This document shows, one piece after another, positions 1-64,000 of a DNA stretch of 64,000 bases (position 1 is the stretch's first letter; every line of letters starts with the position of its first letter). The notes beneath the pieces are model-generated. The model saw only the letters and a program-made list of their open reading frames with translations, ran no database searches and was not told the origin of the DNA. This DNA comes from Epilithonimonas caeni DSM 17710. Lineage in GTDB: Bacteria; Bacteroidota; Bacteroidia; Flavobacteriales; Weeksellaceae. The translations under genes and the position numbers were made by a program. The stretch spans positions 62,001 through 126,000 of the forward strand of contig NZ_AUFK01000019.1 in the NCBI RefSeq assembly GCF_000426465.1, read 5' to 3'.

Positions 1-93
1 TTAACATAATTGAAATTTTAATCACTCAAAACGAGCTAATATATTGCTTCACATTAAGACAATAAAAAGAATTGAATCACAAAATATTAAATT

Positions 94-648
94 ATGAATA
101 CCAACAGACTTTCACCAGAAATGCAGAATGCATTGATCAAACAAATGACAAAAGAAAATCACGCCTCACAAATATTCTTATCTTACGGATGTTGGGCGGA
201 TGTAAAAGGTTATGGAGGAATTGCCAACTTTCTTTACAGACATTCTCAGGAAGAAAGAAATCATATGATAAAGTTTATGAGATATATCCTGGACAGAGGC
301 GGTGAAGCTAAGGTAGAAGCCATTCCCGCTCCTCCGGAAAATCCACAAAACCTTACCGATTGTTTCAATAAAGTCTTCCAACACGAGGTTGATAATACCA
401 CCTCCATATACAATCTTGTTGACCTGGCTTTCCAGGAAAAAGACTGGGCAACCTGGAATTTCATGCAATGGTTCGTGAAAGAACAGATCGAGGAAGAAAA
501 ACTAGCTCTTGAATTAATTGATAAATTGAAAATTGCCGGTGGAGACAGAGCAACAGACGAATCCCTGTTTACCCTGGATAAGGCTTTGGAAGCTGCCGCC
601 GATGAAGTTTCTTTACCACAAGAAGCTACCGCAGATAACCCTTCTTAA
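94..648 (+). CDS. ftnA: Non-haem ferritin
   Basis: Iron-storage ferritin that oxidises Fe(II) and stores the mineral inside a 24-subunit cytoplasmic shell. At 184 residues it is slightly longer than E. coli FtnA. The ferroxidase residues can be read with a constant offset of four: E21, E54 and H57 (EERNH), E98, Q131 and E134 (EQIEEEK). The C-terminal tail of about 20 residues is acidic and Ala-rich and adds to the usual fold. No haem-binding Met at the bacterioferritin position is evident, so ferritin is preferred. The start ATG at 94 gives the normal family N-terminus. A terminator follows about 25 bases after the stop, so it is probably transcribed alone. Confidence 0.92.
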   Translation: MNTNRLSPEMQNALIKQMTKENHASQIFLSYGCWADVKGYGGIANFLYRHSQEERNHMIKFMRYILDRGGEAKVEAIPAPPENPQNLTDCFNKVFQHEVDNTTSIYNLVDLAFQEKDWATWNFMQWFVKEQIEEEKLALELIDKLKIAGGDRATDESLFTLDKALEAAADEVSLPQEATADNPS

Positions 649-670
649 AACAAAATAAATATCACTAACT

Positions 671-700
671 TTGATCTCCGTTTTTACGGAGATCTTTTAA
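671..700 (+). terminator. Rho-independent terminator after ferritin
   Basis: A perfect 9-bp stem (GATCTCCGT / ACGGAGATC) with a four-base T loop is followed by TTTTAATTT. It lies between the ferritin stop and the next start. Confidence 0.8.
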
Positions 701-717
701 TTTATATTCAAAACAAA

Positions 718-1023
718 ATGGCAGACATTATAGAAAACAATCATTCCAATCCAGAAGATTTTTACAAATCGTTAAAAGAAAAACTGGAAGAGCAGCATAA
801 CTTCCCGGAGGAATACCTCTTCAAATTCATTGTAACAAATGATTCTGAGAAAATAACAGAAATCTTAAGGGTTTTCGATAATTTGAAATACACTTTATCC
901 AACAAAGAAAGCTCAACAGGAAAATACACTTCTGTCTCAATCGATTGTTTTGTGCTGGACGCAGACCAGGTTATCACCATTTATAAAAAAGTGGCAGAGA
1001 TCGAAGGTGTAATGATGCTTTAA
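718..1023 (+). CDS. DUF493 family protein (YbeD-like)
   Basis: Small cytoplasmic protein of 101 residues. The layout matches the DUF493/YbeD family: an N-terminal helix (FYKSLKEKLEEQ), a strand FKFIVTNDS, a Ser/Thr-rich middle (SSTGKYTSVSID) and a C-terminal helix ending in GVMML, giving a ferredoxin-like alpha/beta fold. E. coli YbeD sits by lipB, but no lipoate gene is nearby here and no biochemical role can be assigned. It stands alone between a terminator and a very small ORF on the same strand. Confidence 0.8.
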   Translation: MADIIENNHSNPEDFYKSLKEKLEEQHNFPEEYLFKFIVTNDSEKITEILRVFDNLKYTLSNKESSTGKYTSVSIDCFVLDADQVITIYKKVAEIEGVMML

Positions 1024-1065
1024 TTTTTGGTTTGAAACTTGTATTTTAAAATCAAATTTAATGTT

Positions 1066-1212
1066 ATGAAAAAAGCATTTTTTAAAATACTGAACAAAAT
1101 AAATGTCGCAGTTTTACCAAAGTACAGTAAAAGAGATTTTACAAAACTTAATAAATTTCAAAAAGCAATTTTTGGCTATAGATATATCGTTTTAATTAAT
1201 TCTTTAGATTAA
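1066..1212 (+). CDS. Small basic conserved-looking protein (48 aa)
   Basis: ATG at 1066 opens a 48-codon frame ending in TAA at 1210-1212, 42 bases after the DUF493 gene and just before a hairpin terminator. The product starts MKKAFFKILNKINVAVLP, is rich in Lys, Phe and Ile, and ends in IVLINSLD. Composition, position and the terminator right after it suggest a real gene. It resembles short basic proteins I recall from other Flavobacteriia, some of which carry doubtful names such as SsrA-binding protein; that recollection is not verified. No function is assigned. Confidence 0.55.
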   Translation: MKKAFFKILNKINVAVLPKYSKRDFTKLNKFQKAIFGYRYIVLINSLD

Positions 1213-1231
1213 TTATCAAACACTTAAAAAT

Positions 1232-1261
1232 AAAAAAGCGTTCAAAATTGAACGCTTTTGC
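1232..1261. terminator. Bidirectional terminator
   Basis: An 11-bp stem AAAAGCGTTCA / TGAACGCTTTT with a short loop lies between convergent genes (small ORF on plus, DHS-like gene on minus). The flanking A and T runs make it usable in both directions. Confidence 0.75.
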
Positions 1262-1296
1262 TTTATCTTCCGGTTTCAGACTCCCGTCCTTCAGCT

Positions 1297-2271
1297 TTAT
1301 GAATTCTCAAGAATATAACTGAACATCAATGGAGCGCAAATCGTCGCATCACTTTCAACGATATATTTTGGTGTCGTAATATCCAGTTTTCCCCAAGTAA
1401 TTTTCTCATTCGGAACAGCTCCGGAATACGAACCGTATGATGTTGTAGAATCAGAGATCTGGCAGAAATAAGACCAGAATGGGATATCGTGCATTTCCAT
1501 ATCCTGATACAGCATTGGAACAACACAGATTGGGAAATCGCCTGCAATTCCTCCACCAATTTGGAAGAATCCAACGCCTTTTCCACCCGAATTTTTCGTG
1601 TACCAATCAGCCAAATAAGCCATATACTCAATTCCTGATTTCATTGTAGAAAATTTCAAATCTCCTTTGATACAGTATGAAGCGAAGATGTTACCCATCG
1701 TAGAATCTTCCCATCCCGGAACCACGATTGGCAAGTTCTTTTCAGCAGCAGCAATCATCCAGGAGTTTTCTCTTGGAATCTCATAATACTGCTCTAGAAC
1801 ACCAGAAAGAATCATTTTGTACATATATTCGTGCGGGAAATATCTTTCGCCTTTGTTATCTGCATCTTTCCAGATTTCGTAGATATGTTTCTGCAATCTT
1901 CTGAAAGCCTCTTCTTCCGGAATACAAGTATCAGTAACCCTGTTCAATCCTCTTTCCAAAAGTGCCCATTCTTCCTGTGGCGTAAGGTCTCTGTAATGCG
2001 GAACTCTTTCGTAGTGAGAGTGCGCAACAAGATTCATAAGGTCTTCTTCAAGGTTCGCTCCGGTACAAGAGATAAAATCCACTTTGTCCTGACGGATCAT
2101 CTCAGCAAAGATTTTCCCAAGTTCAGCAGTTGACATAGCTCCAGCCAATGTTACCATCATTTTGCCGCCATCTTTCAGGTGTGCAACATAACCTTTGGAA
2201 GCATCTACCAACGCTGCTGCATTGAAGTGCAAATAGTACTTTTCTATAAATTCCGAAATCGGCTTACTCAT
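1297..2271 (-). CDS. Deoxyhypusine synthase family protein
   Basis: A 324-residue protein of the deoxyhypusine synthase fold. In eukaryotes and archaea this fold transfers the aminobutyl group of spermidine to a lysine of eIF5A, using NAD. The region around IGGGIAGDFPICVVPML corresponds to the GGG segment of the family. SGAVPNEKITWGKL near residue 300 corresponds to the human segment containing the catalytic lysine, which is kept here (TWGKL). The start is placed at the ATG at 2271 (MSKPISEFIEKYY) rather than an upstream in-frame start at 2310. Bacteria lack eIF5A, so the likely substrate is a polyamine (homospermidine-synthase-like) or an unknown amine; that is inference. It is monocistronic. 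Confidence 0.85.
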   Translation of the reverse strand: MSKPISEFIEKYYLHFNAAALVDASKGYVAHLKDGGKMMVTLAGAMSTAELGKIFAEMIRQDKVDFISCTGANLEEDLMNLVAHSHYERVPHYRDLTPQEEWALLERGLNRVTDTCIPEEEAFRRLQKHIYEIWKDADNKGERYFPHEYMYKMILSGVLEQYYEIPRENSWMIAAAEKNLPIVVPGWEDSTMGNIFASYCIKGDLKFSTMKSGIEYMAYLADWYTKNSGGKGVGFFQIGGGIAGDFPICVVPMLYQDMEMHDIPFWSYFCQISDSTTSYGSYSGAVPNEKITWGKLDITTPKYIVESDATICAPLMFSYILENS

Positions 2272-2370
2272 TTTATAAAAATTTTTGCAAAGATAATAAT
2301 TTTGGTTCAAGGTTCAAGATTCAAGGTTAAATGTTGAATGTTGAAAAGTTTCAGATTTAATGTTCAGATT

Positions 2371-2487
2371 CGCTAGGAGCGTAATATTTGTAGCATCTCT
2401 ATAATCCTTTCGAGCAGAGCTCCGTAGGAGCGAAATGTTTGTAGAAAACCGAATTCAATTCAGTGTCGCTCCTACGGAGCGACACTG
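2371..2487. repeat. Cluster of TAGGAGCG repeats with palindrome
   Basis: Two direct copies of a unit reading roughly TAGGAGCGTAATATTTGTAG lie at 2374-2393 and 2425-2444. They are followed by a 27-base inverted repeat at 2461-2487 (CAGTGTCGCTC, loop CTACG, GAGCGACACTG) containing the same GCTCCTACGGAGC core. This is REP-like: short, palindromic, intergenic. Confidence 0.75.
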
Positions 2488-2582
2488 TGAATTTTCTATT
2501 GTCACAATGTGAATTTATATACAAACTAATTTTGTAACCGCCAACCGCAATAGGGATAGAAGCGGTTATCCTTTTGTTTTTC

Positions 2583-2656
2583 TGTCATTCCGACGTAGGA
2601 AGAATCTGAAAAACAAAAGATATGAGCCCTTCAACAGGTTCAGGATAAACTACTAG
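2583..2656. repeat. Dispersed repeat, copy 1
   Basis: Two blocks, GTCATTCCGACGTAGGAAG (2583-2601) and CCTTCAACAGGTTCAGGATA (2628-2647, continuing AACTACTAG). They recur in the same order at 23103-23287, where the second block matches at about 25 of 31 positions. Confidence 0.65.
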
Positions 2657-2760
2657 CCCGAGTCGTGGGCAAAGTGTTGGCGAGGGAATTGCCCAAAATC
2701 CTTAAAAATCACACTATTAACACATCAAACTTCCCACTTCCAACATCCAACATATTTCAT

Positions 2761-2768
2761 TACTTTTG
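2761..2768 (+). promoter_or_regulatory. Bacteroidota -7 box (TACTTTTG)
   Basis: TACTTTTG matches the Bacteroidota TAnnTTTG consensus and ends 26 bases before the ABC-F start. No clear -33 TTTG is seen at the right distance. Confidence 0.5.
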
Positions 2769-2794
2769 CAAATCGAAATTTTAAACAGACAACA

Positions 2795-4732
2795 ATGATA
2801 TCGGCACAAGGATTAGGATTACATCACGCAGGAAATTATCTTTTCCGAGACGTCAATTTTACCATCAAGAAAGATGATAAAATCGGCTTGGTTGGTAAGA
2901 ACGGAGCCGGAAAATCCACGCTTCTTAAAATCCTTTCCGGAGAGATCAACTTCTACGAAGGAAATGTTGTTCCGGAAGGAAACATCACAATTGGATTTTT
3001 AAAACAAGACCTTGATTTTGTAAAAGGAAGAACCGTCTGGGACGAGACGATGCAAGCTTATGAGCAGATCAATGCGATGAAGAATGAGCTTGAGGAAGTC
3101 AATCATCAGATGGCTACCAGAACTGATTACGAAAGTGATGCCTATTCTGATTTAATTGTCAGAATGACGGAACTGAATGACCTTTTGATGAATCACGATG
3201 CATACAATCTGGAAGGCGATGTGGAGAAAGTTTTGTTTGGTCTAGGTTTCAAAGCGGATGATTTCCAAAAAATTACTGATGAATTTTCCGGAGGTTGGAG
3301 AATGAGGATAGAGTTGGCAAAGCTGCTTCTTCAGAAAAATGATTTGATGCTTCTGGATGAGCCTACCAATCACTTGGATATGGAATCCATTATTTGGCTG
3401 GAAAATTTCTTGAAAGATTATCCTGGTTCAATCGTTCTCGTAAGTCACGATAAACAGTTTATGACATCGATCTGTAACAGAACTTTTGACGTTAACAATA
3501 AAAAGATCGACGATTACAAAGCCAACTATTCCAAATATCTGGAACTGAGAAAAGAACGCCGTGAAAAACTGGCTCAGGCCAAGAAAAATCAAGATGCGGA
3601 AATCAAACAGATGGAAGACAACATCAACAAATTCCGTGCGAGTGCAACCAAAGCTTCTTTTGCCCAGTCACTAATTAAAAAACTGGAAAAAATTGAAAGA
3701 ATCGAAATCGATAATGAAGATGTTTCCAAATTCAATATCCGTTTCCAACCTTCTGTGACGCCCGGAAAAGTGATTTTTGAAGCTAAAAACCTGGGGAAAG
3801 CTTATGGGAACAAGCAAATTTTTGATAATGTCGATTTCTTTGTGGAACGTGGTGACAGAATCTCTCTTTTGGGACAAAACGGACAAGGGAAAACAACTTT
3901 GGCGAAGATTCTTGCCGGCGACATCAAAGATTATTCTGGAGAATGGAATCTTGGTCACAACGTGAGCATCGGTTATTTTGCCCAGAATCAGGAAGAAGTT
4001 TTGACACCGGATAAAACTGTTCTACAAGAAGCAGAAGATTCTGCGACAGAAGAAACGAGACCACGAGTTCGCGACCTTTTGGGTTCTTTCTTGTTTCAAG
4101 GTGAAGATGTGACGAAGAAAACCAAAGTTCTTTCCGGAGGTGAGAGAAATCGTCTGGCGCTTTGTAAATTGTTGCTTCGTCCGTTCAACACTTTGATCAT
4201 GGATGAGCCTACCAACCACTTGGATATTCAGTCCAAAGAGATCATCAAATTGGCGCTTCAGAAATATGAAGGAACATTGATCGTTATTTCCCACGACCGT
4301 GAATTCCTGCAAGGTTTGTCCGATAAGATCTTTGAATTCCGTGATGGAAAGATGAAAGAATTCCTTGGAAACATAGATGAATATTTGGAATACAGACAAA
4401 AAGAAAGTATAAGGGAAATCTCTGCGGAAAGGTCAAAACTCCATAGAGAAGAGGTTGAAGCTCCAAAAAAACAAGAAGAAAAGCTTCGAGAGCCTCAGCC
4501 TGACAAAACTCCCACAATGATTGTCAGCAAAGAGCAAAAAAACATCCAGAATAAACTGAAAAAAGTAGAAGAGAAAATTTCTGAACTGGAACTGAAAATC
4601 GAAGAATTTGAAGCTTCTTTTGCTAAAGAGAACCCTTCTGAACAAACTTTGGAAACTTACAATAAAACAAAGGAAGAACTCGATTTGACCTTGCAGGAAT
4701 GGGAGTATCTTGGTAGTCAATTAGAGAATTAA
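2795..4732 (+). CDS. ABC-F family ATPase (Uup/YfmR-like ribosome factor)
   Basis: Cytoplasmic ABC-F protein of 645 residues with two ATPase domains and no membrane segments. The first has Walker A GKNGAGKST near residue 35, signature FSGGWRMRIELAKLL and Walker B LMLLDEPTNHLD. The second has GQNGQGKTT near 365, LSGGERNRLALCKLL near 446 and TLIMDEPTNHLD near 466. A charged linker of about 80 residues between the domains should contact tRNA/ribosome. The C-terminal 110 residues are a predicted coiled coil, as in Uup. Such proteins relieve stalled ribosomes; an antibiotic-resistance role is possible but nothing here favours it. Residues 563-570 (KLREPQPD) are encoded by a dispersed repeat. Confidence 0.9.
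   Translation: MISAQGLGLHHAGNYLFRDVNFTIKKDDKIGLVGKNGAGKSTLLKILSGEINFYEGNVVPEGNITIGFLKQDLDFVKGRTVWDETMQAYEQINAMKNELEEVNHQMATRTDYESDAYSDLIVRMTELNDLLMNHDAYNLEGDVEKVLFGLGFKADDFQKITDEFSGGWRMRIELAKLLLQKNDLMLLDEPTNHLDMESIIWLENFLKDYPGSIVLVSHDKQFMTSICNRTFDVNNKKIDDYKANYSKYLELRKERREKLAQAKKNQDAEIKQMEDNINKFRASATKASFAQSLIKKLEKIERIEIDNEDVSKFNIRFQPSVTPGKVIFEAKNLGKAYGNKQIFDNVDFFVERGDRISLLGQNGQGKTTLAKILAGDIKDYSGEWNLGHNVSIGYFAQNQEEVLTPDKTVLQEAEDSATEETRPRVRDLLGSFLFQGEDVTKKTKVLSGGERNRLALCKLLLRPFNTLIMDEPTNHLDIQSKEIIKLALQKYEGTLIVISHDREFLQGLSDKIFEFRDGKMKEFLGNIDEYLEYRQKESIREISAERSKLHREEVEAPKKQEEKLREPQPDKTPTMIVSKEQKNIQNKLKKVEEKISELELKIEEFEASFAKENPSEQTLETYNKTKEELDLTLQEWEYLGSQLEN
4481..4505 (+). repeat. Dispersed 25-base repeat inside the ABC-F gene
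   Basis: AAGCTTCGAGAGCCTCAGCC followed by TGACA. Its reverse complement matches 24 of 25 bases of the intergenic copy at 21849-21873 and closely matches the copy at 18506-18530. Here it is read in frame as KLREPQPD plus the first base of the next codon. Confidence 0.8.
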
Positions 4733-4745
4733 TTTTAAAATATTT

Positions 4746-4775
4746 AATCCATTCGAAATGAATGGATTTTTTTAT
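4746..4775 (+). terminator. Terminator after the ABC-F gene
   Basis: Stem AATCCATTC / GAATGGATT (9 bp) with loop GAAAT, followed by seven T residues. Confidence 0.8.
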
Positions 4776-4816
4776 AAACTTGTTTTAATTCTTATATTCG
4801 ACAAAGAAATTCAAAA

Positions 4817-5383
4817 ATGAGCGACAAACTAAGAAAACATATCGAAGAAATCACACCGATCACGGATAAGGAATTCGAATATTTGCTGTCCCATTTTTCC
4901 GTTAAAAAACTTAAAAAACATCAGTTTCTGGTTCAGCAGGACGACCTTGTCAGGAACGACCACTTTGTAGTTTCCGGTTTATTGAAAGCTTATCACACCA
5001 ATCCTGATGATGGCAAAGAACACATTCTTCAGTTTGCTTGGGAAAACTGGTGGATCACAGATTTTCAGGCTTATTTTAATCAAACCTATTCAACATTGAA
5101 TATTGATTGTATAGAAGATGTCGAAGTGCTCTCTATTTCATTGGAAAACCGTGAAAAAATCTGTGCTGACCTTCATAAGATCGAACATTTTTTCAGAAAG
5201 AAATCCAATTCTGGTTACATTGCGCTTCAGCAAAGGATCCTTTCACTCTTGACTCACAGCGCAAAAGAACGTTATGAGCAGATGCTCAGCAACTACCCTG
5301 CTCTTTTCCAACGTGTTCCAAAGTCTCTTATCGCTTCTTACCTTGGCGTATCCAGAGAAACGCTCAGCAGATTGTCGAAATAA
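4817..5383 (+). CDS. Crp/Fnr family transcriptional regulator
   Basis: A 188-residue one-component regulator. Residues about 15-120 form a cyclic-nucleotide-binding-type beta barrel (HQFLVQQDDLVRNDHFVVSGLLKAY). The C-terminal end is a helix-turn-helix (SLIASYLGVSRETLSRLSK). No Fnr-type cysteine cluster is present, so the ligand is unknown. The protein ends abruptly just after the recognition helix, a few residues earlier than the paralogue at 7244. Its own terminator-bounded unit precedes a repeat and a DJ-1/PfpI gene that may be its target; that is inference from position. Confidence 0.88.
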   Translation: MSDKLRKHIEEITPITDKEFEYLLSHFSVKKLKKHQFLVQQDDLVRNDHFVVSGLLKAYHTNPDDGKEHILQFAWENWWITDFQAYFNQTYSTLNIDCIEDVEVLSISLENREKICADLHKIEHFFRKKSNSGYIALQQRILSLLTHSAKERYEQMLSNYPALFQRVPKSLIASYLGVSRETLSRLSK

Positions 5384-5389
5384 TCTATC

Positions 5390-5532
5390 CAACACAAAGA
5401 CACCAAAGTTATTCTGATTGAGAATAATTTGAAGGCACTAGAAAAATCAAAGATTTTTCAGTTTAATGAAGTTAAACTTTGTGCCTTACAACATAATATT
5501 TAATTACAACATGTGACCTTGTGTTATCTCAA
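5390..5532. repeat. Intergenic repeat module, copy 1
   Basis: The gap after the regulator contains CACAAAGACACCAAAG, then AGGCACTAGAAAAATCAAAG, then TTTGTGCCTTACAACA, then CCTTGTGTTATCTCAAATG. The same blocks recur in the same order at 7833-7985 after the second Crp/Fnr gene. Each module has local dyads such as AAAATC/GATTTT and GGCAC/GTGCC. Confidence 0.65.
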
Positions 5533-5627
5533 ATGTGACCTATATCACAGAAAAACCTTGATTTACATCCTTTCTTTCGGTCTCGATTTTGTAGAATTTT
5601 GCAGTATCAAATTTTAAAATTGTGATA

Positions 5628-6398
5628 ATGAAAACCAAAGTTTTAATCTTTTCTGTTCTATTTGCATTTGTTTCGATGTTGAATATTGCAAATGCGCAGA
5701 ACAAAAAATCTAACAAAGTTATGAGCAAAAAAATCTTATTCGTCGTAACCAGTCACGACAAAAAAGGCAATACAAACGAACCAACCGGATATTACCTTGG
5801 CGAAGTTTCCCATCCTTGGGAAGTTCTTCATTCTGCTGGTTATGACATCGATTTTGTGAGTCCAAAGGGTGGAAAAGCACCAGTTGACGGACTTAATCTG
5901 GAAGATGCTGTCAATAAAGAATTCTGGGAGAACAAAGAATACCGTACAAAAATCGAAAACACAATGAAGCCTTCCGACGTTGACCAGTCAAAATATGCTG
6001 CAATCTTCTACGCCGGCGGACACGGAACGATGTGGGATTTTCCGGACAATACAGAATTACAGAATATTGCAAAAAAGATCTATGAAAACAATGGCATCGT
6101 AGGTGCTGTTTGCCACGGACCTTCCGCTCTTGTAAACCTCAAATTATCAAATGGAAAATATCTGGTTGAAGGTAAAAAAGTGAATGCTTTCACCAATGAG
6201 GAAGAAACTGCCGTGAAGCTGGAAAATGTAGTCCCTTTCCTATTAGAAGATCAATTAAAAGAAAGAGGTGCAATCTTTGAAAAATCGGGACTTTGGCAAA
6301 ATCACGTAGTTGCAGACGGAAGATTAATCACGGGACAAAATCCACAATCCGCAAAAAGCGTTGGTGAAGAAATATTAAAACAATTGAAACAGAAATAA
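5628..6398 (+). CDS. DJ-1/PfpI family protein, Hsp31-like, with signal peptide
   Basis: Class I glutamine-amidotransferase-like protein of 256 residues. An N-terminal signal peptide (MKTKVLIFSVLFAF to ANAQ, about 24 residues) is followed by a DJ-1/PfpI domain with nucleophile elbow AVCHGPSAL (Cys162), upstream acidic residue in TGYYLGE and the motif FYAGGHGTMWDFP. Relatives are glyoxalase III/holdase proteins such as Hsp31, which act on methylglyoxal; here export to the periplasm is predicted. ATG at 5628 is chosen over a GTG two codons upstream because it gives a standard signal peptide. The preceding Crp/Fnr gene may regulate it. A terminator follows. Confidence 0.85.
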   Translation: MKTKVLIFSVLFAFVSMLNIANAQNKKSNKVMSKKILFVVTSHDKKGNTNEPTGYYLGEVSHPWEVLHSAGYDIDFVSPKGGKAPVDGLNLEDAVNKEFWENKEYRTKIENTMKPSDVDQSKYAAIFYAGGHGTMWDFPDNTELQNIAKKIYENNGIVGAVCHGPSALVNLKLSNGKYLVEGKKVNAFTNEEETAVKLENVVPFLLEDQLKERGAIFEKSGLWQNHVVADGRLITGQNPQSAKSVGEEILKQLKQK

Positions 6399-6419
6399 AT
6401 TTCACAACATTCAATTTAT

Positions 6420-6452
6420 AAAAGCAAGACCCGGATGGGTTTTGCTTTTTTG
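6420..6452 (+). terminator. Terminator after the DJ-1/PfpI gene
   Basis: Stem AAAGCAAGACCC / GGGTTTTGCTTT (one G-T pair) with loop GGAT, followed by a T run. Confidence 0.8.
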
Positions 6453-6537
6453 TTTTTAAACTGTAATATTCGGTTTGGTTTTTGTAATTTCACATTAGAT
6501 AAAACTTTATTAAAGCTCAATCACAAAAATTCAAATA

Positions 6538-7164
6538 ATGATTAATAATCTCAAGAAATTCCTGAACGAAGAGCAAGACCCGAAAGCCATCGAAAAAATC
6601 ATAGAAAAAGTCAATGACCTGCTGACCAATGGCGAATCGGTGGAATATATTGCAGTTCAAAACAAGCCAGCCATTAATATATCTCCGGATTCTATCGTTC
6701 TTACCAATAAAAGAATCCTATTTTTCCGCTCCAAGTCGTTCGGTCTGGTGACTGATTTCAAAGATTATCTTTGGAAAGATGTTGCTGAGAGTCATATCAG
6801 TGAGGCTATTTTGGGCTCCACTTTTACAATGACCGCTGTTACAGGATTCATAGAAACAATAGATTATATTCCTAAATCTCAGGCCAGAAAGCTGTATCAA
6901 TATGCTCAAGGCAAAGAGGAAGAAATGATAGAATACCGCCGACAAAAAGAATTGGAAGAAAAAAGGGCCACAGCCGGAGGAATTACGGTCAATACACAAA
7001 ACGAAAAACCTGAAGAACCACAAAAGCCACAAGAGGTAAAACCGGAAGTAGCAGCAGAAGGCCCAATGGAAACATTGATGAAACTAAAGGCTTTTCTGGA
7101 AAATGATCTAATATCTTTAGAAGATTACGAGACCAAGAAAAAAGAAATATTAGAAAGGATGTAG
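6538..7164 (+). CDS. PH-domain protein with C-terminal SHOCT domain
   Basis: A 208-residue cytoplasmic protein. Residues about 35-125 look like a bacterial PH domain (DSIVLTNKRILFFRSKSFG followed by a W and alternating strands, the pattern of YvbH/bPH proteins). After a charged and Pro/Glu-rich linker, residues about 172-208 form a SHOCT domain (LMKLKAFLENDLISLEDYE then KKKEIL), a short helical pair usually found at protein ends. There is no signal peptide. No enzymatic role is evident; SHOCT and PH together suggest an oligomerising or interaction module. It has its own terminator. Confidence 0.7.
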   Translation: MINNLKKFLNEEQDPKAIEKIIEKVNDLLTNGESVEYIAVQNKPAINISPDSIVLTNKRILFFRSKSFGLVTDFKDYLWKDVAESHISEAILGSTFTMTAVTGFIETIDYIPKSQARKLYQYAQGKEEEMIEYRRQKELEEKRATAGGITVNTQNEKPEEPQKPQEVKPEVAAEGPMETLMKLKAFLENDLISLEDYETKKKEILERM

Positions 7165-7181
7165 AATCCTTCCGGATATAC

Positions 7182-7216
7182 AAAGCAAAATGTCAATCGG
7201 TGTTTTGCTTTTTTGT
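7182..7216 (+). terminator. Terminator after the PH/SHOCT gene
   Basis: AAAGCAAAA pairs with TTTTGCTTT around a 12-base loop, followed by further T residues. Confidence 0.65.
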
Positions 7217-7243
7217 TTAAATTTACAGTCAAATCAATAATCA

Positions 7244-7819
7244 ATGTCCCAAATCTTCAAATCTCATCTCGATAAATTCATCCAGATCACGGATGAGGAT
7301 TTTGCGTTGATCATGGATTATTTTGAAATCAAATCGTTTGCTAAAAAAGAAATTCTATTAGAGGAAGGACAAATCTGCAAATCCAATTATTTTGTCCTCA
7401 AAGGTCTTCTCAGAAAGTTTTTTATCAATGAAAAAGGAACGGAACAAACCACAGATTTCGCACTGGAAACCTGGTGGATGACAGACAACTATTCCTTTGA
7501 ACGCAAAACGCCAGCTGATTTTAGTATTCAAACGGTTGAGAAATCTGAAGTTCTGACCATCTCCAGCGAGTCTCAGGAAAAGCTTCTTAATGATTTCCCG
7601 ATAATGGAAAAGTATTTCAGGATTGTTTACCAGAGAGCTTTCGCAGCCAATCAAAGGAGAGTGAAATATATTTTTACGTACTCCAAAGAAGATTTTTATT
7701 TTTCTCTGATCAAGCAATACCCCGATTTCGTACAACGTGTCCCACAATACTTAATTGCTTCTTTCCTTGGCTTCACTCCGGAATATCTGAGTGAAATCCG
7801 GAAGAGAATTTTTTCTTAG
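7244..7819 (+). CDS. Crp/Fnr family transcriptional regulator (second paralogue)
   Basis: A 191-residue regulator with a cNMP-binding-type barrel (EILLEEGQICKSNYFVLKGL) and a C-terminal helix-turn-helix (LIASFLGFTPEYLSEIRKR). It parallels the regulator at 4817 in length and organisation (GLLR/GLLK after the barrel, WWMTD versus WWITD, QRVPQYLIASFLG versus QRVPKSLIASYLG), so the two are clear paralogues. No Cys cluster for Fe-S or haem is seen. It is followed by the second copy of the repeat module and then by an AhpD-like gene, which is its most plausible local target. Confidence 0.88.
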   Translation: MSQIFKSHLDKFIQITDEDFALIMDYFEIKSFAKKEILLEEGQICKSNYFVLKGLLRKFFINEKGTEQTTDFALETWWMTDNYSFERKTPADFSIQTVEKSEVLTISSESQEKLLNDFPIMEKYFRIVYQRAFAANQRRVKYIFTYSKEDFYFSLIKQYPDFVQRVPQYLIASFLGFTPEYLSEIRKRIFS

Positions 7820-7832
7820 GTGGAATTTTAAG

Positions 7833-7985
7833 CACAAGGAACACAAAAGTTTCTTTTCATTAGCATCAGATCAAGGCATAAGAAAAATCAAAGATTTTCA
7901 ATTTTTAAAATATCCGAGCTTAGTGCCTTAAAAACATATATACTAAAAACAATTCATCGTGCCTTTGTGTTATTTTAAATGCAAA
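7833..7985. repeat. Intergenic repeat module, copy 2
   Basis: Contains GCACAAGGAACACAAAAG, then AGGCATAAGAAAAATCAAAG, then TTAGTGCCTTAAAAAC, then CCTTTGTGTTATTTTAAATG. Block order and spacing match the module at 5390-5532. Confidence 0.65.
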
Positions 7986-8077
7986 ATATCTTAAAATATA
8001 CTTTTCTTAAACCAGTTTAAGTTTTTCCCATTATCGATTCCCCAACTTTGTATCAACAAATTAAAACAATCAAAACA

Positions 8078-8524
8078 ATGGAAAAACGTATCAACATCCA
8101 CGCAACAGAACCTCAAGCTTACAAAGCAATGTTAGGACTCGAAGGTTATCTTGCTCAGTCGGAAATTTCAAAGACGATTAAAGAGCTCATCAAAATCAGA
8201 GCTTCCCAAATCAATGGTTGTGCCTATTGTCTGGATATGCACACCAAAGACGCTATCAAATATGGCGAAACTGCTGAAAGGATCTTCCTGGTAAGTGCTT
8301 GGCACGAAGCAGACAAATTCTTCACAGAAGAGGAAAAAGTGGCGCTTAAAATGACCGAAGAAATCACATTGATCAGCCAAAACGGTCTTAGTGATGAGAC
8401 TTATCAAAAAGCAAAATCTATCTTCTCCGAGAAACAAATCGCTGAAATCATTATGGCAATTGTAACCATCAATTCCTGGAACAGAATTGCATTAAGTACA
8501 AAACTGGAAATTGGTGAATTTTAA
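8078..8524 (+). CDS. AhpD-like alkylhydroperoxidase / carboxymuconolactone decarboxylase family
   Basis: A 148-residue all-helical AhpD-fold protein. The redox motif is C48-x-x-C51 followed by H55 (NGCAYCLDMH), which in AhpD-type enzymes reduces peroxides using a thiol donor. ATG at 8078 (MEKRINIHATEP) is chosen over a TTG ten codons upstream because it matches the usual family N-terminus. The gene follows a Crp/Fnr regulator, consistent with an oxidative or electrophile stress unit. A hairpin begins at the stop codon. Confidence 0.88.
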   Translation: MEKRINIHATEPQAYKAMLGLEGYLAQSEISKTIKELIKIRASQINGCAYCLDMHTKDAIKYGETAERIFLVSAWHEADKFFTEEEKVALKMTEEITLISQNGLSDETYQKAKSIFSEKQIAEIIMAIVTINSWNRIALSTKLEIGEF

Positions 8525-8527
8525 CCA

Positions 8528-8567
8528 AAAAGGTCTCGATGTCTTACCAAAAACGTCGAGACCTTTT
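8528..8567 (+). terminator. Hairpin after the AhpD-like gene
   Basis: A 12-bp perfect stem, AAAAGGTCTCGA / TCGAGACCTTTT, with a 16-base interior. It starts four bases after the stop and the right arm ends in TTTT, so it can act as a terminator. Confidence 0.65.
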
Positions 8568-8570
8568 GAT

Positions 8571-8633
8571 GAAAACGACGGGAGGTTTTGGACAAAACGA
8601 CAGGAGGTTTTAGGTAAAAGGTCCTGTCGTTTT
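8571..8633. repeat. Tandem 22-base repeat with second hairpin
   Basis: Two adjacent near-identical units, GAAAACGACGGGAGGTTTTG (8571-8590) and CAAAACGACAGGAGGTTTTA (8593-8612). The second also forms a 12-bp stem with 8622-8633 (AAAACGACAGGA / TCCTGTCGTTTT). Confidence 0.7.
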
Positions 8634-8684
8634 TATGAAATCTGCAAACGTCCTGTTCATCGGACTTTCAGAAGCTGCTTTTCT

Positions 8685-8806
8685 TCAGGAGATAGCATTA
8701 TTGAAAGTTTTCTCAAGGCTCAGTTTTTATTGTCAATTTTCGAAGCAAATGTTCTGATGATTTTCAGGGCCAGAATTTCATCATCCATGGCAATTGCTTT
8801 TATCAT
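8685..8806 (-). pseudogene. LytTR-type response regulator, N-terminal remnant with frameshift
   Basis: Reading leftward from ATG at 8806, three bases after the kinase stop, the frame gives MIKAIAMDDEILALKIIRTF, the classic start of a LytR/AlgR-type receiver (acidic pair DDE). It stops at a TGA after residue 28. Shifting frame at the T5 run (8724-8728, a run of A on the coding strand) continues the receiver as LSLEKTFNNAIS before another stop. The phosphoacceptor Asp region, the rest of the receiver and the LytTR DNA-binding domain are missing; the sequence to the left is the hairpin/repeat block. This is a decayed partner of the adjacent kinase. Confidence 0.75.
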
Positions 8807-8809
8807 ACG

Positions 8810-9985
8810 CTAAGAACCGAGATCAAGGTCTAGCTCTATAAAGTATGATTTCTTATTTTCTTCGATCTTCAGAGAATATTTTCCCTGGTAAAGTTTTTCC
8901 AGACGTTCCGTCGTATTTTTCATACCCAGTTTTGTGGATTCGTCCGTAACGGAATGATTAACGATATTATTAAAAACCTTGAAATTCAGTTTTTCCCCAT
9001 CAAGCTTCACATCAATTGATATTTTTGAGTATTCTTCTGCATTATAACCATATCTGAAGGCATTTTCAATGAAGTTCAAAAGAATCATCGGAACGATTCT
9101 AACCTCATCTGTAACTCCATTTTCTGTGTAAGTAAAATCTAGGCTATTATCCGTTCTTATAAGCTGCAATGCTAAATAATCCTTGATATAGAATAACTCT
9201 TTGGAGAGCGGCACAAAATCACTTTCGCTCTCTTCCAAGATATAGCGCATTACATTGGAAAGTTTCAGAACTCCTTCCGATGCATCATCAGGTTTTATCA
9301 AAATCAGAGAATAAATAGAATCAAGTGTATTGAAAAGAAAATCTGGTTGAAGCTGATAACGGAGATTTAGCAGATCTGCTTTGGCCCTGGCACGTTCCAT
9401 CTCTTTTCTTTTTATAGACTGGTGTAGAAAAAATGAGCTGAGAAAGGAAAATAAGAACGGTAAAATCCCGGACACGTATTTTCTAGAAAAAGAGTCTTCT
9501 TTGCCCATCAATTTTGGAGGAGGAAAACCCTTTCTATGAGGTCGCATTTTGGATGGTGGCTCCAGATACTCTTTTTCAAAATATGCTCTCTTTTGTGGGG
9601 AAACATATTCTAGTGGCGGTGGAAAATCTTCAGATCTGATATGGATTTTTTTATCATTCGATATCTGATCCTGGAAAAAATTGAAACGAAGACTACGGTG
9701 ATTATCCGGAAAAATAAAAAATGGAAGCGTGCAGATCCATATATAGGAAACAAAAATACCGACCCAATAAAGCAAAAGTTTCCTCTTGTCATATAATTTT
9801 GGCAGAAGAAAAAACAAATTCAGATAGAAAAAAACGATGAGAAGAACATATCTGGAAAAATCTCTCTGGAAAAAGGTCGAGCCCAACAAACGCAAACTAC
9901 TATCTAATTCCGGCGACGATAAGACTGGAATCAACAAAAGAAGTAAGATCAATACAATGTGATAATAGATATTTTTGTTTTTCAC
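8810..9985 (-). CDS. LytS/YehU-type sensor histidine kinase, phosphoacceptor His replaced by Asp
   Basis: A 391-residue membrane protein: four hydrophobic segments in the first 90 residues and again near 165-185, then a His_kinase/HATPase module. The family motif around the phosphorylated His, normally NPHFLFN, reads QPDFLFN here (Asp215, codon GAT, one base from CAT). Further on are an N-box-like NFIENAFRYG and a C-terminal KLGMKNTTERLEKLY matching the G-box region. The start is GTG at 9985; an in-frame TAG lies just upstream and no ATG fits. The response regulator gene downstream is a fragment. The protein probably cannot phosphorylate by the usual route, though a stop-free frame suggests recent loss or another role. 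Confidence 0.82.
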   Translation of the reverse strand: MKNKNIYYHIVLILLLLLIPVLSSPELDSSLRLLGSTFFQRDFSRYVLLIVFFYLNLFFLLPKLYDKRKLLLYWVGIFVSYIWICTLPFFIFPDNHRSLRFNFFQDQISNDKKIHIRSEDFPPPLEYVSPQKRAYFEKEYLEPPSKMRPHRKGFPPPKLMGKEDSFSRKYVSGILPFLFSFLSSFFLHQSIKRKEMERARAKADLLNLRYQLQPDFLFNTLDSIYSLILIKPDDASEGVLKLSNVMRYILEESESDFVPLSKELFYIKDYLALQLIRTDNSLDFTYTENGVTDEVRIVPMILLNFIENAFRYGYNAEEYSKISIDVKLDGEKLNFKVFNNIVNHSVTDESTKLGMKNTTERLEKLYQGKYSLKIEENKKSYFIELDLDLGS

Positions 9986-10096
9986 AGAAACCTATTTTAA
10001 TAAGAATTCTATAATTAATCGCACAATTCTTAAAATAGTTACAATTAAATTATTAGATCTGCAAAACGAAGTTAATGAAAAAAAATACTTCAAAAC

Positions 10097-10127
10097 AAAA
10101 AACGCTTCCAAGTTTGGAAACGTCTTT
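10097..10127 (-). terminator. Terminator after the M3 peptidase gene
   Basis: On the minus strand ACGTTTCC and GGAAGCGT pair (one G-T pair) and are followed by a T-rich run. It lies just downstream of the M3 peptidase stop at 10147. Confidence 0.65.
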
Positions 10128-10146
10128 TATAAATTTTATTCATGTC

Positions 10147-12285
10147 TTATTTGATGAAACCCCTGCTTCTAAGAAGTGGTTTTATATCGGCTTTGTGACC
10201 CGTAAACTCTTCAAAAGCCTTGTTCAGATCTACACTGTTACCAACTGAAAGAATATACTTTCTAAATCTGTCGCCATTCTCTCTCTTGATCCCGCCGTTA
10301 GCTTTTATCCATTCCCAAGCATCAGAATCCAAGGTCTCTGACCAAAGATAAGCATAATATCCAGCAGAATACCCACCGCCCCAAATATGTGCAAAATAAG
10401 GCGTGTGATATCTTGGCGGAACTTGTGGAACTAACAATCCGTATCTGGACAAAGCTTGTTTTTCAAAATCAAGAACAGGGATCAGCTGGCTGTCAGAAGT
10501 CACTGTATGCCAGTTCATATCCAAAGTCGCTGCGGCTACCAGTTCTGTTGTTGCGTAACCCTGGTTGAAGTTTGACGCTTTCTTGATTTTGTCTATCAAA
10601 GCTTGAGGCATCGGCTGCTTGGTCTGATAATGCAAAGCATAATTTTTCAGAATTTCCGGCTCCAATGCAAAATGCTCATTGATCTGGGACGGAAATTCCA
10701 CAAAGTCTCTCGGTGTATTAGCTCCCGAAATGGATGCATATTTCTGGTTGGCAAACAAGCCGTGTAAAGTATGCCCAAACTCGTGGAACATTGTCTCCAC
10801 ATCGTCATAAGAAATCAAAGAAGGTTTTCCTGGCGCAGGTTTCTGATAATTGAAAACATTTACTATGACCGGCTTTTGTCCCAACAGATGAGACTGGGGA
10901 ACAAAATTGTTCATCCAGGCACCACCGCTTTTGTTACTTCTTGTATAAAAATCAAGATAATATAATGCTAAAGATTTGCCGTCTCGGTCGAAAACCTCAT
11001 AGGCCACAACATCCGGATGATAAACAGGAAGGTCTTTTCTTTCCTTAAAAGTGATTCCGTAGAATTGTTCCGCAGCATAGAAAACCCCTTTTTCCAAAAC
11101 AGTTGTTACCTCAAAATAAGGTTTGATCTCGTTCTCATCGAGGTCATATTTTGCTTTTCTAACCTGTTCAGAATAGAAATTCCAATCCCAAGGCTCCACT
11201 TTGAAACCACCATTCTGAGAATCGATCAAGTCCTGGATTTCTTTTGCTTCACGATTCGCTGTTTCAACTGCAGGTTTTGCCAATTGTGCCAAAAGTCCCA
11301 TTGCAGCCTCCGGCGTTTTTGCCATTTGGTCTTGCAGACTCCATTCAGCGAAGTTTTTCTTTCCGAACAATTGTGCTTTTTGCAATCTTAATTTTGCTAA
11401 TTTCTCAACCGTTTCGCGCGTATCATTCTCGTCACCTTTTTCTGCTCTTGTCCAAGATGCTTTGAAGAGTTTTTCTCTAGTTGCTCTATTTTTGAGGTTC
11501 TGCAAAAGAGGTTGTTGTGTTGTATTCTGCAGAGCCAAAAGATATTTTCCTTTTTGTCCGGCTTGTTCCGCATCTGTTGCAGCAGCAGCAATTTCATCAG
11601 CAGAAAGTCCGTCCAACTCCTTGACATCAGAGATCAGAACTCCTCCCTTTTTTCTGGCTTCCAGCAATTTGCTGCTGAATTGTGTTGCCAAAGTGGCCAA
11701 TTGCTGGTTGATCTCCTTCAGTTTTTCCTTTTTATCAACAGAAAGATTGGCTCCGGCCAATTCAAAATTGGTAATGTAAAATTCCGTCAATCTTTTGCTT
11801 TCTGGGTCTAATTTATCCGTTTCAACAACTTTTAATTTTTTGTAAAGCTTATCATTCAAATAGATCTTATCCGAGTGGGAGGCAAAAATCGGTGCATATT
11901 CTTCTTCTAATTTCTGAAGATTATCATTCGTATTAGAACTTGTCAAATTGTAGAAAAGAATCGTTGCTCTTCCAAGTATTTCCCCACTATTCTCCAAAGC
12001 TAAAACCGTATTCTCAAAAGTTGGGGAAGCTTTGTCATTTACAATTTTATCGATGTTGGCCAATTGCTCTTTCAAACCAGATTCAAAAGCGGGTTTGAAA
12101 TGTTCATCCTTTATTTTATCAAATTCCGGAGCTTGATACTGCAACGGACTTTTTTTAAGAAATGGATTGTCTTTCATAGATTTTTCTGTGATAGCAGAAG
12201 CTTTTTTCTGCTGAGCATTTATCATCATATTTCCTGCACCAAATGCAATGAATGTGACAAGTAAGGTGGTTTTTATTTCCTTCAT
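10147..12285 (-). CDS. M3 family zinc metallopeptidase (oligopeptidase A / Dcp-like), exported
   Basis: A 712-residue M3 peptidase with an N-terminal signal peptide (MKEIKTTLLVTFIAFGAG to INAQ). The zinc site is H501-E502-F503-G504-H505 within MFHEFGHTLHGLF, with the third ligand expected about 28 residues later, consistent with SQINEH. The length and the PQVPPRYHTPYFAHIWGGGY segment fit peptidyl-dipeptidase Dcp / oligopeptidase A, which cleave short peptides. Periplasmic location is inferred from the signal. ATG at 12285 is used; an upstream in-frame start at 12336 would bury the signal peptide and overlap the PhyH gene. Only five bases separate it from the PhyH stop, so the two may be co-transcribed. 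Confidence 0.9.
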   Translation of the reverse strand: MKEIKTTLLVTFIAFGAGNMMINAQQKKASAITEKSMKDNPFLKKSPLQYQAPEFDKIKDEHFKPAFESGLKEQLANIDKIVNDKASPTFENTVLALENSGEILGRATILFYNLTSSNTNDNLQKLEEEYAPIFASHSDKIYLNDKLYKKLKVVETDKLDPESKRLTEFYITNFELAGANLSVDKKEKLKEINQQLATLATQFSSKLLEARKKGGVLISDVKELDGLSADEIAAAATDAEQAGQKGKYLLALQNTTQQPLLQNLKNRATREKLFKASWTRAEKGDENDTRETVEKLAKLRLQKAQLFGKKNFAEWSLQDQMAKTPEAAMGLLAQLAKPAVETANREAKEIQDLIDSQNGGFKVEPWDWNFYSEQVRKAKYDLDENEIKPYFEVTTVLEKGVFYAAEQFYGITFKERKDLPVYHPDVVAYEVFDRDGKSLALYYLDFYTRSNKSGGAWMNNFVPQSHLLGQKPVIVNVFNYQKPAPGKPSLISYDDVETMFHEFGHTLHGLFANQKYASISGANTPRDFVEFPSQINEHFALEPEILKNYALHYQTKQPMPQALIDKIKKASNFNQGYATTELVAAATLDMNWHTVTSDSQLIPVLDFEKQALSRYGLLVPQVPPRYHTPYFAHIWGGGYSAGYYAYLWSETLDSDAWEWIKANGGIKRENGDRFRKYILSVGNSVDLNKAFEEFTGHKADIKPLLRSRGFIK

Positions 12286-12290
12286 ATATT

Positions 12291-13226
12291 TTAATTTTCG
12301 AAAAGAGCTGGTCTTTGGGTAATTTCGTGATAACAAACCGAGTTTTCATCAAAAAAATGAAACACCATACTTTTTCGAGTTTTATCTTTATTGGTATGCG
12401 GTTCTCCTCCATGTAAAACATTGGCATGCCAGATCAGCATATCTCCTTTTTTACATTCGAAGATTTCTTTTTTAAGGTCTAATTCTTTAACTTTTTCCTG
12501 GAGCATCAATTCGTAACCTTTGTTTCCTTTATTGCCCAGCATCCAAAAATTACCTTCATTGTCGTAATCAGAGTTCATATAATAAGGTAATTTGTGACTT
12601 TTGGGATAATAATGAAGTGCGCCCTGATCAGCCTTTATATCTTCCAGCGCAATCCATACACCGATCAGTCCACCAACTGGGAATGTGGTCATATGGATAC
12701 TATCCGAATGTGTTTTCTGCTGGCTTCCATTAATAAAATTGATACTTTGAAAGAGCTTGGTCTTTCCATCTAATAAAATATCGAGCAGGTCTAATAAAGA
12801 TTTCTCCAAACCTATTTCCTTGATAATTTCTGACTTATGCAGAGCAAACATGAGTTTATTTCCATATTTGAATTTAATCTCGTTGCTATCCAGAAGTTTC
12901 TGAATCTCCGAATTAACTTGATCGGCTTGCTCTGCCGATATAAAACTTTTGATAACACTGTACCCATTATCAAAAAAATGCAAAAGACTTTGCTGATTTT
13001 CCACGGTCTGATCTTTATAGAAATCTGTTTTGAGAATGGCCTCAGTATCTTCCTTTCTTACAAATTGAGATTCTATTTTTCTAAAGTCCTTGCTAGAAAT
13101 AGGAGAAAAATAACTTTTGTTGATTTTGTATTTTTTGTAAAGAGGAATATTGTGCTGTAATTTCTTTTTATTGAAAATATTGAAAAATGCGTAGCTTAAT
13201 TTACTGTTCTTAATCAACGAGATCAT
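12291..13226 (-). CDS. Phytanoyl-CoA dioxygenase (PhyH) family protein
   Basis: Fe(II)/2-oxoglutarate-dependent oxygenase of 311 residues. The metal triad is visible as H173-S-D175 (KTHSDSIHM) and the distal His in NVLHGGEPH. Arg in KTRKSMVFHF would bind 2-oxoglutarate. The aromatic-rich GALHYYPKSHKLPYY segment is typical of PhyH enzymes acting on small molecules. The substrate cannot be told from sequence. The first 90 residues are Lys/Phe-rich and not clearly part of the fold. The gene lies five bases upstream of the M3 peptidase gene and downstream of the antiporter gene on the same strand. Confidence 0.82.
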   Translation of the reverse strand: MISLIKNSKLSYAFFNIFNKKKLQHNIPLYKKYKINKSYFSPISSKDFRKIESQFVRKEDTEAILKTDFYKDQTVENQQSLLHFFDNGYSVIKSFISAEQADQVNSEIQKLLDSNEIKFKYGNKLMFALHKSEIIKEIGLEKSLLDLLDILLDGKTKLFQSINFINGSQQKTHSDSIHMTTFPVGGLIGVWIALEDIKADQGALHYYPKSHKLPYYMNSDYDNEGNFWMLGNKGNKGYELMLQEKVKELDLKKEIFECKKGDMLIWHANVLHGGEPHTNKDKTRKSMVFHFFDENSVCYHEITQRPALFEN

Positions 13227-13282
13227 GGATTCTTATTTTTACCAAATTTAAAAAAATAATTATTTATAAACGTTATAAACAA

Positions 13283-15133
13283 TTATTTATCTTCGTCGTC
13301 TTCCCCACTCCAGTGGTTTTCCTCGAAAGAAATACTGTCCAGAGCCAACAACTCGGCCTCACGCTCCAGAGATTCGCGAAGTGTAAATGTGATCATCTCT
13401 TTATCCTTCTCTTTCGCCAATCTTCTCGTCATGGCTTTGTCAATCAGCATAAAACGCTTGCCCATTCTGCGGGCAGTATATTTTCTCATCCCGTTCTCCT
13501 GCAGAATGTCGACCGCCATATCCACAGCAGTCCCCAGTGTCTCCCTATAGATATGACTGACATTCTTATTAAGGAAATCGTAGGCATCCAAACGGTTTTT
13601 GGCCCTTACAAATATCTTGAGTCCGGGATAATTTTCTTTGGCGTAATCCACCAGAAATCTATTTTTCTCCGGGTCATCCAGACAAAGCACAAGAAGTTCC
13701 GCATCCTCTATTCCTGCAGCTCTTAACAAAGCCGGCTTTGTTGCATCACCGTAATATACGTTAAAACCATTCGACCTCAAAAGAGCGACCCTGTCCGGGT
13801 CATTATCCAAAACCGTGGAGCGGATTCCGTTGGCTTTCAAAAGACGCCCGACCGTACTTCCAAAAAAACCGAATCCTACAATTATGATCTTACGTTGTTT
13901 GATGATTCCGAGTTCTATATTTTCCTCGGTCTTTTGCTTTATAAATCGTTTGTCCAGAATCTTCTCCTTGAAAATCAAAAGTAATGGGGACATACACATC
14001 GTGATCGCAACAATCGCCATTAATTCCGAATTTGCCTGATAATCGATCAGGTATAAACTCGCCGCGAAATTGACCAAGACAAAAGCAAATTCTCCAACTT
14101 GTGACAAAGCAAAAGCCAGAAAAAAACTTTGTTCATTGTTCATCTTGTAATACTTCCCGATTCCAAACAGAACGACAGCTTTGATAGCCAAAACAATAAA
14201 TGCCGCAGAAAAGATAAAGAAAGGCTTCGAAGCAATAATATCAAAGTTAATAGTTGCACCGACGCTTACGAAAAACACGGCCAACAATAATCCTTTGAAT
14301 GGGTCGATGTCGCTTTCCAATTCGTGGCGGAACTCACTGTTTGCAAGCATAACACCTGCGATGAAAGCACCTAAAGCAGGACTTAGTCCAACAGAAATCA
14401 TCAATTCTGAAACGCCGATAACTAGAAATAAAGAAGCGGCCGTCAATAATTCATTTAAACCAGATTTTGATACAAATCTCAGGAACGGAATGAAAATATA
14501 TTTTCCTAAAAGTATTAATGCCAAAACCCCCAGAATAACTGTAAATGGCTGTAACCATTCCGGCAGATATTGCAGTAATATTTTTTCATGCTCAGCTTGG
14601 GATAACGCTTTTTGAGACTTGGACAAGAAAGGCAATAATGCCAGAATCGGAATGACAGCAATATCCTGAAATAAAAGGATTGAAAAAGAAGATTCTCCGC
14701 TAACTGTCCTGAAAAGATTCTTTTCTTTCAAAGTCTGTAAAACAATCGCAGTGGATGACATTGCAAAACAAAGCGAGATAATGAATGACTTTTTCAATCC
14801 AAACCCTGCAATATAAAAAACAATGAAGATCCCAATGATACTTAATAACATCTGACTAAGACCCAATCCAAGAATCCGCTTTCTGATCTGCCAGAGTTTC
14901 TGAGGTTCCAGTTCCAGTCCCACCAAAAACAACAGCATGATCACGCCCAATTCCGAAGCATGCATGATATCTTCCGCATCTCTTCCTGTCAGTTGCAGAC
15001 AGAACGGACCGATCAAAATCCCACCAAGAATATATCCGATGACCGAACTCAACCCAAGTTTTTTTCCTAACGGAACCATAATAATGGCCGCTCCAAGAAA
15101 AATCAGGATTGTCATTGCAATAGAGTTCTGCAT
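13283..15133 (-). CDS. CPA2 K+/H+ antiporter, KefB/KefC-like
   Basis: A 616-residue integral membrane protein. About 12 hydrophobic segments occupy residues 1-385 (Na_H_Exchanger fold; for example GYILGGILIGPFCLQL and SVGLSPALGAFIAGVMLANS). A cytosolic Rossmann domain of TrkA-N type follows near residues 405-530 (KIIIVGFGFFGSTVGRLL, then VLDNDPDRV). This is the Kef arrangement, releasing K+ in exchange for H+ under ligand control, often as protection against electrophiles. Its start abuts the stop of a KefF-like gene (TAGATG), so the two form a translationally coupled pair. Confidence 0.9.
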   Translation of the reverse strand: MQNSIAMTILIFLGAAIIMVPLGKKLGLSSVIGYILGGILIGPFCLQLTGRDAEDIMHASELGVIMLLFLVGLELEPQKLWQIRKRILGLGLSQMLLSIIGIFIVFYIAGFGLKKSFIISLCFAMSSTAIVLQTLKEKNLFRTVSGESSFSILLFQDIAVIPILALLPFLSKSQKALSQAEHEKILLQYLPEWLQPFTVILGVLALILLGKYIFIPFLRFVSKSGLNELLTAASLFLVIGVSELMISVGLSPALGAFIAGVMLANSEFRHELESDIDPFKGLLLAVFFVSVGATINFDIIASKPFFIFSAAFIVLAIKAVVLFGIGKYYKMNNEQSFFLAFALSQVGEFAFVLVNFAASLYLIDYQANSELMAIVAITMCMSPLLLIFKEKILDKRFIKQKTEENIELGIIKQRKIIIVGFGFFGSTVGRLLKANGIRSTVLDNDPDRVALLRSNGFNVYYGDATKPALLRAAGIEDAELLVLCLDDPEKNRFLVDYAKENYPGLKIFVRAKNRLDAYDFLNKNVSHIYRETLGTAVDMAVDILQENGMRKYTARRMGKRFMLIDKAMTRRLAKEKDKEMITFTLRESLEREAELLALDSISFEENHWSGEDDEDK

Positions 15134-15658
15134 CTATTCTATTTTTAGTATTTCCGATAATTCCTCACACTGCAGATCAAGCTCTGCGTCGTTCAAATTA
15201 TCCGCGTTATAGATGATATGTATTTTTTTAAGGTCAATATTGTTGACTTGTAAGGAAACCTTGAGTCCGGAAAGTAATTCCTCTACTCCTATTTTATATT
15301 TTCCCTCTTTAGCATAATTGTTTTCTCTCCCACCCACACTTGTGATAATCAAAGCGTCTTTTCCGGAAAGAATATTAATTCCATTCTCAGAAACCCAGCG
15401 CATATCAAAAACTTCATCTATCCAAAGTTTCAGCAATGGCGGAAGTCCGAACCAAATGATAGGAAAATGGAAAATAATCCTTTCGTATTCTACGATTCTT
15501 TTCCTTTCCCGAAAAGGCTGGATATGAAAATCGGGATAATCCTCATACAAATCCCGAAATGTGACATTGTCCATATTTTCATAACATTCTAACAATCTAA
15601 CATTTGTGGTAGAATGTTCGAAGTAAGGATGCGCAAATAGAACCAATGTTTTTTTCAA
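15134..15658 (-). CDS. KefF-like NAD(P)H oxidoreductase, ancillary subunit of the antiporter
   Basis: A 174-residue flavodoxin-like quinone reductase, close to KefF in length (about 176). Near the N-terminus is KTLVLFAHPYFEHSTTN, the FMN phosphate-binding region. FHFPIIWFGLPPLLKLWIDE and ALIITSVGGRENNY match the KefF/MdaB family. No ATG lies in frame upstream; TTG at 15658 gives the expected N-terminus (MKKTLVLFAHP), so a TTG start is inferred. KefF binds KefC and is needed for full activity. The stop directly precedes the antiporter ATG, supporting that partnership. Confidence 0.83.
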   Translation of the reverse strand: MKKTLVLFAHPYFEHSTTNVRLLECYENMDNVTFRDLYEDYPDFHIQPFRERKRIVEYERIIFHFPIIWFGLPPLLKLWIDEVFDMRWVSENGINILSGKDALIITSVGGRENNYAKEGKYKIGVEELLSGLKVSLQVNNIDLKKIHIIYNADNLNDAELDLQCEELSEILKIE

Positions 15659-15783
15659 AGAAATCTCGATTTTCGTAAATATAGTGAATTTTTGTGTTGA
15701 TGTCAAGGTTTGGGCTGTTACGAAATTGAGAATAATTTTGTAGATGGGAATTATTGGGGATATTTGAATTTTAACAAAAAACA

Positions 15784-15811
15784 AAAAACCAGACAAAAAA
15801 TCTGGGTTTTA
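15784..15811 (-). terminator. Terminator after the TPM operon
   Basis: On the minus strand AAAACCCAGA pairs with TCTGGTTTT around a T-rich loop, followed by TTTTGTTTTTT. It lies 20 bases past the stop of the Gly-rich TPM gene. Confidence 0.65.
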
Positions 15812-15832
15812 TTTTATATTTTAATTTCTCAA

Positions 15833-16648
15833 TTACCATCCGCCAGAAGCACCGCCTCCGCCAAAGCTTCCGCCTCCGCCAAAACCGCCGAAGCCTCCGC
15901 CTCCACTACTTCCGCCACCAAATCCGCCTCCTCCGAAACTTCCCGGAAATGGGAATGGAAAGAATCCGCCTCGGTATCGTCGGTTACCTTTTCTCGAGAG
16001 CGTATAATCATCGTCGTCATTGTTTCCTCCACCATTGTTACCATTCAGAATACTTATCAAAATAATAATGACAATTATAATCAGAATAATAGCGCCAATA
16101 CTGATTCCGCCATCGTTCTTTTGTTTCTTGACAATCGGTTTGAATTTCCCTTGAACCGCTTCCATAATAGCAGAAGTTCCACGGTCAATTCCATTATAGA
16201 ATTCTCCTTTTTTGAAAGCAGGTGTTACGAGATAATCCAGGATCTGTCCTGCAACCGAAGCCGTCAAATATTGCTCAACAGCCCGGCCTTGCTGGATAGA
16301 CATTGTCCGGTCTTCTGTTGCAATCAGGAAAACAACGCCGTTATCTACTCCTTTTTGCCCAATTCCCCATTTTTCGCCGTACATCGTTGCGAGATAATTG
16401 ACATCTTCGCCACCAGTTGTCGGGAGAATTATGACCTCGATTTCCGTAGAAGTAGAATCGGAGAACTTGATGAGTTTTTGATTCAGTGCATCCTTTTCAG
16501 ATTCCGACAACAATCCGGCTTTATCATAAACAGGATAGAGCATCGCTGGTTTTTCCGGCACCAGCTGAGCTTTGGAAAACAATCCAAAAATCAGGAACAA
16601 TGCGAAAATATATCGTTTAAGAGAAGCTGATATCATTGGGTAATTCAT
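15833..16648 (-). CDS. TPM-domain protein with Gly-rich tail (YgcG-like)
   Basis: A 271-residue protein: signal-like N-terminus (RYIFALFLIFGLFSKAQ), TPM domain at about residues 35-160 (VYDKAGLLSESEKDALNQKL and YLATMYGEKWGIGQKG), one membrane segment near 180-200 (GAIILIIIVIIILISIL), a short Asp run, then a tail of FGGGG/SGGGG repeats ending in GASGGW. This is the YgcG/BA42 family layout. The domain is proposed to have phosphatase activity (TLP18.3/Psb32) or to support membrane protein assembly. It overlaps the upstream TPM gene by 32 bases; an alternative ATG at 16636 would also work. It is the last gene of a lemA-TPM-TPM operon. Confidence 0.85.
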   Translation of the reverse strand: MNYPMISASLKRYIFALFLIFGLFSKAQLVPEKPAMLYPVYDKAGLLSESEKDALNQKLIKFSDSTSTEIEVIILPTTGGEDVNYLATMYGEKWGIGQKGVDNGVVFLIATEDRTMSIQQGRAVEQYLTASVAGQILDYLVTPAFKKGEFYNGIDRGTSAIMEAVQGKFKPIVKKQKNDGGISIGAIILIIIVIIILISILNGNNGGGNNDDDDYTLSRKGNRRYRGGFFPFPFPGSFGGGGFGGGSSGGGGFGGFGGGGSFGGGGASGGW

Positions 16649-17045
16649 TGATATTTTCCCCAGAGATCGGGAAATATTTTTTGAGTTCGAGTCCTGTTTT
16701 CAGAATCGCATCTTTCAGACCTTTATAATAATTTTCCTTTGCAAATTCAGAAGTGATCTCATCGTGAAGATCATCCCAGAATTGTTGCTTTACTTTCTTA
16801 TGAATACCCTCGTCTCCGATAATTGTGAGATAATGTCGTTCAAAATTCACAAAAAACAAAACGCCGTTTCTTTCTTTGGTCAGATGCATTTCCAACGAAT
16901 TAAAAATCGCAAATGCTTTTTTTGCAAAATCATCTTCGGCGGTGGAATCGATATGCACACGAATCTCACCCGAAGAATGGTCTTCAGCTATTTTGATGGC
17001 TTCCACAAGGGAAGCCATCTCTGTATCTGTAAGGAAATGATTCAT
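16617..17045 (-). CDS. TPM-domain protein, soluble
   Basis: A 142-residue protein consisting almost only of a TPM domain (LVEAIKIAEDHSSGEIRVHI, then NGVLFFVNFERHYLTIIGD and a C-terminal helix ending with the family's KYFP). No signal peptide or membrane segment. The first gene of the operon, lemA, overlaps its ATG by one base (TAATG) and the Gly-rich TPM gene overlaps its end. This lemA-TPM-TPM order is a recurrent cluster in Bacteroidota. Function of the cluster is unknown, though links to envelope stress are suspected. Confidence 0.85.
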   Translation of the reverse strand: MNHFLTDTEMASLVEAIKIAEDHSSGEIRVHIDSTAEDDFAKKAFAIFNSLEMHLTKERNGVLFFVNFERHYLTIIGDEGIHKKVKQQFWDDLHDEITSEFAKENYYKGLKDAILKTGLELKKYFPISGENINELPNDISFS

Positions 17046-17641
17046 TATTCTGAAAATGCAGGAGGTGCTTTTTCTGCGCCAGCTTCTGCTTTGAAGTATG
17101 GTTTTTCTTTGAAGTTGGAGAAATTAGCGATCACGTTATTTGGGAACTTTTTAATATTCGTATTATATTCCTTCGCCGCATCATTGTAATAAACAGTTTC
17201 TGAGCGGATACTGTTCTCAATTGCCGTATATTCTCTTTGGAAATTGATATATTGCTGGTCGGCCTTCAGGTTTGGATAACTTTCTACAACTGCCAATAAT
17301 CTACTTAAAGAACCACTCAATTCGCCTTGTGCTGCTTGAAATTTTGCCATATCGGCCTCGGTCATATTGGTTGGGTCGATGTTAACTGATGTTGCTTTTG
17401 ACCTTGCCTCAACCACTTTTGTCAAAGTTTCAGATTCGAATTTAGCGTAAGATTTTACCGTCCTCTCCAAGTTGGGGATCAGGTTCGCTCTTTTCTGATA
17501 AACGGTTTCCACGTTTGACCATTTGGCATTTACGGTTTGTTCCTGTCCTACAAAACCGTTTCTAATTCCGACTGCCCAAAATCCTACTATAGCGATCAAC
17601 GCAACAATTACGATTAATACAATACAACCTTTACCTTTCAT
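17045..17641 (-). CDS. LemA family protein
   Basis: A 198-residue membrane-anchored protein: one N-terminal transmembrane helix (IVLIVIVALIAIVGFWAVG), then a long helical domain containing the LemA signatures NAKWSNVETVYQKRANLIPN and a downstream SRLLAVVESYPNLKA then FQREYTAIENSI. An Ala/Glu/Pro tail ends the protein. LemA proteins are conserved but of uncertain role. The gene heads an operon with two TPM proteins; its stop overlaps the next ATG. Confidence 0.92.
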   Translation of the reverse strand: MKGKGCIVLIVIVALIAIVGFWAVGIRNGFVGQEQTVNAKWSNVETVYQKRANLIPNLERTVKSYAKFESETLTKVVEARSKATSVNIDPTNMTEADMAKFQAAQGELSGSLSRLLAVVESYPNLKADQQYINFQREYTAIENSIRSETVYYNDAAKEYNTNIKKFPNNVIANFSNFKEKPYFKAEAGAEKAPPAFSE

Positions 17642-17705
17642 AGTTTGATGTGTTTTAAAATTTTTTAATTAAATCAAATATACAAATTAAATATATCCGC
17701 AAAGT

Positions 17706-18476
17706 TTATTTTTCAAAAACCTTGGCTTCTTCCCAGAGCTCATCCATCTCAACAAGGTTTAAATCAGACAAAACCAAATTTTTGCTAAGGGCCAACTCCT
17801 CCATTTTCTGAAATCTGGAAATGAATTTCGAATTTGTTTTTTCCAAAGCTGTGTCGGCATTTAAGCCTGAAATTCTCGAATAATTAATCAAAGAGAAAAA
17901 CACATCACCTAGCTCAGCTTCTTTTTTATCCTTGTCCGTTTCCTGATGAAATTCCTGCAGTTCTTCTCGTACTTTTGCCCAAGCATCGTCCGCAGAATCA
18001 AATTCGAACCCGATTCCTTTCACTTTATCCTGAATTCTATAAGCCTTGATAATTGGTGGTAAACCTTTCGGAACACCCGATAAAATGGATCTGTTTCCTT
18101 CCTTCAGTTTCAGTTTTTCCCAATTTTGCTTCACTACTTCTTCATCTTCGGCAACGGTGTCACCATAGATATGCGGATGACGGAATATCAGCTTTTCATT
18201 CAAAGAATTGATGACATCAGCAATATCAAAACTCTCTTTTTCTGAACCTATTTTCGCGTAGAAAACCAAATGTAAAAGCACATCGCCCAGTTCCTTTTTA
18301 ATTTCCTGCAGATCCTCAGTCAGAAGTGCATCAGACAATTCATAAACTTCCTCCAAAGTCAAATGACGAAGTGTCTCAAAAGTCTGCTTCTGATCCCACG
18401 GACATTTTTCCCGCAGGTCATCCATTATATCGAGAAGCCTTCCAAAAGCTTCCATTTTTTCTTGTCGTGTATTCAT
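17706..18476 (-). CDS. mazG: Nucleoside triphosphate pyrophosphohydrolase MazG
   Basis: A 256-residue protein with two MazG domains in tandem. The N-terminal one has CPWDQKQTFETLRHLTLEE and the metal motif EEVYEL ... KKELGDVLLHL; the C-terminal one has REELQEFHQE ... EAELGDVFFSL. It hydrolyses NTPs to NMP and pyrophosphate, cleaning aberrant nucleotides and affecting ppGpp. ATG at 18476 (MNTRQEKMEAFGRLLDIMDD) is used. A longer frame runs upstream to 18551, but its extra residues (GSKRLREPQPD) are read from a dispersed repeat and are not family sequence. Confidence 0.9.
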   Translation of the reverse strand: MNTRQEKMEAFGRLLDIMDDLREKCPWDQKQTFETLRHLTLEEVYELSDALLTEDLQEIKKELGDVLLHLVFYAKIGSEKESFDIADVINSLNEKLIFRHPHIYGDTVAEDEEVVKQNWEKLKLKEGNRSILSGVPKGLPPIIKAYRIQDKVKGIGFEFDSADDAWAKVREELQEFHQETDKDKKEAELGDVFFSLINYSRISGLNADTALEKTNSKFISRFQKMEELALSKNLVLSDLNLVEMDELWEEAKVFEK

Positions 18477-18505
18477 AAATAATGAGTGATATTTGATAAA
18501 GATAA

Positions 18506-18530
18506 TGTCAGGCTGAGGTTCTCGAAGCCT
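18506..18530. repeat. Dispersed 25-base repeat, copy at a gene end
   Basis: TGTCAGGCTGAGGTTCTCGA followed by AGCCT, 24 of 25 bases identical to 21849-21873. It supplies the last codons and stop of the membrane gene at 18508 and lies just upstream of mazG. Confidence 0.8.
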
Positions 18531-18972
18531 TTTTGACCCTAACATCATCAATAATGATATGACTGTTGATTTCCAATAATTTATTTAAAAATTCTTCCCG
18601 ATCTTCAGGTGTGATATAAAGGTCGTTCTTAAATTTCGAAAAGACAATCAATCCACCAACAGAAGTGCCACATTTGTGAAACCCGCTCCACATTGTTTCT
18701 CCGATTCGGATTTTTGTGATTTTAAAAATACTGACCCTGAAAATATCGAAGATAACATTCACAACTAGATCTTCGCTGTCAATTCTAATTTTAACAAAGA
18801 AAAAACCAATTAATAAAAGCGTATTGATACCCGACAAAATAATTGCCATTATCAGCCATTCTGAAAAAGGCATATCAAAATAAGCTGAGACAATAATGAT
18901 TACAAAAAGCAAACTGATCCCTAAAAATAAAGAACCATAAATCCAATCTCTTTTGCTTTTGTAAACTTTCAT
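18508..18972 (-). CDS. Membrane protein with PH-like domain
   Basis: A 154-residue protein. Two hydrophobic helices (residues about 12-32 and 38-62) are followed by a small beta-rich domain of bPH type (IRIDSEDLVVNVIFDIFRV, TKIRIGET, then NDLYITPEDREEFLNKLLEI), similar in layout to YyaB-like bacterial PH domains. The final eight residues (KKASRTSA) and the stop come from a dispersed repeat, so the original C-terminus has been replaced or extended. Its ATG overlaps the pcm stop (TAATG), implying coupling. No function assigned. Confidence 0.65.
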   Translation of the reverse strand: MKVYKSKRDWIYGSLFLGISLLFVIIIVSAYFDMPFSEWLIMAIILSGINTLLLIGFFFVKIRIDSEDLVVNVIFDIFRVSIFKITKIRIGETMWSGFHKCGTSVGGLIVFSKFKNDLYITPEDREEFLNKLLEINSHIIIDDVRVKKASRTSA

Positions 18973-19622
18973 TAATGCGATTTGTTTTGAAGCATTGGAA
19001 CAAATTTATAAACACCGAATTCCTCTTTTTCAAACTGAGTATCAGAAATTTTAGTAAATCTATAAAGAATCTGTTCATCAGTTTTACCTAGTGGGATTAC
19101 CATTTTTCCACCAACTTTCAATTGTTTTAACAATTCCGTTGGGAGAACTTCCGCACCACAAGTCACCAATACTTTGTCAAAAGGGGCAAACGTCGGCAAA
19201 CCCGCAAATCCGTCTCCGAAACTCTGGAACTTGGGTCTCAAATCCAATTCTCTAAGAATTTTGCTTGAAAAATTGTACAGATCCTTTTGACGCTCAATCG
19301 TGTAAACCAAAGCTTTCATCCGGATTAGAACCGCCGTCTGATAACCGCACCCTGTCCCTATCTCCAACACTTTTTCGCCTTCATTCACTTCCAGCAATTC
19401 AGTTTGTTCGGCAACAGTCGATGGATGAGAAATTGTCTGTTTAGAAGCGATAGGAAAAGCACGGTCTTCGTAAGCATAGTCTTCGAAAACACTCTCTATG
19501 AAAAGATGCCTGGGAACTTCGTTCATTGCATTCAAGACGAAAGAATCTGTAATCCCGATTTTCTGATGAAGATAATCGATTAATTGTTTTCTTTTGCCCT
19601 TGTGGACGTAAGTATCTCTCAT
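18972..19622 (-). CDS. pcm: Protein-L-isoaspartate O-methyltransferase
   Basis: A 216-residue SAM-dependent enzyme that methylates isoaspartyl residues so that damaged proteins can be repaired. Motif I is VLEIGTGCGYQTAVL near residue 80. The family substrate loop AFPIASKQTISHPSTVA lies just before, and PFDKVLVTCGAEVLP and GGKMVIPLG are the later motifs. ATG at 19622 (MRDTYVHKGKRKQLIDYL) is used; a longer frame reaches 19679 but adds only a hydrophobic stretch absent from the family. The stop overlaps the next ATG by one base. Confidence 0.92.
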   Translation of the reverse strand: MRDTYVHKGKRKQLIDYLHQKIGITDSFVLNAMNEVPRHLFIESVFEDYAYEDRAFPIASKQTISHPSTVAEQTELLEVNEGEKVLEIGTGCGYQTAVLIRMKALVYTIERQKDLYNFSSKILRELDLRPKFQSFGDGFAGLPTFAPFDKVLVTCGAEVLPTELLKQLKVGGKMVIPLGKTDEQILYRFTKISDTQFEKEEFGVYKFVPMLQNKSH

Positions 19623-19651
19623 TATTAGCTTTAATATTTTGAACCACAAAA

Positions 19652-19740
19652 AACCACAAAAGAAACAAATTAAAATCAAATGTTCGAAATTATAATTTAC
19701 TTAAAAGAAAGTAGTTAAAACTTTTATGGCTTTTGTGGTT
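19652..19740. repeat. Inverted repeat AACCACAAAAG
   Basis: AACCACAAAAG at 19652-19662 and its exact complement CTTTTGTGGTT at 19730-19740, 67 bases apart, in the gap upstream of pcm. Similar in flavour to the CACAAAG modules near 5400 and 7840. Confidence 0.5.
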
Positions 19741-19900
19741 AATTAAACTGCAATTTCGGAAGTAAAATTTTAAAATCCAAACAAGAATCATTATTTTAAA
19801 AATATATCAAATAATTGATCGTTAATCAGAATAAAGTTTATAGCTTTGATTGTTTTTTTATTAAAAATTCAAATACATCTTCAATTAATTGAATGAAAGA

Positions 19901-20887
19901 ATGGATGTTATGCAGAAATTAAGAGCTTACATTAAAGGAACCGGTTCATACGTTCCTCCAAAAATTTTAAAAAATGATTTTTTCGAAAAAGTAGGCTCTT
20001 CCAACGAGTGGATTTTTAAGAATCTGGGAATCAGAGAGCGCCGGATTGCCGAAGGTGAAGTGACCAGCGATCTGGCCTACAAAGCAGGACTGAAAGCTCT
20101 GGAAAATACCGATGTAAAACCAAAAGACATCGACCTGATCATTGTTGCAACTTCTACACCTGACAGACAGGCCCCGTCAACAGCGTGTTTTGTTCAGGAA
20201 AAAATGGAAGCGCCACAGGCTGTTGCATTTGATATTTCTGCGGTTTGTTCCGGTGGACTTTACGGCATTGCGATTGGCTGCCAGTTTATCGAAACCGGAA
20301 TGTATAAAAATGTTTTGGTCATTGGCGCTGATACTTTTTCAACGATTACCGATTGGGAAAGAAAGGATTCGGTTTTCTTTGGAGATGGTGCAGGCGCGAT
20401 CTTGCTCTCTGCGACGACCGAGGACAAAGGTTTTTTCGATTTCAAATTGCACGCAGACGGAACCGGGAAATATCATTTCAATATTCCGGCTGGCGGTTCA
20501 GAAATGCCAGCTTCAGAAGAAACTCTGAAGCAAAGACTTCATTATTTCCAAATGAACGGGAAAGAAGTTTTTGAAACCGCGACCAGAGTCTTGCCGGAAA
20601 CAATCAATGAAATTTTAAAGGCCAACAAGCTGACTTCCGATGATGTAGATTGGGTCATTCCCCATCAGCCAAGCATCAGAATTTTACAGGAAACAGCCAG
20701 GAAAACCAATATCCCGTTCGAAAAAGTGATGACGAACATGGACAAATATGCCAACACTTCCGGCGGAACTATCCCGATTGTCCTTGATGAAACTTACAAA
20801 AGCGGAAAGATCCAGCCGGGAAATCTTTTGCTTTTCGCAGCGGTTGGCTCCGGCTGGACCTGGGGAACTGCACTTTATAAAGCGTAG
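19901..20887 (+). CDS. 3-oxoacyl-ACP synthase III family (FabH-like)
   Basis: A 328-residue beta-ketoacyl-ACP synthase III. The catalytic triad can be placed at C116 (SAVCSGGLYG), H255 (VIPHQPS) and N285 (YANTSGGTIP), and the C-terminal GSGWTWGTALYK is typical. FabH condenses an acyl-CoA starter with malonyl-ACP. Start ATG at 19901 is used; a second ATG at 19910 and an upstream TTG are also possible. The next gene, 34 bases away, is FabI-like, so this pair may serve fatty acid or a specialised acyl product. Whether this is the housekeeping copy cannot be told from the window. Confidence 0.87.
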   Translation: MDVMQKLRAYIKGTGSYVPPKILKNDFFEKVGSSNEWIFKNLGIRERRIAEGEVTSDLAYKAGLKALENTDVKPKDIDLIIVATSTPDRQAPSTACFVQEKMEAPQAVAFDISAVCSGGLYGIAIGCQFIETGMYKNVLVIGADTFSTITDWERKDSVFFGDGAGAILLSATTEDKGFFDFKLHADGTGKYHFNIPAGGSEMPASEETLKQRLHYFQMNGKEVFETATRVLPETINEILKANKLTSDDVDWVIPHQPSIRILQETARKTNIPFEKVMTNMDKYANTSGGTIPIVLDETYKSGKIQPGNLLLFAAVGSGWTWGTALYKA

Positions 20888-20921
20888 TGAATTCATTAAT
20901 TATTAATTGTTAATTAACAAT

Positions 20922-21746
20922 ATGTTAGATAATCAAACTTTTCTAATTACCGGAATTGCGGATGAGAATTCATTAGCAATGAAAACCGCTGAAAAAATCC
21001 TTGAAAACAACGGAAAAGTTGTCTGCACAGGTTTAGGCGTGACGCCTTTTCACAAAAATCTTTCCGAAAAAGCAGAATCTTTCCTCAACAAAAATTACGA
21101 AGACTTCGAAAATGCCTGTAAAAAAGTTTTAGGAAATGATATTTACACGGCCCCTCTCGATGTGACCTTGCCGGAAAGTTTAAGCCATTTTGCCAATGAT
21201 CTGAAAACAAAAAACATTGAACTGAATGGTTTTCTTCACGCCATCGCAATGGACAAAACCATCCGGAACAAATCCGTGAAACCAATGCTGGAAGTGACCG
21301 CCGAGGAATTCAATGACACGATGAATGTGTCTGCATTTTCATTGGTTACGCTGTGCCATTCATTATTATACAATGGTGTTTTGCAAAACGGTGCTTCGAT
21401 AGTTTCATTAAGTTATATCGCGGCGGAGAAAGTTTCCTTTTTCCCTTACATCAATATGAGTATTGCGAAAGCAGCACTTGAAAGATTGACGATTGAAATG
21501 GCTTATGAATTAGGTGTAAAACATGGTATTCGCGCAAACGCCATCCGATTCTCACCTTACATGGGAAGTAAGGCAGGAAATGCAACTTTGAAGGTTGAAG
21601 ATGTGGAAAGAGCGAACAGGATCAGTCCGTTGGGTAATGCTTTGCCTGAAGATTTAGCGCACGAAATCGTTCATCTTTTCCGAAAAGAAACCAGGATCAC
21701 CGGGGAAATCCGTCATGTGGATGGTGGTTTTCATATTATGGGATAG
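20922..21746 (+). CDS. Enoyl-ACP reductase FabI-like SDR protein
   Basis: A 274-residue short-chain dehydrogenase/reductase. The N-terminus FLITGIADENSLAMKTAEKI matches the FabI version of the cofactor loop rather than classical TGxxxGIG. The Y-x6-K dyad appears as YINMSIAKAALE followed by a long helix, as in FabI, and the C-terminal HVDGGFHIMG fits as well. FabI reduces enoyl-ACP with NADH. The start is placed at ATG 20922 (a TTG 15 bases upstream is less likely). It follows a FabH-like gene on the same strand. Sequence divergence from textbook FabI leaves room for another acyl-chain reductase role. Confidence 0.78.
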   Translation: MLDNQTFLITGIADENSLAMKTAEKILENNGKVVCTGLGVTPFHKNLSEKAESFLNKNYEDFENACKKVLGNDIYTAPLDVTLPESLSHFANDLKTKNIELNGFLHAIAMDKTIRNKSVKPMLEVTAEEFNDTMNVSAFSLVTLCHSLLYNGVLQNGASIVSLSYIAAEKVSFFPYINMSIAKAALERLTIEMAYELGVKHGIRANAIRFSPYMGSKAGNATLKVEDVERANRISPLGNALPEDLAHEIVHLFRKETRITGEIRHVDGGFHIMG

Positions 21747-21848
21747 ATCGGGTTGGAAGGTTTGAGTGATAGAGAGATGAAAGTGTCTTGGATGTCTTCG
21801 ACCATAATCAGACTGACAAATCTAATATTAACAGTTTATTTTCAGCGA

Positions 21849-21873
21849 TGTCAGGCTGAGGCTCTCGAAGCCT
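21849..21873. repeat. Dispersed 25-base repeat, intergenic copy
   Basis: TGTCAGGCTGAGGCTCTCGA followed by AGCCT, in the gap between the FabI-like and Gfo/Idh/MocA genes. Copies also lie at 4481 (inverted, coding) and 18506. Confidence 0.8.
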
Positions 21874-22026
21874 TTCATAAATTAAATCTCAATAATCAAC
21901 CTCAAACTAAAACGTCTTGCATCTGCTAAATCTGCAAGAGAAATATTTCAGTAAAGATTCAAGTTGCAAGTTTTGTGGCTTGAATTTTTATTTGGTTAAA
22001 TTGCATCATCAAAATTATTTAGATTT

Positions 22027-23055
22027 ATGAGACAAATAAAAACGGCTTTGTTGGCTTATGGCGGTTCGGGGAAACTTTTTCATGCACCATTCCTTGAAGT
22101 TAATGAAGGTTTCGAACTGATAGGCGCCTACGAACGAAGCAAAAAAAATATACAAACCGATTACCCAAACGTTAAAAGTTTTGATTCGCTGGAAGAAGTT
22201 CTGGAAAGCGATGCAGAGCTGATTGTGGTCAATACACCAATTGATACCCATTTCGAATTCACCAAGAAAGTCCTGGAAGCTGGAAAACACGCTTTGGTAG
22301 AAAAGGCTTTCACCACGACTTCTCAGGAAGCGGAAGAATTACATAAACTCGCCAAAGAGAAAAATCTGAAACTCTGTGTGTATCAAAACCGAAGATATGA
22401 CAGCGATTTCCGAACCGTAAAAAAAGTTCTGGAAGAGAATTATCTTGGAGACATTGTGGAAGCAGAAATCCGTTTCGAAAGATACAATCCTGAACTGAGC
22501 CCAAAAGCGTGGAAAGAAGACGGAAATCCCGGCGCCAGTATTTTGATGGATCTGGGTTCGCACGTGATCGACCAGGCATTGACATTATTCGGGAATCCGG
22601 AGAAGGTTTTTGCAGACATCAGACGAACGAGAGAAAACACACAGATTGATGATTATTTTGATATTTTACTTTACTATCCTGACAAAAGAGTGCGATTGAA
22701 ATCAAGTTATTTTGTGAAAGAAATGACGCCATCTTATGTTCTTCAGGGGAAAAAAGGAAGTTTCCTGAAACACCGGGGCGACATCCAGGAAGATGAATTG
22801 AAATTAGGCAAAGTCCCGAATCGTGAAAATTGGGGAACTGAGCCTGATGATAAAACCGGACTTTTGGCTTATAATGACAGAGTTGTCAACTTCCCGACGT
22901 TCCAAGGGAATTATCTGGATTTTTACGATGACCTTTACAACGCCATCGTGGATGATAAAAAAGTTCCTGTGACGGCAAAACAGGCCTACCATATAATGAA
23001 AGTGATTGAAGCAGCTAAGGAAAGTTCGGAGAAGGGAAAAGTTGTTGGTTTATAA
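22027..23055 (+). CDS. Gfo/Idh/MocA family oxidoreductase
   Basis: A 342-residue NAD(P)-dependent oxidoreductase: N-terminal Rossmann domain (ALLAYGGSGKLFHAPFL, then ELIVVNTPIDTHFEF) and a C-terminal alpha/beta dimerisation and substrate domain (GASILMDLGSHVIDQAL). The usual EKP motif reads EKA here (HALVEKAFT), keeping the catalytic-side Lys but not the Pro. Closest in pattern to YvaA/YdgJ sugar or inositol dehydrogenases; the substrate is unknown. It is bordered by repeat-containing gaps and looks monocistronic. Confidence 0.87.
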   Translation: MRQIKTALLAYGGSGKLFHAPFLEVNEGFELIGAYERSKKNIQTDYPNVKSFDSLEEVLESDAELIVVNTPIDTHFEFTKKVLEAGKHALVEKAFTTTSQEAEELHKLAKEKNLKLCVYQNRRYDSDFRTVKKVLEENYLGDIVEAEIRFERYNPELSPKAWKEDGNPGASILMDLGSHVIDQALTLFGNPEKVFADIRRTRENTQIDDYFDILLYYPDKRVRLKSSYFVKEMTPSYVLQGKKGSFLKHRGDIQEDELKLGKVPNRENWGTEPDDKTGLLAYNDRVVNFPTFQGNYLDFYDDLYNAIVDDKKVPVTAKQAYHIMKVIEAAKESSEKGKVVGL

Positions 23056-23102
23056 ATAAGACTTCGGTTCCGATCAGTCTGACATTTAAAAATTTCCATT
23101 TT

Positions 23103-23287
23103 TTCATTCCGTAGGAATCTTATCACTAGCTGTTGAGATCCTTTCAGAAATCGAAGATCCGACGGTCAATGACAAATATTGTTTTATCGCAACAACTATT
23201 ATTGCATGTAGAATCCGCAGTCCGATTTGAGCTGACTCTTCGTGACAAATTGGGAGTCCTTCGACAAGCTTAGGATAAACTACAAGC
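23103..23287. repeat. Dispersed repeat, copy 2
   Basis: TTTCATTCCGTAGGAATCTT near 23103-23122 and TCCTTCGACAAGCTTAGGAT starting at 23257 (continuing AAACTACAAGC) correspond to the two blocks at 2583-2656, here further apart. Confidence 0.6.
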
Positions 23288-23306
23288 GGGTATAGCTTCC
23301 CAAATA

Positions 23307-23350
23307 AAAATAAAGACTCAGAATTGCAAGAAATTCTGGGTCTTTATTTT
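23307..23350. terminator. Bidirectional terminator between convergent genes
   Basis: Arms AAAATAAAGACTCAGAATT and AATTCTGGGTCTTTATTTT pair at 18 of 19 positions with loop GCAAGA. It serves the Gfo gene on plus and the surface protein on minus. Confidence 0.85.
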
Positions 23351-23375
23351 TACATAGATTTATAATTCTAGAAAA

Positions 23376-24773
23376 TCAATACTTGATCATTAACACTCCG
23401 CTTCCCTTGATCCTATACAAACCTCCTTCCGGTAGTACTTCATCGGTTTGTGCTGTTGCTTCGTTATCATAAACAGGACATCCCTGAATGATAGCAGGTG
23501 TAATGTCAGAAGCATTCTTTACTATACGGAGTTGGGACTGGGATTTTTCTTCTACTATAGAAGATTTGGCCAAGACCGAACGATCGATGGTCTTCAGAAC
23601 GCCGTTAGCATCCACTACAACTATCCTATCATTTGGATTGGTACTGATATAATTAGGACGCTGGGCTGCCTGCAAAGTTTGCCATGCCGCTAAAGTTCCA
23701 TAACCCAGCGCATCTATACGTACTCCGCCCAATATCAAGTCAAGCCTTTGGGTAGGGTTTCTATAAAAGGCATCTACATTAGGATCCGCACCCAGAGACC
23801 AGTTTCCCCTTTCATCCATAATAGCGCGATAGACATTGACCGCTGTAGATGATGCACTACCATCACTATTCGCACCCGAAGTTCCCAACCATATCTCTCC
23901 TCCCACCGATGTATACTTTCCTGTTCGTAAAACAATTCCTGCCCGCTGTTGTGTAACTGCCGTGGTCAGCCCATAATTATTGCTGGACGTGGAAGTATGT
24001 CCTTCAAATGCTGTAATAGAAGTTCCATTTGGCCTGGCAGTCCTGGCTCCGATAGTTCCTGATGAAATAATATTACGATGTACGATGGCCTGTGCATTAT
24101 TGGTGGTCGCCAAACTATAATTAATATCCAGATCGCTGTTGGCTTGGAGGGTCCATTTATCATCAAACTGATTGCTTCCAAAAACAGTATCTGAAGGAGA
24201 ATATCCAACTCCCACTCTTCCTTTTGGTGTTACGATAATATCATCCAACACCTGCGTTGTAGTAGGCGTTCCGGTCGAGGGATTATCTTTTACCGCATCA
24301 ATATGAAAAGTTCCCAGCCCTTGACTGGTGCCCACTGCTACATTTCCTTTTTGATAGATGTCCTGCGTATTAAGTGTTGCTTCTGTATCAGTAGTACGAA
24401 CTTTCCATGGTTCCGTTCCCCCAGAAGCAATACCTCCCGTAAACTTTTGCCAAAGAACTCCATCAAAATAATAATAGCCCGGCGAATCCACATGAGTCCT
24501 CGGGATATTCGTATCGCCACCGGAAACATCGGTAACATAAATAAGAGCTGCCGTCTGATCGACTCCATAAGTTGCAGTATTATTAGTAAGTTCGGCTCTG
24601 GTAAGCCGTGGAGACTGAAGACCGATGTGTTGCGTATTATCAGTAATACTTCCAGAGACATCTCTTTTGGCACTAACGTCTAATGTCGTTTTGGGGCTAT
24701 TGGTATTGACACCTACTTGCCCAAAAGTTAATCCAAATGCAACCAATGCAATGGATAGATAAACTTTTTTCAT
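23376..24773 (-). CDS. Secreted protein with tail-fibre-like repeats
   Basis: A 465-residue exported protein (signal peptide MKKVYLSIALVAFGLTFGQ). After it comes VGVNTNSPKTTLDVSAKRD, the 'GINTTNPS ATLDV' motif of a large Bacteroidota family. The middle is Gly/Ser/Thr/Asn-rich and low in Cys, with short beta-strand-like units resembling phage tail fibre stalks. The C-terminus ends in a compact GGLYRIKGSGVLMIKY. No T9SS sorting domain is seen. ATG at 24773 is used over an upstream in-frame start at 24797 because it begins the signal peptide. Function unknown, surface exposure inferred. Confidence 0.7.
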   Translation of the reverse strand: MKKVYLSIALVAFGLTFGQVGVNTNSPKTTLDVSAKRDVSGSITDNTQHIGLQSPRLTRAELTNNTATYGVDQTAALIYVTDVSGGDTNIPRTHVDSPGYYYFDGVLWQKFTGGIASGGTEPWKVRTTDTEATLNTQDIYQKGNVAVGTSQGLGTFHIDAVKDNPSTGTPTTTQVLDDIIVTPKGRVGVGYSPSDTVFGSNQFDDKWTLQANSDLDINYSLATTNNAQAIVHRNIISSGTIGARTARPNGTSITAFEGHTSTSSNNYGLTTAVTQQRAGIVLRTGKYTSVGGEIWLGTSGANSDGSASSTAVNVYRAIMDERGNWSLGADPNVDAFYRNPTQRLDLILGGVRIDALGYGTLAAWQTLQAAQRPNYISTNPNDRIVVVDANGVLKTIDRSVLAKSSIVEEKSQSQLRIVKNASDITPAIIQGCPVYDNEATAQTDEVLPEGGLYRIKGSGVLMIKY

Positions 24774-25137
24774 CTTTTGTGTTTTTGTTCGATGCAAATG
24801 TAAAAAAAATCAATAAAAAATACCTTTATTAATATTTTTAATAATTAAAATAAATTTTATTAAAAACAAATTAAACAATAATCAATTAAAAACGACAAAA
24901 AAACATCCATAACAATTATAAAATACTCTTTACATAAAACTAATAGATTATGATCAGATTATTCGTATTGGAAAAAAAAGATGTTGCTGAGAAAGATTAA
25001 AATAAAATTGTTTGTAATCATTACTCGCTCTCAAAATTCGACTAAATAACAAGACTCAAATCATGAAAAATTATATGTCTTTTTTTGATGCCGAGTTGCT
25101 ATAATTCTTAAATTTACGACCTTAAGAAAATTGAGCT
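24774..25137. other. A+T-rich intergenic stretch
   Basis: Divergent gap between the surface protein and the second Gfo gene. Very A+T-rich. TAAATTTA at about 25110-25117 resembles a weak -7 box for the gene at 25138. I see nothing else in it. Confidence 0.5.
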
Positions 25138-26106
25138 ATGATAAAAGCAGGACTTGTAGGAGCAGGACATCTCGGAAAAATCCATTTGAGATTACTGAAT
25201 CAATCTGAAAAATATGAACTCGTTGGTTTTCACGATAAAGATGTAGAAAATGGTAAAAAACTGGCAGCCGAATTCGGGTACAAATATTTTGAAAGTTTCG
25301 AAGAATTATTAGAAGAAATCGAAATGCTGGATATCGTAACACCAACGGTTTATCACTACGATTATGCAATGAAGGCGATTGAGAAAGGAATCCATTTCTT
25401 CATCGAAAAACCTGTGACCCAGACCTTGCAGCAAGCGGAGGAAATTCTTTTCAAGTGCAGGGAATTTGGTATAAAGGCACAAGTTGGTCACGTTGAACGA
25501 TATAATCCGGCTTTCATTGCAACGAAAGATTACATCAAAAATCCAATGTTCATAGAGATTCACAGACTGGCTGAGTTCAACCCGAGAGGAACAGATGTTT
25601 CTGTAGTTTTGGACCTGATGATCCATGACCTGGATATTCTGCTTAGTCTTGTGAAATCGAAAGTGAAGCAAATCCACGCCAGCGGTGTTTCCGTCGTAAG
25701 CAAAACGCCAGACATCTGCAACGCCAGGATCGAGTTCGAAAATGGCTGTGTCGCAAATCTCACAACTTCCAGAATATCGATGAAAGCCATGAGAAAATCA
25801 AGGTTTTTCCAACAAGATGCCTATGTTTCAGTAGATTTCCTGGAGAAAAAAGCGGAAGTTATCAGAATGAAACCTGCGCCGGAAAACCCATCTGACTTTG
25901 ACATGATCATTGAAAATGCGGAAGGTGAGAAAAATCAGATCCTTTTCGAATATCCGAACATCCAGCCGAACAATGCCATTCTTGACGAATTAGAAAGTTT
26001 CGCGAATGCTATCGAATATGATGTTCCTGTACAAGTCTCCTTGGAAGACGGAACCGAGGCCTTGAAAGTGGCACTGGAGATCGTGAGGTTGATACAGAAA
26101 AATTAA
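25138..26106 (+). CDS. Gfo/Idh/MocA family oxidoreductase
   Basis: A 322-residue NAD(P)-dependent oxidoreductase with a clean Rossmann start (AGLVGAGHLGKIHLRLL) and the standard EKP motif (FFIEKPVTQTLQQAEEIL). The C-terminal domain has GHVERYNPAF and LDLMIHDLDILLSLV, where H and D are the usual catalytic pair. The pattern resembles WlbA-type UDP-sugar dehydrogenases and relatives near lipid A genes, but no glycan cluster surrounds it here. A M23 peptidase gene starts three bases after the stop, so both are probably in one transcript. Confidence 0.87.
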   Translation: MIKAGLVGAGHLGKIHLRLLNQSEKYELVGFHDKDVENGKKLAAEFGYKYFESFEELLEEIEMLDIVTPTVYHYDYAMKAIEKGIHFFIEKPVTQTLQQAEEILFKCREFGIKAQVGHVERYNPAFIATKDYIKNPMFIEIHRLAEFNPRGTDVSVVLDLMIHDLDILLSLVKSKVKQIHASGVSVVSKTPDICNARIEFENGCVANLTTSRISMKAMRKSRFFQQDAYVSVDFLEKKAEVIRMKPAPENPSDFDMIIENAEGEKNQILFEYPNIQPNNAILDELESFANAIEYDVPVQVSLEDGTEALKVALEIVRLIQKN

Positions 26107-26109
26107 AAC

Positions 26110-26928
26110 ATGAATTATATAAAATATTTTTTAGTAATACTCCCATTATTCTTTTTCTCTCAAGATCCCGATATAAAATTTGACAAATATCTTGACAACA
26201 AAACAAATGTCGTATATGCTGATAATAATGAGATCTGTCCTATAAGTGTAGAATATTCATACTCTGGTGAAAATGTATTATCAAGTTTGCCAAATAAAAG
26301 CATCATTGTTGTTCCTGCAAATGCTAAGAAATTTATCATTTCCAGAATTGATGCTGAAAATAAATCTAAGGGCTTCAAATTTAGTTATAGTGTATTTTAT
26401 GTTTTCGGAGATGTGAATTCAAAACCATCGAACCCTGATGAAACTTATTGGTTGCCCTACTCTGTTGGAACTTCACAGTCAATCTATCAAGGGTACAATG
26501 GGAATTTTTCTCATCAGAACGCTTATGCTTTGGATTTCAGTCATAAATTGGGAACCGAGATTTTTGCGGCTAGAAGTGGAAAAGTCGTTACTACAAAATC
26601 TGATTCTGACCGGGCATGCTTCACAAAGGACTGTGCCAAATATAATAATAAGATCATCATTCTGCATGATGACGGAACCTTCGCAGAATATGCCCATCTC
26701 AAAAAAGATGGTGTCATTGTAAACAAAGGTGATGAAGTGAAACAAGGACAGCTCATAGGATACAGTGGAAATACCGGATGGAGCAAAGGACCGCATCTTC
26801 ATTTTTCAGTTTTTTCCAATAAAATAGATGGGGAAAGAAATTATTATAAAACAAAATTTAAAGTAAAAGAAAACCCGGAACCAATCTATTTACAAGAAAA
26901 ACAGAGATATACAAGAAATTACAAATAA
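26110..26928 (+). CDS. M23 family metallopeptidase (LytM-type)
   Basis: A 272-residue exported protein with an N-terminal hydrophobic signal (YIKYFLVILPLFFFSQ). The peptidase domain covers roughly residues 135-250 and shows HQNAYALDF (H and D zinc ligands) and GPHLHFSVF (HxH). Between them are VVTTKSD and YAHLKKDGVIVNKGDEVKQG, standard for the LytM/DD-endopeptidase fold. A beta-rich N-terminal part of about 110 residues is not recognised. Likely cleaves peptidoglycan cross-bridges or related peptides in the envelope. It is three bases from the preceding oxidoreductase. Confidence 0.88.
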   Translation: MNYIKYFLVILPLFFFSQDPDIKFDKYLDNKTNVVYADNNEICPISVEYSYSGENVLSSLPNKSIIVVPANAKKFIISRIDAENKSKGFKFSYSVFYVFGDVNSKPSNPDETYWLPYSVGTSQSIYQGYNGNFSHQNAYALDFSHKLGTEIFAARSGKVVTTKSDSDRACFTKDCAKYNNKIIILHDDGTFAEYAHLKKDGVIVNKGDEVKQGQLIGYSGNTGWSKGPHLHFSVFSNKIDGERNYYKTKFKVKENPEPIYLQEKQRYTRNYK

Positions 26929-26930
26929 AA

Positions 26931-27380
26931 TTAGCCAAGCTGGTCTTTTATTTTCTGAACAGCCAGTTCCAGTTTTTCTTTATCTTTCAGTTCACATTCC
27001 CAGATTGTAAGGGATTTCCAATTCATTTCTTTTAACTGATCAATAGCTCTCAGATCTCTTGCGATATTATTTTCGAATTTGGTTTTCCAGAAATCTCTGT
27101 TGGTTTTCGGTAACTTGTACTGACAGTGCGGGCATCTGTGCCAAAAACAACCATTCACAAAAATGGCAATTTTCTTCGAAATAAAGGCTATATCCGGTTT
27201 ACCCGGAATTTTTTTTGAGTGAAGTCTATACCCGCGGATTCCATTTTTCCATAGCTCTTTTCTAAGTAGCAATTCCGGTTTGGTATTTTTACTTTTGTTC
27301 TTGCTCATGACCCTGGAAACACTCTCGTTCTTTGGAATCGGAGAACGTTTATCTCTGATGTATGTTTCAGGTTGTTTCAT
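26931..27380 (-). CDS. vsr: Very short patch repair endonuclease Vsr
   Basis: A 149-residue DNA mismatch endonuclease that nicks T:G mismatches left by deamination of 5-methylcytosine. Family features: RVMSKNKSKNTKPELLLRKE at the start, PGKPDIAFISKKIAIFVNGCFWHRC (first part only needed: the Asp in PDIAF and the zinc Cys/His in CFWHRCPHC), and TIWECELKD at the end. A partner cytosine methyltransferase is normally close, but none occurs in this window. The stop is convergent with the M23 gene, two bases apart. Confidence 0.9.
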   Translation of the reverse strand: MKQPETYIRDKRSPIPKNESVSRVMSKNKSKNTKPELLLRKELWKNGIRGYRLHSKKIPGKPDIAFISKKIAIFVNGCFWHRCPHCQYKLPKTNRDFWKTKFENNIARDLRAIDQLKEMNWKSLTIWECELKDKEKLELAVQKIKDQLG

Positions 27381-27619
27381 TGGAAAAGTTTGCTAATAGT
27401 CTTAATATTATGTTAAATCCAAAACTAAGACCAAAAATACTAATTTGAATTATTTCCAGATTTTTATGATATATGAATAAGATCACTTTTCAGATTCGGA
27501 AAATATGATATATTTACAAAAAGTAAACTTTAAATTCAAATAGGTTTTTGCAGACCCTAAAGAAATTTAAAAAATATATGAGACCGAAAGGTCCATGAAT
27601 CCTAGATAAATAATAAATA

Positions 27620-28513
27620 ATGAAGAAAAACATCGTTGTCATCGGAGCCGGAACTATGGGAAATGGTATTGCACACACCTTTGCACAAAGTGGTTTTACG
27701 GTAAATCTCGTGGATGTAAAACAGGAAAACCTGGACAAAGCCCTGAAAACCATCACTACCAATCTGGACAGGATCATCGCAAAAGGTAATCTTACAGAAG
27801 AAGAAAAAGCACAAACTTTGGGTAATATCAAGACCTTTACAGATATAAAGGACGCAGTTACTACCGCTGACCTCATCGTAGAAGCAGCTACGGAGAATCT
27901 TGACCTGAAGCTTAGGATATTTTCGCAGATGGACGAATTGGCCCCTGAAAACTGTATCCTGGCGACCAACACCTCTTCTATTTCCATCACACAAATTGCA
28001 GCAGCAACAAAACGCCCTGAAAAGGTTATAGGGATGCACTTTATGAACCCTGTTCCGATCATGAAACTGGTTGAGATCATCAAAGGTTATTCGACATCCA
28101 AAGATACTTTTGATGTTATCTTTGAAATGTCAAAAAACTTAGGAAAAGTTCCTGTTGAAGTCAATGATTATCCCGGATTCGTAGCCAACAGGATCCTGAT
28201 GCCAATGATCAATGAGGCTATCGAAACATTATATAATGGCGTTGCAGGTGTGGAAGAAATAGACACGGTTATGAAGCTCGGGATGGCCCATCCAATGGGA
28301 CCTTTGCAGCTGGCAGACTTTATCGGGCTGGATGTTTGCCTTGCGATACTAAACGTGATGTACGAAGGTTTCAAAAATCCGAAATATGCACCAAATCCTC
28401 TATTGGTGAATATGGTAATGGCTGGCAAAAAAGGTGTGAAATCCGGCGAAGGTTTCTACGATTATTCTGAAAGTAAAAAAGCTGAGAAAGTTTCGAAAAT
28501 GTTTTTGAAATAA
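27620..28513 (+). CDS. 3-hydroxybutyryl-CoA dehydrogenase
   Basis: A 297-residue NAD-dependent 3-hydroxyacyl-CoA dehydrogenase. N-terminal Rossmann motif VIGAGTMGNGIAHTFAQSGF; catalytic His-Glu in KVIGMHFMNPVPIMKLVEII; C-terminal domain starts at NDYPGFVANRILMPMINEAI and includes MKLGMAHPMGPLQLADFIGL. Length and motifs fit Hbd/PaaH-type enzymes that interconvert 3-hydroxybutyryl-CoA and acetoacetyl-CoA. It stands alone, separated by about 240 bases from the divergent vsr gene, so its pathway partners are not visible. Confidence 0.93.
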   Translation: MKKNIVVIGAGTMGNGIAHTFAQSGFTVNLVDVKQENLDKALKTITTNLDRIIAKGNLTEEEKAQTLGNIKTFTDIKDAVTTADLIVEAATENLDLKLRIFSQMDELAPENCILATNTSSISITQIAAATKRPEKVIGMHFMNPVPIMKLVEIIKGYSTSKDTFDVIFEMSKNLGKVPVEVNDYPGFVANRILMPMINEAIETLYNGVAGVEEIDTVMKLGMAHPMGPLQLADFIGLDVCLAILNVMYEGFKNPKYAPNPLLVNMVMAGKKGVKSGEGFYDYSESKKAEKVSKMFLK

Positions 28514-28601
28514 TTCTAAAATCTCCAATTAGTAATTTCGGATTACGATTTATAACTTTGTCAGAATCAGATTTGATCCTGACATTTTTATTTAAAGAAC
28601 T

Positions 28602-29936
28602 ATGATTTCAATAAAACTCAATTCAAAGTACGAGAAAATCCTACAGTTTTTTCTGATTGTCGTTACTTATACGATGATCATCCTAAGATTCTTACTGAAC
28701 GAGAAAGGACGTGTAAGCCCGGACTCTATAAGATATCTGCGACAGGCCAATATTTTCCCGATCATCGATGATACAATTGCACCTTTGGGTTACCCGTTAT
28801 CCATCAGGTTCTTTACGTTCTTCGGAGTAGATGAATTTTGGGGCAGCAAGCTGGTGGGACTTTTTGCATATACTTTCATTCTGGTCTTTGCCTATAGGAA
28901 AAAGTTTTACTTCAAGGAACTTTTGGTCGTTTCTTCTTTGTTCAGTTTTGTAAGCATCTTTTCTTTCACGATGAGCGAAGCCTTTACATTGCCTTTTGTC
29001 ATTTTTTTATTCTTTACAGCCCGTCAAATTTTAAAAAATAGATTGTCCCAGATCCAGGGCATCTTTTTCCTTACCCTCTTACTTATAATCCTTCTCAATA
29101 TCCGTTATAGTGCATTGTTCTTTTGCTTGGGCATTTTGGGGTTCGGGGTTATGAATTTCAGGAAAAACTATTGGAAGACCTTTGCCGTTTCAGGAATTTT
29201 GGGGATCGGTTTTTATGGACTTTACAAATTGATTTTCATCGATTATTTTAATGAGAATTACATTGCACAATCTCTCGAAATCGGGTTGAAACCTACTTCT
29301 ACTCTAGTGCCCGAACTATTTCAGGGACTTGCAACCACTTTTGATCCGTTTGTCCACATTGCTGACCCCAATGGCGGAATCATCAATTATGGAATCTACG
29401 GAATTGGAGCTTTGACAATTGTTGCCATGATTTTCCTATTTGTAAAGACCAAACTATCTGAAACGGAGAGATTTATTCTTATCATTTCCCTTGTCTGTAT
29501 CGTTTGTTCTTATTTCATCCAGTATTTTTATTGGATCAATCCGATGGATTATAGATTACTCGCTCCTTTTTCCATTGGGATATGGATCGTTTTTCTAAGA
29601 AAACTATTTCGGATATTAGATGACATTGTCTATTCCATCGCTTTTTTAAGTCTTATGACAGGTTTTATCTTCACCTGGCTGTCAAAGGGCGATTATCTGG
29701 AGAACAGAAAAATAATCTCCGGGTTTCTGGAAAAAGAAAAACTGAAGGACACAACCTTCGAATATTATGTAGAAACGCTTGAGAACTTGGATCAAGTTCA
29801 AGTTGCAGAACTTATCAGTACAGTGAACCCTCGAGTTTACATCACTTTCAAGGCTGCAGATACTGTGAAAAAAAACGTATTGACAAGGTATAAGGTAGAA
29901 AGTAAGGTCAGTATCAAAAAAAATAATTATCAATAA
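28602..29936 (+). CDS. Polytopic membrane protein, glycosyltransferase-39-like
   Basis: A 444-residue protein with about 9-10 hydrophobic segments through residue 365, then a soluble C-terminal tail of about 75 residues. The first loop reads GRVSPDSIRYLRQA, placing an acidic Asp after the first helix in the way typical of GT-C type transferases (PMT/ArnT-like). This suggests a lipid-linked sugar transferase or a related membrane enzyme; the evidence is topology only. It is flanked by the dehydrogenase and a small acidic protein, with no glycan cluster. Confidence 0.55.
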   Translation: MISIKLNSKYEKILQFFLIVVTYTMIILRFLLNEKGRVSPDSIRYLRQANIFPIIDDTIAPLGYPLSIRFFTFFGVDEFWGSKLVGLFAYTFILVFAYRKKFYFKELLVVSSLFSFVSIFSFTMSEAFTLPFVIFLFFTARQILKNRLSQIQGIFFLTLLLIILLNIRYSALFFCLGILGFGVMNFRKNYWKTFAVSGILGIGFYGLYKLIFIDYFNENYIAQSLEIGLKPTSTLVPELFQGLATTFDPFVHIADPNGGIINYGIYGIGALTIVAMIFLFVKTKLSETERFILIISLVCIVCSYFIQYFYWINPMDYRLLAPFSIGIWIVFLRKLFRILDDIVYSIAFLSLMTGFIFTWLSKGDYLENRKIISGFLEKEKLKDTTFEYYVETLENLDQVQVAELISTVNPRVYITFKAADTVKKNVLTRYKVESKVSIKKNNYQ

Positions 29937-29955
29937 TTCTTTTCGGGAAATTTTC

Positions 29956-29963
29956 TATCTTTG
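29956..29963 (+). promoter_or_regulatory. Bacteroidota -7 box (TATCTTTG)
   Basis: TATCTTTG matches TAnnTTTG and lies 52 bases before the acidic small protein gene. No clear -33 box. Confidence 0.45.
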
Positions 29964-30015
29964 AAAAATAGAGTGATGATCTCAAATGCTCTGATTTATA
30001 TTAAAATTTTATATT

Positions 30016-30258
30016 ATGAAATTACCTAAGTTTTTATTAGCCGACAATTCTGATTTCCCAGAAGATCTTTTTGTAGTACACACAGAGTATCCGCGTTTCA
30101 TCCTTAACGTAGAAGAAGAGGATGTAGAATGGTTGGACGATTTGGAAGGGGATGATGAAGAAACTGTAGCAAACGAGGCTACAAAAGTTGTGGAAGAAGC
30201 CTTCAAATGGTGTGATGAAGAACTTGCAAAATACGACGACGAGGAAGACGAAGAATAA
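30016..30258 (+). CDS. Small acidic protein (80 aa)
   Basis: An 80-residue protein with a hydrophobic/aromatic start (LPKFLLADNSDFPEDLFVVH) and a strongly acidic remainder, ending in a D/E run (EEDEE). No signal peptide. I take it as a real gene because it has a -7 promoter box upstream, a strong terminator immediately after, and a coherent acidic composition. It resembles conserved hypothetical proteins of Flavobacteriia but I cannot assign a role. Confidence 0.75.
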   Translation: MKLPKFLLADNSDFPEDLFVVHTEYPRFILNVEEEDVEWLDDLEGDDEETVANEATKVVEEAFKWCDEELAKYDDEEDEE

Positions 30259-30260
30259 TA

Positions 30261-30293
30261 AAAAAAGGAACTCAAAGCTGAGTTCCTTTTTTT
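30261..30293 (+). terminator. Strong terminator after the acidic protein gene
   Basis: AAAAAAGGAACTCA and TGAGTTCCTTTTTT form a 14-bp stem with loop AAGC; the T run is part of the stem and continues. Confidence 0.85.
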
Positions 30294-30309
30294 GTGTGAA
30301 TATTTCAAT

Positions 30310-30714
30310 TTATTGTTGTTTATTAAACTTCAATAATAAAAGATTGTCCTTATAAAGTTCCAATGTAGTTTCTGTAACTACATACTTGTTCACTTCTGGC
30401 AAAACACTTAGAAAACTGGTCTCAGTTGTCATATTGTTGCACATTTTCCTAGTAGAGCCAATAGCTTTTGCAGAAAAATTGCCTGCAGAAGTGTCTATTG
30501 TGGCCTCAGAAAAATAGTTATTGCAACCTGCATTTCCAGAAATCCTGTTCTGCTCGATCAACAACGTTGGCTTATTTGTGATATCATCTGCCAAAACCCA
30601 TTGTGTCCCTGTAATAGGCGCCTGGTTTTTTCCAACTTTGGAAGCATTTCCTAATCTGCTTGTACAAGAAACAATAGACAGAGATAATATGGATATTAAA
30701 ATAAGTTTTTTCAT
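30310..30714 (-). CDS. META domain lipoprotein (HslJ-like)
   Basis: A 134-residue lipoprotein. The signal ends in a lipobox (LSIVSC, Cys17). The META domain begins at GTQWVLADDITNKPTLLIEQ and shows the family core SGNAGCNNYFSEATID followed by a TRKMCNNM segment, as in HslJ. META/HslJ domains occur in heat-inducible and secreted proteins without a known enzymatic role. Predicted to sit in the envelope. It is convergent with the acidic protein gene, with a terminator between them. Confidence 0.85.
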   Translation of the reverse strand: MKKLILISILSLSIVSCTSRLGNASKVGKNQAPITGTQWVLADDITNKPTLLIEQNRISGNAGCNNYFSEATIDTSAGNFSAKAIGSTRKMCNNMTTETSFLSVLPEVNKYVVTETTLELYKDNLLLLKFNKQQ

Positions 30715-30921
30715 TTCATAAAGAATTACCTTTCAAAGATAAGATTTTATTCCTTAACATAATATTCGGACAGAAAAAAGACAGCACAAAATCAATGGCC
30801 AAAAATTGAATATATTAGGAAAAAATCAATTTTTGAAACATCAATCAAATTAATAATGAATAAGTTATGATTTATTAATTTTAATAGCCTAATTTTGCAC
30901 CCCGAAATAAAGAATCATAAT

Positions 30922-31368
30922 ATGAAAAGAATTGCAGAACACAGAAAGCTTCTTGGTATTGATAAAACCGCAACTTTGAAGGATCTGAAGACCATCTACA
31001 GAAATACGATGAAGGACACACATCCTGATAAATTTGTAAATAATGAAGAAGGAAAACTGGAAGCAGAAGAAAAAAGCAAATCTGTAATAGAAGCTTATCA
31101 TTTTCTAGTAAGCATCCACGAAGAAACTCAGGAAAAATACAAAGAAGAATATACGGAAACTATTACAAAATCTAATATTCAGGATTTTTATCTTGAGAAA
31201 TCGATTTTGACCGTTCAGCATCTCAATGGACAAATGTTCGAATACATCGGTGTTCCAAGAAATACTTACATCAAAATGGTAAACTCAGATTCGCCAAGCC
31301 GTTTTGCAAGAAGACACATCTACGGAAATTTTATCTATAGAAAATCCGGCGAGGTAATGGCGGATTAA
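30922..31368 (+). CDS. J-domain/KTSC-domain fusion protein
   Basis: A 148-residue cytoplasmic protein. The N-terminal 70 residues look like a J domain with the HPD motif (DTHPDKF) between two helices (LKTIYRNTMK and EEKSKSVIEAYHFLVS). The C-terminal 60 residues match the KTSC domain (FEYIGVPRNTYIKMVNSDSP then GNFIYRKSG), a small domain found next to lysyl-tRNA synthetase-type and other proteins. ATG at 30922 is used; a TTG nine codons upstream is unlikely. A Hsp70 co-chaperone function is possible from the HPD motif but the KTSC role is unknown. Confidence 0.78.
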   Translation: MKRIAEHRKLLGIDKTATLKDLKTIYRNTMKDTHPDKFVNNEEGKLEAEEKSKSVIEAYHFLVSIHEETQEKYKEEYTETITKSNIQDFYLEKSILTVQHLNGQMFEYIGVPRNTYIKMVNSDSPSRFARRHIYGNFIYRKSGEVMAD

Positions 31369-31390
31369 TTTTCTATTTAATAAAATACAT

Positions 31391-31425
31391 TGGGACTTTC
31401 AGATCTTTCTGAGAGTCTTTTTTTT
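31391..31425 (+). terminator. Terminator after the J-KTSC gene
   Basis: GACTTTCAGA pairs imperfectly with TCTGAGAGTC, followed by eight T residues. Confidence 0.7.
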
Positions 31426-31438
31426 GCTTGAAAACAAA

Positions 31439-31468
31439 AAACCGCATCAATATAAATTGATGCGGTTT
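31439..31468 (-). terminator. Terminator after the RND operon
   Basis: AACCGCATCAAT / ATTGATGCGGTT form a 12-bp stem with loop ATAA; on the minus strand it is followed by TTTTTTG. It lies 22 bases beyond the pump stop codon. Confidence 0.85.
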
Positions 31469-31490
31469 AAAGGTTAATTAAATTGATATA

Positions 31491-34400
31491 TTAATCTACG
31501 TGCTTAGGCGTAAATCCGTCTTCACTTAGTTCCCTGTGTTTATAATCTGCCTTCATCTCAGCATCATAATCCACAGTTTCGTGTTTGCCCATTCTTCTCA
31601 AAATTGAATCAAATAAAGAGTAAACAACTGGTACGATGATCAAGGTCAGGAATAATGATGATGTCAGACCACCGATGATTACCCAAGCCAGGCCGTTGTT
31701 CATCTCCGCTCCTGCTCCTTTTGCAATCGCAATCGGGATCATCCCGAAGATCATCGCAATCGTGGTCATCAAGATCGGACGAAGACGGGCGTGGTTCGCC
31801 TGGATCAGAGCGTCGTGAGTATTGGCTCCGGCTGCTTTTCTCATATTGGCAAAATCGACAATCATGATCGCGTTCTTCGCAACCAAACCGATCAACATGA
31901 TCATACCGAGCATCGTAAAGATGTTCAATGAGTTCCCTGTGATCGCAAGGATCACCATTACCCCGATCAGTGCCAATGGAATCGAGAATAATACCACAAA
32001 TGGATAAACAAACGAGTCATACAAGGAAACCATTACCAGATAAACCAATACAATAGCCGCCAACAATGCTATCCCTAACGTACCAAAGCCTTCGGTCTGA
32101 TTTTCCATATCACCACTCCAGATGTAAGTCACACCAGCAGGTTTTGTCTTTTGGTTTTCCATAAACTGGGCCGCCCATTCGTTAGCAACGTCTCCAACCG
32201 GACGACCTACAACTTTAGATTTTACCTTTACAGAAGGTGTTTTATCTCTACGTTCTAGCAAACTTGGTCCGGAACCCATTTTCACTTCAGCAAATTGGCT
32301 CAGTCTGACCTGTTCTCCGCTAGGATTTGTAAACATCAGGTTTCTTACATCATCAATAGATTGTCTGTTGGCATCACCAAAACGGATGTTGATATCATAT
32401 TCATATTCCCCGGCTCTGAACTTTCCGTCTGTATTCCCACTGAACGCAGTCTGCATCGTTTGTCCTACACTTGAAAGATTCAAGCCCAAAGAAGCCATCT
32501 TATCTCTGTCGATATTGACCTGAACTTCCGGGTTTCCAGAATCGGTTGATAATTCGGCATCTACAGAACCGGGAACTTTTTTAAGCAATTCGAGAATTCT
32601 GTTCGCTTCTTTGTTTGCTGTTTCGTTATCCTGCGCAGTTACCACTAGTTCGATCGGAGCGTTGTCTGCTCCCATTAATCCGATCGGTGCTGTTTTAAAC
32701 TCAACGCCGGTGAATTTCTCTTCCAAAGCTCTCTTGATCTTGGCTGATTTGATATCCGTACTTTCATTACGCTCAGACTTATCAACCAAAATTACCTGAA
32801 TCTCTGATTGATACAAAGTGGCCTGTGCTCCACCAAAACCTGATGACTGCTGACCAACTGTTGTGATCATATCTACGACATCTTTATCATTTCTAAGGTA
32901 TTTTTCAACCGCCAATGTTACCTGGTTGGTTTTCTCAACAGAAGCATCTTTTGGCAGTTCCATCTGAACCAGGAACTGTCCTCTGTCCATTTTCGGGAAG
33001 AATTCTCCCCCGATAAATCCGAATGCCACCAACATAAAGGAAGAGATCAAGATAAGGAATGTTACAACAACGGTCGTTATTCTTCTTAATGTCGATTTTA
33101 GACACCATTCCAAAATCCCACTGATCCAGTGCGTAAATTTCTCCAATTGTTTTTCGAACCAAAGGATGAATTTCTCAAATGGGTTCTTTCCTGTCAAATG
33201 TACCAACTTACCAAATCTTGAAGATAGCCAAGGAATAATGGTGAATGACGCCAATAATGATAACATCGTCGCAATAACAACGGTAACGCAGAACTGCGCC
33301 AGGATATCAGCCACCAAACCGGAACTCATCGCAATCGGTAAGAATACCACCACAATTACCAACGTAATCGCCGTTACGGTAAATCCAATTTCTGAAGCTC
33401 CGTCGTACGCTGCCCGGATCCTGCTTTTCCCCATCTCCATATGACGGTAAACGTTCTCCAAAACTACGATCGCATCATCCACAAGGATACCTACCACAAG
33501 TGAAAGTCCCAATAAACTCATCAAATTCAAAGTATATCCCATCAAATACATCCCGATCACAGTTGCAATCAGCGATACCGGAATCGAAACCATTACGATA
33601 AATGCGTTTCTGATGTTGTGAAGGAACAATAACATGACCACCGCAACCAGGATAATTGCCAGGAATAAATCAAATATTACGTGATCTGCTGCTTCAAGGG
33701 TAAAATCTGTACTATCATCAACAATATTTACTTTTACGGCTTGTGTTTTATAATTTTCCTGAACCTGGGCAATTGTTTTCTGAACTAATTCTGAAACAGA
33801 TACTGCATTGGCATCAGACTGTTTCTTGATTTGCATCAAAATCGTAGAATTCTGATTGAATCGTGCCACTTTCTCAACATCTTTCTGTGTATCGAAAACC
33901 GTTGCAATATCAGACAAACGAACCTGAGCTCCATCTTTGTTGGAAACTACAAGGTTGTTCATCTCCTGAACATCTCTATATTTTCCAGAAAGTCTGATCG
34001 TAGAACGTGAAGTTCTGGTCTTCAAAGCACCCGTCGGGAAATCTAAGTTTGAAGAAAGAATTGCTTGTTGTACGTCTCCAATCGACAGTCCATAACCCTG
34101 CAATTTTTTCTCGTCAAGACTTACCTGAATCTCTCTCTCCTGTCCACCGACAAGATCAACCTGGGCGACACCATTTACACGGGAAAAAATAGGCTCTATT
34201 TTTTTATCTAAAAGATCATAAAGGTCTTTATTATTAAGCTTATTACTGGTAATACTCAATGTCATGATCGGAAGATCGTCCAAAGAGAATTTCTGCAATG
34301 ATGGCGGATCCGCATCATCCGGAAGATCTGCCAAGATCGCATTTACCTTACGTTGCGCATCATTCAAAGCATAGTTCACATCGGCCCCAGTGTTCAGCGT

Positions 34401-34679
34401 AACCATGATCACCGATAAACTTTCGTAAGAAGAAGATTCAACTTTCTTCACATTTTCCAAAGAACCAACCGCATCTTCGATCTTTCTGGTGACCGAAGTT
34501 TCGACCTCGGCAGGCGAGGCTCCCGGATAAACCGTAGAAATGGTTACTATATTGGTCTCAAACTTCGGAATCAATTCGTACCCCATCATAGAGTAACTCA
34601 ACAAACCACCCAGTGTCAGGATCGTAAATAATACGATAACCAGTGATGGTCTTTTAATGGATATTTCTGCTAACTTCAT
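31491..34679 (-). CDS. RND multidrug efflux pump, inner-membrane permease (HAE1/AcrB-like)
   Basis: A 1062-residue proton-driven transporter. It opens with the family start KLAEISIKRPSLVIVLF and has about 12 membrane segments. The proton-relay pair in TM4 is present (VVGILVDDAIVVLENVYRHM: both Asp). Large periplasmic loops follow TM1 and TM7 as usual. The later part has GMIMLIGLVAKNAIMIVDFA, another family hallmark. It pairs with the adaptor and TolC-like genes upstream in the same operon; the substrates (drugs, dyes, lipids) cannot be predicted. Confidence 0.95.
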   Translation of the reverse strand: MKLAEISIKRPSLVIVLFTILTLGGLLSYSMMGYELIPKFETNIVTISTVYPGASPAEVETSVTRKIEDAVGSLENVKKVESSSYESLSVIMVTLNTGADVNYALNDAQRKVNAILADLPDDADPPSLQKFSLDDLPIMTLSITSNKLNNKDLYDLLDKKIEPIFSRVNGVAQVDLVGGQEREIQVSLDEKKLQGYGLSIGDVQQAILSSNLDFPTGALKTRTSRSTIRLSGKYRDVQEMNNLVVSNKDGAQVRLSDIATVFDTQKDVEKVARFNQNSTILMQIKKQSDANAVSVSELVQKTIAQVQENYKTQAVKVNIVDDSTDFTLEAADHVIFDLFLAIILVAVVMLLFLHNIRNAFIVMVSIPVSLIATVIGMYLMGYTLNLMSLLGLSLVVGILVDDAIVVLENVYRHMEMGKSRIRAAYDGASEIGFTVTAITLVIVVVFLPIAMSSGLVADILAQFCVTVVIATMLSLLASFTIIPWLSSRFGKLVHLTGKNPFEKFILWFEKQLEKFTHWISGILEWCLKSTLRRITTVVVTFLILISSFMLVAFGFIGGEFFPKMDRGQFLVQMELPKDASVEKTNQVTLAVEKYLRNDKDVVDMITTVGQQSSGFGGAQATLYQSEIQVILVDKSERNESTDIKSAKIKRALEEKFTGVEFKTAPIGLMGADNAPIELVVTAQDNETANKEANRILELLKKVPGSVDAELSTDSGNPEVQVNIDRDKMASLGLNLSSVGQTMQTAFSGNTDGKFRAGEYEYDINIRFGDANRQSIDDVRNLMFTNPSGEQVRLSQFAEVKMGSGPSLLERRDKTPSVKVKSKVVGRPVGDVANEWAAQFMENQKTKPAGVTYIWSGDMENQTEGFGTLGIALLAAIVLVYLVMVSLYDSFVYPFVVLFSIPLALIGVMVILAITGNSLNIFTMLGMIMLIGLVAKNAIMIVDFANMRKAAGANTHDALIQANHARLRPILMTTIAMIFGMIPIAIAKGAGAEMNNGLAWVIIGGLTSSLFLTLIIVPVVYSLFDSILRRMGKHETVDYDAEMKADYKHRELSEDGFTPKHVD

Positions 34680-34686
34680 CTGTACT

Positions 34687-35748
34687 CTACTTTACAATAT
34701 TGATTTTTGAACCGTTATCCAGGTTGATCTGTCCGCTGGTAACAACCTGCTCCCCCCCCTTCAGTCCGCTTAAGATCTGAACTTTATCACCGTAAACTTT
34801 TCCGGTTTGAACTTTGATCAATTTCGCAGTTCCATTGCTTACAACAAACAATTGCCCGGAACTCACTCCATTTACGAAAGCTTCGGCAGGAACAGTCAGC
34901 ATATTCTGAGTTTCAGCACCGTGATTGGTCTTGAAAACTGCTGTTGCGTACATACCGGCTTTCAAGTTTCCTCGGTTTTGGACTTCGATCTCAACCGGGA
35001 AATTCAAAGAAGCATCACTTTTAGGAGCAATGAAAGTAATTCTACCAGAGAATGAATCTTCTGGCAAAACATTGACATTGATCTTTACTTCCTGTCCCAC
35101 TTGGATCCTCCCCACTTGGCTCTCGTCCACCAAAACAGAAAGCTTCAGAGTATTGATATTAACAATCTCGAAAAGTGAAGTTCCCGGCGCAACTACCATT
35201 CCCGGCTCAACCATTTTTTTGTTGATTGTTCCACTGATTCCCGCTCTTACACTTGTATCATTGATTTTTACACCTTGGGCTCTTACAGCGGTCTGTGCAT
35301 TTTTCAATTGAAGTCTGGAGTTGTCCAATTGTTGTTTTGTAACACCTCCTGTTTTGTAAGCATTTTCGTAACGTTGGTTATCGATAATTGCATTTTGCAA
35401 AGTATTCTGAGCTTGCGTTACATCCACTTCGATCGCATCTCTTTTGATCGTTGCCAAAACTTGCCCAGCTCCCACTCTAGAACCTTCTTTTACCAAAACG
35501 CTAACGATCCTTCCAGAGATTTCAGAAGATTGATTAGTTTCCTGTTTCGGAATAAATGTTCCGTTTGCAGAATAATCTGTATCGATATTTTCACGGGAAA
35601 CGGTGATCACATTAACATTGATCTTGTCAACTTGTCTTGCAACTTCTTTTACTTCAGTTTCCTGCTTCTTTTTGTTATCCGCTATTTTGTAGGCAGCCAG
35701 ACCAATCAATACAGCTGCAACGATGATATATATTAATGTTTTTTTCAT
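34687..35748 (-). CDS. RND efflux periplasmic adaptor (MFP/AcrA-like)
   Basis: A 353-residue membrane fusion protein. A hydrophobic N-terminus (IYIIVAAVLIGLAAYKIA) anchors or exports it. The lipoyl/barrel-sandwich region appears in SGRIVSVLVKEGSRVGAGQVLA, followed by a helical hairpin of about 60 residues and the second half GTINKKMVEPGMVVAPGTSL. The C-terminal barrel ends with GGEQVVTSGQINLDNGSKI. Its role is to bridge the pump and the outer-membrane channel. It sits seven bases upstream of the permease gene and eight downstream of the TolC-like gene. Confidence 0.93.
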   Translation of the reverse strand: MKKTLIYIIVAAVLIGLAAYKIADNKKKQETEVKEVARQVDKINVNVITVSRENIDTDYSANGTFIPKQETNQSSEISGRIVSVLVKEGSRVGAGQVLATIKRDAIEVDVTQAQNTLQNAIIDNQRYENAYKTGGVTKQQLDNSRLQLKNAQTAVRAQGVKINDTSVRAGISGTINKKMVEPGMVVAPGTSLFEIVNINTLKLSVLVDESQVGRIQVGQEVKINVNVLPEDSFSGRITFIAPKSDASLNFPVEIEVQNRGNLKAGMYATAVFKTNHGAETQNMLTVPAEAFVNGVSSGQLFVVSNGTAKLIKVQTGKVYGDKVQILSGLKGGEQVVTSGQINLDNGSKINIVK

Positions 35749-35756
35749 TTTATAGT

Positions 35757-37112
35757 TTATTTTAAATAAGTTTTAAGTTCTCCTTTTGATTTGTAGTATT
35801 GTACTTCTGCAATTTTATAATCCAGAACAGCAGTAGTGTAATTATTTTTCGCCTGAACCAAAGAGTTTTCCGCATCCAATAAATCTGTAAGAGTTGCTAG
35901 TCCATATTGATAATTGCTTTTTGTATCAGCAAGCACGCTTTCTGCCAATGCAACATTTGCTTTTTGGTTTTCAATAGATGTTAAGCTGTTTTCGATTTGT
36001 GACTTAGCATTCTGATATGCCTGGTCCAATCCTAGTTTGGTATCTTTCAAATCCGCTTCCAGTTTATCGATCTCAATTTGATTTTGCTGAACTTTCGCTT
36101 TAGTAGCAAATCCATTGAAAATCGGAATGTTAATGCCTAAACCAATTGCAGAATAGTCTGACCAATACACTCCATTAGACTTTCCATTGGTTAAAGGAAA
36201 TTTTGCACCTAATCCTTGCCAGTTATAGTTGGCGGTCAAATTAACGGTTGGATAATATTTTGCAATTGTAGCTTTTTTCTGATATTCAAGAAGTTCTTTG
36301 TTTTTCAATAGAACTTTAATTTCAGTCCTGTCATCAGTGTTTACCATATTTTCCAAAAGATGCGGTGTCACTTCCATATCCGCTGGCACAAGCTGGATCT
36401 TGGTTTCAATCGGCATTCCCATATAAAATTTCAGAGCATTTTCTGCTTGTGCAATTCCGTTGTTACTCTGTTTGATATTGGTTTCGATATTAGTCAAATT
36501 AACATTAGTCCTGTCCAGATCGATTTTTTTGGACAACCCGTTATCGAACAAGCTCTTGATCACATTTCGTACTTTCTCTGTACTTGCAAAGCTACTTTCC
36601 AGAGTACTTTTCTTTTCCTGGGCTGTAAAAACCTGGAAGTAAGCATTAGAAACCCTTTCAATGATCTGCTCATCAGTAAGATCGGCGTTCAGCTGATAGA
36701 ATTCTTTGGTTGATTTTGCAGCCTTTAGACCTATAAATACCTGTTGATCAAACAATGCCTGCTGCAGTTGGACACCTGCTCCGGCAATCCATTTTTGTCC
36801 AAATGGAACCATCACTATTGTTCCTGGCGCACCAAAAAAATCACCCGGCAAAGCACTTTCCTGCAAGATTGGATTATGGGTAAGATTTGCCGTCCCATTG
36901 ATCTTAGGAAGTGCGCCTGCTTTTGCCTCTAATATCTTTGCTTCTGCATTTGCAACATCCAGCTTTGCTTTCAGTGCGTCCGACTTATTCTGCAAAGCAT
37001 ATTCTATGGCTTGTTTCAAGGTAATGGTCTGCTGAGAATACAAGAGTGATCCCGTAACAGTCAAAACGCCTAAAGCCAATTTTCTCCACTTTATCATTTT
37101 GTTATTAATCAT
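35757..37112 (-). CDS. TolC-family outer membrane efflux protein
   Basis: A 451-residue outer-membrane factor with a signal peptide (KLALGVLTVTGSLLYSQQ) and two OEP repeats. ITLKQAIEYALQNKSDALKA is the typical first helix; the second repeat begins at about residue 245 (KNKELLEYQKKATIAKYYPT). The region LTANYNWQGLG and LGINIPIFNGFATKAKVQQN corresponds to outer-membrane strands. It is the first structural gene of the tripartite efflux operon after tetR. An alternative start five codons downstream (37097) is possible. Confidence 0.93.
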   Translation of the reverse strand: MINNKMIKWRKLALGVLTVTGSLLYSQQTITLKQAIEYALQNKSDALKAKLDVANAEAKILEAKAGALPKINGTANLTHNPILQESALPGDFFGAPGTIVMVPFGQKWIAGAGVQLQQALFDQQVFIGLKAAKSTKEFYQLNADLTDEQIIERVSNAYFQVFTAQEKKSTLESSFASTEKVRNVIKSLFDNGLSKKIDLDRTNVNLTNIETNIKQSNNGIAQAENALKFYMGMPIETKIQLVPADMEVTPHLLENMVNTDDRTEIKVLLKNKELLEYQKKATIAKYYPTVNLTANYNWQGLGAKFPLTNGKSNGVYWSDYSAIGLGINIPIFNGFATKAKVQQNQIEIDKLEADLKDTKLGLDQAYQNAKSQIENSLTSIENQKANVALAESVLADTKSNYQYGLATLTDLLDAENSLVQAKNNYTTAVLDYKIAEVQYYKSKGELKTYLK

Positions 37113-37206
37113 AGTTTATTACTTCGTTAATTTTTTATATTTTTCTTTTATTTTTTTGAAAGCTTTTACTCTTATGTGACGGATGGTCTGTCAAAATACT
37201 TTAATA

Positions 37207-37806
37207 TTATTTTCGATTTTTAAAAAGCATATTGAGAATAATATCTTTTCTGTCGGCTATCAACCGGTCAAATTCTTTATCGTCGATCATTAAATTCTCC
37301 ATAATAAGAGGTCTTACCGCACTTGGAAATACAAGTAGGGAGATCATATTGAAGATGAACTGGATCGGTTCCATTTTTTCTACATTTCCAAGCTCCATCT
37401 CTTGTTCAATATCTCGAAAGAGCTTTTTCAGATCATCCTCCTCAACATCTTTTTTGTGGCAACTTCCTTTATTGATTTGTGAAACGATATAAGTTTCCAA
37501 ATACGGATACCGCAAACTTGTGGATAAGCTCTCTTCAATAAACTGGGCTATCTTCTCCTTAAAGAGAAGATCGGACCTCATAATCACCTCAGATTTTTCC
37601 TTTTCCACTTTATGTGCTTCATCAAAGACAATTTGAACCAAATTATCTCTTGATCGGAAGTAGTAGTTTATCAGTGTTCTGTTAATACCTGCTTCATCGG
37701 CAATCTCTTGAGTTGTAGCGTCAAATTTCCCTTTGACGAAGAAGAGATTCTTCGTTGTTTCTTTGATCAACTCCTGGGTCTGGTCTTTTTTTTCTTGTTT
37801 TGACAT
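37207..37806 (-). CDS. TetR family transcriptional regulator of the efflux operon
   Basis: A 199-residue repressor. Residues about 10-55 form the TetR helix-turn-helix (TTQEIADEAGINRTLINYYF), followed by an all-helical ligand domain (FKEKIAQFIEESLSTSLRYP). It is the first gene of the efflux unit, 94 bases upstream of the TolC-like gene on the same strand. The sequence just upstream of its ATG carries a promoter and two ACAA-N2-TTGT sites, which suggests it represses its own transcription and the operon, released by a pump substrate. Confidence 0.92.
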   Translation of the reverse strand: MSKQEKKDQTQELIKETTKNLFFVKGKFDATTQEIADEAGINRTLINYYFRSRDNLVQIVFDEAHKVEKEKSEVIMRSDLLFKEKIAQFIEESLSTSLRYPYLETYIVSQINKGSCHKKDVEEDDLKKLFRDIEQEMELGNVEKMEPIQFIFNMISLLVFPSAVRPLIMENLMIDDKEFDRLIADRKDIILNMLFKNRK

Positions 37807-37810
37807 TTTT

Positions 37811-37867
37811 GTTAAACAATTTTGTGCAAATTTATATCAATCATTTGTTTTGACAAAATTGTTAAAC
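37811..37867. promoter_or_regulatory. Putative TetR operator pair
   Basis: ACAATTTTGT at 37816-37825 and ACAAAATTGT at 37853-37862 are two ACAA-N2-TTGT sites, within longer arms (37811-37825 and 37853-37867) that are inverted repeats at 14 of 15 positions. One overlaps the -33 box, the other the region of transcription start. Confidence 0.55.
37827..37857 (-). promoter_or_regulatory. Promoter of the tetR-efflux operon
   Basis: On the minus strand, TTTG (37857-37854), 19 bases, then TAAATTTG (37834-37827). This matches the Bacteroidota TTTG-N19-TAnnTTTG pattern, 20 bases upstream of the tetR ATG. Confidence 0.65.
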
Positions 37868-37974
37868 ATTAAAATTAAACAAATTTGAAAATTTAATACA
37901 AACTTAACATTCAAAAAATCCATGGCACTTCTCCTAGGGCAAGAATTACTATTCTATTATAAAGTTAAAATCAG

Positions 37975-37982
37975 TAACTTTG
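37975..37982 (+). promoter_or_regulatory. Bacteroidota -7 box (TAACTTTG)
   Basis: TAACTTTG upstream of the RsmB-like gene at 38065; fits TAnnTTTG. No evident -33 box. Confidence 0.45.
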
Positions 37983-38064
37983 CAAAATTCATAAAATAGG
38001 TTTCCAAAAAATATAAAATCCGAAAATCGGGAAACTTGATAATTCATAACTCATTCATAATTTA

Positions 38065-39267
38065 ATGGAATTAATACATCGCAACCTTCTGATCGGAATC
38101 CATGATTCTCTACAAGAAACTTTTTTCGAAGACAGAAAATATGCAGATAAAGTCATAGAAAGACTCCTAAAATCTCACAGAAAATGGGGAAGCGAGGACA
38201 GAAAAGTAGTTTCCGAGATCTTCTACAATATCATCCGTTGGAAAAAACGTCTGGAATACTACATGGGAGAAGGTGTGAAACCTACGAACGTATACAAAAT
38301 GATCATTGCCTATCTTCTTTGGAGCAAAACACATTATAAAAAATTTGAAGAATTTGACGGGATCAAGGTCGCGGATATCCTTACTAAATTGAAAAAGGGC
38401 ACTGTTCCAACAAAAGCCATAGAGCACTCTATTCCTGATTGGTTAGCTGAAACTTTGGAAAGAGAATTAGGAAAAAACTGGGAAAGAGAAATGTTGGCGC
38501 TTAACGAACAGGCTCCTACAGTTCTTCGTACAAATACTCTAAAAACAACTCCAAGAGAATTGGTCGCAGATTTAAATGATGAAAATGTAGAAGCTTTTAC
38601 GGTCAAAAATTATCCCGATGCCGTCCAATTGACCGAGAAGAAAAACGTTTTTCTGACATCAGCCTTCAAAGATGGATTGTTTGAAGTTCAAGATGCGAGT
38701 TCCCAAAAAATTGGAGAATTATTGGATGTAAAGGAAGGAATGAGGGTTGTAGATGCCTGTGCCGGTGCCGGCGGAAAAACTTTACATCTAGCAGCTCTGA
38801 TGAAAAACAAAGGACAGATCATTGCACTCGATATCTACGAATGGAAATTAGCAGAGCTAAAAAGACGGGCCAAAAGAGCTGGAGCACACAACATAGAAAC
38901 CAGAGTAATCTCTGACAATAAAGTCATCAAAAGATTACACGAAAAAGCCGACAGACTATTGATAGATGCCCCATGTTCGGGTCTTGGTGTCCTGAAAAGA
39001 AATCCGGATTCCAAATGGAAAATAGATCAGGCTTTCATTGACAGGATCAAAGGCGAACAACAACAGATCTTACAGGATTACTCCAAGATTTTGAAGAAAG
39101 GAGGGCAAATGATCTATGCAACATGCTCTATTCTGCCTTCAGAAAATAATGAACAAGTAAAAACATTCTTGAAAAACAATCCTGATTTTTCCCTTGTCAA
39201 AGATGAAAAAATAATGCCTAGCGAAGGTTATGACGGATTCTATATGGCACTGATCAAACGTAATTGA
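38065..39267 (+). CDS. RsmB/NOP-type rRNA (cytosine-5) methyltransferase
   Basis: A 400-residue SAM-dependent RNA methyltransferase. The N-terminal 130 residues resemble a NusB-like RNA-binding domain. The catalytic domain has motif I VVDACAGAGGKTLHLAAL near residue 230, then the two cysteines expected for m5C enzymes: DAPCSGLGVLKRNPDSKW (motif IV) and YATCSILPSENNEQV (motif VI, nucleophile). It probably modifies 16S rRNA, as RsmB does at C967; the exact target is not certain. Confidence 0.92.
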   Translation: MELIHRNLLIGIHDSLQETFFEDRKYADKVIERLLKSHRKWGSEDRKVVSEIFYNIIRWKKRLEYYMGEGVKPTNVYKMIIAYLLWSKTHYKKFEEFDGIKVADILTKLKKGTVPTKAIEHSIPDWLAETLERELGKNWEREMLALNEQAPTVLRTNTLKTTPRELVADLNDENVEAFTVKNYPDAVQLTEKKNVFLTSAFKDGLFEVQDASSQKIGELLDVKEGMRVVDACAGAGGKTLHLAALMKNKGQIIALDIYEWKLAELKRRAKRAGAHNIETRVISDNKVIKRLHEKADRLLIDAPCSGLGVLKRNPDSKWKIDQAFIDRIKGEQQQILQDYSKILKKGGQMIYATCSILPSENNEQVKTFLKNNPDFSLVKDEKIMPSEGYDGFYMALIKRN

Positions 39268-39401
39268 TAAAAAAATTCCTAGGATACACAAGGTATTCCT
39301 AGGAATTAAAAACACAAATGATGAAAGCGCAAATCTAAGACATATTTTATTAAAATGCCTTATCATTTGGTAATAAAAAAGAATTTTATAAATTCTTTAA
39401 C

Positions 39402-39435
39402 ATAAACAAGAGATTCAATTGAATCTCTTGTTTAT
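39402..39435 (+). terminator. Perfect palindrome, likely terminator
   Basis: ATAAACAAGAGATTC, AATT, GAATCTCTTGTTTAT: a 15-bp perfect stem, followed by TTATAG. It lies 135 bases past the RsmB stop. Confidence 0.6.
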
Positions 39436-39551
39436 TTATAGTTTAATTCAAATCATTAATTCCTCATTTATATAGCCTTGCTTGTTTAATTTTTTTTCAC
39501 AAGCTAATCAATCTCATACTTTAGAATCATTCTAAAATCATATTTAATCCT

Positions 39552-39559
39552 TAAATTTG
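39552..39559 (+). promoter_or_regulatory. Bacteroidota -7 box (TAAATTTG)
   Basis: TAAATTTG, 20 bases before the ATG of the ferredoxin reductase gene. Confidence 0.5.
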
Positions 39560-39579
39560 CGTTTCAAAATTTCTTATAA

Positions 39580-40632
39580 ATGTTTGAAACAGATATCATT
39601 ATAATAGGCGCAGGCCCGACAGGCCTTTTCGCTGTCTTCGAAGCAGGATTGTTAAAATTAAGATGCCATCTGATAGATGCCCTTCCACAGCCTGGTGGAC
39701 AATTAACAGAACTATATCCTAAAAAACCAATCTTTGACATTCCAGGTTTCCCAAGTGTGGATGCAGGTGTTTTGGTGGACAACCTGATGGAACAGATCAA
39801 ACAATTTGAACCTCAGTTTTCGCTGGCCCAGAAAGCGGTTAGCTATGAAAAAACAGAAGAAGGTGATTTCATCGTCACTACAAGCAGAGGTGTAAAAGTC
39901 AAGGGGAAAGCCATTGCAATTGCAGGCGGATTGGGAAGCTTTGACCCGAGAAAACCAGAGTTGGAAAACATCGATAAATTTGAAGAAAATGGTGTAGAGT
40001 ATTTCGTAAGAGAACCGGAAATGTTCCGTGACAAAAAAATTGTGATTGCCGGAGGTGGAGATTCCGCCTTGGATTGGTCAGTTTTTCTAGCTGATGTCGC
40101 TTCTGATGTCACTTTGATCCACAGAAGAAATGAGTTCCGTGGAGCATTGGATTCAGTAGAAAAAGTAACTGAGCTAAAACATCAAGGAAAAATAAATTTG
40201 ATTACACCTGCTGAAGTTACAGGCCTGATTGGCGATGATAAATTAACTGCAATCGAAATTGAAAAAGATGGTGAAAAATCAATTCTGGAAACAGACTATC
40301 TGATTCCTTTATTTGGGTTGACTCCTAAGTTGGGACCGTTGTCAGAGTGGGGATTGGAGATCGAGAAAAATGCGATCAAAGTAAACAACGCTTTGGACTA
40401 CCAAACCAACATTGATGGAATCTACGCTATTGGTGATATCAATACCTATCCTGGAAAATTAAAATTGATCCTTTGCGGTTTCCATGAAGCGACGTTAATG
40501 GTTCAAAGTGTTTACAACAGGCTAAATCCTGGGAAAAAATTCGTTCTAAAATACACAACCGTAAGTGGTGTTGATGGTTTCGACGGAACTAGAAAAGAAG
40601 CTGAAAAAGCAGTTGTAAAATCGATTGATTAG
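39580..40632 (+). CDS. Ferredoxin-NADP+ reductase, thioredoxin-reductase type
   Basis: A 350-residue FAD/NAD(P) protein of the TrxR-like FNR group. FAD motif IIIIGAGPTGLFAVFEAGLL at the start, NAD(P) motif VIAGGGDSALDWSVFLAD near residue 160, and the C-terminal FAD motif GIYAIGDINTYPGKLKLI. The redox CxxC of true thioredoxin reductases is absent, while the C-terminal extension (about 40 residues after the FAD motif) is present, as in Chlorobium- and Bacillus-type FNRs. The next gene on the strand encodes a 2Fe-2S ferredoxin, supporting an NADPH/ferredoxin pairing. Confidence 0.88.
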   Translation: MFETDIIIIGAGPTGLFAVFEAGLLKLRCHLIDALPQPGGQLTELYPKKPIFDIPGFPSVDAGVLVDNLMEQIKQFEPQFSLAQKAVSYEKTEEGDFIVTTSRGVKVKGKAIAIAGGLGSFDPRKPELENIDKFEENGVEYFVREPEMFRDKKIVIAGGGDSALDWSVFLADVASDVTLIHRRNEFRGALDSVEKVTELKHQGKINLITPAEVTGLIGDDKLTAIEIEKDGEKSILETDYLIPLFGLTPKLGPLSEWGLEIEKNAIKVNNALDYQTNIDGIYAIGDINTYPGKLKLILCGFHEATLMVQSVYNRLNPGKKFVLKYTTVSGVDGFDGTRKEAEKAVVKSID

Positions 40633-40684
40633 AAGTTTTAAGAGATTAAAAATTAGTTTTTTTTAATTCTTAAATAATAATATA

Positions 40685-40711
40685 GAGAGGATTCTGGAAT
40701 CCTCTTTTTTG
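40685..40711 (+). terminator. Terminator after the ferredoxin reductase gene
   Basis: AGAGGATT / AATCCTCT stem with loop CTGG followed by six T residues, so the reductase and ferredoxin genes are likely separate transcripts. Confidence 0.8.
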
Positions 40712-40744
40712 TGCACAATCAAAAAATCTGACATCCGACATCTC

Positions 40745-40771
40745 TTGTCTAAAATCTATCTCTTATCTTTG
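40745..40771 (+). promoter_or_regulatory. Promoter of the ferredoxin gene, possibly leaderless
   Basis: TTG at 40745-40747, 16 bases, then TATCTTTG at 40764-40771. The ATG follows at 40776, only four bases after the -7 box, so the expected start of transcription is at or very near the start codon. Confidence 0.5.
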
Positions 40772-40775
40772 CAAC

Positions 40776-41108
40776 ATGTCAGACGTTAATATTACAATCA
40801 TAGACAGAGAAGGTGTTTCTCATACGATTCCCGCCCCAACAGATATGGCAATGAGTATTATGGAAGTTGTCCGTGCCTACGAACTAGCAGAAGAAGGAAC
40901 GATTGGCATCTGCGGAGGAATGGCAATGTGCGCTTCCTGCCAATGTTATGTTTTAAGTGAAGATGTTCCGCTTCCGGAAATGTTACCAGACGAAGACGCA
41001 ATGCTTGCAGAAGCTTTCAACGTAAAACCTAACAGCAGATTAGGTTGCCAAATTCCTATAACTCCAGAACTGGAGGGACTTGTTGTAGAACTCGCTCCAG
41101 AATATTAA
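40776..41108 (+). CDS. 2Fe-2S ferredoxin (adrenodoxin type)
   Basis: A 110-residue electron carrier. The cluster ligands are C46, C52, C55 (CGGMAMCASC) and C91 (RLGCQIPI), in the Cys-x5-Cys-x2-Cys ... Cys pattern of vertebrate/ISC-type ferredoxins rather than the plant type. The loop LPEMLPDEDAML between them matches the adrenodoxin interaction region. The preceding gene, a ferredoxin-NADP+ reductase, is the natural electron partner. No nif/isc genes are nearby. Confidence 0.92.
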   Translation: MSDVNITIIDREGVSHTIPAPTDMAMSIMEVVRAYELAEEGTIGICGGMAMCASCQCYVLSEDVPLPEMLPDEDAMLAEAFNVKPNSRLGCQIPITPELEGLVVELAPEY

Positions 41109-41170
41109 CCACAGTAGAAAGATAGTTTTTTTTAGAATTAATGTATGTTTCCTATGTGGTTTCGAATTAT

Positions 41171-42604
41171 TTATTCTAAAATGAATTTCTTAGTAATTAC
41201 TTTCCCGGATCTGGTTTTAAAAACGGCTAAATAAAATCCACTATTAATTTTATTCAAATCAATTTTCCCAGAAGAAAGAAGATTTTTTGATTCCAATAAT
41301 TGTCTTCCACTAGTATCCACGATCACGATGGATTCAATAGCTTCAGTTCCTAATTTATAATTCAGAGATTTGTCTTTTACAAAAATCTCTACAGGACTTT
41401 TCTCCAAGTCAGAAACAGCCAAAACAGAACCTTTTGCCGTTTCGATGATAAACTCCAATCCCAGTTTTGCAAATTTTGCAGCGTGAGTTGCACTACTTCC
41501 CATATTGGACAGTTTATCATTGGTTGTATGGATATTTGGATTATATTGAGTAAAAGAAGCTTCGAAGGGAAAAGCCGCATCATAACCGTTATCTGCCCAA
41601 CTGAAATGATCTGAACAGCCATAATTGCAGATCGTATTTCCGTAAGTGAATGCATGAGGGCCTGTTTTGTTGTAATGTTCCATTAATTCAATTAAAAACA
41701 AATTGAGGTCATTGCTATTATAAGAATCCGTCGTTAGATAAATATCTTTTGTAGAACCTTTATAATTGGTCATATCGAATTGCACAAACGAAACCACATT
41801 CTTATTATCAAGTGCATAATCCTGGGCAATCTCCGAAGAGCCAACCAATCCGATTTCTTCAGCAGCAAAAGCCATAAACTCAACGGTTTTTGATGGTTTG
41901 TAATTCACATCCAACAAAACCCTTATCATTTCAGAAATTGTGGCAATCCCTGACGCATCATCATCTGCTCCCGGTGCAAAATTGGCATTACTGGTAATAG
42001 AATCCATATGTGCCCCCACAATGATGAAATCATTCGGAGCCGTAGTTCCATCAATTGTAAAAACCAGAGAAGGCATCGGTGTTCCAAAGTGATCAACTAC
42101 TCTAACAGATACATCCGTTCTTCCAGAAGCAGTGATCAAAGCTTGCCATTTTGTTTTCAGATCCTGAACAGCTGTTTGCGCTTTCGCTGTCGTATGATAA
42201 CGCGTTCCGTAATTTTCAAGAACCTGAATATGAGCCTTGATATTATCAGCATTCACTTTCGCAATGGCAGCATTGACCGCCGCATTTTGGTCAATCGTAA
42301 ATGATAAAACCCTATTCGATCTTTTAGATCTGTTAATTGCCGATAACGCTTCTTCTTTGGAAGATTTGTAAACATAGCCAGGGCCATGTGTGATGACATT
42401 ATGATGAAGAAACTCAGCTGCCTTTTTGGTCAGAAAAATAGCAGATTGATTTCCGGCAGCACCTACAATTTCAATTTCTTCAGGGAATTTTTCTTTTAGT
42501 TCTTTTGCGCTTTCAGAATCCGTCGTTGCATAGAACTTGTCTGATTGTGCGAAAGCGTGGCTAAAAACTACAAGTGAAAATATAGAAAGTAATTTTCGTT
42601 TCAT
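41171..42604 (-). CDS. M28 family zinc aminopeptidase with T9SS sorting domain
   Basis: A 477-residue secreted metallopeptidase. Signal peptide KLLSIFSLVVFSHAFAQ; an N-terminal prodomain-like region; M28 catalytic domain at about residues 125-385 with zinc ligands read as VGAHMDSI (His), GADDDASG (Asp), AEEIG (Glu) and FDMTNY (Asp), and DHFSW (His). The last 75 residues form a type IX secretion C-terminal domain (SIVIVDTSGRQLLESKNL, then SGFYLAVFKT and a final KKFILE). It should be exported through the outer membrane and act on peptides outside the cell. Monocistronic. Confidence 0.93.
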   Translation of the reverse strand: MKRKLLSIFSLVVFSHAFAQSDKFYATTDSESAKELKEKFPEEIEIVGAAGNQSAIFLTKKAAEFLHHNVITHGPGYVYKSSKEEALSAINRSKRSNRVLSFTIDQNAAVNAAIAKVNADNIKAHIQVLENYGTRYHTTAKAQTAVQDLKTKWQALITASGRTDVSVRVVDHFGTPMPSLVFTIDGTTAPNDFIIVGAHMDSITSNANFAPGADDDASGIATISEMIRVLLDVNYKPSKTVEFMAFAAEEIGLVGSSEIAQDYALDNKNVVSFVQFDMTNYKGSTKDIYLTTDSYNSNDLNLFLIELMEHYNKTGPHAFTYGNTICNYGCSDHFSWADNGYDAAFPFEASFTQYNPNIHTTNDKLSNMGSSATHAAKFAKLGLEFIIETAKGSVLAVSDLEKSPVEIFVKDKSLNYKLGTEAIESIVIVDTSGRQLLESKNLLSSGKIDLNKINSGFYLAVFKTRSGKVITKKFILE

Positions 42605-42747
42605 TAATTATTGATTTTTCAGCTTTTATTTCTGTAAAAATAATCAAATTCTTTAACAAATTATTGAATTAATTATCATTTTGATTCTATTATTTATAAA
42701 TAAATCGTATGGAATTATTTTTGAATTGATGAGGAAAATAAATTATT

Positions 42748-43287
42748 ATGAAAAATTCATTTCTAAAAATAGCAATACCAATTTCAGTTGGAGTTTTGGC
42801 AATCTTAATATTTAAATCCTGTTCTGTTGGAATTCCTGAAAAAGCAACCGCAATTCAGAATTTTGATTCAGAGAAATATCTGGGAAAATGGTATGAGATC
42901 GCAAGATTCGATTTCAAATTTGAAAAGAATATGAATCAGGTCACAGCTACATATTGCAAGAATCCTGACGGAACTATAAAAGTTGACAACAAAGGCTATG
43001 ATTATGTGAAAAAAGAGTGGAAACAAAGCATTGGCGAAGCAAGATCTGTTAACTCTGAAAGCGAGGCAAGGCTGAAAGTATCTTTCTTCAAACCCTTTTG
43101 GGCCGGTTATAATGTCATCGAGCTGGTTGACTACAAATATGCTTTGGTTGCAGGAAAGAATCTGGATTATCTCTGGATTTTGTCTCGTGAAAAGACAATC
43201 CCGGAAAATATTAAAACTCAATTTCTTGATAAAGCAGAATCAATTGGTTATGATACTTCCAAATTGATCTGGGTGGAACAGAAATAA
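42748..43287 (+). CDS. Lipocalin family protein (Blc-like)
   Basis: A 179-residue lipocalin. The N-terminal hydrophobic segment ends in a possible lipobox (FKSC), so lipid anchoring as in E. coli Blc is plausible but the box is not ideal. The lipocalin signature GxW is clear (KYLGKWYEIARFDFKFEKNM), with VTATYCKNPDGTI and a conserved YALVAGKNLDYLWILSRE, ending in helix and strand. Bacterial lipocalins bind fatty acids or lysophospholipids. A structured repeat begins soon after the stop. Confidence 0.9.
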   Translation: MKNSFLKIAIPISVGVLAILIFKSCSVGIPEKATAIQNFDSEKYLGKWYEIARFDFKFEKNMNQVTATYCKNPDGTIKVDNKGYDYVKKEWKQSIGEARSVNSESEARLKVSFFKPFWAGYNVIELVDYKYALVAGKNLDYLWILSREKTIPENIKTQFLDKAESIGYDTSKLIWVEQK

Positions 43288-43320
43288 GAAGTGAAAAGAA
43301 GTACAGATCGTCGATTTATT

Positions 43321-43430
43321 GCCGACTGCAGCGGCATCCTTTTTTGGCGCTGATTTGGAAACGTTGGCGAAAAGACAGAGCGGAAAGCGGGATGGAAAGT
43401 GAACCGACACCGCAAGTGATGCTCCTAAAA
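43321..43430. repeat. Structured intergenic repeat, copy A
   Basis: GCCGACTGCAGCGGCATCCT, a T run, an interior, then AGAGCGGAAAGCGGGATGGA, ending GATGCTCCTAAAA. The block layout is similar to 50284-50365. It lies right after the lipocalin gene. Confidence 0.55.
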
Positions 43431-43510
43431 ATCAGCTTTGATAATTTGTATTTTGGCAAACAAATCACTAACTTAGAACATCTAAATCCAGATAAAAACC
43501 AATTGATAAT

Positions 43511-44428
43511 ATGGCGTTTATAGATTATTATAAAATTCTTGGGCTTGAAAAAAATGCATCAGCAGATGATATCAAAAAAGCTTACAGAAGGCTTGCGCGG
43601 AAGTATCATCCGGATATGAATCCGAATGATAAGGAAGCGGAGAAAAAATTCAAGGAGATCAACGAAGCCAATGAGGTTCTAAGCAATCCGGAAAACCGTG
43701 CAAAGTATGACAAATATGGCGAACACTGGAAACACGGCGAAGAGTACGAACGTGCGCAGCAACAGCAGAGACAGCAGCAGCAATATTCCGGGAACTTTGG
43801 TAGTGGATTTTCAGGAACAGACTTTGGTGAAGGCGAAGATTTTTCAGATTTTTTCCAGTCAATGTTTGGAGGTGGTGGCAGTGGATTTGGAAAAAATTCC
43901 AGAGGAAGTGCGAGCGGAAAATTCAAAGGTCAGGATATTTCAGCCGAACTGAGTCTCGGTTTGAAAGACGCCGCAAAAACCCATCAGCAGACTTTCGATA
44001 TCAATGGCAAAAAAGTGAGAATCACAATTCCGGCAGGCGTTTATGATGGTCAGCAGATCAGGCTGAAAGGCCACGGGAATCCCGGAATGAACGGTGGACC
44101 GAATGGCGACCTCTATATCACATTCAATATTTCGGAAGATAAGGATTTTAAGCGTGAAGGTGATAATTTGAGAACGTCTGTCGATCTGGATCTTTACACA
44201 GCTGTTTTAGGAGGTGATGTTAACATCCGGACACTTGACGGTTCGGTTAATCTGAAAGTGAAACCAGAAACTCAAAATGGAACAACAGTAAGACTAAAAG
44301 GAAAAGGATTTCCGGTCTATAAAAAAGAAGGTGAGTCTGGTGACCTGTACGTAACATACAACATAAAAATCCCAACCAACCTTACTGAAAAACAAAAAGA
44401 CCTTTTTCAACAACTCAAAAATTCTTAG
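43511..44428 (+). CDS. cbpA: DnaJ-class co-chaperone CbpA-like
   Basis: A 305-residue type II Hsp40. The J domain covers residues 1-70 with HPD in [12 protein letters not shown] Gln/Gly/Phe-rich linker follows (QQQQRQQQQ and [10 protein letters not shown]). The zinc-finger domain of full DnaJ is missing, and the two C-terminal beta domains begin at [18 protein letters not shown] and end at [15 protein letters not shown], as in CbpA. The modulator CbpM follows two bases after the stop, confirming a cbpAM pair. Confidence 0.92.
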
Positions 44429-44430
44429 CA

Positions 44431-44736
44431 ATGAACGAAAGAATCTCCATAGAAGAAATCATCCGAATCTATAAAATAGATCATTCCTTTCTTGACCAGC
44501 TCATCGATTTGGAATTATTGCATCCCGAAACCGATAACCGCATCCGGTATATTATTTATGAAGAACTACCTCATCTTGAACGTTTCGCAAATTGGCATTA
44601 CGACCTTGATATTAATCTTCCGGGCATCGAAATCATCCATAGGCTTCTCAATCAACTGGAAGATCTGAAAAATCAAAATCGCAGGCTGCTACAAAATGTT
44701 TCGAAGTTCGAAAACTGGGAAGATGCAGAATTTTAG
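44431..44736 (+). CDS. cbpM: Chaperone modulator CbpM
   Basis: A 101-residue protein that binds the J domain of CbpA and restrains it. It shows a MerR-like winged helix pattern (ISIEEIIRIYKIDHSFLDQL) and a long C-terminal helix (IIHRLLNQLEDLKNQNRRLL). Its gene starts two bases after cbpA and is followed 25 bases later by ypdA. Confidence 0.9.
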   Translation: MNERISIEEIIRIYKIDHSFLDQLIDLELLHPETDNRIRYIIYEELPHLERFANWHYDLDINLPGIEIIHRLLNQLEDLKNQNRRLLQNVSKFENWEDAEF

Positions 44737-44761
44737 CCAATTTTCTTTGTAGATTTGTAAG

Positions 44762-45724
44762 ATGGAATTATATGATGTTCTTATTGTCGGCGGTGGTCCA
44801 ATCGGGTTAGCCTGCGCTTTGGAAGCTAAGAAAAAGAATCTAAAATATATTGTAATTGAAAAAGGAACGGTTGCGAACAGTCTTTACAATTATCCATTAT
44901 ATATGACATTTTTTTCAACAGCCGATCGATTGGAAATTGACGAAATTCCCTTTATCACAACCAAACCGAAACCCGGCAGACAAGACGCTTTGGAATATTA
45001 TCAGGGAATTGCACGCCAAAAGGAGATCAATATAAGACCTTATGAAAGGGTCATCAATATTCAGAAATCTACTTTCTTTCAGGTTGAGACCAGCAAGCAG
45101 ATCTATTTTGCCAAGAATGTGATCATCGCCACAGGTTTTTATGATATCCCTAATATGATGGAAATTCCGGGCGAAGATTTGCCAAAGGTAAAACATTATT
45201 ATACAGAACCCTACCCTTATGCTTTCCAGAAAGTCGTGGTTGTCGGTTCCAGTAATTCTTCTGTTGATGCTGCCTTGGAAATCTACAGAAAAGGCGGAAA
45301 TGTAACGATGATCATCCGAAACAATGAGATCTCTAAAAGCGTAAAATATTGGGTAAAACCAGACATCGAGAACCGAATCAAAGAAGGAAGCATCAAAGCA
45401 TTTTTCGGAGCAGAACTTTTGGAAGTGAAGTCCCATTCTGTTATTTTCAAAACCAATAAAGGCGAGACCCAAGAAATAGAAAATGATTTTGTTCTCGCAA
45501 TGACAGGCTATCTTCCCGACTTTGAATTCCTTAAAAAAACTGGAATTGACTTAAAAGGCGAATGTCAAAACCCTCATTATAATCCCGGCACAATGGAAAC
45601 CAACGTTGACGGAATCTACCTCGCGGGTGTTGTTTGTGGGGGGAAAGATACACATCTCTGGTTTATTGAGAACTCCAGGATCCATGCCCGACAAATCATC
45701 AAAGATATCCTTAGTAAAAATTAA
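44762..45724 (+). CDS. ypdA: YpdA family bacillithiol disulfide reductase
   Basis: A 320-residue FAD/NADPH flavoprotein. FAD motif VLIVGGGPIGLACALEAKKK, NADPH motif VVVVGSSNSSVDAALEIYRK, C-terminal FAD motif GIYLAGVVCGGKDTHLWFIE. The last part, with GGKDTHLWFIENSRIHA, is specific to YpdA. It reduces oxidised bacillithiol, implying that this organism makes bacillithiol, the low-molecular-weight thiol of many Bacteroidota and Firmicutes. It directly follows cbpAM on the same strand. Confidence 0.88.
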   Translation: MELYDVLIVGGGPIGLACALEAKKKNLKYIVIEKGTVANSLYNYPLYMTFFSTADRLEIDEIPFITTKPKPGRQDALEYYQGIARQKEINIRPYERVINIQKSTFFQVETSKQIYFAKNVIIATGFYDIPNMMEIPGEDLPKVKHYYTEPYPYAFQKVVVVGSSNSSVDAALEIYRKGGNVTMIIRNNEISKSVKYWVKPDIENRIKEGSIKAFFGAELLEVKSHSVIFKTNKGETQEIENDFVLAMTGYLPDFEFLKKTGIDLKGECQNPHYNPGTMETNVDGIYLAGVVCGGKDTHLWFIENSRIHARQIIKDILSKN

Positions 45725-45782
45725 TAATTTGCGGACTTAGTTGGTATTCTTTTTGTAACTTATTAGCACAGAAAGAAAAACT

Positions 45783-46817
45783 ATGAACATCAAATTAATT
45801 AAAAACACATTTCCTTTATTCATCATCATTTCGTTATTTCTGGTTCAATGTAAAAAGGACGAATCTGTTCCTTCCCCGGATAAAAATAATAATCCGATAA
45901 CAGATATTTTATCTCCTGACGATAAAAAAGAGGAAGACTCAATAAAAGAAGAAAAACCAAAGGTTCCGGATGTTGTCATCCCAAGAAAAGACTTTGGATT
46001 CTATCCTTGGGTTTACAAAAACACCGACTCGGTTTCACAAAAAAACAAAAAAGAGTTCACCGGGAAAGCGCTTTATACCATTCTCGCTCTTAATCGACTT
46101 GACAGAGCTAATATCGGAGCAGCCGACACATTGGTTGTGCCTGCAAAGATAGAAGACGATTTCCTAATATATTCACCATTTCCAGGTCATGTTACAAGTC
46201 TTGAAAATGTACGAAAATTCGTTTTCTTTTCATATCCCATTCAAGCTTTTGGTGTTTATGAAAACGGAAACCTCATCAAATGGGGACCAACAAGTATGGG
46301 TAAAAAAGCAACGCCAACCAAAAGAGGTTTGATGTTTGCCAACTGGAAAAAAGAAGTGGCGATTTCTACCGTCAGCGACGAATGGAAACTCCGATGGAAT
46401 GTAAATGTTGCTAATTTTGACGGCATCGGTTGGCATCAGTATGCAATGCCCGGATATCCGGCTTCGCACTCGTGCCTCAGAATGCTGGAAGAAGACGCCA
46501 AGTGGATGTACACCTGGGTGGACACTTGGATTCTGAACAAAGGCGGAGCAACTACCAGAGCCAAAGGAACACCACTGATCGTTTATGGTGATTATCCTTG
46601 GGGAAAAAGAAGACCATGGAAAAAACTGCTGGATTCTCCCGAAGCTAACAATATATCTGAAGATGAAATGAATAAAATCATCGAACCTCAGCTTGCCGAA
46701 ATTATGAAGGAACAGGAGAACAGAGACATCGTTCTTCAGCAGATTGAACAGGAGAAAAAAGCAAAAGCAGACTCTTTGATGTCATTGGCAAACAAAGACG
46801 CTACAAAAGTACAATGA
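45783..46817 (+). CDS. L,D-transpeptidase (YkuD) lipoprotein
   Basis: A 344-residue lipoprotein: signal ending LFLVQC with Cys23 followed by KKDES, matching the Bacteroidota lipoprotein export signal that sends lipoproteins to the cell surface. After a Lys/Asp/Pro-rich linker comes a YkuD domain. The catalytic segment is GYPASHSCLRML (Cys231); most family members have SHGC, here it is SHSC. Such enzymes form 3-3 cross-links in peptidoglycan or attach proteins to it. The acidic/basic C-terminal tail of about 55 residues is predicted helical. Confidence 0.85.
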   Translation: MNIKLIKNTFPLFIIISLFLVQCKKDESVPSPDKNNNPITDILSPDDKKEEDSIKEEKPKVPDVVIPRKDFGFYPWVYKNTDSVSQKNKKEFTGKALYTILALNRLDRANIGAADTLVVPAKIEDDFLIYSPFPGHVTSLENVRKFVFFSYPIQAFGVYENGNLIKWGPTSMGKKATPTKRGLMFANWKKEVAISTVSDEWKLRWNVNVANFDGIGWHQYAMPGYPASHSCLRMLEEDAKWMYTWVDTWILNKGGATTRAKGTPLIVYGDYPWGKRRPWKKLLDSPEANNISEDEMNKIIEPQLAEIMKEQENRDIVLQQIEQEKKAKADSLMSLANKDATKVQ

Positions 46818-46921
46818 TATTTATAATTTGATTGTTGCCTGGAGAATCTTCATGTTTTCTATCAGTAAATTTTAGCTAAGTTAATTAGATATGTTTTACC
46901 TTAGCTAAAATTAGTAATTGA

Positions 46922-48796
46922 ATGTTGATCAATAGGGACAATACGCATAATTATATTAAAAAAATCCTTTTCTTTCTTATTTTTTTGAACATTTGTCTAT
47001 TTCTAATACCCATCGAGCCAATAATGCCAAGTGTGGGACTGGATCCTTCTTGGCAACATGCTATGAATGTAGCCATTTCAGAAAAATTAGAATTAGGTAA
47101 AAAAATAATATTCACATATGGACCTTATATCGGGATCTGTACGCATTATTTTCATCCAAAATTGGATAGTATCAACATTATATGCTCTTCATTCCTAAGT
47201 ATCACTTTCGGATATCTTATCTATAATTTACTGCGAAAAGAAAAAGTGACAATCATTTTTTTATTCTTTGTCATATTCTTTTTAATATCCAATACCAATT
47301 ATAGGGATTTCATCTTCTACCTCGCCCCTTTTCTGCTTTTCTTTGATTTTATCAGAGCTGATATTAATAATTCCATACGACCGTTATTACATAAATTTAT
47401 ATTATACTTTCCGATTGGATTGATCATATTAATAAAATGTTCCTTTATCATTCCTTATCTACTAATTCTTCCTATTATATTTTTTATACTCATATCATCT
47501 AAAAGGGCAAAGGAAATAATAACTATATCAATAATCATATTTTCCGGATCAATATTTTTCTGGACCATCTCAGATCAAAAACCAACGAACCTACTTTCAT
47601 ATTTTACTTCTAACCTACCATTGATATCAGGATTTTCCGAAGGAATGTCAAGTACCGAACACTCTTTATCTGAAGTGATCCTATTTTGGTTTTTAGGAAT
47701 AATTACGATTGTCCAATTATTTTTTTTAAAGTATAAACCTCATTCTTTTATTTTATCTATCGTTTCACTTTTCATCATATTTTTGAGTTTCAAAAGTGGA
47801 TTTGTAAGGCAGGATGAGCATACAAAAATATCTTTTGCAATAATGATCTTCGTTGCGTTTTTTATTTATTTGTTTTCAAAAACGAAATCATCTTTTGCCA
47901 TATTTTGTTTGTGCCTTATCACCTCTTTAACTTCCTATAAGTTATATCATGACACTTCATTCAGCGGTTCTATCAAAAATAATTTTGCAAAAATATATGA
48001 CGGAATAAAACTCAGGTCACAGTATAAAAAAATAGAAACTGAATATCAGAAAAAGCTGGATGATATCAATAAAGAGATCCAGTTTCCTATTCTATCCGGA
48101 AGTAGTGATATTTATAATTTTGAGCAAAGTTATCTCCTGGCATCTAAAAACATCTGGAATCCACGACCTGTATTTCAAAGTTATACCGCATATACAAAAG
48201 ACCTTTTATATGCCAATAGAAATCATTTGTTATCAAATAAAAGTCCAGACAATTTATTTTTCAAAGTCGAAACAATCGACGGTAGATTACCATCAACCGA
48301 AGATGGCAATAGCTGGCCTCTCATACTTTCAAATTATAAACCGATAAAATTCGAGAACGATTATCTCATCTTAAAAAAGAGTTATGAACAAAATAGAGAT
48401 ATTAAACCGGATCTTATACAAAGACGATCCGGGAGACTTAATCAGGAAATAGAAATCCCAGACCATACCGGTCTCTTATTCTGTAGAATGAGAATAGAGC
48501 CTACATTTTCGGGGAAATTTATAACAAGATTTTTCAGGTCCGACAAATTATATATGATCACCAAAGAAAATAATAACTCGGAAAAAAAATATAAATTAAT
48601 AAGCGGAATGGTTGAAACTGATTTCTTAATATCTCCACTCGTAGAAGACACAAAAGATTATTATAATTTATATAAAAAAGATCATCTAAAATATAAAAAT
48701 GTCAAATCAATCAAAATCACTCCCAATGATCGTAATTTCCTATTAGATTTCTGGCAGGATGATTTTGAAATAGAATTTTACAATTTTTCAAATTAA
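46922..48796 (+). CDS. Large polytopic membrane protein, unknown function
   Basis: A 624-residue protein with about 10-11 hydrophobic segments in the first 350 residues and a soluble C-terminal half of about 270. An early loop reads VGLDPSWQHAMNVAISEKL and soon after IIFTYGPYIGI; the DPSW ... TYGP pattern recurs in uncharacterised bacterial membrane proteins that I take to be GT-C-like, though this is recall, not a search. The gene is visibly more A+T-rich than its neighbours, with many ATA codons. It stands between the YkuD gene and a convergent aldehyde dehydrogenase. Confidence 0.6.
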   Translation: MLINRDNTHNYIKKILFFLIFLNICLFLIPIEPIMPSVGLDPSWQHAMNVAISEKLELGKKIIFTYGPYIGICTHYFHPKLDSINIICSSFLSITFGYLIYNLLRKEKVTIIFLFFVIFFLISNTNYRDFIFYLAPFLLFFDFIRADINNSIRPLLHKFILYFPIGLIILIKCSFIIPYLLILPIIFFILISSKRAKEIITISIIIFSGSIFFWTISDQKPTNLLSYFTSNLPLISGFSEGMSSTEHSLSEVILFWFLGIITIVQLFFLKYKPHSFILSIVSLFIIFLSFKSGFVRQDEHTKISFAIMIFVAFFIYLFSKTKSSFAIFCLCLITSLTSYKLYHDTSFSGSIKNNFAKIYDGIKLRSQYKKIETEYQKKLDDINKEIQFPILSGSSDIYNFEQSYLLASKNIWNPRPVFQSYTAYTKDLLYANRNHLLSNKSPDNLFFKVETIDGRLPSTEDGNSWPLILSNYKPIKFENDYLILKKSYEQNRDIKPDLIQRRSGRLNQEIEIPDHTGLLFCRMRIEPTFSGKFITRFFRSDKLYMITKENNNSEKKYKLISGMVETDFLISPLVEDTKDYYNLYKKDHLKYKNVKSIKITPNDRNFLLDFWQDDFEIEFYNFSN

Positions 48797-48812
48797 TACG
48801 ATGTATTTTGTT

Positions 48813-50102
48813 TTAGATATTCCCAACAATCGTTTTTACCTGTGTGAATTCTTTCAATGCATGCAAAGACAGCTCAACACCATAACCGGAAGATTTTGCT
48901 CCACCGAAAGGGAGTCTTGCGTCAGAACTCGTTGATTTGTTAATGGAGACCGTTCCGGATTCCAGATTATCGATGAAAAACTGAGCTCGTTTTTTATCTT
49001 TCGTCCAAACAGCATTGCCTAATCCGAACGGAATATCATTCGCTAATTTCAATATTTCTTCGTCATCTTTTCCAATCATCAGAATTGCCAAAGGTCCAAA
49101 CAATTCCTCCTGAAGAATGGGATTACCTTCTTTTACCCGAATAATTCCCGGACGAAATTCATTCTCAGAAATACGCTCCAAAGCCAGAACCACTTCTGCT
49201 CCATGTTTCAAAGCTTTTTTATATTGACCTTCTAATTCATCTGCCAAATCGGGTCTTGCCATTTTTCCCAGTTTGGTTTCTTTTTTAAAAGGGTCAGCGG
49301 GTTGGTAAGAATTGTATTCTTCTACAAATTTTGGAATAAAATCTTTCTCAATATCTTGATGAACGATGAAACGCTTGGCTGCATTACAAACCTGACCAGT
49401 ATTCTGAAGTTTTCCGGCAGGTCCTTCAATCGCTGCTTTTTCATAATCGGAATCCTCTAAAACAATAAAAGCATCACTTCCGCCTAATTCCAAAACTGAT
49501 TTTTTTATATTCTTACCTGCCAACGCTGCAACAGTTCCACCGGCTTTTTCACTTCCTGTCAAGCTTACACCACGCACTAAAGGATTTTCAAGAATCTCTT
49601 TGATCTCATTATGCCCGATTCTTAGATTTTGGAAGATATATTTTGGGAAACCAGCTTCTGCAAAGGCTTTTTCAATTTCATCACCACTTCCGAAACAGAT
49701 GGATGCGTGTTTCAGCAAAATAACATTTCCTGCAAGAATCGCCGGAACTGCAAATCTCAAAACCTGCCAGAAAGGAAAATTCCAAGGCATTACACCAAGA
49801 ATAATTCCCATCGCATCATAATGAACTTCGCTGACATTGAATTCTGTTTCGATTTTCTCAGGTTTCAATACATTTTCTGCATTGGCATAAAACCTGATCA
49901 TTCCCGCACTTTTCTCTATCTCGGCAATTGACTGGGAAATTGGCTTGTGCATTTCTGTTGTTATGATCTCTGCATATGTTTCTTTATTTTTATCCAGAAC
50001 ATCTGCCAGTTTCATAAGGAGTCTTTGTCTTTCTTCAAAAGGAGTTTTTCTCCAATCTTGAAAAGATCTGTGTGCAGAATCAATATGTTTTGTCAAATCC
50101 AT
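48813..50102 (-). CDS. Aldehyde dehydrogenase, succinate-semialdehyde type
   Basis: A 429-residue NAD(P)-dependent aldehyde dehydrogenase. The catalytic Glu is in VLELGGSDAF and the Cys in NTGQVCNAAKRF; PWNFPFWQVLRFAVPAILAG and the C-terminal PFGGAKSSGYGVELSLHALK also fit. These match the YneI/GabD-type subgroup acting on succinate semialdehyde. It is slightly shorter at the N-terminus than usual relatives: an in-frame stop just upstream of the ATG at 50102 shows that the missing 15-20 residues are not recoverable. It stands alone. Confidence 0.88.
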   Translation of the reverse strand: MDLTKHIDSAHRSFQDWRKTPFEERQRLLMKLADVLDKNKETYAEIITTEMHKPISQSIAEIEKSAGMIRFYANAENVLKPEKIETEFNVSEVHYDAMGIILGVMPWNFPFWQVLRFAVPAILAGNVILLKHASICFGSGDEIEKAFAEAGFPKYIFQNLRIGHNEIKEILENPLVRGVSLTGSEKAGGTVAALAGKNIKKSVLELGGSDAFIVLEDSDYEKAAIEGPAGKLQNTGQVCNAAKRFIVHQDIEKDFIPKFVEEYNSYQPADPFKKETKLGKMARPDLADELEGQYKKALKHGAEVVLALERISENEFRPGIIRVKEGNPILQEELFGPLAILMIGKDDEEILKLANDIPFGLGNAVWTKDKKRAQFFIDNLESGTVSINKSTSSDARLPFGGAKSSGYGVELSLHALKEFTQVKTIVGNI

Positions 50103-50283
50103 TTTTCTCTGATTTTATTGAATATCGGGTTGCATTAATTGTACCAACTTTTGCCAGTCTAAATGTACAAAGTTGAGAATAAAACTCATATGTATTTTTA
50201 TATTTTTTATAAATTTTTGTAGTAAATTTTATAAATAATGAAATTTAATTTTGGAAAGTAATTCAAAAACAGAGAATTGCTTC

Positions 50284-50365
50284 GCCCCGACCTGAGTGGA
50301 GCTCTTTTTCTTTTTCTCAAAAAAAGAAAAAAGCGGGAACGGAGGGCGGATAGAGGCGCCCAAAA
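50284..50365. repeat. Structured intergenic repeat, copy B
   Basis: GCCCCGACCTGAGTGGAGCT, a T-rich/A-rich hairpin (CTTTTTCTTTTT with AAAAAGAAAAAAG), then GCGGGAACGGAGGGCGGATA and GGCGCCCAAAA. Similar block order to 43321-43430. Confidence 0.6.
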
Positions 50366-50372
50366 TATTATA

Positions 50373-50966
50373 TTAATGTTTCTTGCTACTTCGGAAAAGT
50401 AAAACGGCGTTGAGGAAAATAAGCAGTAAATCCAATGTGACCCAGATACTGAGCTTGATGTTATCGTATTTGAGGTCATCGATCTTTTCCGTTGCAACAG
50501 CCGATAATTTGAGACTGTGGTTGATATAATTTTTGACCTCGATGATCTTGTCCTCATTCTTATTAGGAACTGCAACCTGTGAGAAATAGACCAACTTGTC
50601 TTTTCCAATGTACCCGACAACCCAAAACTCGCTGGATTTCTGCATATTGAGGTATTCTATCCTGAAATATTCCGGACGGATCTGTCCCACGTGCTTGGAA
50701 AGGTATTTTTGCGAAGTATTATCATCCTGAACCCGGATGATGTAGAAGTCTATCGGCTGGGGCAGATAGTTGATCACTTGAACAGCCAAAGAGTTTTCCA
50801 GAAATTGTGATACGCTTCTCTCTACAAACCAAAAGGTAAAATATGCAGCAACAGATATAGTGATGATCGTCCTGACAGCTTTGTTCCACAGACTCCATTT
50901 TCCTCCTCCGGCAGAGGAAAGAAATAGCGCTATGATCAGAAAAATGAGGATTAGGATGATTATCAT
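50373..50966 (-). CDS. Membrane protein of unknown function
   Basis: A 197-residue protein with two N-terminal hydrophobic segments (IIILILIFLIIALFLSSAGG and IITISVAAYFTFWFVER), a soluble region with several Tyr/Arg-rich strands (YISKHVG and IRPEYFRIEYLNMQ), and a C-terminal membrane segment near residue 180. No recognisable family motif. It is 28 bases downstream of the HD hydrolase gene on the same strand and may be co-transcribed. Confidence 0.65.
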   Translation of the reverse strand: MIIILILIFLIIALFLSSAGGGKWSLWNKAVRTIITISVAAYFTFWFVERSVSQFLENSLAVQVINYLPQPIDFYIIRVQDDNTSQKYLSKHVGQIRPEYFRIEYLNMQKSSEFWVVGYIGKDKLVYFSQVAVPNKNEDKIIEVKNYINHSLKLSAVATEKIDDLKYDNIKLSIWVTLDLLLIFLNAVLLFRSSKKH

Positions 50967-50994
50967 TGAAACAAAGATAATGGTTTCTCTTTAA

Positions 50995-51639
50995 TTAAAA
51001 AGTGACATTCCATTCTTTGTAGAACTCATCGAGGAACTGAAGCATAAACCGATGTCTGTGTTCTGCAATTTCTTTAGCTGTTTTTGTATTGAGCAAATCC
51101 TTCAGCAGCAACAATTTTTCGTAAAAATGATTGATCGTGGTTCCGTTGGATTTTTTGTATTCTTCTTTTGTCTGATTGAGCTTTGGCTCGATGTCCGGGT
51201 GATACATCAAGTTATTTTTGTAGCCTCCGAAATTGAAAGTTCTGGCTATTCCAATTGCTCCTATAGCGTCCAATCTATCCGCATCCTGGACGATCTTCAG
51301 TTCCAAAGGCAGATTTGCGGGAGCATCGTTTCGATTTTTGAACGACATATTTTCGATGATGAAAACAACGTTTTGAATTGTTTCCGAATCAACGTTTTGT
51401 TCTGTAAGAAAGTCGTTAACAATTTTGGAGGCCAAAGTTTCATCTCCGTTATGGAATTTTGGATCGGCAATGTCGTGTAACAATGCAGCTAACTCAATGA
51501 TCAATTTGTCGCCTCCTTCTTTTTCCTGAATTCTCAAACTGAGTTTCCAAACACGCTCGATATGAAACCAATCGTGACCGGATTCTGTTCCTTCCAGTTT
51601 TTGTTTTACTAATTCTATTGTCTTGTTAATTAATTCCAT
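50995..51639 (-). CDS. HD domain metal-dependent phosphohydrolase
   Basis: A 214-residue HD hydrolase of the YedJ/YpgQ type. H...HD...D metal ligands are visible: HDWFHIERVWKL near residue 22, AALLHDIADPKF near 50 and a later DADRLDAIGAIG with Asp. This family often hydrolyses nucleotides or cyclic nucleotides; the substrate is unknown. Its ATG overlaps the stop of the alpha/beta hydrolase gene (TAATG). Confidence 0.87.
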   Translation of the reverse strand: MELINKTIELVKQKLEGTESGHDWFHIERVWKLSLRIQEKEGGDKLIIELAALLHDIADPKFHNGDETLASKIVNDFLTEQNVDSETIQNVVFIIENMSFKNRNDAPANLPLELKIVQDADRLDAIGAIGIARTFNFGGYKNNLMYHPDIEPKLNQTKEEYKKSNGTTINHFYEKLLLLKDLLNTKTAKEIAEHRHRFMLQFLDEFYKEWNVTF

Positions 51640-52478
51640 TAATTCAATTCTTTTAAAATAATATTCCAGAGCTTTTTGTTATAGCTTCTGAAAAAATTAA
51701 TATGGCCTATTTCTTTTTTTTCTGACTCCGATGTTTTTATTAATCTGTAAGTTGGTTTCAGATTCGGGTAAGTATCATTTAAAAGTGATTTCACACCTTT
51801 TTCAGTGAGCCAGACATCATCTTCTGCCCTTATTACAAAAACTTTCTGAGTCAGATCTTTAGAAAAATCATCTGATTGTTCCAATAACTTATTGGTCGAT
51901 TTTTTATTGAGAATCAAAGTTCTCCAATCAAACGCACTTCCGGAAGGTAAACTTTCACCTAAGCCAAACCAATCCGCGGGAAAATACCCCAATAATCTGG
52001 TCGACAATGGCTGCGCAATTCCAAAGCCGAGATAAGCTTCTATTTTGGTCCTGAATTTCAGATTTCCGACAAAGGCATTCTGAGTCCCAACAAATACAAA
52101 TTCCTCAAACATCTGAGAATCCTGATTCATTCCTAAGATCAAGGCTCCAACCGAATGTCCTAAACAAAACTTTTGATAATCTTGAAAATTAGCTCTAATA
52201 TATGTGGTCACAGCTTTGTAATCCTTCTTCCCCCAGATCCTCATCGAAGCTTCGAAGCCTTTCATTCTATAGGGTTTTGAAAGTCCAATTCCACGATAAT
52301 CATAAGTAATGACCGTAAACCCTTGTTCAGAAAAAAACTGCGCAAACGAAAAATAGATCTGCTGTTTGACACCCGTTGCAGAATTTATCAATAAAATTTT
52401 CCTATTTGGATCTCTAGGCTCAAAAATATGGACAGACAAGCTATAATTATCCTCGGTCAAAACATCAATACTCTTCAT
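51639..52478 (-). CDS. Alpha/beta hydrolase
   Basis: A 279-residue cytoplasmic hydrolase. Strand and loop ILLINSATGVKQQIYFSFAQ precede the nucleophile elbow FCLGHSVGALILGM (G-H-S-V-G). Later comes a lid region and the acidic residue in KVFVIRAEDDVWL, with His near the end (IGHINFF). The substrate is unknown; the absence of a signal suggests a cytosolic esterase or acyl hydrolase. It is in a run of minus-strand genes from valS to the HD hydrolase. Confidence 0.83.
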   Translation of the reverse strand: MKSIDVLTEDNYSLSVHIFEPRDPNRKILLINSATGVKQQIYFSFAQFFSEQGFTVITYDYRGIGLSKPYRMKGFEASMRIWGKKDYKAVTTYIRANFQDYQKFCLGHSVGALILGMNQDSQMFEEFVFVGTQNAFVGNLKFRTKIEAYLGFGIAQPLSTRLLGYFPADWFGLGESLPSGSAFDWRTLILNKKSTNKLLEQSDDFSKDLTQKVFVIRAEDDVWLTEKGVKSLLNDTYPNLKPTYRLIKTSESEKKEIGHINFFRSYNKKLWNIILKELN

Positions 52479-52558
52479 TAAAAATAATCTAATGGAATCA
52501 CTTCATAAAAGTAAAAAATTCAACCTGTTGAAAATTATATTTCGATATGCTTGAAATA

Positions 52559-53449
52559 TTAATTCTGGAAATCCTGGAGATAAGGCAAGCCTTTTTGGGA
52601 ACCTCTGTAATCTGCTGCCTTAAGCGCAACCTCGTTACCAAACTGAACACAATCTTCAATAGAATTCCCGTGAAGTAATGCGATGGAAAATCCCGATGTA
52701 AAAGCATCTCCCAATCCCATATTATGCGATTGGCTTTTCGGGTCATTCCGGAAATATTTCATTTCGGAACCATCAAAATAACTGGTACTGTTGGCCCCAT
52801 CTCTCACAAATAATTTGTTGGGAAGGTGCTTCATGATCTCTTCGTGGTTGCCTTCTCCGAAAATTATTTCCAAGTCTGTACTTTTTGCGACTATGAAACT
52901 TGCATATTCTATAATATCATCTGACAATCGATTTGCAGGCGCTGCATAAATCCCGATTTTCTTTCCAATATTTTTTGCTTTTTTGAAAAGATATTCAACG
53001 GTTTTCAAAGGAATCTCCAGCTGAGTTAAAATCAAATCTGCTGTTAAAAGATATTTTTCTGCTTCGTTGATGTCTTTTGGAGACAGATTATAATTAGCTG
53101 CGGGAACAACCGTGATGGCGTTTCCTTCATCAGAAGCGTTTACATAAGCCGTTCCTGTGTCTTCATCCTCGTCTTCTACAACGTAGGTCACATTCACATC
53201 TTCATCATCCAGATTTCTAAGGACCTGTTGTCCATAGGGATCCATCCCCACCCGACTGATCAGAGAAGTATGAGCACCTAAACGTGATGTTGCAATCGCC
53301 TGGTTTGCTCCTTTTCCTCCAAGAAAGCTTTTCAGGCTATCTGCCAGAACAGTATTATTTGCAGTCGGTATTTTAGATGTTTTGAGAACCAGGTCGATTG
53401 ATGAGCTTCCTACAACTACAATCTGAGGTTTTATATGACGTAGCTTCAT
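52559..53449 (-). CDS. PfkB family carbohydrate kinase (ribokinase-like)
   Basis: A 296-residue sugar kinase. The first PfkB signature is FLGGKGANQAIATSRLGA. The catalytic-end signature normally reads GAGDxF; here it is GLGDAFTSGFSIALLHG, keeping the Asp but replacing the Ala of the anion hole. The middle has the ribokinase-like EIPLKTVEYLFKKAKNIGKK. It probably phosphorylates ribose or a nucleoside. No transporter or other sugar genes are near. Confidence 0.82.
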   Translation of the reverse strand: MKLRHIKPQIVVVGSSSIDLVLKTSKIPTANNTVLADSLKSFLGGKGANQAIATSRLGAHTSLISRVGMDPYGQQVLRNLDDEDVNVTYVVEDEDEDTGTAYVNASDEGNAITVVPAANYNLSPKDINEAEKYLLTADLILTQLEIPLKTVEYLFKKAKNIGKKIGIYAAPANRLSDDIIEYASFIVAKSTDLEIIFGEGNHEEIMKHLPNKLFVRDGANSTSYFDGSEMKYFRNDPKSQSHNMGLGDAFTSGFSIALLHGNSIEDCVQFGNEVALKAADYRGSQKGLPYLQDFQN

Positions 53450-53519
53450 TTGTAATATTAATTGTTTAAAGTCAAATGAAATTGTGATTTATCGTTTCAT
53501 TTTCTGCTAAAGTAACAAT

Positions 53520-54164
53520 TTAATCCGTTCCTATTTCTATAAACTCAGAAATTAATTTAACCACCTGATTATCTTTAGAATAACCAATATAAGAAGCATA
53601 AAAACCTTCACCATATCCCGTTTCAAAAGCAATGAGATTTTCCTTTTTATCGTCATAAGGTTTCAGAACTGCAAATTGGTCAATTGCACCTTTTTCATCA
53701 AAAAAATGAGAATGGAAAAATTCTTCATAGATTCCCATAAAATCGGCTCCTTTTTTATGGAAAAGCTCCTGCTCCAGATTATTCAAAGCGGCCTGAGCAT
53801 CTTTGTCCATGAAACTTCCCATTCCGGACTCCACAGGATAACCGAAGATCTCGCCTTCTTTCAGGTCTTTCAGGTTCTGGTCATCACATAGGGCCAAAGC
53901 CCAGTTTTCAGCCAATTGATTTTTATCGAAAACAATTTCAGCATAAGCCACACAATTGGACTCCCTTTCTTTGTGAATCAAAACCGTAAAATCACCCTTC
54001 GGAAACTCTTGTTCGAATGCGGATTTATCAGGCATGATCAAAGCATCACTGGCTACAATCCGTCCCGATGAAATATGGATTTCCCCGACTTCATAGGTTT
54101 CCAATAAAGTATTTTCTACGAAGTCCCGGGAGAATAATTTTTTTATGTTTTCTATGTGAGTCAT
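53520..54164 (-). CDS. DUF4241 domain-containing protein
   Basis: A 214-residue protein matching DUF4241: VGEIHISSGRIVASDALI near residue 25, FPKGDFTVLIHKE, then GYPVESGMGSFMDKDAQAAL and the closing FETGYGEGFYASYIGYSKD. DUF4241 proteins are widespread, cytoplasmic and of unknown function; some occur in toxin-immunity settings, but nothing toxic is next door. Its ATG overlaps the valS stop by one base (TAATG), so it is translated from the valS transcript. Confidence 0.83.
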   Translation of the reverse strand: MTHIENIKKLFSRDFVENTLLETYEVGEIHISSGRIVASDALIMPDKSAFEQEFPKGDFTVLIHKERESNCVAYAEIVFDKNQLAENWALALCDDQNLKDLKEGEIFGYPVESGMGSFMDKDAQAALNNLEQELFHKKGADFMGIYEEFFHSHFFDEKGAIDQFAVLKPYDDKKENLIAFETGYGEGFYASYIGYSKDNQVVKLISEFIEIGTD

Positions 54165-56779
54165 TACAAACTTTTCAGTTTTTCTTCCAGCAAAGCAATT
54201 TTGTCCTGAGCATCTTTTTGTTTTTTACGCTCCACTTCTACGATTTCTGGTTTTGCGTTAGCCACAAATTTTTCGTTCGATAATTTTTTATCAACAGAGA
54301 TCAAGAAGCCTTTCAGATATTTCAATTCTTCTTCGGTTTTTGCTTTTTCTTCGGCTAAATCTAAATTCTCGCTTAAAGGAATTGAAACTTCAGTTGCTCC
54401 AACCAAGAATGTAAAGCTTGGCTTATCCGTTTTTGTTCCAAAATGGATTTCAGAAACATTAGCCAATTTTCTTACAACCGCTTCATTCGAAAATTCTGTA
54501 GCATTGGTGAAAATCTCAACAGCTTCTCTTGGTGATATTCCCTTTGTCTGACGGTAGTTTCTTACTCCGGAAATCAATTCTTCTGAAGTCTCGAAGTTTT
54601 TTATGATGTCTTCGCTAAATTTGTCTGCTTTTTTCTGTTGAGCAATTACCAAAGCTTCATTGGTGCTTCTTTCAGAAATAGCCTGCCATAATTCTTCCGT
54701 CAGGAAAGGCATAAATGGATGAAGCAGCTTCATTAATTCTTCAAAGAAATAGATCGTTTTGGTGTAAACCTCTTTAGAAATCCCTTCACCGAAATTAGGC
54801 TTGATAGCTTCCAAATACCATCCGCAGAAATCATCCCAGATCAATTTATAGATCAAATGTAGAGCATCAGAAATTCTGAATTTTTCAAACTGGTCATTGA
54901 TCTCCGCAATCGTTTTATTTAATTTGTTGTCAAACCACTCGATAGATTGTTTGTCAGAATCATTCAGAGATTTGTCTTCGTGATTCCACATATTGATCAA
55001 TCGGAAAGCATTCCAGATTTTTGTAGCGAAGTTTCTGCCCTGCAACATCAGGTCTTCATCAAATAACAGATCGTTTCCTGCAGGTGCGCTCAACAAACTT
55101 CCTACACGAACGCCATCTGCACCATATTTTTCAATAAGATCTATCGGATCCGGGGAATTACCTAATTGTTTAGACATTTTTCTTCTTTGCTTATCTCGCA
55201 CAATTCCTGTGAAATAAACATTTTTGAAAGGAACTTTTCCTCTGAATTCCAACCCTGCCATGATCATTCTGGCAACCCAGAAGAAGATAATATCCGGACC
55301 TGTAACCAGGTCTGAAGTCGGATAATAATAATTGATGTCTTCATTTTCCGGATCATTTAACCCATCGAAAACAGATATTGGCCACAACCAGGACGAGAAC
55401 CAGGTGTCAAGAGCATCCTGGTCTTGTTTTAGGCTTTCAGTTGTGAGTTGTTGATTACCAGTTTTTTGTTTCGCCAATTCCAATGCGTCGCTGATGTTCT
55501 CAGCAACTACAAAATCATCTTCACCTTCACCATAATAATAAGCAGGAATCTGCTGTCCCCACCAAAGCTGACGGGAGATATTCCAGTCACGGATGTTCTC
55601 CATCCAGTGTTTGTAAGTATTTTTAAATTTTTCCGGATAGAATTTTATCTCGTCATCCATTACAACATCCAAAGCCGGTTTTGCAATTTCAGACATTTTT
55701 AAGAACCACTGAACAGAAACTTTTGGCTCAATAACAGCACCTGTTCTTTCCGAAGTTCCTACCTTGTTTACGTAATCTTCTGCTTTCAGTAAAAAATCTT
55801 TTTGCTCTAATTCTTTTGCGATCTCTTTTCTTACGGTAAAACGACCCTGACCTTGGTAATGCATTGCGTGCTCATTAAGAACCGCATCATCATCCATAGA
55901 GTCAATGATCGGCAGGTTATGTTTTTGACCGATTTCATAGTCATTGATATCGTGAGCAGGCGTAATTTTCAATGCACCTGTTCCGAACTCGATGTCCACA
56001 TAATCGTCTTCAATAATTGGAATTACTCTATTTACAATCGGAACAATCACGTTTTTGCCTTTCAAATGAGCATATCTCTCGTCATTTGGATTGATACAAA
56101 CTGCCACATCACCAAAAATAGTTTCTGGCCGTGTTGTTGCTACAGAAAGGAATTCTTCTGTTCCTTCTATTTTATATTTAAGGAAATATAGTTTTCCGTT
56201 TTGTTCTTTAAAAATTACTTCTTCGTCAGAAATATTTGTTTTCGCTTCAGGATCCCAGTTAACGATTCTTGAACCTTTATAGATAAGACCTTTATTATAC
56301 AAATCAACAAAAGATTTGATAACCTGTTGAGACATTTTATCTTCCAAAGTGAATCTCGTTCTGTCCCAATCGCAGGAACAACCTAGTTTTTTCAATTGTT
56401 CCAAGATCGTTCCACCATATTTATCAGTCCAGTCCCAAGCGTGCTTTAGAAATTCTTCACGAGTGATGTCGGATTTATTGATACCTTCAGATTTCAATTT
56501 AGCTACCACTTTCGCTTCTGTCGCAATAGAAGCGTGATCTGTTCCCGGTACCCAACAAGCGTTGAACCCCTGCATCCTTGCTCTTCTGACCAATACATCC
56601 TGAATCGTATTATTCAACATATGTCCCATATGAAGAATCCCCGTCACGTTAGGTGGCGGAATTACAATTGTATAAGGAGGCCTGTTATCCGGAGTCGAGT
56701 GAAAAAATTTGTTCTCTAACCAGAAGTCATACCATTTCTGTTCAGTTTCCTGTGGATTGTATTTGTCTGCAATCTGCAT
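54164..56779 (-). CDS. valS: Valyl-tRNA synthetase
   Basis: An 871-residue class I aminoacyl-tRNA synthetase. The HIGH motif appears as PPNVTGILHMGHMLNNTIQD and the KMSKS loop as RRKMSKQLGNSPDPIDLIEK. Between them lies the editing domain (TTRPETIFGDVAVCINPND), which removes mischarged threonine. The anticodon-binding domain and a C-terminal coiled-coil (VDKKLSNEKFVANAKPEIVE) complete it. Length fits ValS. The gene is divergent from the DUF1573 gene and its last codon overlaps DUF4241. Confidence 0.96.
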   Translation of the reverse strand: MQIADKYNPQETEQKWYDFWLENKFFHSTPDNRPPYTIVIPPPNVTGILHMGHMLNNTIQDVLVRRARMQGFNACWVPGTDHASIATEAKVVAKLKSEGINKSDITREEFLKHAWDWTDKYGGTILEQLKKLGCSCDWDRTRFTLEDKMSQQVIKSFVDLYNKGLIYKGSRIVNWDPEAKTNISDEEVIFKEQNGKLYFLKYKIEGTEEFLSVATTRPETIFGDVAVCINPNDERYAHLKGKNVIVPIVNRVIPIIEDDYVDIEFGTGALKITPAHDINDYEIGQKHNLPIIDSMDDDAVLNEHAMHYQGQGRFTVRKEIAKELEQKDFLLKAEDYVNKVGTSERTGAVIEPKVSVQWFLKMSEIAKPALDVVMDDEIKFYPEKFKNTYKHWMENIRDWNISRQLWWGQQIPAYYYGEGEDDFVVAENISDALELAKQKTGNQQLTTESLKQDQDALDTWFSSWLWPISVFDGLNDPENEDINYYYPTSDLVTGPDIIFFWVARMIMAGLEFRGKVPFKNVYFTGIVRDKQRRKMSKQLGNSPDPIDLIEKYGADGVRVGSLLSAPAGNDLLFDEDLMLQGRNFATKIWNAFRLINMWNHEDKSLNDSDKQSIEWFDNKLNKTIAEINDQFEKFRISDALHLIYKLIWDDFCGWYLEAIKPNFGEGISKEVYTKTIYFFEELMKLLHPFMPFLTEELWQAISERSTNEALVIAQQKKADKFSEDIIKNFETSEELISGVRNYRQTKGISPREAVEIFTNATEFSNEAVVRKLANVSEIHFGTKTDKPSFTFLVGATEVSIPLSENLDLAEEKAKTEEELKYLKGFLISVDKKLSNEKFVANAKPEIVEVERKKQKDAQDKIALLEEKLKSL

Positions 56780-56857
56780 TTTAAAATTATTTTTGGCTTG
56801 TAATCTGCAAAAATAAGATAATGTGAAAAAATTAACATCACATATTTAAATTATTTA

Positions 56858-56865
56858 TAACTTTG
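56858..56865 (+). promoter_or_regulatory. Bacteroidota -7 box (TAACTTTG)
   Basis: TAACTTTG, 31 bases before the ATG of the DUF1573 gene; fits TAnnTTTG. Confidence 0.5.
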
Positions 56866-56896
56866 TTCTTTAAAATTTAATTAAAACAAAAAAAAT

Positions 56897-57397
56897 ATGA
56901 AAAAGATTCTTGCTGGATTATTTATGACCGGAGCTATCGCATTTGCATCTGCTCAAACAATATCATTCGACAAAACAACTTTCGACTATGGAAATGTAAA
57001 AGCTGGTTCTGACGGACACAGATTTTTCACAGTAAAAAATACTGGTGACAAGCCTCTTATCATCAGCGAAGTAAAACCTTCTTGCGGATGTACGACTCCA
57101 GAATGGAGCAAAGACCCGATCTTACCTGGAAAATCTGCCCAGATCAAGGTTGGATACAACACTGGTATCAAAGGTGCTTTCAACAAATTGATTGAAGTTT
57201 ATTCCAACGACCCTGCAAACAACAGATCCGTTCTTTATATCAAAGGAAATGTTGAGGATCTGCAAGGAGTTAATCAAGAAGCTAAACTTACTGTAGCACC
57301 AGTTGCAACTGCAACAGCTGTAGCCGCTCAGCCTGCTGCTCAGGCTAAAAGAGTTGCAAAAAAAGCTACTGTTCAAAAAGTTGAAGCTGCTAAATAA
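56897..57397 (+). CDS. DUF1573 domain-containing secreted protein
   Basis: A 166-residue exported protein (signal KKILAGLFMTGAIAFASAQ). The DUF1573 domain begins at SFDKTTFDYGNVKAGSDG, with the conserved FTVKNTGDKPLIISEVKPSC, GCTTPEWSK and NPA-type turn in YSNDPANNRSVLYIKG. It has an Ig-like beta-sandwich with a Cys pair (SCGC). The tail of about 40 residues is Ala/Lys/Val-rich. Role unknown, but it is very common in Bacteroidota. It has its own promoter and terminator. Confidence 0.9.
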   Translation: MKKILAGLFMTGAIAFASAQTISFDKTTFDYGNVKAGSDGHRFFTVKNTGDKPLIISEVKPSCGCTTPEWSKDPILPGKSAQIKVGYNTGIKGAFNKLIEVYSNDPANNRSVLYIKGNVEDLQGVNQEAKLTVAPVATATAVAAQPAAQAKRVAKKATVQKVEAAK

Positions 57398-57414
57398 TAA
57401 AAATTTACAAATTT

Positions 57415-57448
57415 TTTAAAACCGTTTCTTTTTAAGAAGCGGTTTTTT
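57415..57448 (+). terminator. Terminator after the DUF1573 gene
   Basis: AAAACCGTTTCT pairs with AGAAGCGGTTTT (one G-T pair), followed by further T residues. Confidence 0.8.
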
Positions 57449-57472
57449 ATTTTTACACCAAATCAAATTCTT

Positions 57473-58351
57473 ATGGGATATAACTTTTCTGATGATTTCT
57501 TAATAAAAGAAAATTCAAAATTCGAGATAAAGAAATATAATACAAGCTACAATGGCAAAATCAATAAAGATGAAGCCAAGCAGCTCCTGGAAATGGAAAA
57601 CGAAAAACTCCGTGTCCTGCAAGAGAAATTGTACGCTGATGGAAGCCAGTCTTTGCTCATCATTCTTCAGGCAATGGATGCTGCCGGAAAAGACAGTTTG
57701 ATAGAACATGTTTTTGGAGGTGTGAATCCACAAGGTTGTGAAGTGAAAAGTTTCAAAACACCAAGTTCCAAAGAATATTCCCACGATTTTCTCTGGAGAC
57801 AATACCAGGCACTTCCCGAGAAAGGGAAAATCGGGATTTTTAATCGTTCTCATTACGAAAGCGTTTTGGTATGTAAAGTTCATCCTGAGTACAATCTTAG
57901 CGAAAAGGTTTGGAAAGATGTGAAACAATTTGATAAGAAATTTTGGGAAAATCGCTACGAAAGCATCCGAAACTTTGAAAAACATCTGGCAAATAACGGA
58001 ACAAAAATCATCAAGATCTTTCTTAACGTTTCTAAAGAAGAACAAAAGCAACGCTTTCTGGACAGAATCAATGAAGATGATAAGAACTGGAAATTTTCTT
58101 CGGGAGATATTACAGAAAGAGGTTTTTGGGATGATTATATGAAAGCATACGAGCAAGCTATTAACGAAACTTCTACTGATTCTGCACCTTGGTTTGTGAT
58201 TCCCGCCGACCAAAAATGGTTTTCCAGAGTTGCCGCGATTCAGATCATCATTGACAAACTGGAGGAAATGAACCTGCAATATCCAAAACTTTCCGAAAAA
58301 GAGAAAAGCGGATTAGCAGAATCCAAAGCAAAATTGGAAAGCGAAAAGTAA
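57473..58351 (+). CDS. Polyphosphate kinase 2 family protein
   Basis: A 292-residue PPK2 enzyme that transfers phosphate between polyphosphate and nucleotides. The Walker A-like motif is ILQAMDAAGKDSLIEHVFGG (usual GKDG replaced by GKDS), followed by the family's FLWRQYQALPEKGKIGIFNR and SHYESVLVCKVHPE, the lid region FLNVSKEEQKQRFLDR and PADQKWFSRVAAIQIII near the end. It is single-domain, cytoplasmic. Class I/III cannot be separated by eye. Confidence 0.92.
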   Translation: MGYNFSDDFLIKENSKFEIKKYNTSYNGKINKDEAKQLLEMENEKLRVLQEKLYADGSQSLLIILQAMDAAGKDSLIEHVFGGVNPQGCEVKSFKTPSSKEYSHDFLWRQYQALPEKGKIGIFNRSHYESVLVCKVHPEYNLSEKVWKDVKQFDKKFWENRYESIRNFEKHLANNGTKIIKIFLNVSKEEQKQRFLDRINEDDKNWKFSSGDITERGFWDDYMKAYEQAINETSTDSAPWFVIPADQKWFSRVAAIQIIIDKLEEMNLQYPKLSEKEKSGLAESKAKLESEK

Positions 58352-58425
58352 TTCCCTATTACGGAAAACCTCAATTTTATAGACGAAAGTTATTTTAAAA
58401 TTGTAAAAAAATTAATAAGAATAAA

Positions 58426-59772
58426 ATGGAAGTTATTTATGCATTTGTTGGATTGATCATCGGAGGAATTTTAGTTTTCCTTTTGATGAAATCTTTGTAT
58501 GTAAGCAAGAAAAACATTGATATCCTGAATGAAAAACTCATCCGTTCTCAGGAAAATGAGAACCATTACCAACAAAAAATTGATGAATTAAAACTTTCAA
58601 ATTCTGATTTGACAAAAGAAATTTCTTCCATCCAAAGAAGTAAAGAAGAGCTACTTTTCACGAATGCAGAGCTGAATGCCCATTACAAAAACTTACAAGA
58701 CCAACTCGAAAATCAAAAAGAAGAATTTCTGAAAATTCAGGAATCGACCCGTTTGCAATTTGAGAAAACGGCCAATCAGATCTTGGAAGAGAAGTCTGAA
58801 AAATTCAGGCAACTGAATCAAAATCAACTCAAGACAATTCTCGAGCCTTTTCAAGAAAAAATCAATGAGCTGAAAAATACTGTGAATGAAACTTACGACA
58901 AAGAAGCCAAAGAACGTTTTTCTCTCGGCGAAAAAGTCAGAGAACTGAAAGATCTCAACCAACAGATCTCCGAAGATGCGAAACAATTGACACGCGCTTT
59001 GAAAGGAGAAAGCAAAACGCAGGGAAATTGGGGAGAAATGATCCTGGAAAGCATTCTGGAGAAATCCGGATTGAGAAAAAATCAGGAATATTTCTTGGAA
59101 CATGAGCTGAAAGATGAAAACAACAAAGCTATTTTCTCCGAATTTTCCGGAAAGAAAATGCGTCCCGATGCTGTCGTGAAATATCCTGACAATCGAAATG
59201 TGATTATCGACAGTAAAGTTTCTCTGACGGCTTTTGTAGAAATGACGGATGAAACTGATCCTGAAATATTGCTCTTGAAACAGAATCAGCATTTGCAATC
59301 GGTTAAGAATCACATCAATCAATTGAGTCAAAAGGCTTACGATGACTTTGATAAATCTTTGGATTTTGTGATGATGTTCATCCCTAGTGAAGCCGCTTAT
59401 ATTGCCGCTTTACAAGCCGAACCGAACCTTTGGAATTTTGCTTATGATAAAAGGATTCTTTTATTAAGCCCAACTAATCTGATCACTTCTCTCAAACTGA
59501 TCCAGGACCTTTGGAAACGCGAACACCAAAATAGAAATGCTATGGAAATAGCGGATAGAGGAGCTAAATTGTATGATAAATTTGTTGGTTTCGTTGAGAA
59601 TCTTGAACGCATTGGAAAAAACATCGACCAAGCTAAGAATTCTTACAATGATGCTTTCAAACAATTGAGCTCTGGAAATGATAACCTGATTATCCAAACT
59701 CAGAAACTGAAAAATCTTGGAATCAAGAACAAAAAAAATCTTCCTCAGAGTTTGGGAGAGGAAGATTTGTAG
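58426..59772 (+). CDS. rmuC: DNA recombination protein RmuC
   Basis: A 448-residue protein: one N-terminal membrane helix (AFVGLIIGGILVFLLMKSLY), a long coiled-coil of about 150 residues (Glu/Lys/Gln-rich), then a PD-(D/E)XK-like nuclease domain. The domain core includes TQGNWGEMILESILEKSGLR, MRPDAVVKYPDNRNVIIDSK with the catalytic Asp and Lys, and the downstream FVMMFIPSEAAYIAAL. RmuC limits DNA inversions and is suspected of degrading foreign or broken DNA. Convergent with the next gene, one base apart from its stop. Confidence 0.92.
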   Translation: MEVIYAFVGLIIGGILVFLLMKSLYVSKKNIDILNEKLIRSQENENHYQQKIDELKLSNSDLTKEISSIQRSKEELLFTNAELNAHYKNLQDQLENQKEEFLKIQESTRLQFEKTANQILEEKSEKFRQLNQNQLKTILEPFQEKINELKNTVNETYDKEAKERFSLGEKVRELKDLNQQISEDAKQLTRALKGESKTQGNWGEMILESILEKSGLRKNQEYFLEHELKDENNKAIFSEFSGKKMRPDAVVKYPDNRNVIIDSKVSLTAFVEMTDETDPEILLLKQNQHLQSVKNHINQLSQKAYDDFDKSLDFVMMFIPSEAAYIAALQAEPNLWNFAYDKRILLLSPTNLITSLKLIQDLWKREHQNRNAMEIADRGAKLYDKFVGFVENLERIGKNIDQAKNSYNDAFKQLSSGNDNLIIQTQKLKNLGIKNKKNLPQSLGEEDL

Positions 59773-59773
59773 A

Positions 59774-60415
59774 TTAGCGATATGGCTCGTTTATCTCGTC
59801 AATTGTGGCTCTTAACTCACCAATTGTGAACTTTTCCGAATCACATTTGATTTCTGGAATCTGATGTTGTTTTAGAAAACCGTTTAAATCTCCACAATCT
59901 CTCAGTATATTGAACTCTTTATTATCAAGATCTAGAACAATTCCTTTTATATTTCCATTCATTAAATAAGTCATCGGACTTAAGTTTCCCAATAATGCTT
60001 TTGACCACATACCTCTCATATTTTCTTCAAAATAAATAAATCGCCCATAACTTGTAACCTTGCAAAATCGGGAATATTGATCCGGATCATATCCTTTATC
60101 TTTCTTATTAGTATATTTTCTATAAGTCTGAAAATACATCTCCCCATTATGAGAAACCGCTAAAGGGATTCTAATTTTTTTATCTTTTTGTTTGAAGTAA
60201 AAAAATACTTTATCTGGAGATTCAGAAGAATCTTTTACATCAGATGGTTTAAAGTAAACTTCATCTGTTGAGGTTGGTTTTTTATTCAAGACGTCCTCCA
60301 ATGTTTCATAGACACCTTCTGGAAAATCACCTTGCTTTATAGATTGATATTGTTTTTCCTGACACATTCCTAGATTGAAAATTAGAAAAAAGAATGGTAG
60401 AATAATTAGTTTCAT
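59774..60415 (-). CDS. Secreted protein of unknown function
   Basis: A 213-residue exported protein with an N-terminal signal (KLIILPFFFLIFNLGMCQ); the Cys in LGMC is not a good lipobox, so cleavage by ordinary signal peptidase is preferred. The remainder is Lys/Asp/Tyr-rich with a repeated KPSDVKDSSESPDKVFFYFK-like segment and a C-terminal FTIGELRATIDEINEPYR. No family recognised. It stands alone between rmuC and hemB. Confidence 0.65.
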   Translation of the reverse strand: MKLIILPFFFLIFNLGMCQEKQYQSIKQGDFPEGVYETLEDVLNKKPTSTDEVYFKPSDVKDSSESPDKVFFYFKQKDKKIRIPLAVSHNGEMYFQTYRKYTNKKDKGYDPDQYSRFCKVTSYGRFIYFEENMRGMWSKALLGNLSPMTYLMNGNIKGIVLDLDNKEFNILRDCGDLNGFLKQHQIPEIKCDSEKFTIGELRATIDEINEPYR

Positions 60416-60487
60416 ATGTTATTAATTTAAGTTTATAAAAAACTAAAGTTATAATTTATCTCAGCAATGCTAAGAATCTATTTTTTT

Positions 60488-61474
60488 TTACTTATTCAAA
60501 AGCTTTGCAACTTCCGGTGCCGCATAAGTAAAAATCATATCCGCACCAGCACGTTTTATGGAAGTTAAACTTTCTATTAGAACCTTATCATTATCCAGCC
60601 AGCCGTTTTGTGCAGCAGCTTTCAGCATTGCATATTCTCCACTTACCTGATAAACTGCAATCGGCTGCGTGATCAATTCACGGATTTTGGAAACGATGTC
60701 CAGATAAGGCATTCCTGGTTTTATCATAATGATGTCAGCACCCTCATCTACGTCTCTTAAAGCTTCATCAATCGCTTCTCTGGAATTATGAAAATCCATC
60801 TGATAGGTTTTCTTGTCGGCCGGAATCTCCTGTGCATCAACCGGCGCACTATCCAACGCACTTCTGAATGGTCCGTAAAAAGCACTCGCATATTTTGCTG
60901 CGTAGGATAAAATCCCAACATCTGTGAATCCATTTTCCTCCAAACCTTCTCTCATAGCCAAAACACGGCCATCCATCATATCGCTTGGTGCCAAAATGTC
61001 AGCTCCAGCCTCTGCTAAAGAAATTCCCATTTTCACAAGTGCGTCAACTGTAGAATCGTTGTCTATTTTTCCGTTTTTGACAATCCCGTCGTGACCGTAA
61101 ATTGAATACGGGTCAAGAGCAACATCCGGCATAATGATGACTCCGGGAACTGCATCTTTTATAGCTTTGATGGTAGTTTGCATCAGTCCGTTTGGATTCC
61201 AAGATTCTTTTCCTGTATTGTCTTTCAGGTTATCGGAAACCTTCATATAAAGATTGACAGCCTTGATTCCCAGATCATAATTTTCTTTAACAGTTTGCAC
61301 GGTTAGATCTAAACTTTGCCTAAAAACACCAGGCATCGAGGAAATGGCTTCCTTTTTGTTATTACCTTCCATGACAAACATAGGCAACACCAAATCGTTT
61401 GTTGTAAGGGTTGTTTCACGAACAAGACTTCTGATGGAATGGTTGGTTCTTAGTCTTCTGTTTCTTGAAATCAT
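60488..61474 (-). CDS. hemB: Porphobilinogen synthase (ALA dehydratase)
   Basis: A 328-residue enzyme of tetrapyrrole synthesis that joins two 5-aminolevulinate molecules. The Schiff-base lysines are in the segments with YQMDFHNSREAIDEALRDV nearby and ADIIMIKPGMPYLD. The metal site reads DVALDPYSIYGHDG, with Asp where zinc-type enzymes have Cys, so this is the magnesium/zinc-independent type. RSALDSAPVD matches the family flap. Monocistronic, divergent from the T9SS mini-gene. Confidence 0.94.
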   Translation of the reverse strand: MISRNRRLRTNHSIRSLVRETTLTTNDLVLPMFVMEGNNKKEAISSMPGVFRQSLDLTVQTVKENYDLGIKAVNLYMKVSDNLKDNTGKESWNPNGLMQTTIKAIKDAVPGVIIMPDVALDPYSIYGHDGIVKNGKIDNDSTVDALVKMGISLAEAGADILAPSDMMDGRVLAMREGLEENGFTDVGILSYAAKYASAFYGPFRSALDSAPVDAQEIPADKKTYQMDFHNSREAIDEALRDVDEGADIIMIKPGMPYLDIVSKIRELITQPIAVYQVSGEYAMLKAAAQNGWLDNDKVLIESLTSIKRAGADMIFTYAAPEVAKLLNK

Positions 61475-61585
61475 CTTGATAAAATTATTTATGCAAATTT
61501 AATTATACTTTTACGGATAGACTATTGCATATGAATTTTATTTAAAATATATTTGTTGTAATTGTTTAAGTACAGACTAAAGCGA

Positions 61586-61933
61586 ATGAAAAAATTTCTA
61601 TTCTTTATAATATTTACGGTAGTTTCAGTTGGATTTTCAGGAGAAATGAAGGCACAATCTACTCGTGCAATGGCAGGACAAAAGACCGACGATGGTGTTT
61701 TGGTTGCATTCCCTAATCCTACAAGGGACGTTTTGATCTTGAAATCAAAGGATAATTCTTCAAAAATCAAAACTGTGGCTTTCTTCTCAATTTTGGGTGT
61801 TCAGGTTGCAGAATATACGATTAATAATAACAATGCAGAGCTAAGACTTGACAAACTACGTCCTGGGAAATATCTGATGAAATATACATTGGATGATAAC
61901 ACCCAGAAGATCGCTCAGATCATCAAACAGTAA
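61586..61933 (+). CDS. Free-standing T9SS type A sorting domain protein
   Basis: A 115-residue protein made of a signal peptide (KKFLFFIIFTVVSVGFSG then EMKAQS) and a type IX secretion C-terminal domain: FPNPTRDVLILKSKDNSSKI, the conserved FFSILGVQVAEYT, LDKLRPGKYLMKYT and a final KIAQIIKQ. Only about 20 residues lie between signal and CTD, so there is no cargo domain. ATG at 61586 is used; an upstream TTG is not needed. It sits between hemB and an OmpA-family gene, with a terminator after it. Confidence 0.87.
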   Translation: MKKFLFFIIFTVVSVGFSGEMKAQSTRAMAGQKTDDGVLVAFPNPTRDVLILKSKDNSSKIKTVAFFSILGVQVAEYTINNNNAELRLDKLRPGKYLMKYTLDDNTQKIAQIIKQ

Positions 61934-61951
61934 AAATTCAATTCAATATAT

Positions 61952-61977
61952 AATGCCGGTTCAGCCGGCATTTTTTA
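61952..61977 (+). terminator. Terminator after the T9SS mini-gene
   Basis: AATGCCGG / CCGGCATT stem with loop TTCAG, then six T residues. Confidence 0.85.
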
Positions 61978-62005
61978 TTTGCGATCTTTAATTTCTGTAA
62001 ATTTG
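61978..62005 (+). promoter_or_regulatory. Promoter of the OmpA-family gene
   Basis: TTTG at 61978-61981, 16 bases, then TAAATTTG at 61998-62005, 22 bases before the ATG. The spacing is a little shorter than the usual 19. Confidence 0.5.
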
Positions 62006-62027
62006 TCATAACCAAGAAAATTAAACT

Positions 62028-63698
62028 ATGAGAAAACTGGTCACTTTAGTCTTTGTGGTTGTCTTTCAAATCTTTAATTCACAATTCAGGACTTCTTTGT
62101 ACGATGATAATCAGTTGAGTGCTTCTCTGCGAGGTGGACTGGATTTCCCTTCTTATGATAATCAAACAAAATATATCGATTACAGATACAATCTGAATCT
62201 GGGAACTTCTGTTGATTTTTACTTCAATTGGATAGGTCTGGGAGTTGATCTGGATTATTTGAAGAACACTTCGAAAAACACTTATCCGACAGAAAATCTA
62301 TATAATGGAAATACTCCTCTTACCAATATTAATATAACTGAGAATAAAATTCAACGGTATTTTTTGGGAATTGGACCAAACTTTCGATATGTCATTAATG
62401 ATGACTTGAGTTTAGCCTTTAAATTGAAAGGTGGAATTTCCAATATCAAAGGTGGAGAAACATCAGTGACATCTTCAACATACAATCTTAATTATCACAA
62501 TGGATATGATGTGAAGAATATCCTGACAGGAAAAGGACAAGTTGAACTGAACTGGTTTTTCTCAGAATATGTTGGACTAAATTTCGGTGGTTATTATATC
62601 CAGCATTTCAAAGCAAAAGACCAAGTAAAAAGTAATTCTGTTTCCGGATATATTCCTTTTACAGAAAACAATAATCAATATAATATCAATCCAACCAATT
62701 CGGAAATTAGAAGTAATAGTCTTGACCACGAAATTCATTCCGCTGGAGTTTTTGCCGGACTGACGTTTAGAATTCCGACAAAAGAAGCAAGCCCAAATTA
62801 TGGATTGTCTGTCGTGGCGAGAGATAAGGAAACAGGATTGATTCTGCCTGATACTTTTATAGAGCTTTTTAAAAATGGGAAAAGAACGCACTTTGCCAAA
62901 ACCAATTCTCAAGGTGTGGCTTTCTTCAAGAACATCAAGCCAGACAATTATGATATCAAGGGAAGCCTTTATAACATAGAACTGAGCTCAGCAAAAACTA
63001 ATAAAACAGAGTTTGTAAAAAACTCTATGCTCAAAAAAGAGATCTCTACAGATTCCGAAACTTTCTTTGTGAAAGGTCAGGTTAGCATCTGTAATTCCAA
63101 AAACCCTTTGAGAGATGTGACTGTTGTGATCAAAAATAATGAAACTGAGATCTATCACGAAATAAAAACAGATATCAATGGAAAATTCTATTTCAAAGCA
63201 GATAAGAATTCCACTTACAGTATCTATGGAAAAAAAGGAAACCACTTTTCACAAACAGAATCGGTAACTTCTAAAAATGTTGATAGAACAAATACACTCT
63301 TCCTCAATTTACAAGTTTGTATGGAAGAAACTACTTGTGGGAAACCAATTAATCTAAAGAATATCCATTACGACCTGGACAAATATTTTATAAGAGAAGA
63401 TGCAAAACCGGAACTTAACAAATTGGTGCAGTTTATGAAAGACAATCCAAAGGTAAAAGTTGAATTGGCTTCTCATACAGATTCCCGTGCATCCGATGAT
63501 TATAACAAGACACTTTCCCAAAATCGGGCAAATGCTGCCGTAGATTATCTGGTATCAAAAGGAATCGACAAAACGAGGTTAAAACCAATTGGTTATGGAG
63601 AAACTCAGCTCCTGAATAAATGCAGTAATGGTATTGATTGTACAGAATCTCAACATCAGATCAACAGAAGAACAGAGATGAAGGTCATATGTCCTTAA
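62028..63698 (+). CDS. OmpA-family outer membrane protein with barrel-like N-terminus
   Basis: A 556-residue protein: signal (KLVTLVFVVVFQIFNSQ), a beta-barrel-like region to about residue 255 (many alternating strands such as LNLGTSVDFYFNWIGLGVDL), two carboxypeptidase-regulatory-like Ig domains (GLSVVARDKETGLILPDTFI and FVKGQVSICNSKNPLRDVTV), and a C-terminal OmpA peptidoglycan-binding domain (KNIHYDLDKYFIREDAKPEL, then HTDSRASDDYNKTLSQNRAN and RLKPIGYGETQL). It should tether the outer membrane to the cell wall. Its last codons overlap the convergent VanZ-like gene by 14 bases. Confidence 0.87.
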   Translation: MRKLVTLVFVVVFQIFNSQFRTSLYDDNQLSASLRGGLDFPSYDNQTKYIDYRYNLNLGTSVDFYFNWIGLGVDLDYLKNTSKNTYPTENLYNGNTPLTNINITENKIQRYFLGIGPNFRYVINDDLSLAFKLKGGISNIKGGETSVTSSTYNLNYHNGYDVKNILTGKGQVELNWFFSEYVGLNFGGYYIQHFKAKDQVKSNSVSGYIPFTENNNQYNINPTNSEIRSNSLDHEIHSAGVFAGLTFRIPTKEASPNYGLSVVARDKETGLILPDTFIELFKNGKRTHFAKTNSQGVAFFKNIKPDNYDIKGSLYNIELSSAKTNKTEFVKNSMLKKEISTDSETFFVKGQVSICNSKNPLRDVTVVIKNNETEIYHEIKTDINGKFYFKADKNSTYSIYGKKGNHFSQTESVTSKNVDRTNTLFLNLQVCMEETTCGKPINLKNIHYDLDKYFIREDAKPELNKLVQFMKDNPKVKVELASHTDSRASDDYNKTLSQNRANAAVDYLVSKGIDKTRLKPIGYGETQLLNKCSNGIDCTESQHQINRRTEMKVICP

Positions 63699-64000
63699 TT
63701 AAAAACCATTTCTTGTAAATGAAGAAACCCACTACAGCTCCAAAAGTATTAAGAATAACATCATCTATATCAGCATAACCTCTTTTAAAAAAATATTGAG
63801 AAAACTCTATGATATTGATTATTATAAAAAATGACAGGAATAACCATCTGAATCGGTTCAACCTGGGATAAAGTATTCCAAGGAAACCATAGGGAATAAA
63901 TAAAACAATATTACCAAAAAGATTTTTAATAGATTCAATAACACTATCCTTTATATATGTAAATGTATAATTAAACATTGTTGTAAAAGGAATGGGATTT
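63685..64000 (-). CDS. VanZ-like family protein, cut by the window edge
   Basis: The visible part is hydrophobic with the VanZ pattern FGNIVLFIPYGFLGILYPRL and a C-terminal FGAVVGFFIYKKWF. An in-frame ATG at 63978 exists, but the frame stays open through 64000 and the added residues (NPIPFTTMFNYTF) match the usual family sequence before the conserved GN...FIP segment, so the true start lies beyond the right edge. VanZ-like proteins are small membrane proteins; the prototype affects teicoplanin sensitivity. The stop overlaps the end of the OmpA-family gene. Confidence 0.8.
   Translation of the reverse strand, partial: NPIPFTTMFNYTFTYIKDSVIESIKNLFGNIVLFIPYGFLGILYPRLNRFRWLFLSFFIIINIIEFSQYFFKRGYADIDDVILNTFGAVVGFFIYKKWFLIKDI

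Follow-up and report, generated by a model that had tools for sequence, protein, structure and literature searches.

Kinases of the LytS/YehU (BtsS) type form two-component systems with LytTR regulators (PF06580 and PF04397 domains, respectively). In BtsS, the site that is phosphorylated is His382, and the H382Q protein is not phosphorylated (PMC10653868). The kinase gene described here has in common with these systems a membrane sensor and a His_kinase transmitter with a PHFLFN-type H-box, but whereas orthologues in systems of this type adjoin a LytTR regulator, this locus has an aspartate at the phosphoacceptor position and a mere stub of the regulator. The Caulobacter pseudo-histidine kinase DivL is like our protein in having a histidine-kinase fold that lacks a phosphorylatable histidine; its tyrosine at that site is conserved in most alpha-proteobacterial homologues, and DivL senses DivK~P without catalysis and has a demonstrated role in cell fate (PMC4211667). 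In Wolbachia, two-component genes are decaying, pleC being a pseudogene and cckA/pleD being split (PMC4426382). The likeness to Wolbachia and streamlined bacteria is that one partner of a two-component pair is degraded; unlike Wolbachia, Epilithonimonas has a large signalling repertoire, and the kinase retains an open frame and has lost its motif alone. A search of the literature for orphan kinases and kinases with a degenerate phosphoacceptor site found nothing related.

The gene lies in a stretch of 64,000 nucleotides, here called the window, from the 4.1-Mb genome (G000) of a member of the genus Epilithonimonas, referred to below as the window species. The gene and the two H-box codons discussed below are as follows, with positions counted from the first letter of the window.

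8810..9985, minus strand: orphan LytS/YehU-type sensor kinase gene, 391 aa, GTG start (recognised by its open reading frame, Pfam match, and orthologues)
9341..9343, minus strand: codon 215, GAT (Asp), the phosphoacceptor site, which is His in the orthologues of six congeners
9320..9322, minus strand: codon 222, encoding Asp; Asn in all other orthologues, that of E. hungarica included

The kinase is encoded in one open frame, with the motif stretch NLRYQLQPDFLFNTLDSIYSL, and consists of an N-terminal membrane domain, whose linker is variable and rich in proline, and a C-terminal His_kinase/ATPase transmitter. The PF06580 His_kinase profile matches residues 204-281 (E = 1.3e-21; 77 bits against a cut-off of 25.2) over profile positions 2-80 of 81. 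The H-box reads QPDFLFNTLDS; the phosphoacceptor His of P-H-F-x-F-N is absent, Asp215 stands in its place, and a further Asp follows at 222. Judged by descent, the protein is a member of PF06580, and judged by its motif it would not be a competent histidine kinase. Because Asp replaces the counterpart of BtsS His382, we predict that it should be unable to autophosphorylate. At the level of sequence, the ATP-binding N-box (ENAF.YG) is kept as NFIENAFRYG, with a single Lys-to-Arg change.

An earlier reading of the DNA, made from the sequence alone, had reported Asp215 within QPDFLFN in a kinase that was otherwise intact and free of stops. The 391-aa frame does read Asp at 215 and, like its counterpart in E. 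hungarica, contains neither stops nor frameshifts, but the rest of the protein is not untouched: on the branch leading to the window species, 13 transmitter positions that never vary among the six background species, including Asn222, are altered, and the conserved Pro preceding GKYSL (residue 367 in this protein) has become Gln.

The nearest named orthologues are those of E. hungarica DSM 19684 (G006; 86% identity) and E. hispanica (G004; 80%), and a search of the genus found a kinase match in nine other genomes. Full-length orthologues in G003, G004, G007, G013, G015, and G016, which are 71-81% identical to the window protein, carry QPHFLFNTLNS. The motif of E. hungarica is HPHFLFDTLNS, in which the His is kept, the invariant motif Asn has become Asp, and the Gln at the start of the H-box has become His. 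G009 has only a distant paralogue (39% identity), and homologues in another genus of the family (L055 and L056) have His too. The alignment with close relatives that the sequence-only reading had proposed thus places His at position 215 in six congeners. That reading had also held that the substitution would be functional if close relatives shared the Asp beside a full-length regulator; instead, it is the orthologues with His that hold intact regulators. Since the Asp form of the motif has two matches in 395 Bacteroidia genomes, the window gene being one of them, against about 115 matches of the His form in 40 Bacteroidia genomes with the same pattern, Asp215 is not chance background.

Asp215 is a single base away from His, and the codon could in principle be an artefact of sequencing or assembly that makes a functional kinase look damaged, a concern already voiced in the sequence-only reading. 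We regard this as hardly credible, because the regulator is missing whatever codon 215 reads, Asn222 and other invariant transmitter sites are changed too, and the genome has a completeness rating of 100% and a contamination value of 0.01.

In each of the six His-bearing genomes, an intact regulator of 226 aa with REC and LytTR domains adjoins the kinase gene, starting 3 nt past the end of the kinase gene (2 nt in G003), and is followed by a Dioxygenase_C gene and then by a gene with a quercetinase C-terminal cupin domain. Beside the window kinase, a LytTR response regulator is absent save for a stub, and the surroundings are the following.

8720..8806, minus strand: stub that remains of the cognate LytTR response regulator, comprising 28 codons (MIKAIAMDDEILALKIIRTFASKIDNKN) and a stop codon; it begins 3 nt downstream of the kinase stop
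8525..8665, no strand: deletion-junction sequence with hairpin-forming inverted repeats at 8528-8567 and 8594-8633, standing where the regulator, dioxygenase, and quercetinase-like genes would otherwise lie
8048..8524, plus strand: carboxymuconolactone-decarboxylase (CMD)-family (AhpD-like) gene, which adjoins the stub and marks the far side of the deletion, lying beyond the two lost genes in most relatives
10147..12336, minus strand: upstream neighbour of the kinase, which we take to be an M3-type peptidase gene; conserved in all orthologous loci, it marks the intact side

Similarity to the intact regulator can be detected over 8666-8806, with one TGA within; in E. hungarica, the stub has lost its start codon and carries small deletions. 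Both orthologues with a damaged motif therefore hold a regulator stub, whereas the six with His hold the intact gene, and in both G000 and E. hungarica an identical junction sequence leads from the stub into the CMD-family gene. The order kinase-regulator-dioxygenase-quercetinase-CMD gene, seen in most relatives, is reduced in these two species to kinase-stub-CMD gene. By comparison with G013 and G016, we estimate that the deletion measured roughly 2.3 kb; it took the dioxygenase gene, the quercetinase-like gene, and most of the regulator. Elsewhere in G000 and E. hungarica there is no intact orthologue of the regulator, only paralogues of at most 45% identity, and neither genome has an orthologue of the dioxygenase or quercetinase-like gene, the sole match in G000 being 32% over 66 residues. 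All ten other PF06580 genes of G000 have a regulator match within about 2 kb, so the window kinase is the one orphan among its His_kinase genes. Loss of the regulator, which the sequence-only reading had supposed, is thus established by the truncated stub, the junction held in common with E. hungarica, and the lack of a copy elsewhere in the genome.

The junction sits between the convergent kinase and CMD-family genes, and its two inverted repeats (18-19 nt, with loops of 2-4 nt) fold strongly (z = -4.9). A single further site in the genome (C2:412416-412510) has weak partial copies of them, and the repeats are possibly a bidirectional terminator or a small palindromic repeat. On the other side of the kinase, the window species and E. 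hungarica are alone in carrying an inserted gene (12291-13226 of the window), presumably phytanoyl-CoA-dioxygenase-like, that separates the antiporter gene from the M3-peptidase-like one; the neighbourhood of the kinase has therefore seen other gene gains and losses. In a third congener, G019, the same kinase-regulator pair has been broken up independently (L026, G019:C4:74500-91100, around 7917-8852): what is left is a kinase fragment with two in-frame TAG codons and a shortened regulator, and the dioxygenase gene is missing.

Selection on the kinase was estimated with a purpose-written branch codon model (GY-type, F3x4) over 374 gap-free codons from eight species, and the dN/dS comparison that the sequence-only reading had called for indeed found relaxed selection. 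Omega was 0.065 on the background and 0.268 on the two tips that lack the regulator (2dlnL = 40.1 relative to a single omega), so that purifying selection on the tips is not comparable to that on the functional orthologues; omega = 1 on the tips was rejected all the same (2dlnL = 38.8). Fitted separately, omega was 0.202 in G000, 0.394 in E. hungarica, and 0.055 on their common stem, the separate tip values being no better supported than one tip value (2dlnL = 1.1). The transmitter alone was relaxed about eight-fold in both lineages, from 0.031 to 0.256, and the membrane half went from 0.070 to 0.301. In the direct comparison of G000 with E. hungarica, the kinase gave an omega of 0.353, against 0.014-0.152 (median 0.044) for twelve neighbouring genes. 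Changes reconstructed by parsimony fell on 13 of 163 invariant and 5 of 36 variable transmitter sites in one lineage and on 8 of 163 and 3 of 36 in the other; in both, therefore, the frequency per site at positions invariant in the background is about that at variable positions. Within the G000 protein, the membrane half contrasts with the transmitter in that changes avoid invariant sites (1/95 versus 10/80; p = 0.003). Of the marks of a pseudogene, the gene thus shows relaxed selection, but neither an omega of 1 nor stops or frameshifts.

Overall, we favour early decay of an orphaned kinase whose frame is still open but which would have ceased to work in signalling, and give this explanation a probability of about 75%, because omega has risen from the background, the partner is missing, and the sister species has lost different residues. 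The window gene would be the left-over kinase of a LytS/LytTR two-component pair. Before the window species and E. hungarica diverged, a deletion would have removed nearly all of the regulator and the next two genes, and with the partner gone, selection on the transmitter domain would have relaxed. After the split, Asp would have taken the place of key H-box residues on each branch separately, of the phosphoacceptor His in the window species and of the motif Asn in E. hungarica. The deletion would on this account be the cause of the relaxation, and the protein would by now have lost its function. If so, the locus offers a clean, ordered example of a two-component system coming apart, in which regulator deletion common to two species was followed by full constraint on the stem and only then by relaxation of the transmitter in both and the loss of different H-box residues. 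It also provides a natural test of the fate of orphaned kinases, be it simple decay, silencing, or repurposing, and a warning for annotation, since such a gene should not be called a working sensor histidine kinase.

That the H-box was struck independently in both lineages (at His215 and, in E. hungarica, at the neighbouring Asn) would also be expected if inactivation had been favoured, that is, if the unpartnered kinase phosphorylated the wrong regulators and mutations silencing the H-box were selected in each lineage, with the rest of the gene merely tolerated. We consider this highly improbable: H-box changes are not significantly concentrated, accounting for 4 of 29 transmitter changes in a 13-residue test window (P = 0.12), just outside which the Gln-to-His change of E. 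hungarica falls.

Early decay is nevertheless not full decay, against which stand the tip omega well below 1, the intact frame, and the membrane domain that is still constrained in G000. The same observations would suit a phosphorylation-free role, in which a membrane sensor binds a non-cognate partner through its transmitter fold with no phosphotransfer, much as DivL works without kinase activity and with Tyr at the phosphorylation site (PMC4211667). G000 has LytTR proteins that could serve as such a partner, neither of them paired with a His_kinase gene.

G000:C1:422480-423154 (L041): REC-LytTR regulator beside a Dps-like gene, candidate partner
G000:C3:114766-115065 (L047): membrane protein with a LytTR domain, candidate partner

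These are candidates only, and no partner has been identified. Further, the two sister species have damaged different residues, so that no single derived state is conserved, invariant transmitter positions are hit as readily as variable ones, and both lineages were relaxed together. Unlike the Tyr of DivL, a non-His residue conserved between species, the Asp is private to the window species, the sister differs, and constraint has dropped by a factor of four to eight. We therefore judge a phosphorylation-free role unlikely, although it is the alternative we would take most seriously. Retention of the kinase for a phosphorylation-independent purpose, with the H-box eroding in two species while sensor and frame stay under selection, so that the protein would be a pseudo-histidine kinase in the making, is to our minds a similarly doubtful prospect, or marginally more so. 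Of the two outcomes between which the sequence-only reading did not choose, decay after loss of the regulator is thus supported by that loss and by the relaxed selection, and a phosphorylation-free role appears the less likely.

Another genus of Bacteroidia does conserve a LytS paralogue with the Asp form of the motif, next to a kinase and a regulator that are both intact, a parallel that speaks for a phosphorylation-free role. The second of the two Asp-form matches lies in G265, in a cassette made up of an intact kinase, the Asp-form kinase, and a LytTR regulator, and G571, a second species of the same genus, has the same arrangement, with the Asp and an altered N-box conserved. In both species (L054:3416-6305 on G265:C1; L058 on G571:C33), it is the second of the tandem kinases that has PDFLFN, with ENAFKED in the N-box as against ENAFKHG. 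Comparing G265 with G571 gives the Asp-form copy an omega of 0.31, the intact kinase one of 0.21, and the regulator one of 0.05. The Asp-form kinase of this cassette looks like a retained pseudokinase partner, perhaps forming a heterodimer with the first kinase, and its omega means that a value near 0.3 is by itself no proof of decay. PDFLFN in a LytS-type kinase is common to the cassette and the window gene; the conservation of Asp in two species, the altered N-box, and the adjoining intact kinase and regulator have no equivalent at the window locus.

The extent of the putative decay can be gauged from the missing stops. In simulations of full neutrality since the split, the G000 branch is expected to gain 6.1 stops and the E. 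hungarica branch 3.4, and none was observed; the probability of no stop is then 0.002 and 0.03, respectively. Were the gene neutral for about a fifth of the time, those probabilities would be an unremarkable 0.20 and 0.45. The stub and junction differ between the two species by several indels, whereas the kinase differs by one in-frame codon only. Since the kinase has no stops and an omega below 1 while its neighbouring sequence gained indels, it was under selection for part of the time after loss of the regulator, or still is. This fits either a recent fading of constraint or a weaker phosphorylation-free role that remains.

Synonymous divergence between G000 and E. hungarica is 0.21 in the kinase, below that of all twelve neighbours (0.31-1.5), and the two lineages may have exchanged this locus after they split. 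The timing of these events is accordingly blurred, because the low divergence of the kinase could reflect exchange between species. More generally, dS against E. hungarica is uneven along the region, from 1.5 in the Kef-type antiporter gene (13283-15133 of the window) to 0.2 in the kinase, a pattern that suggests patchwork recombination between the window species and E. hungarica.
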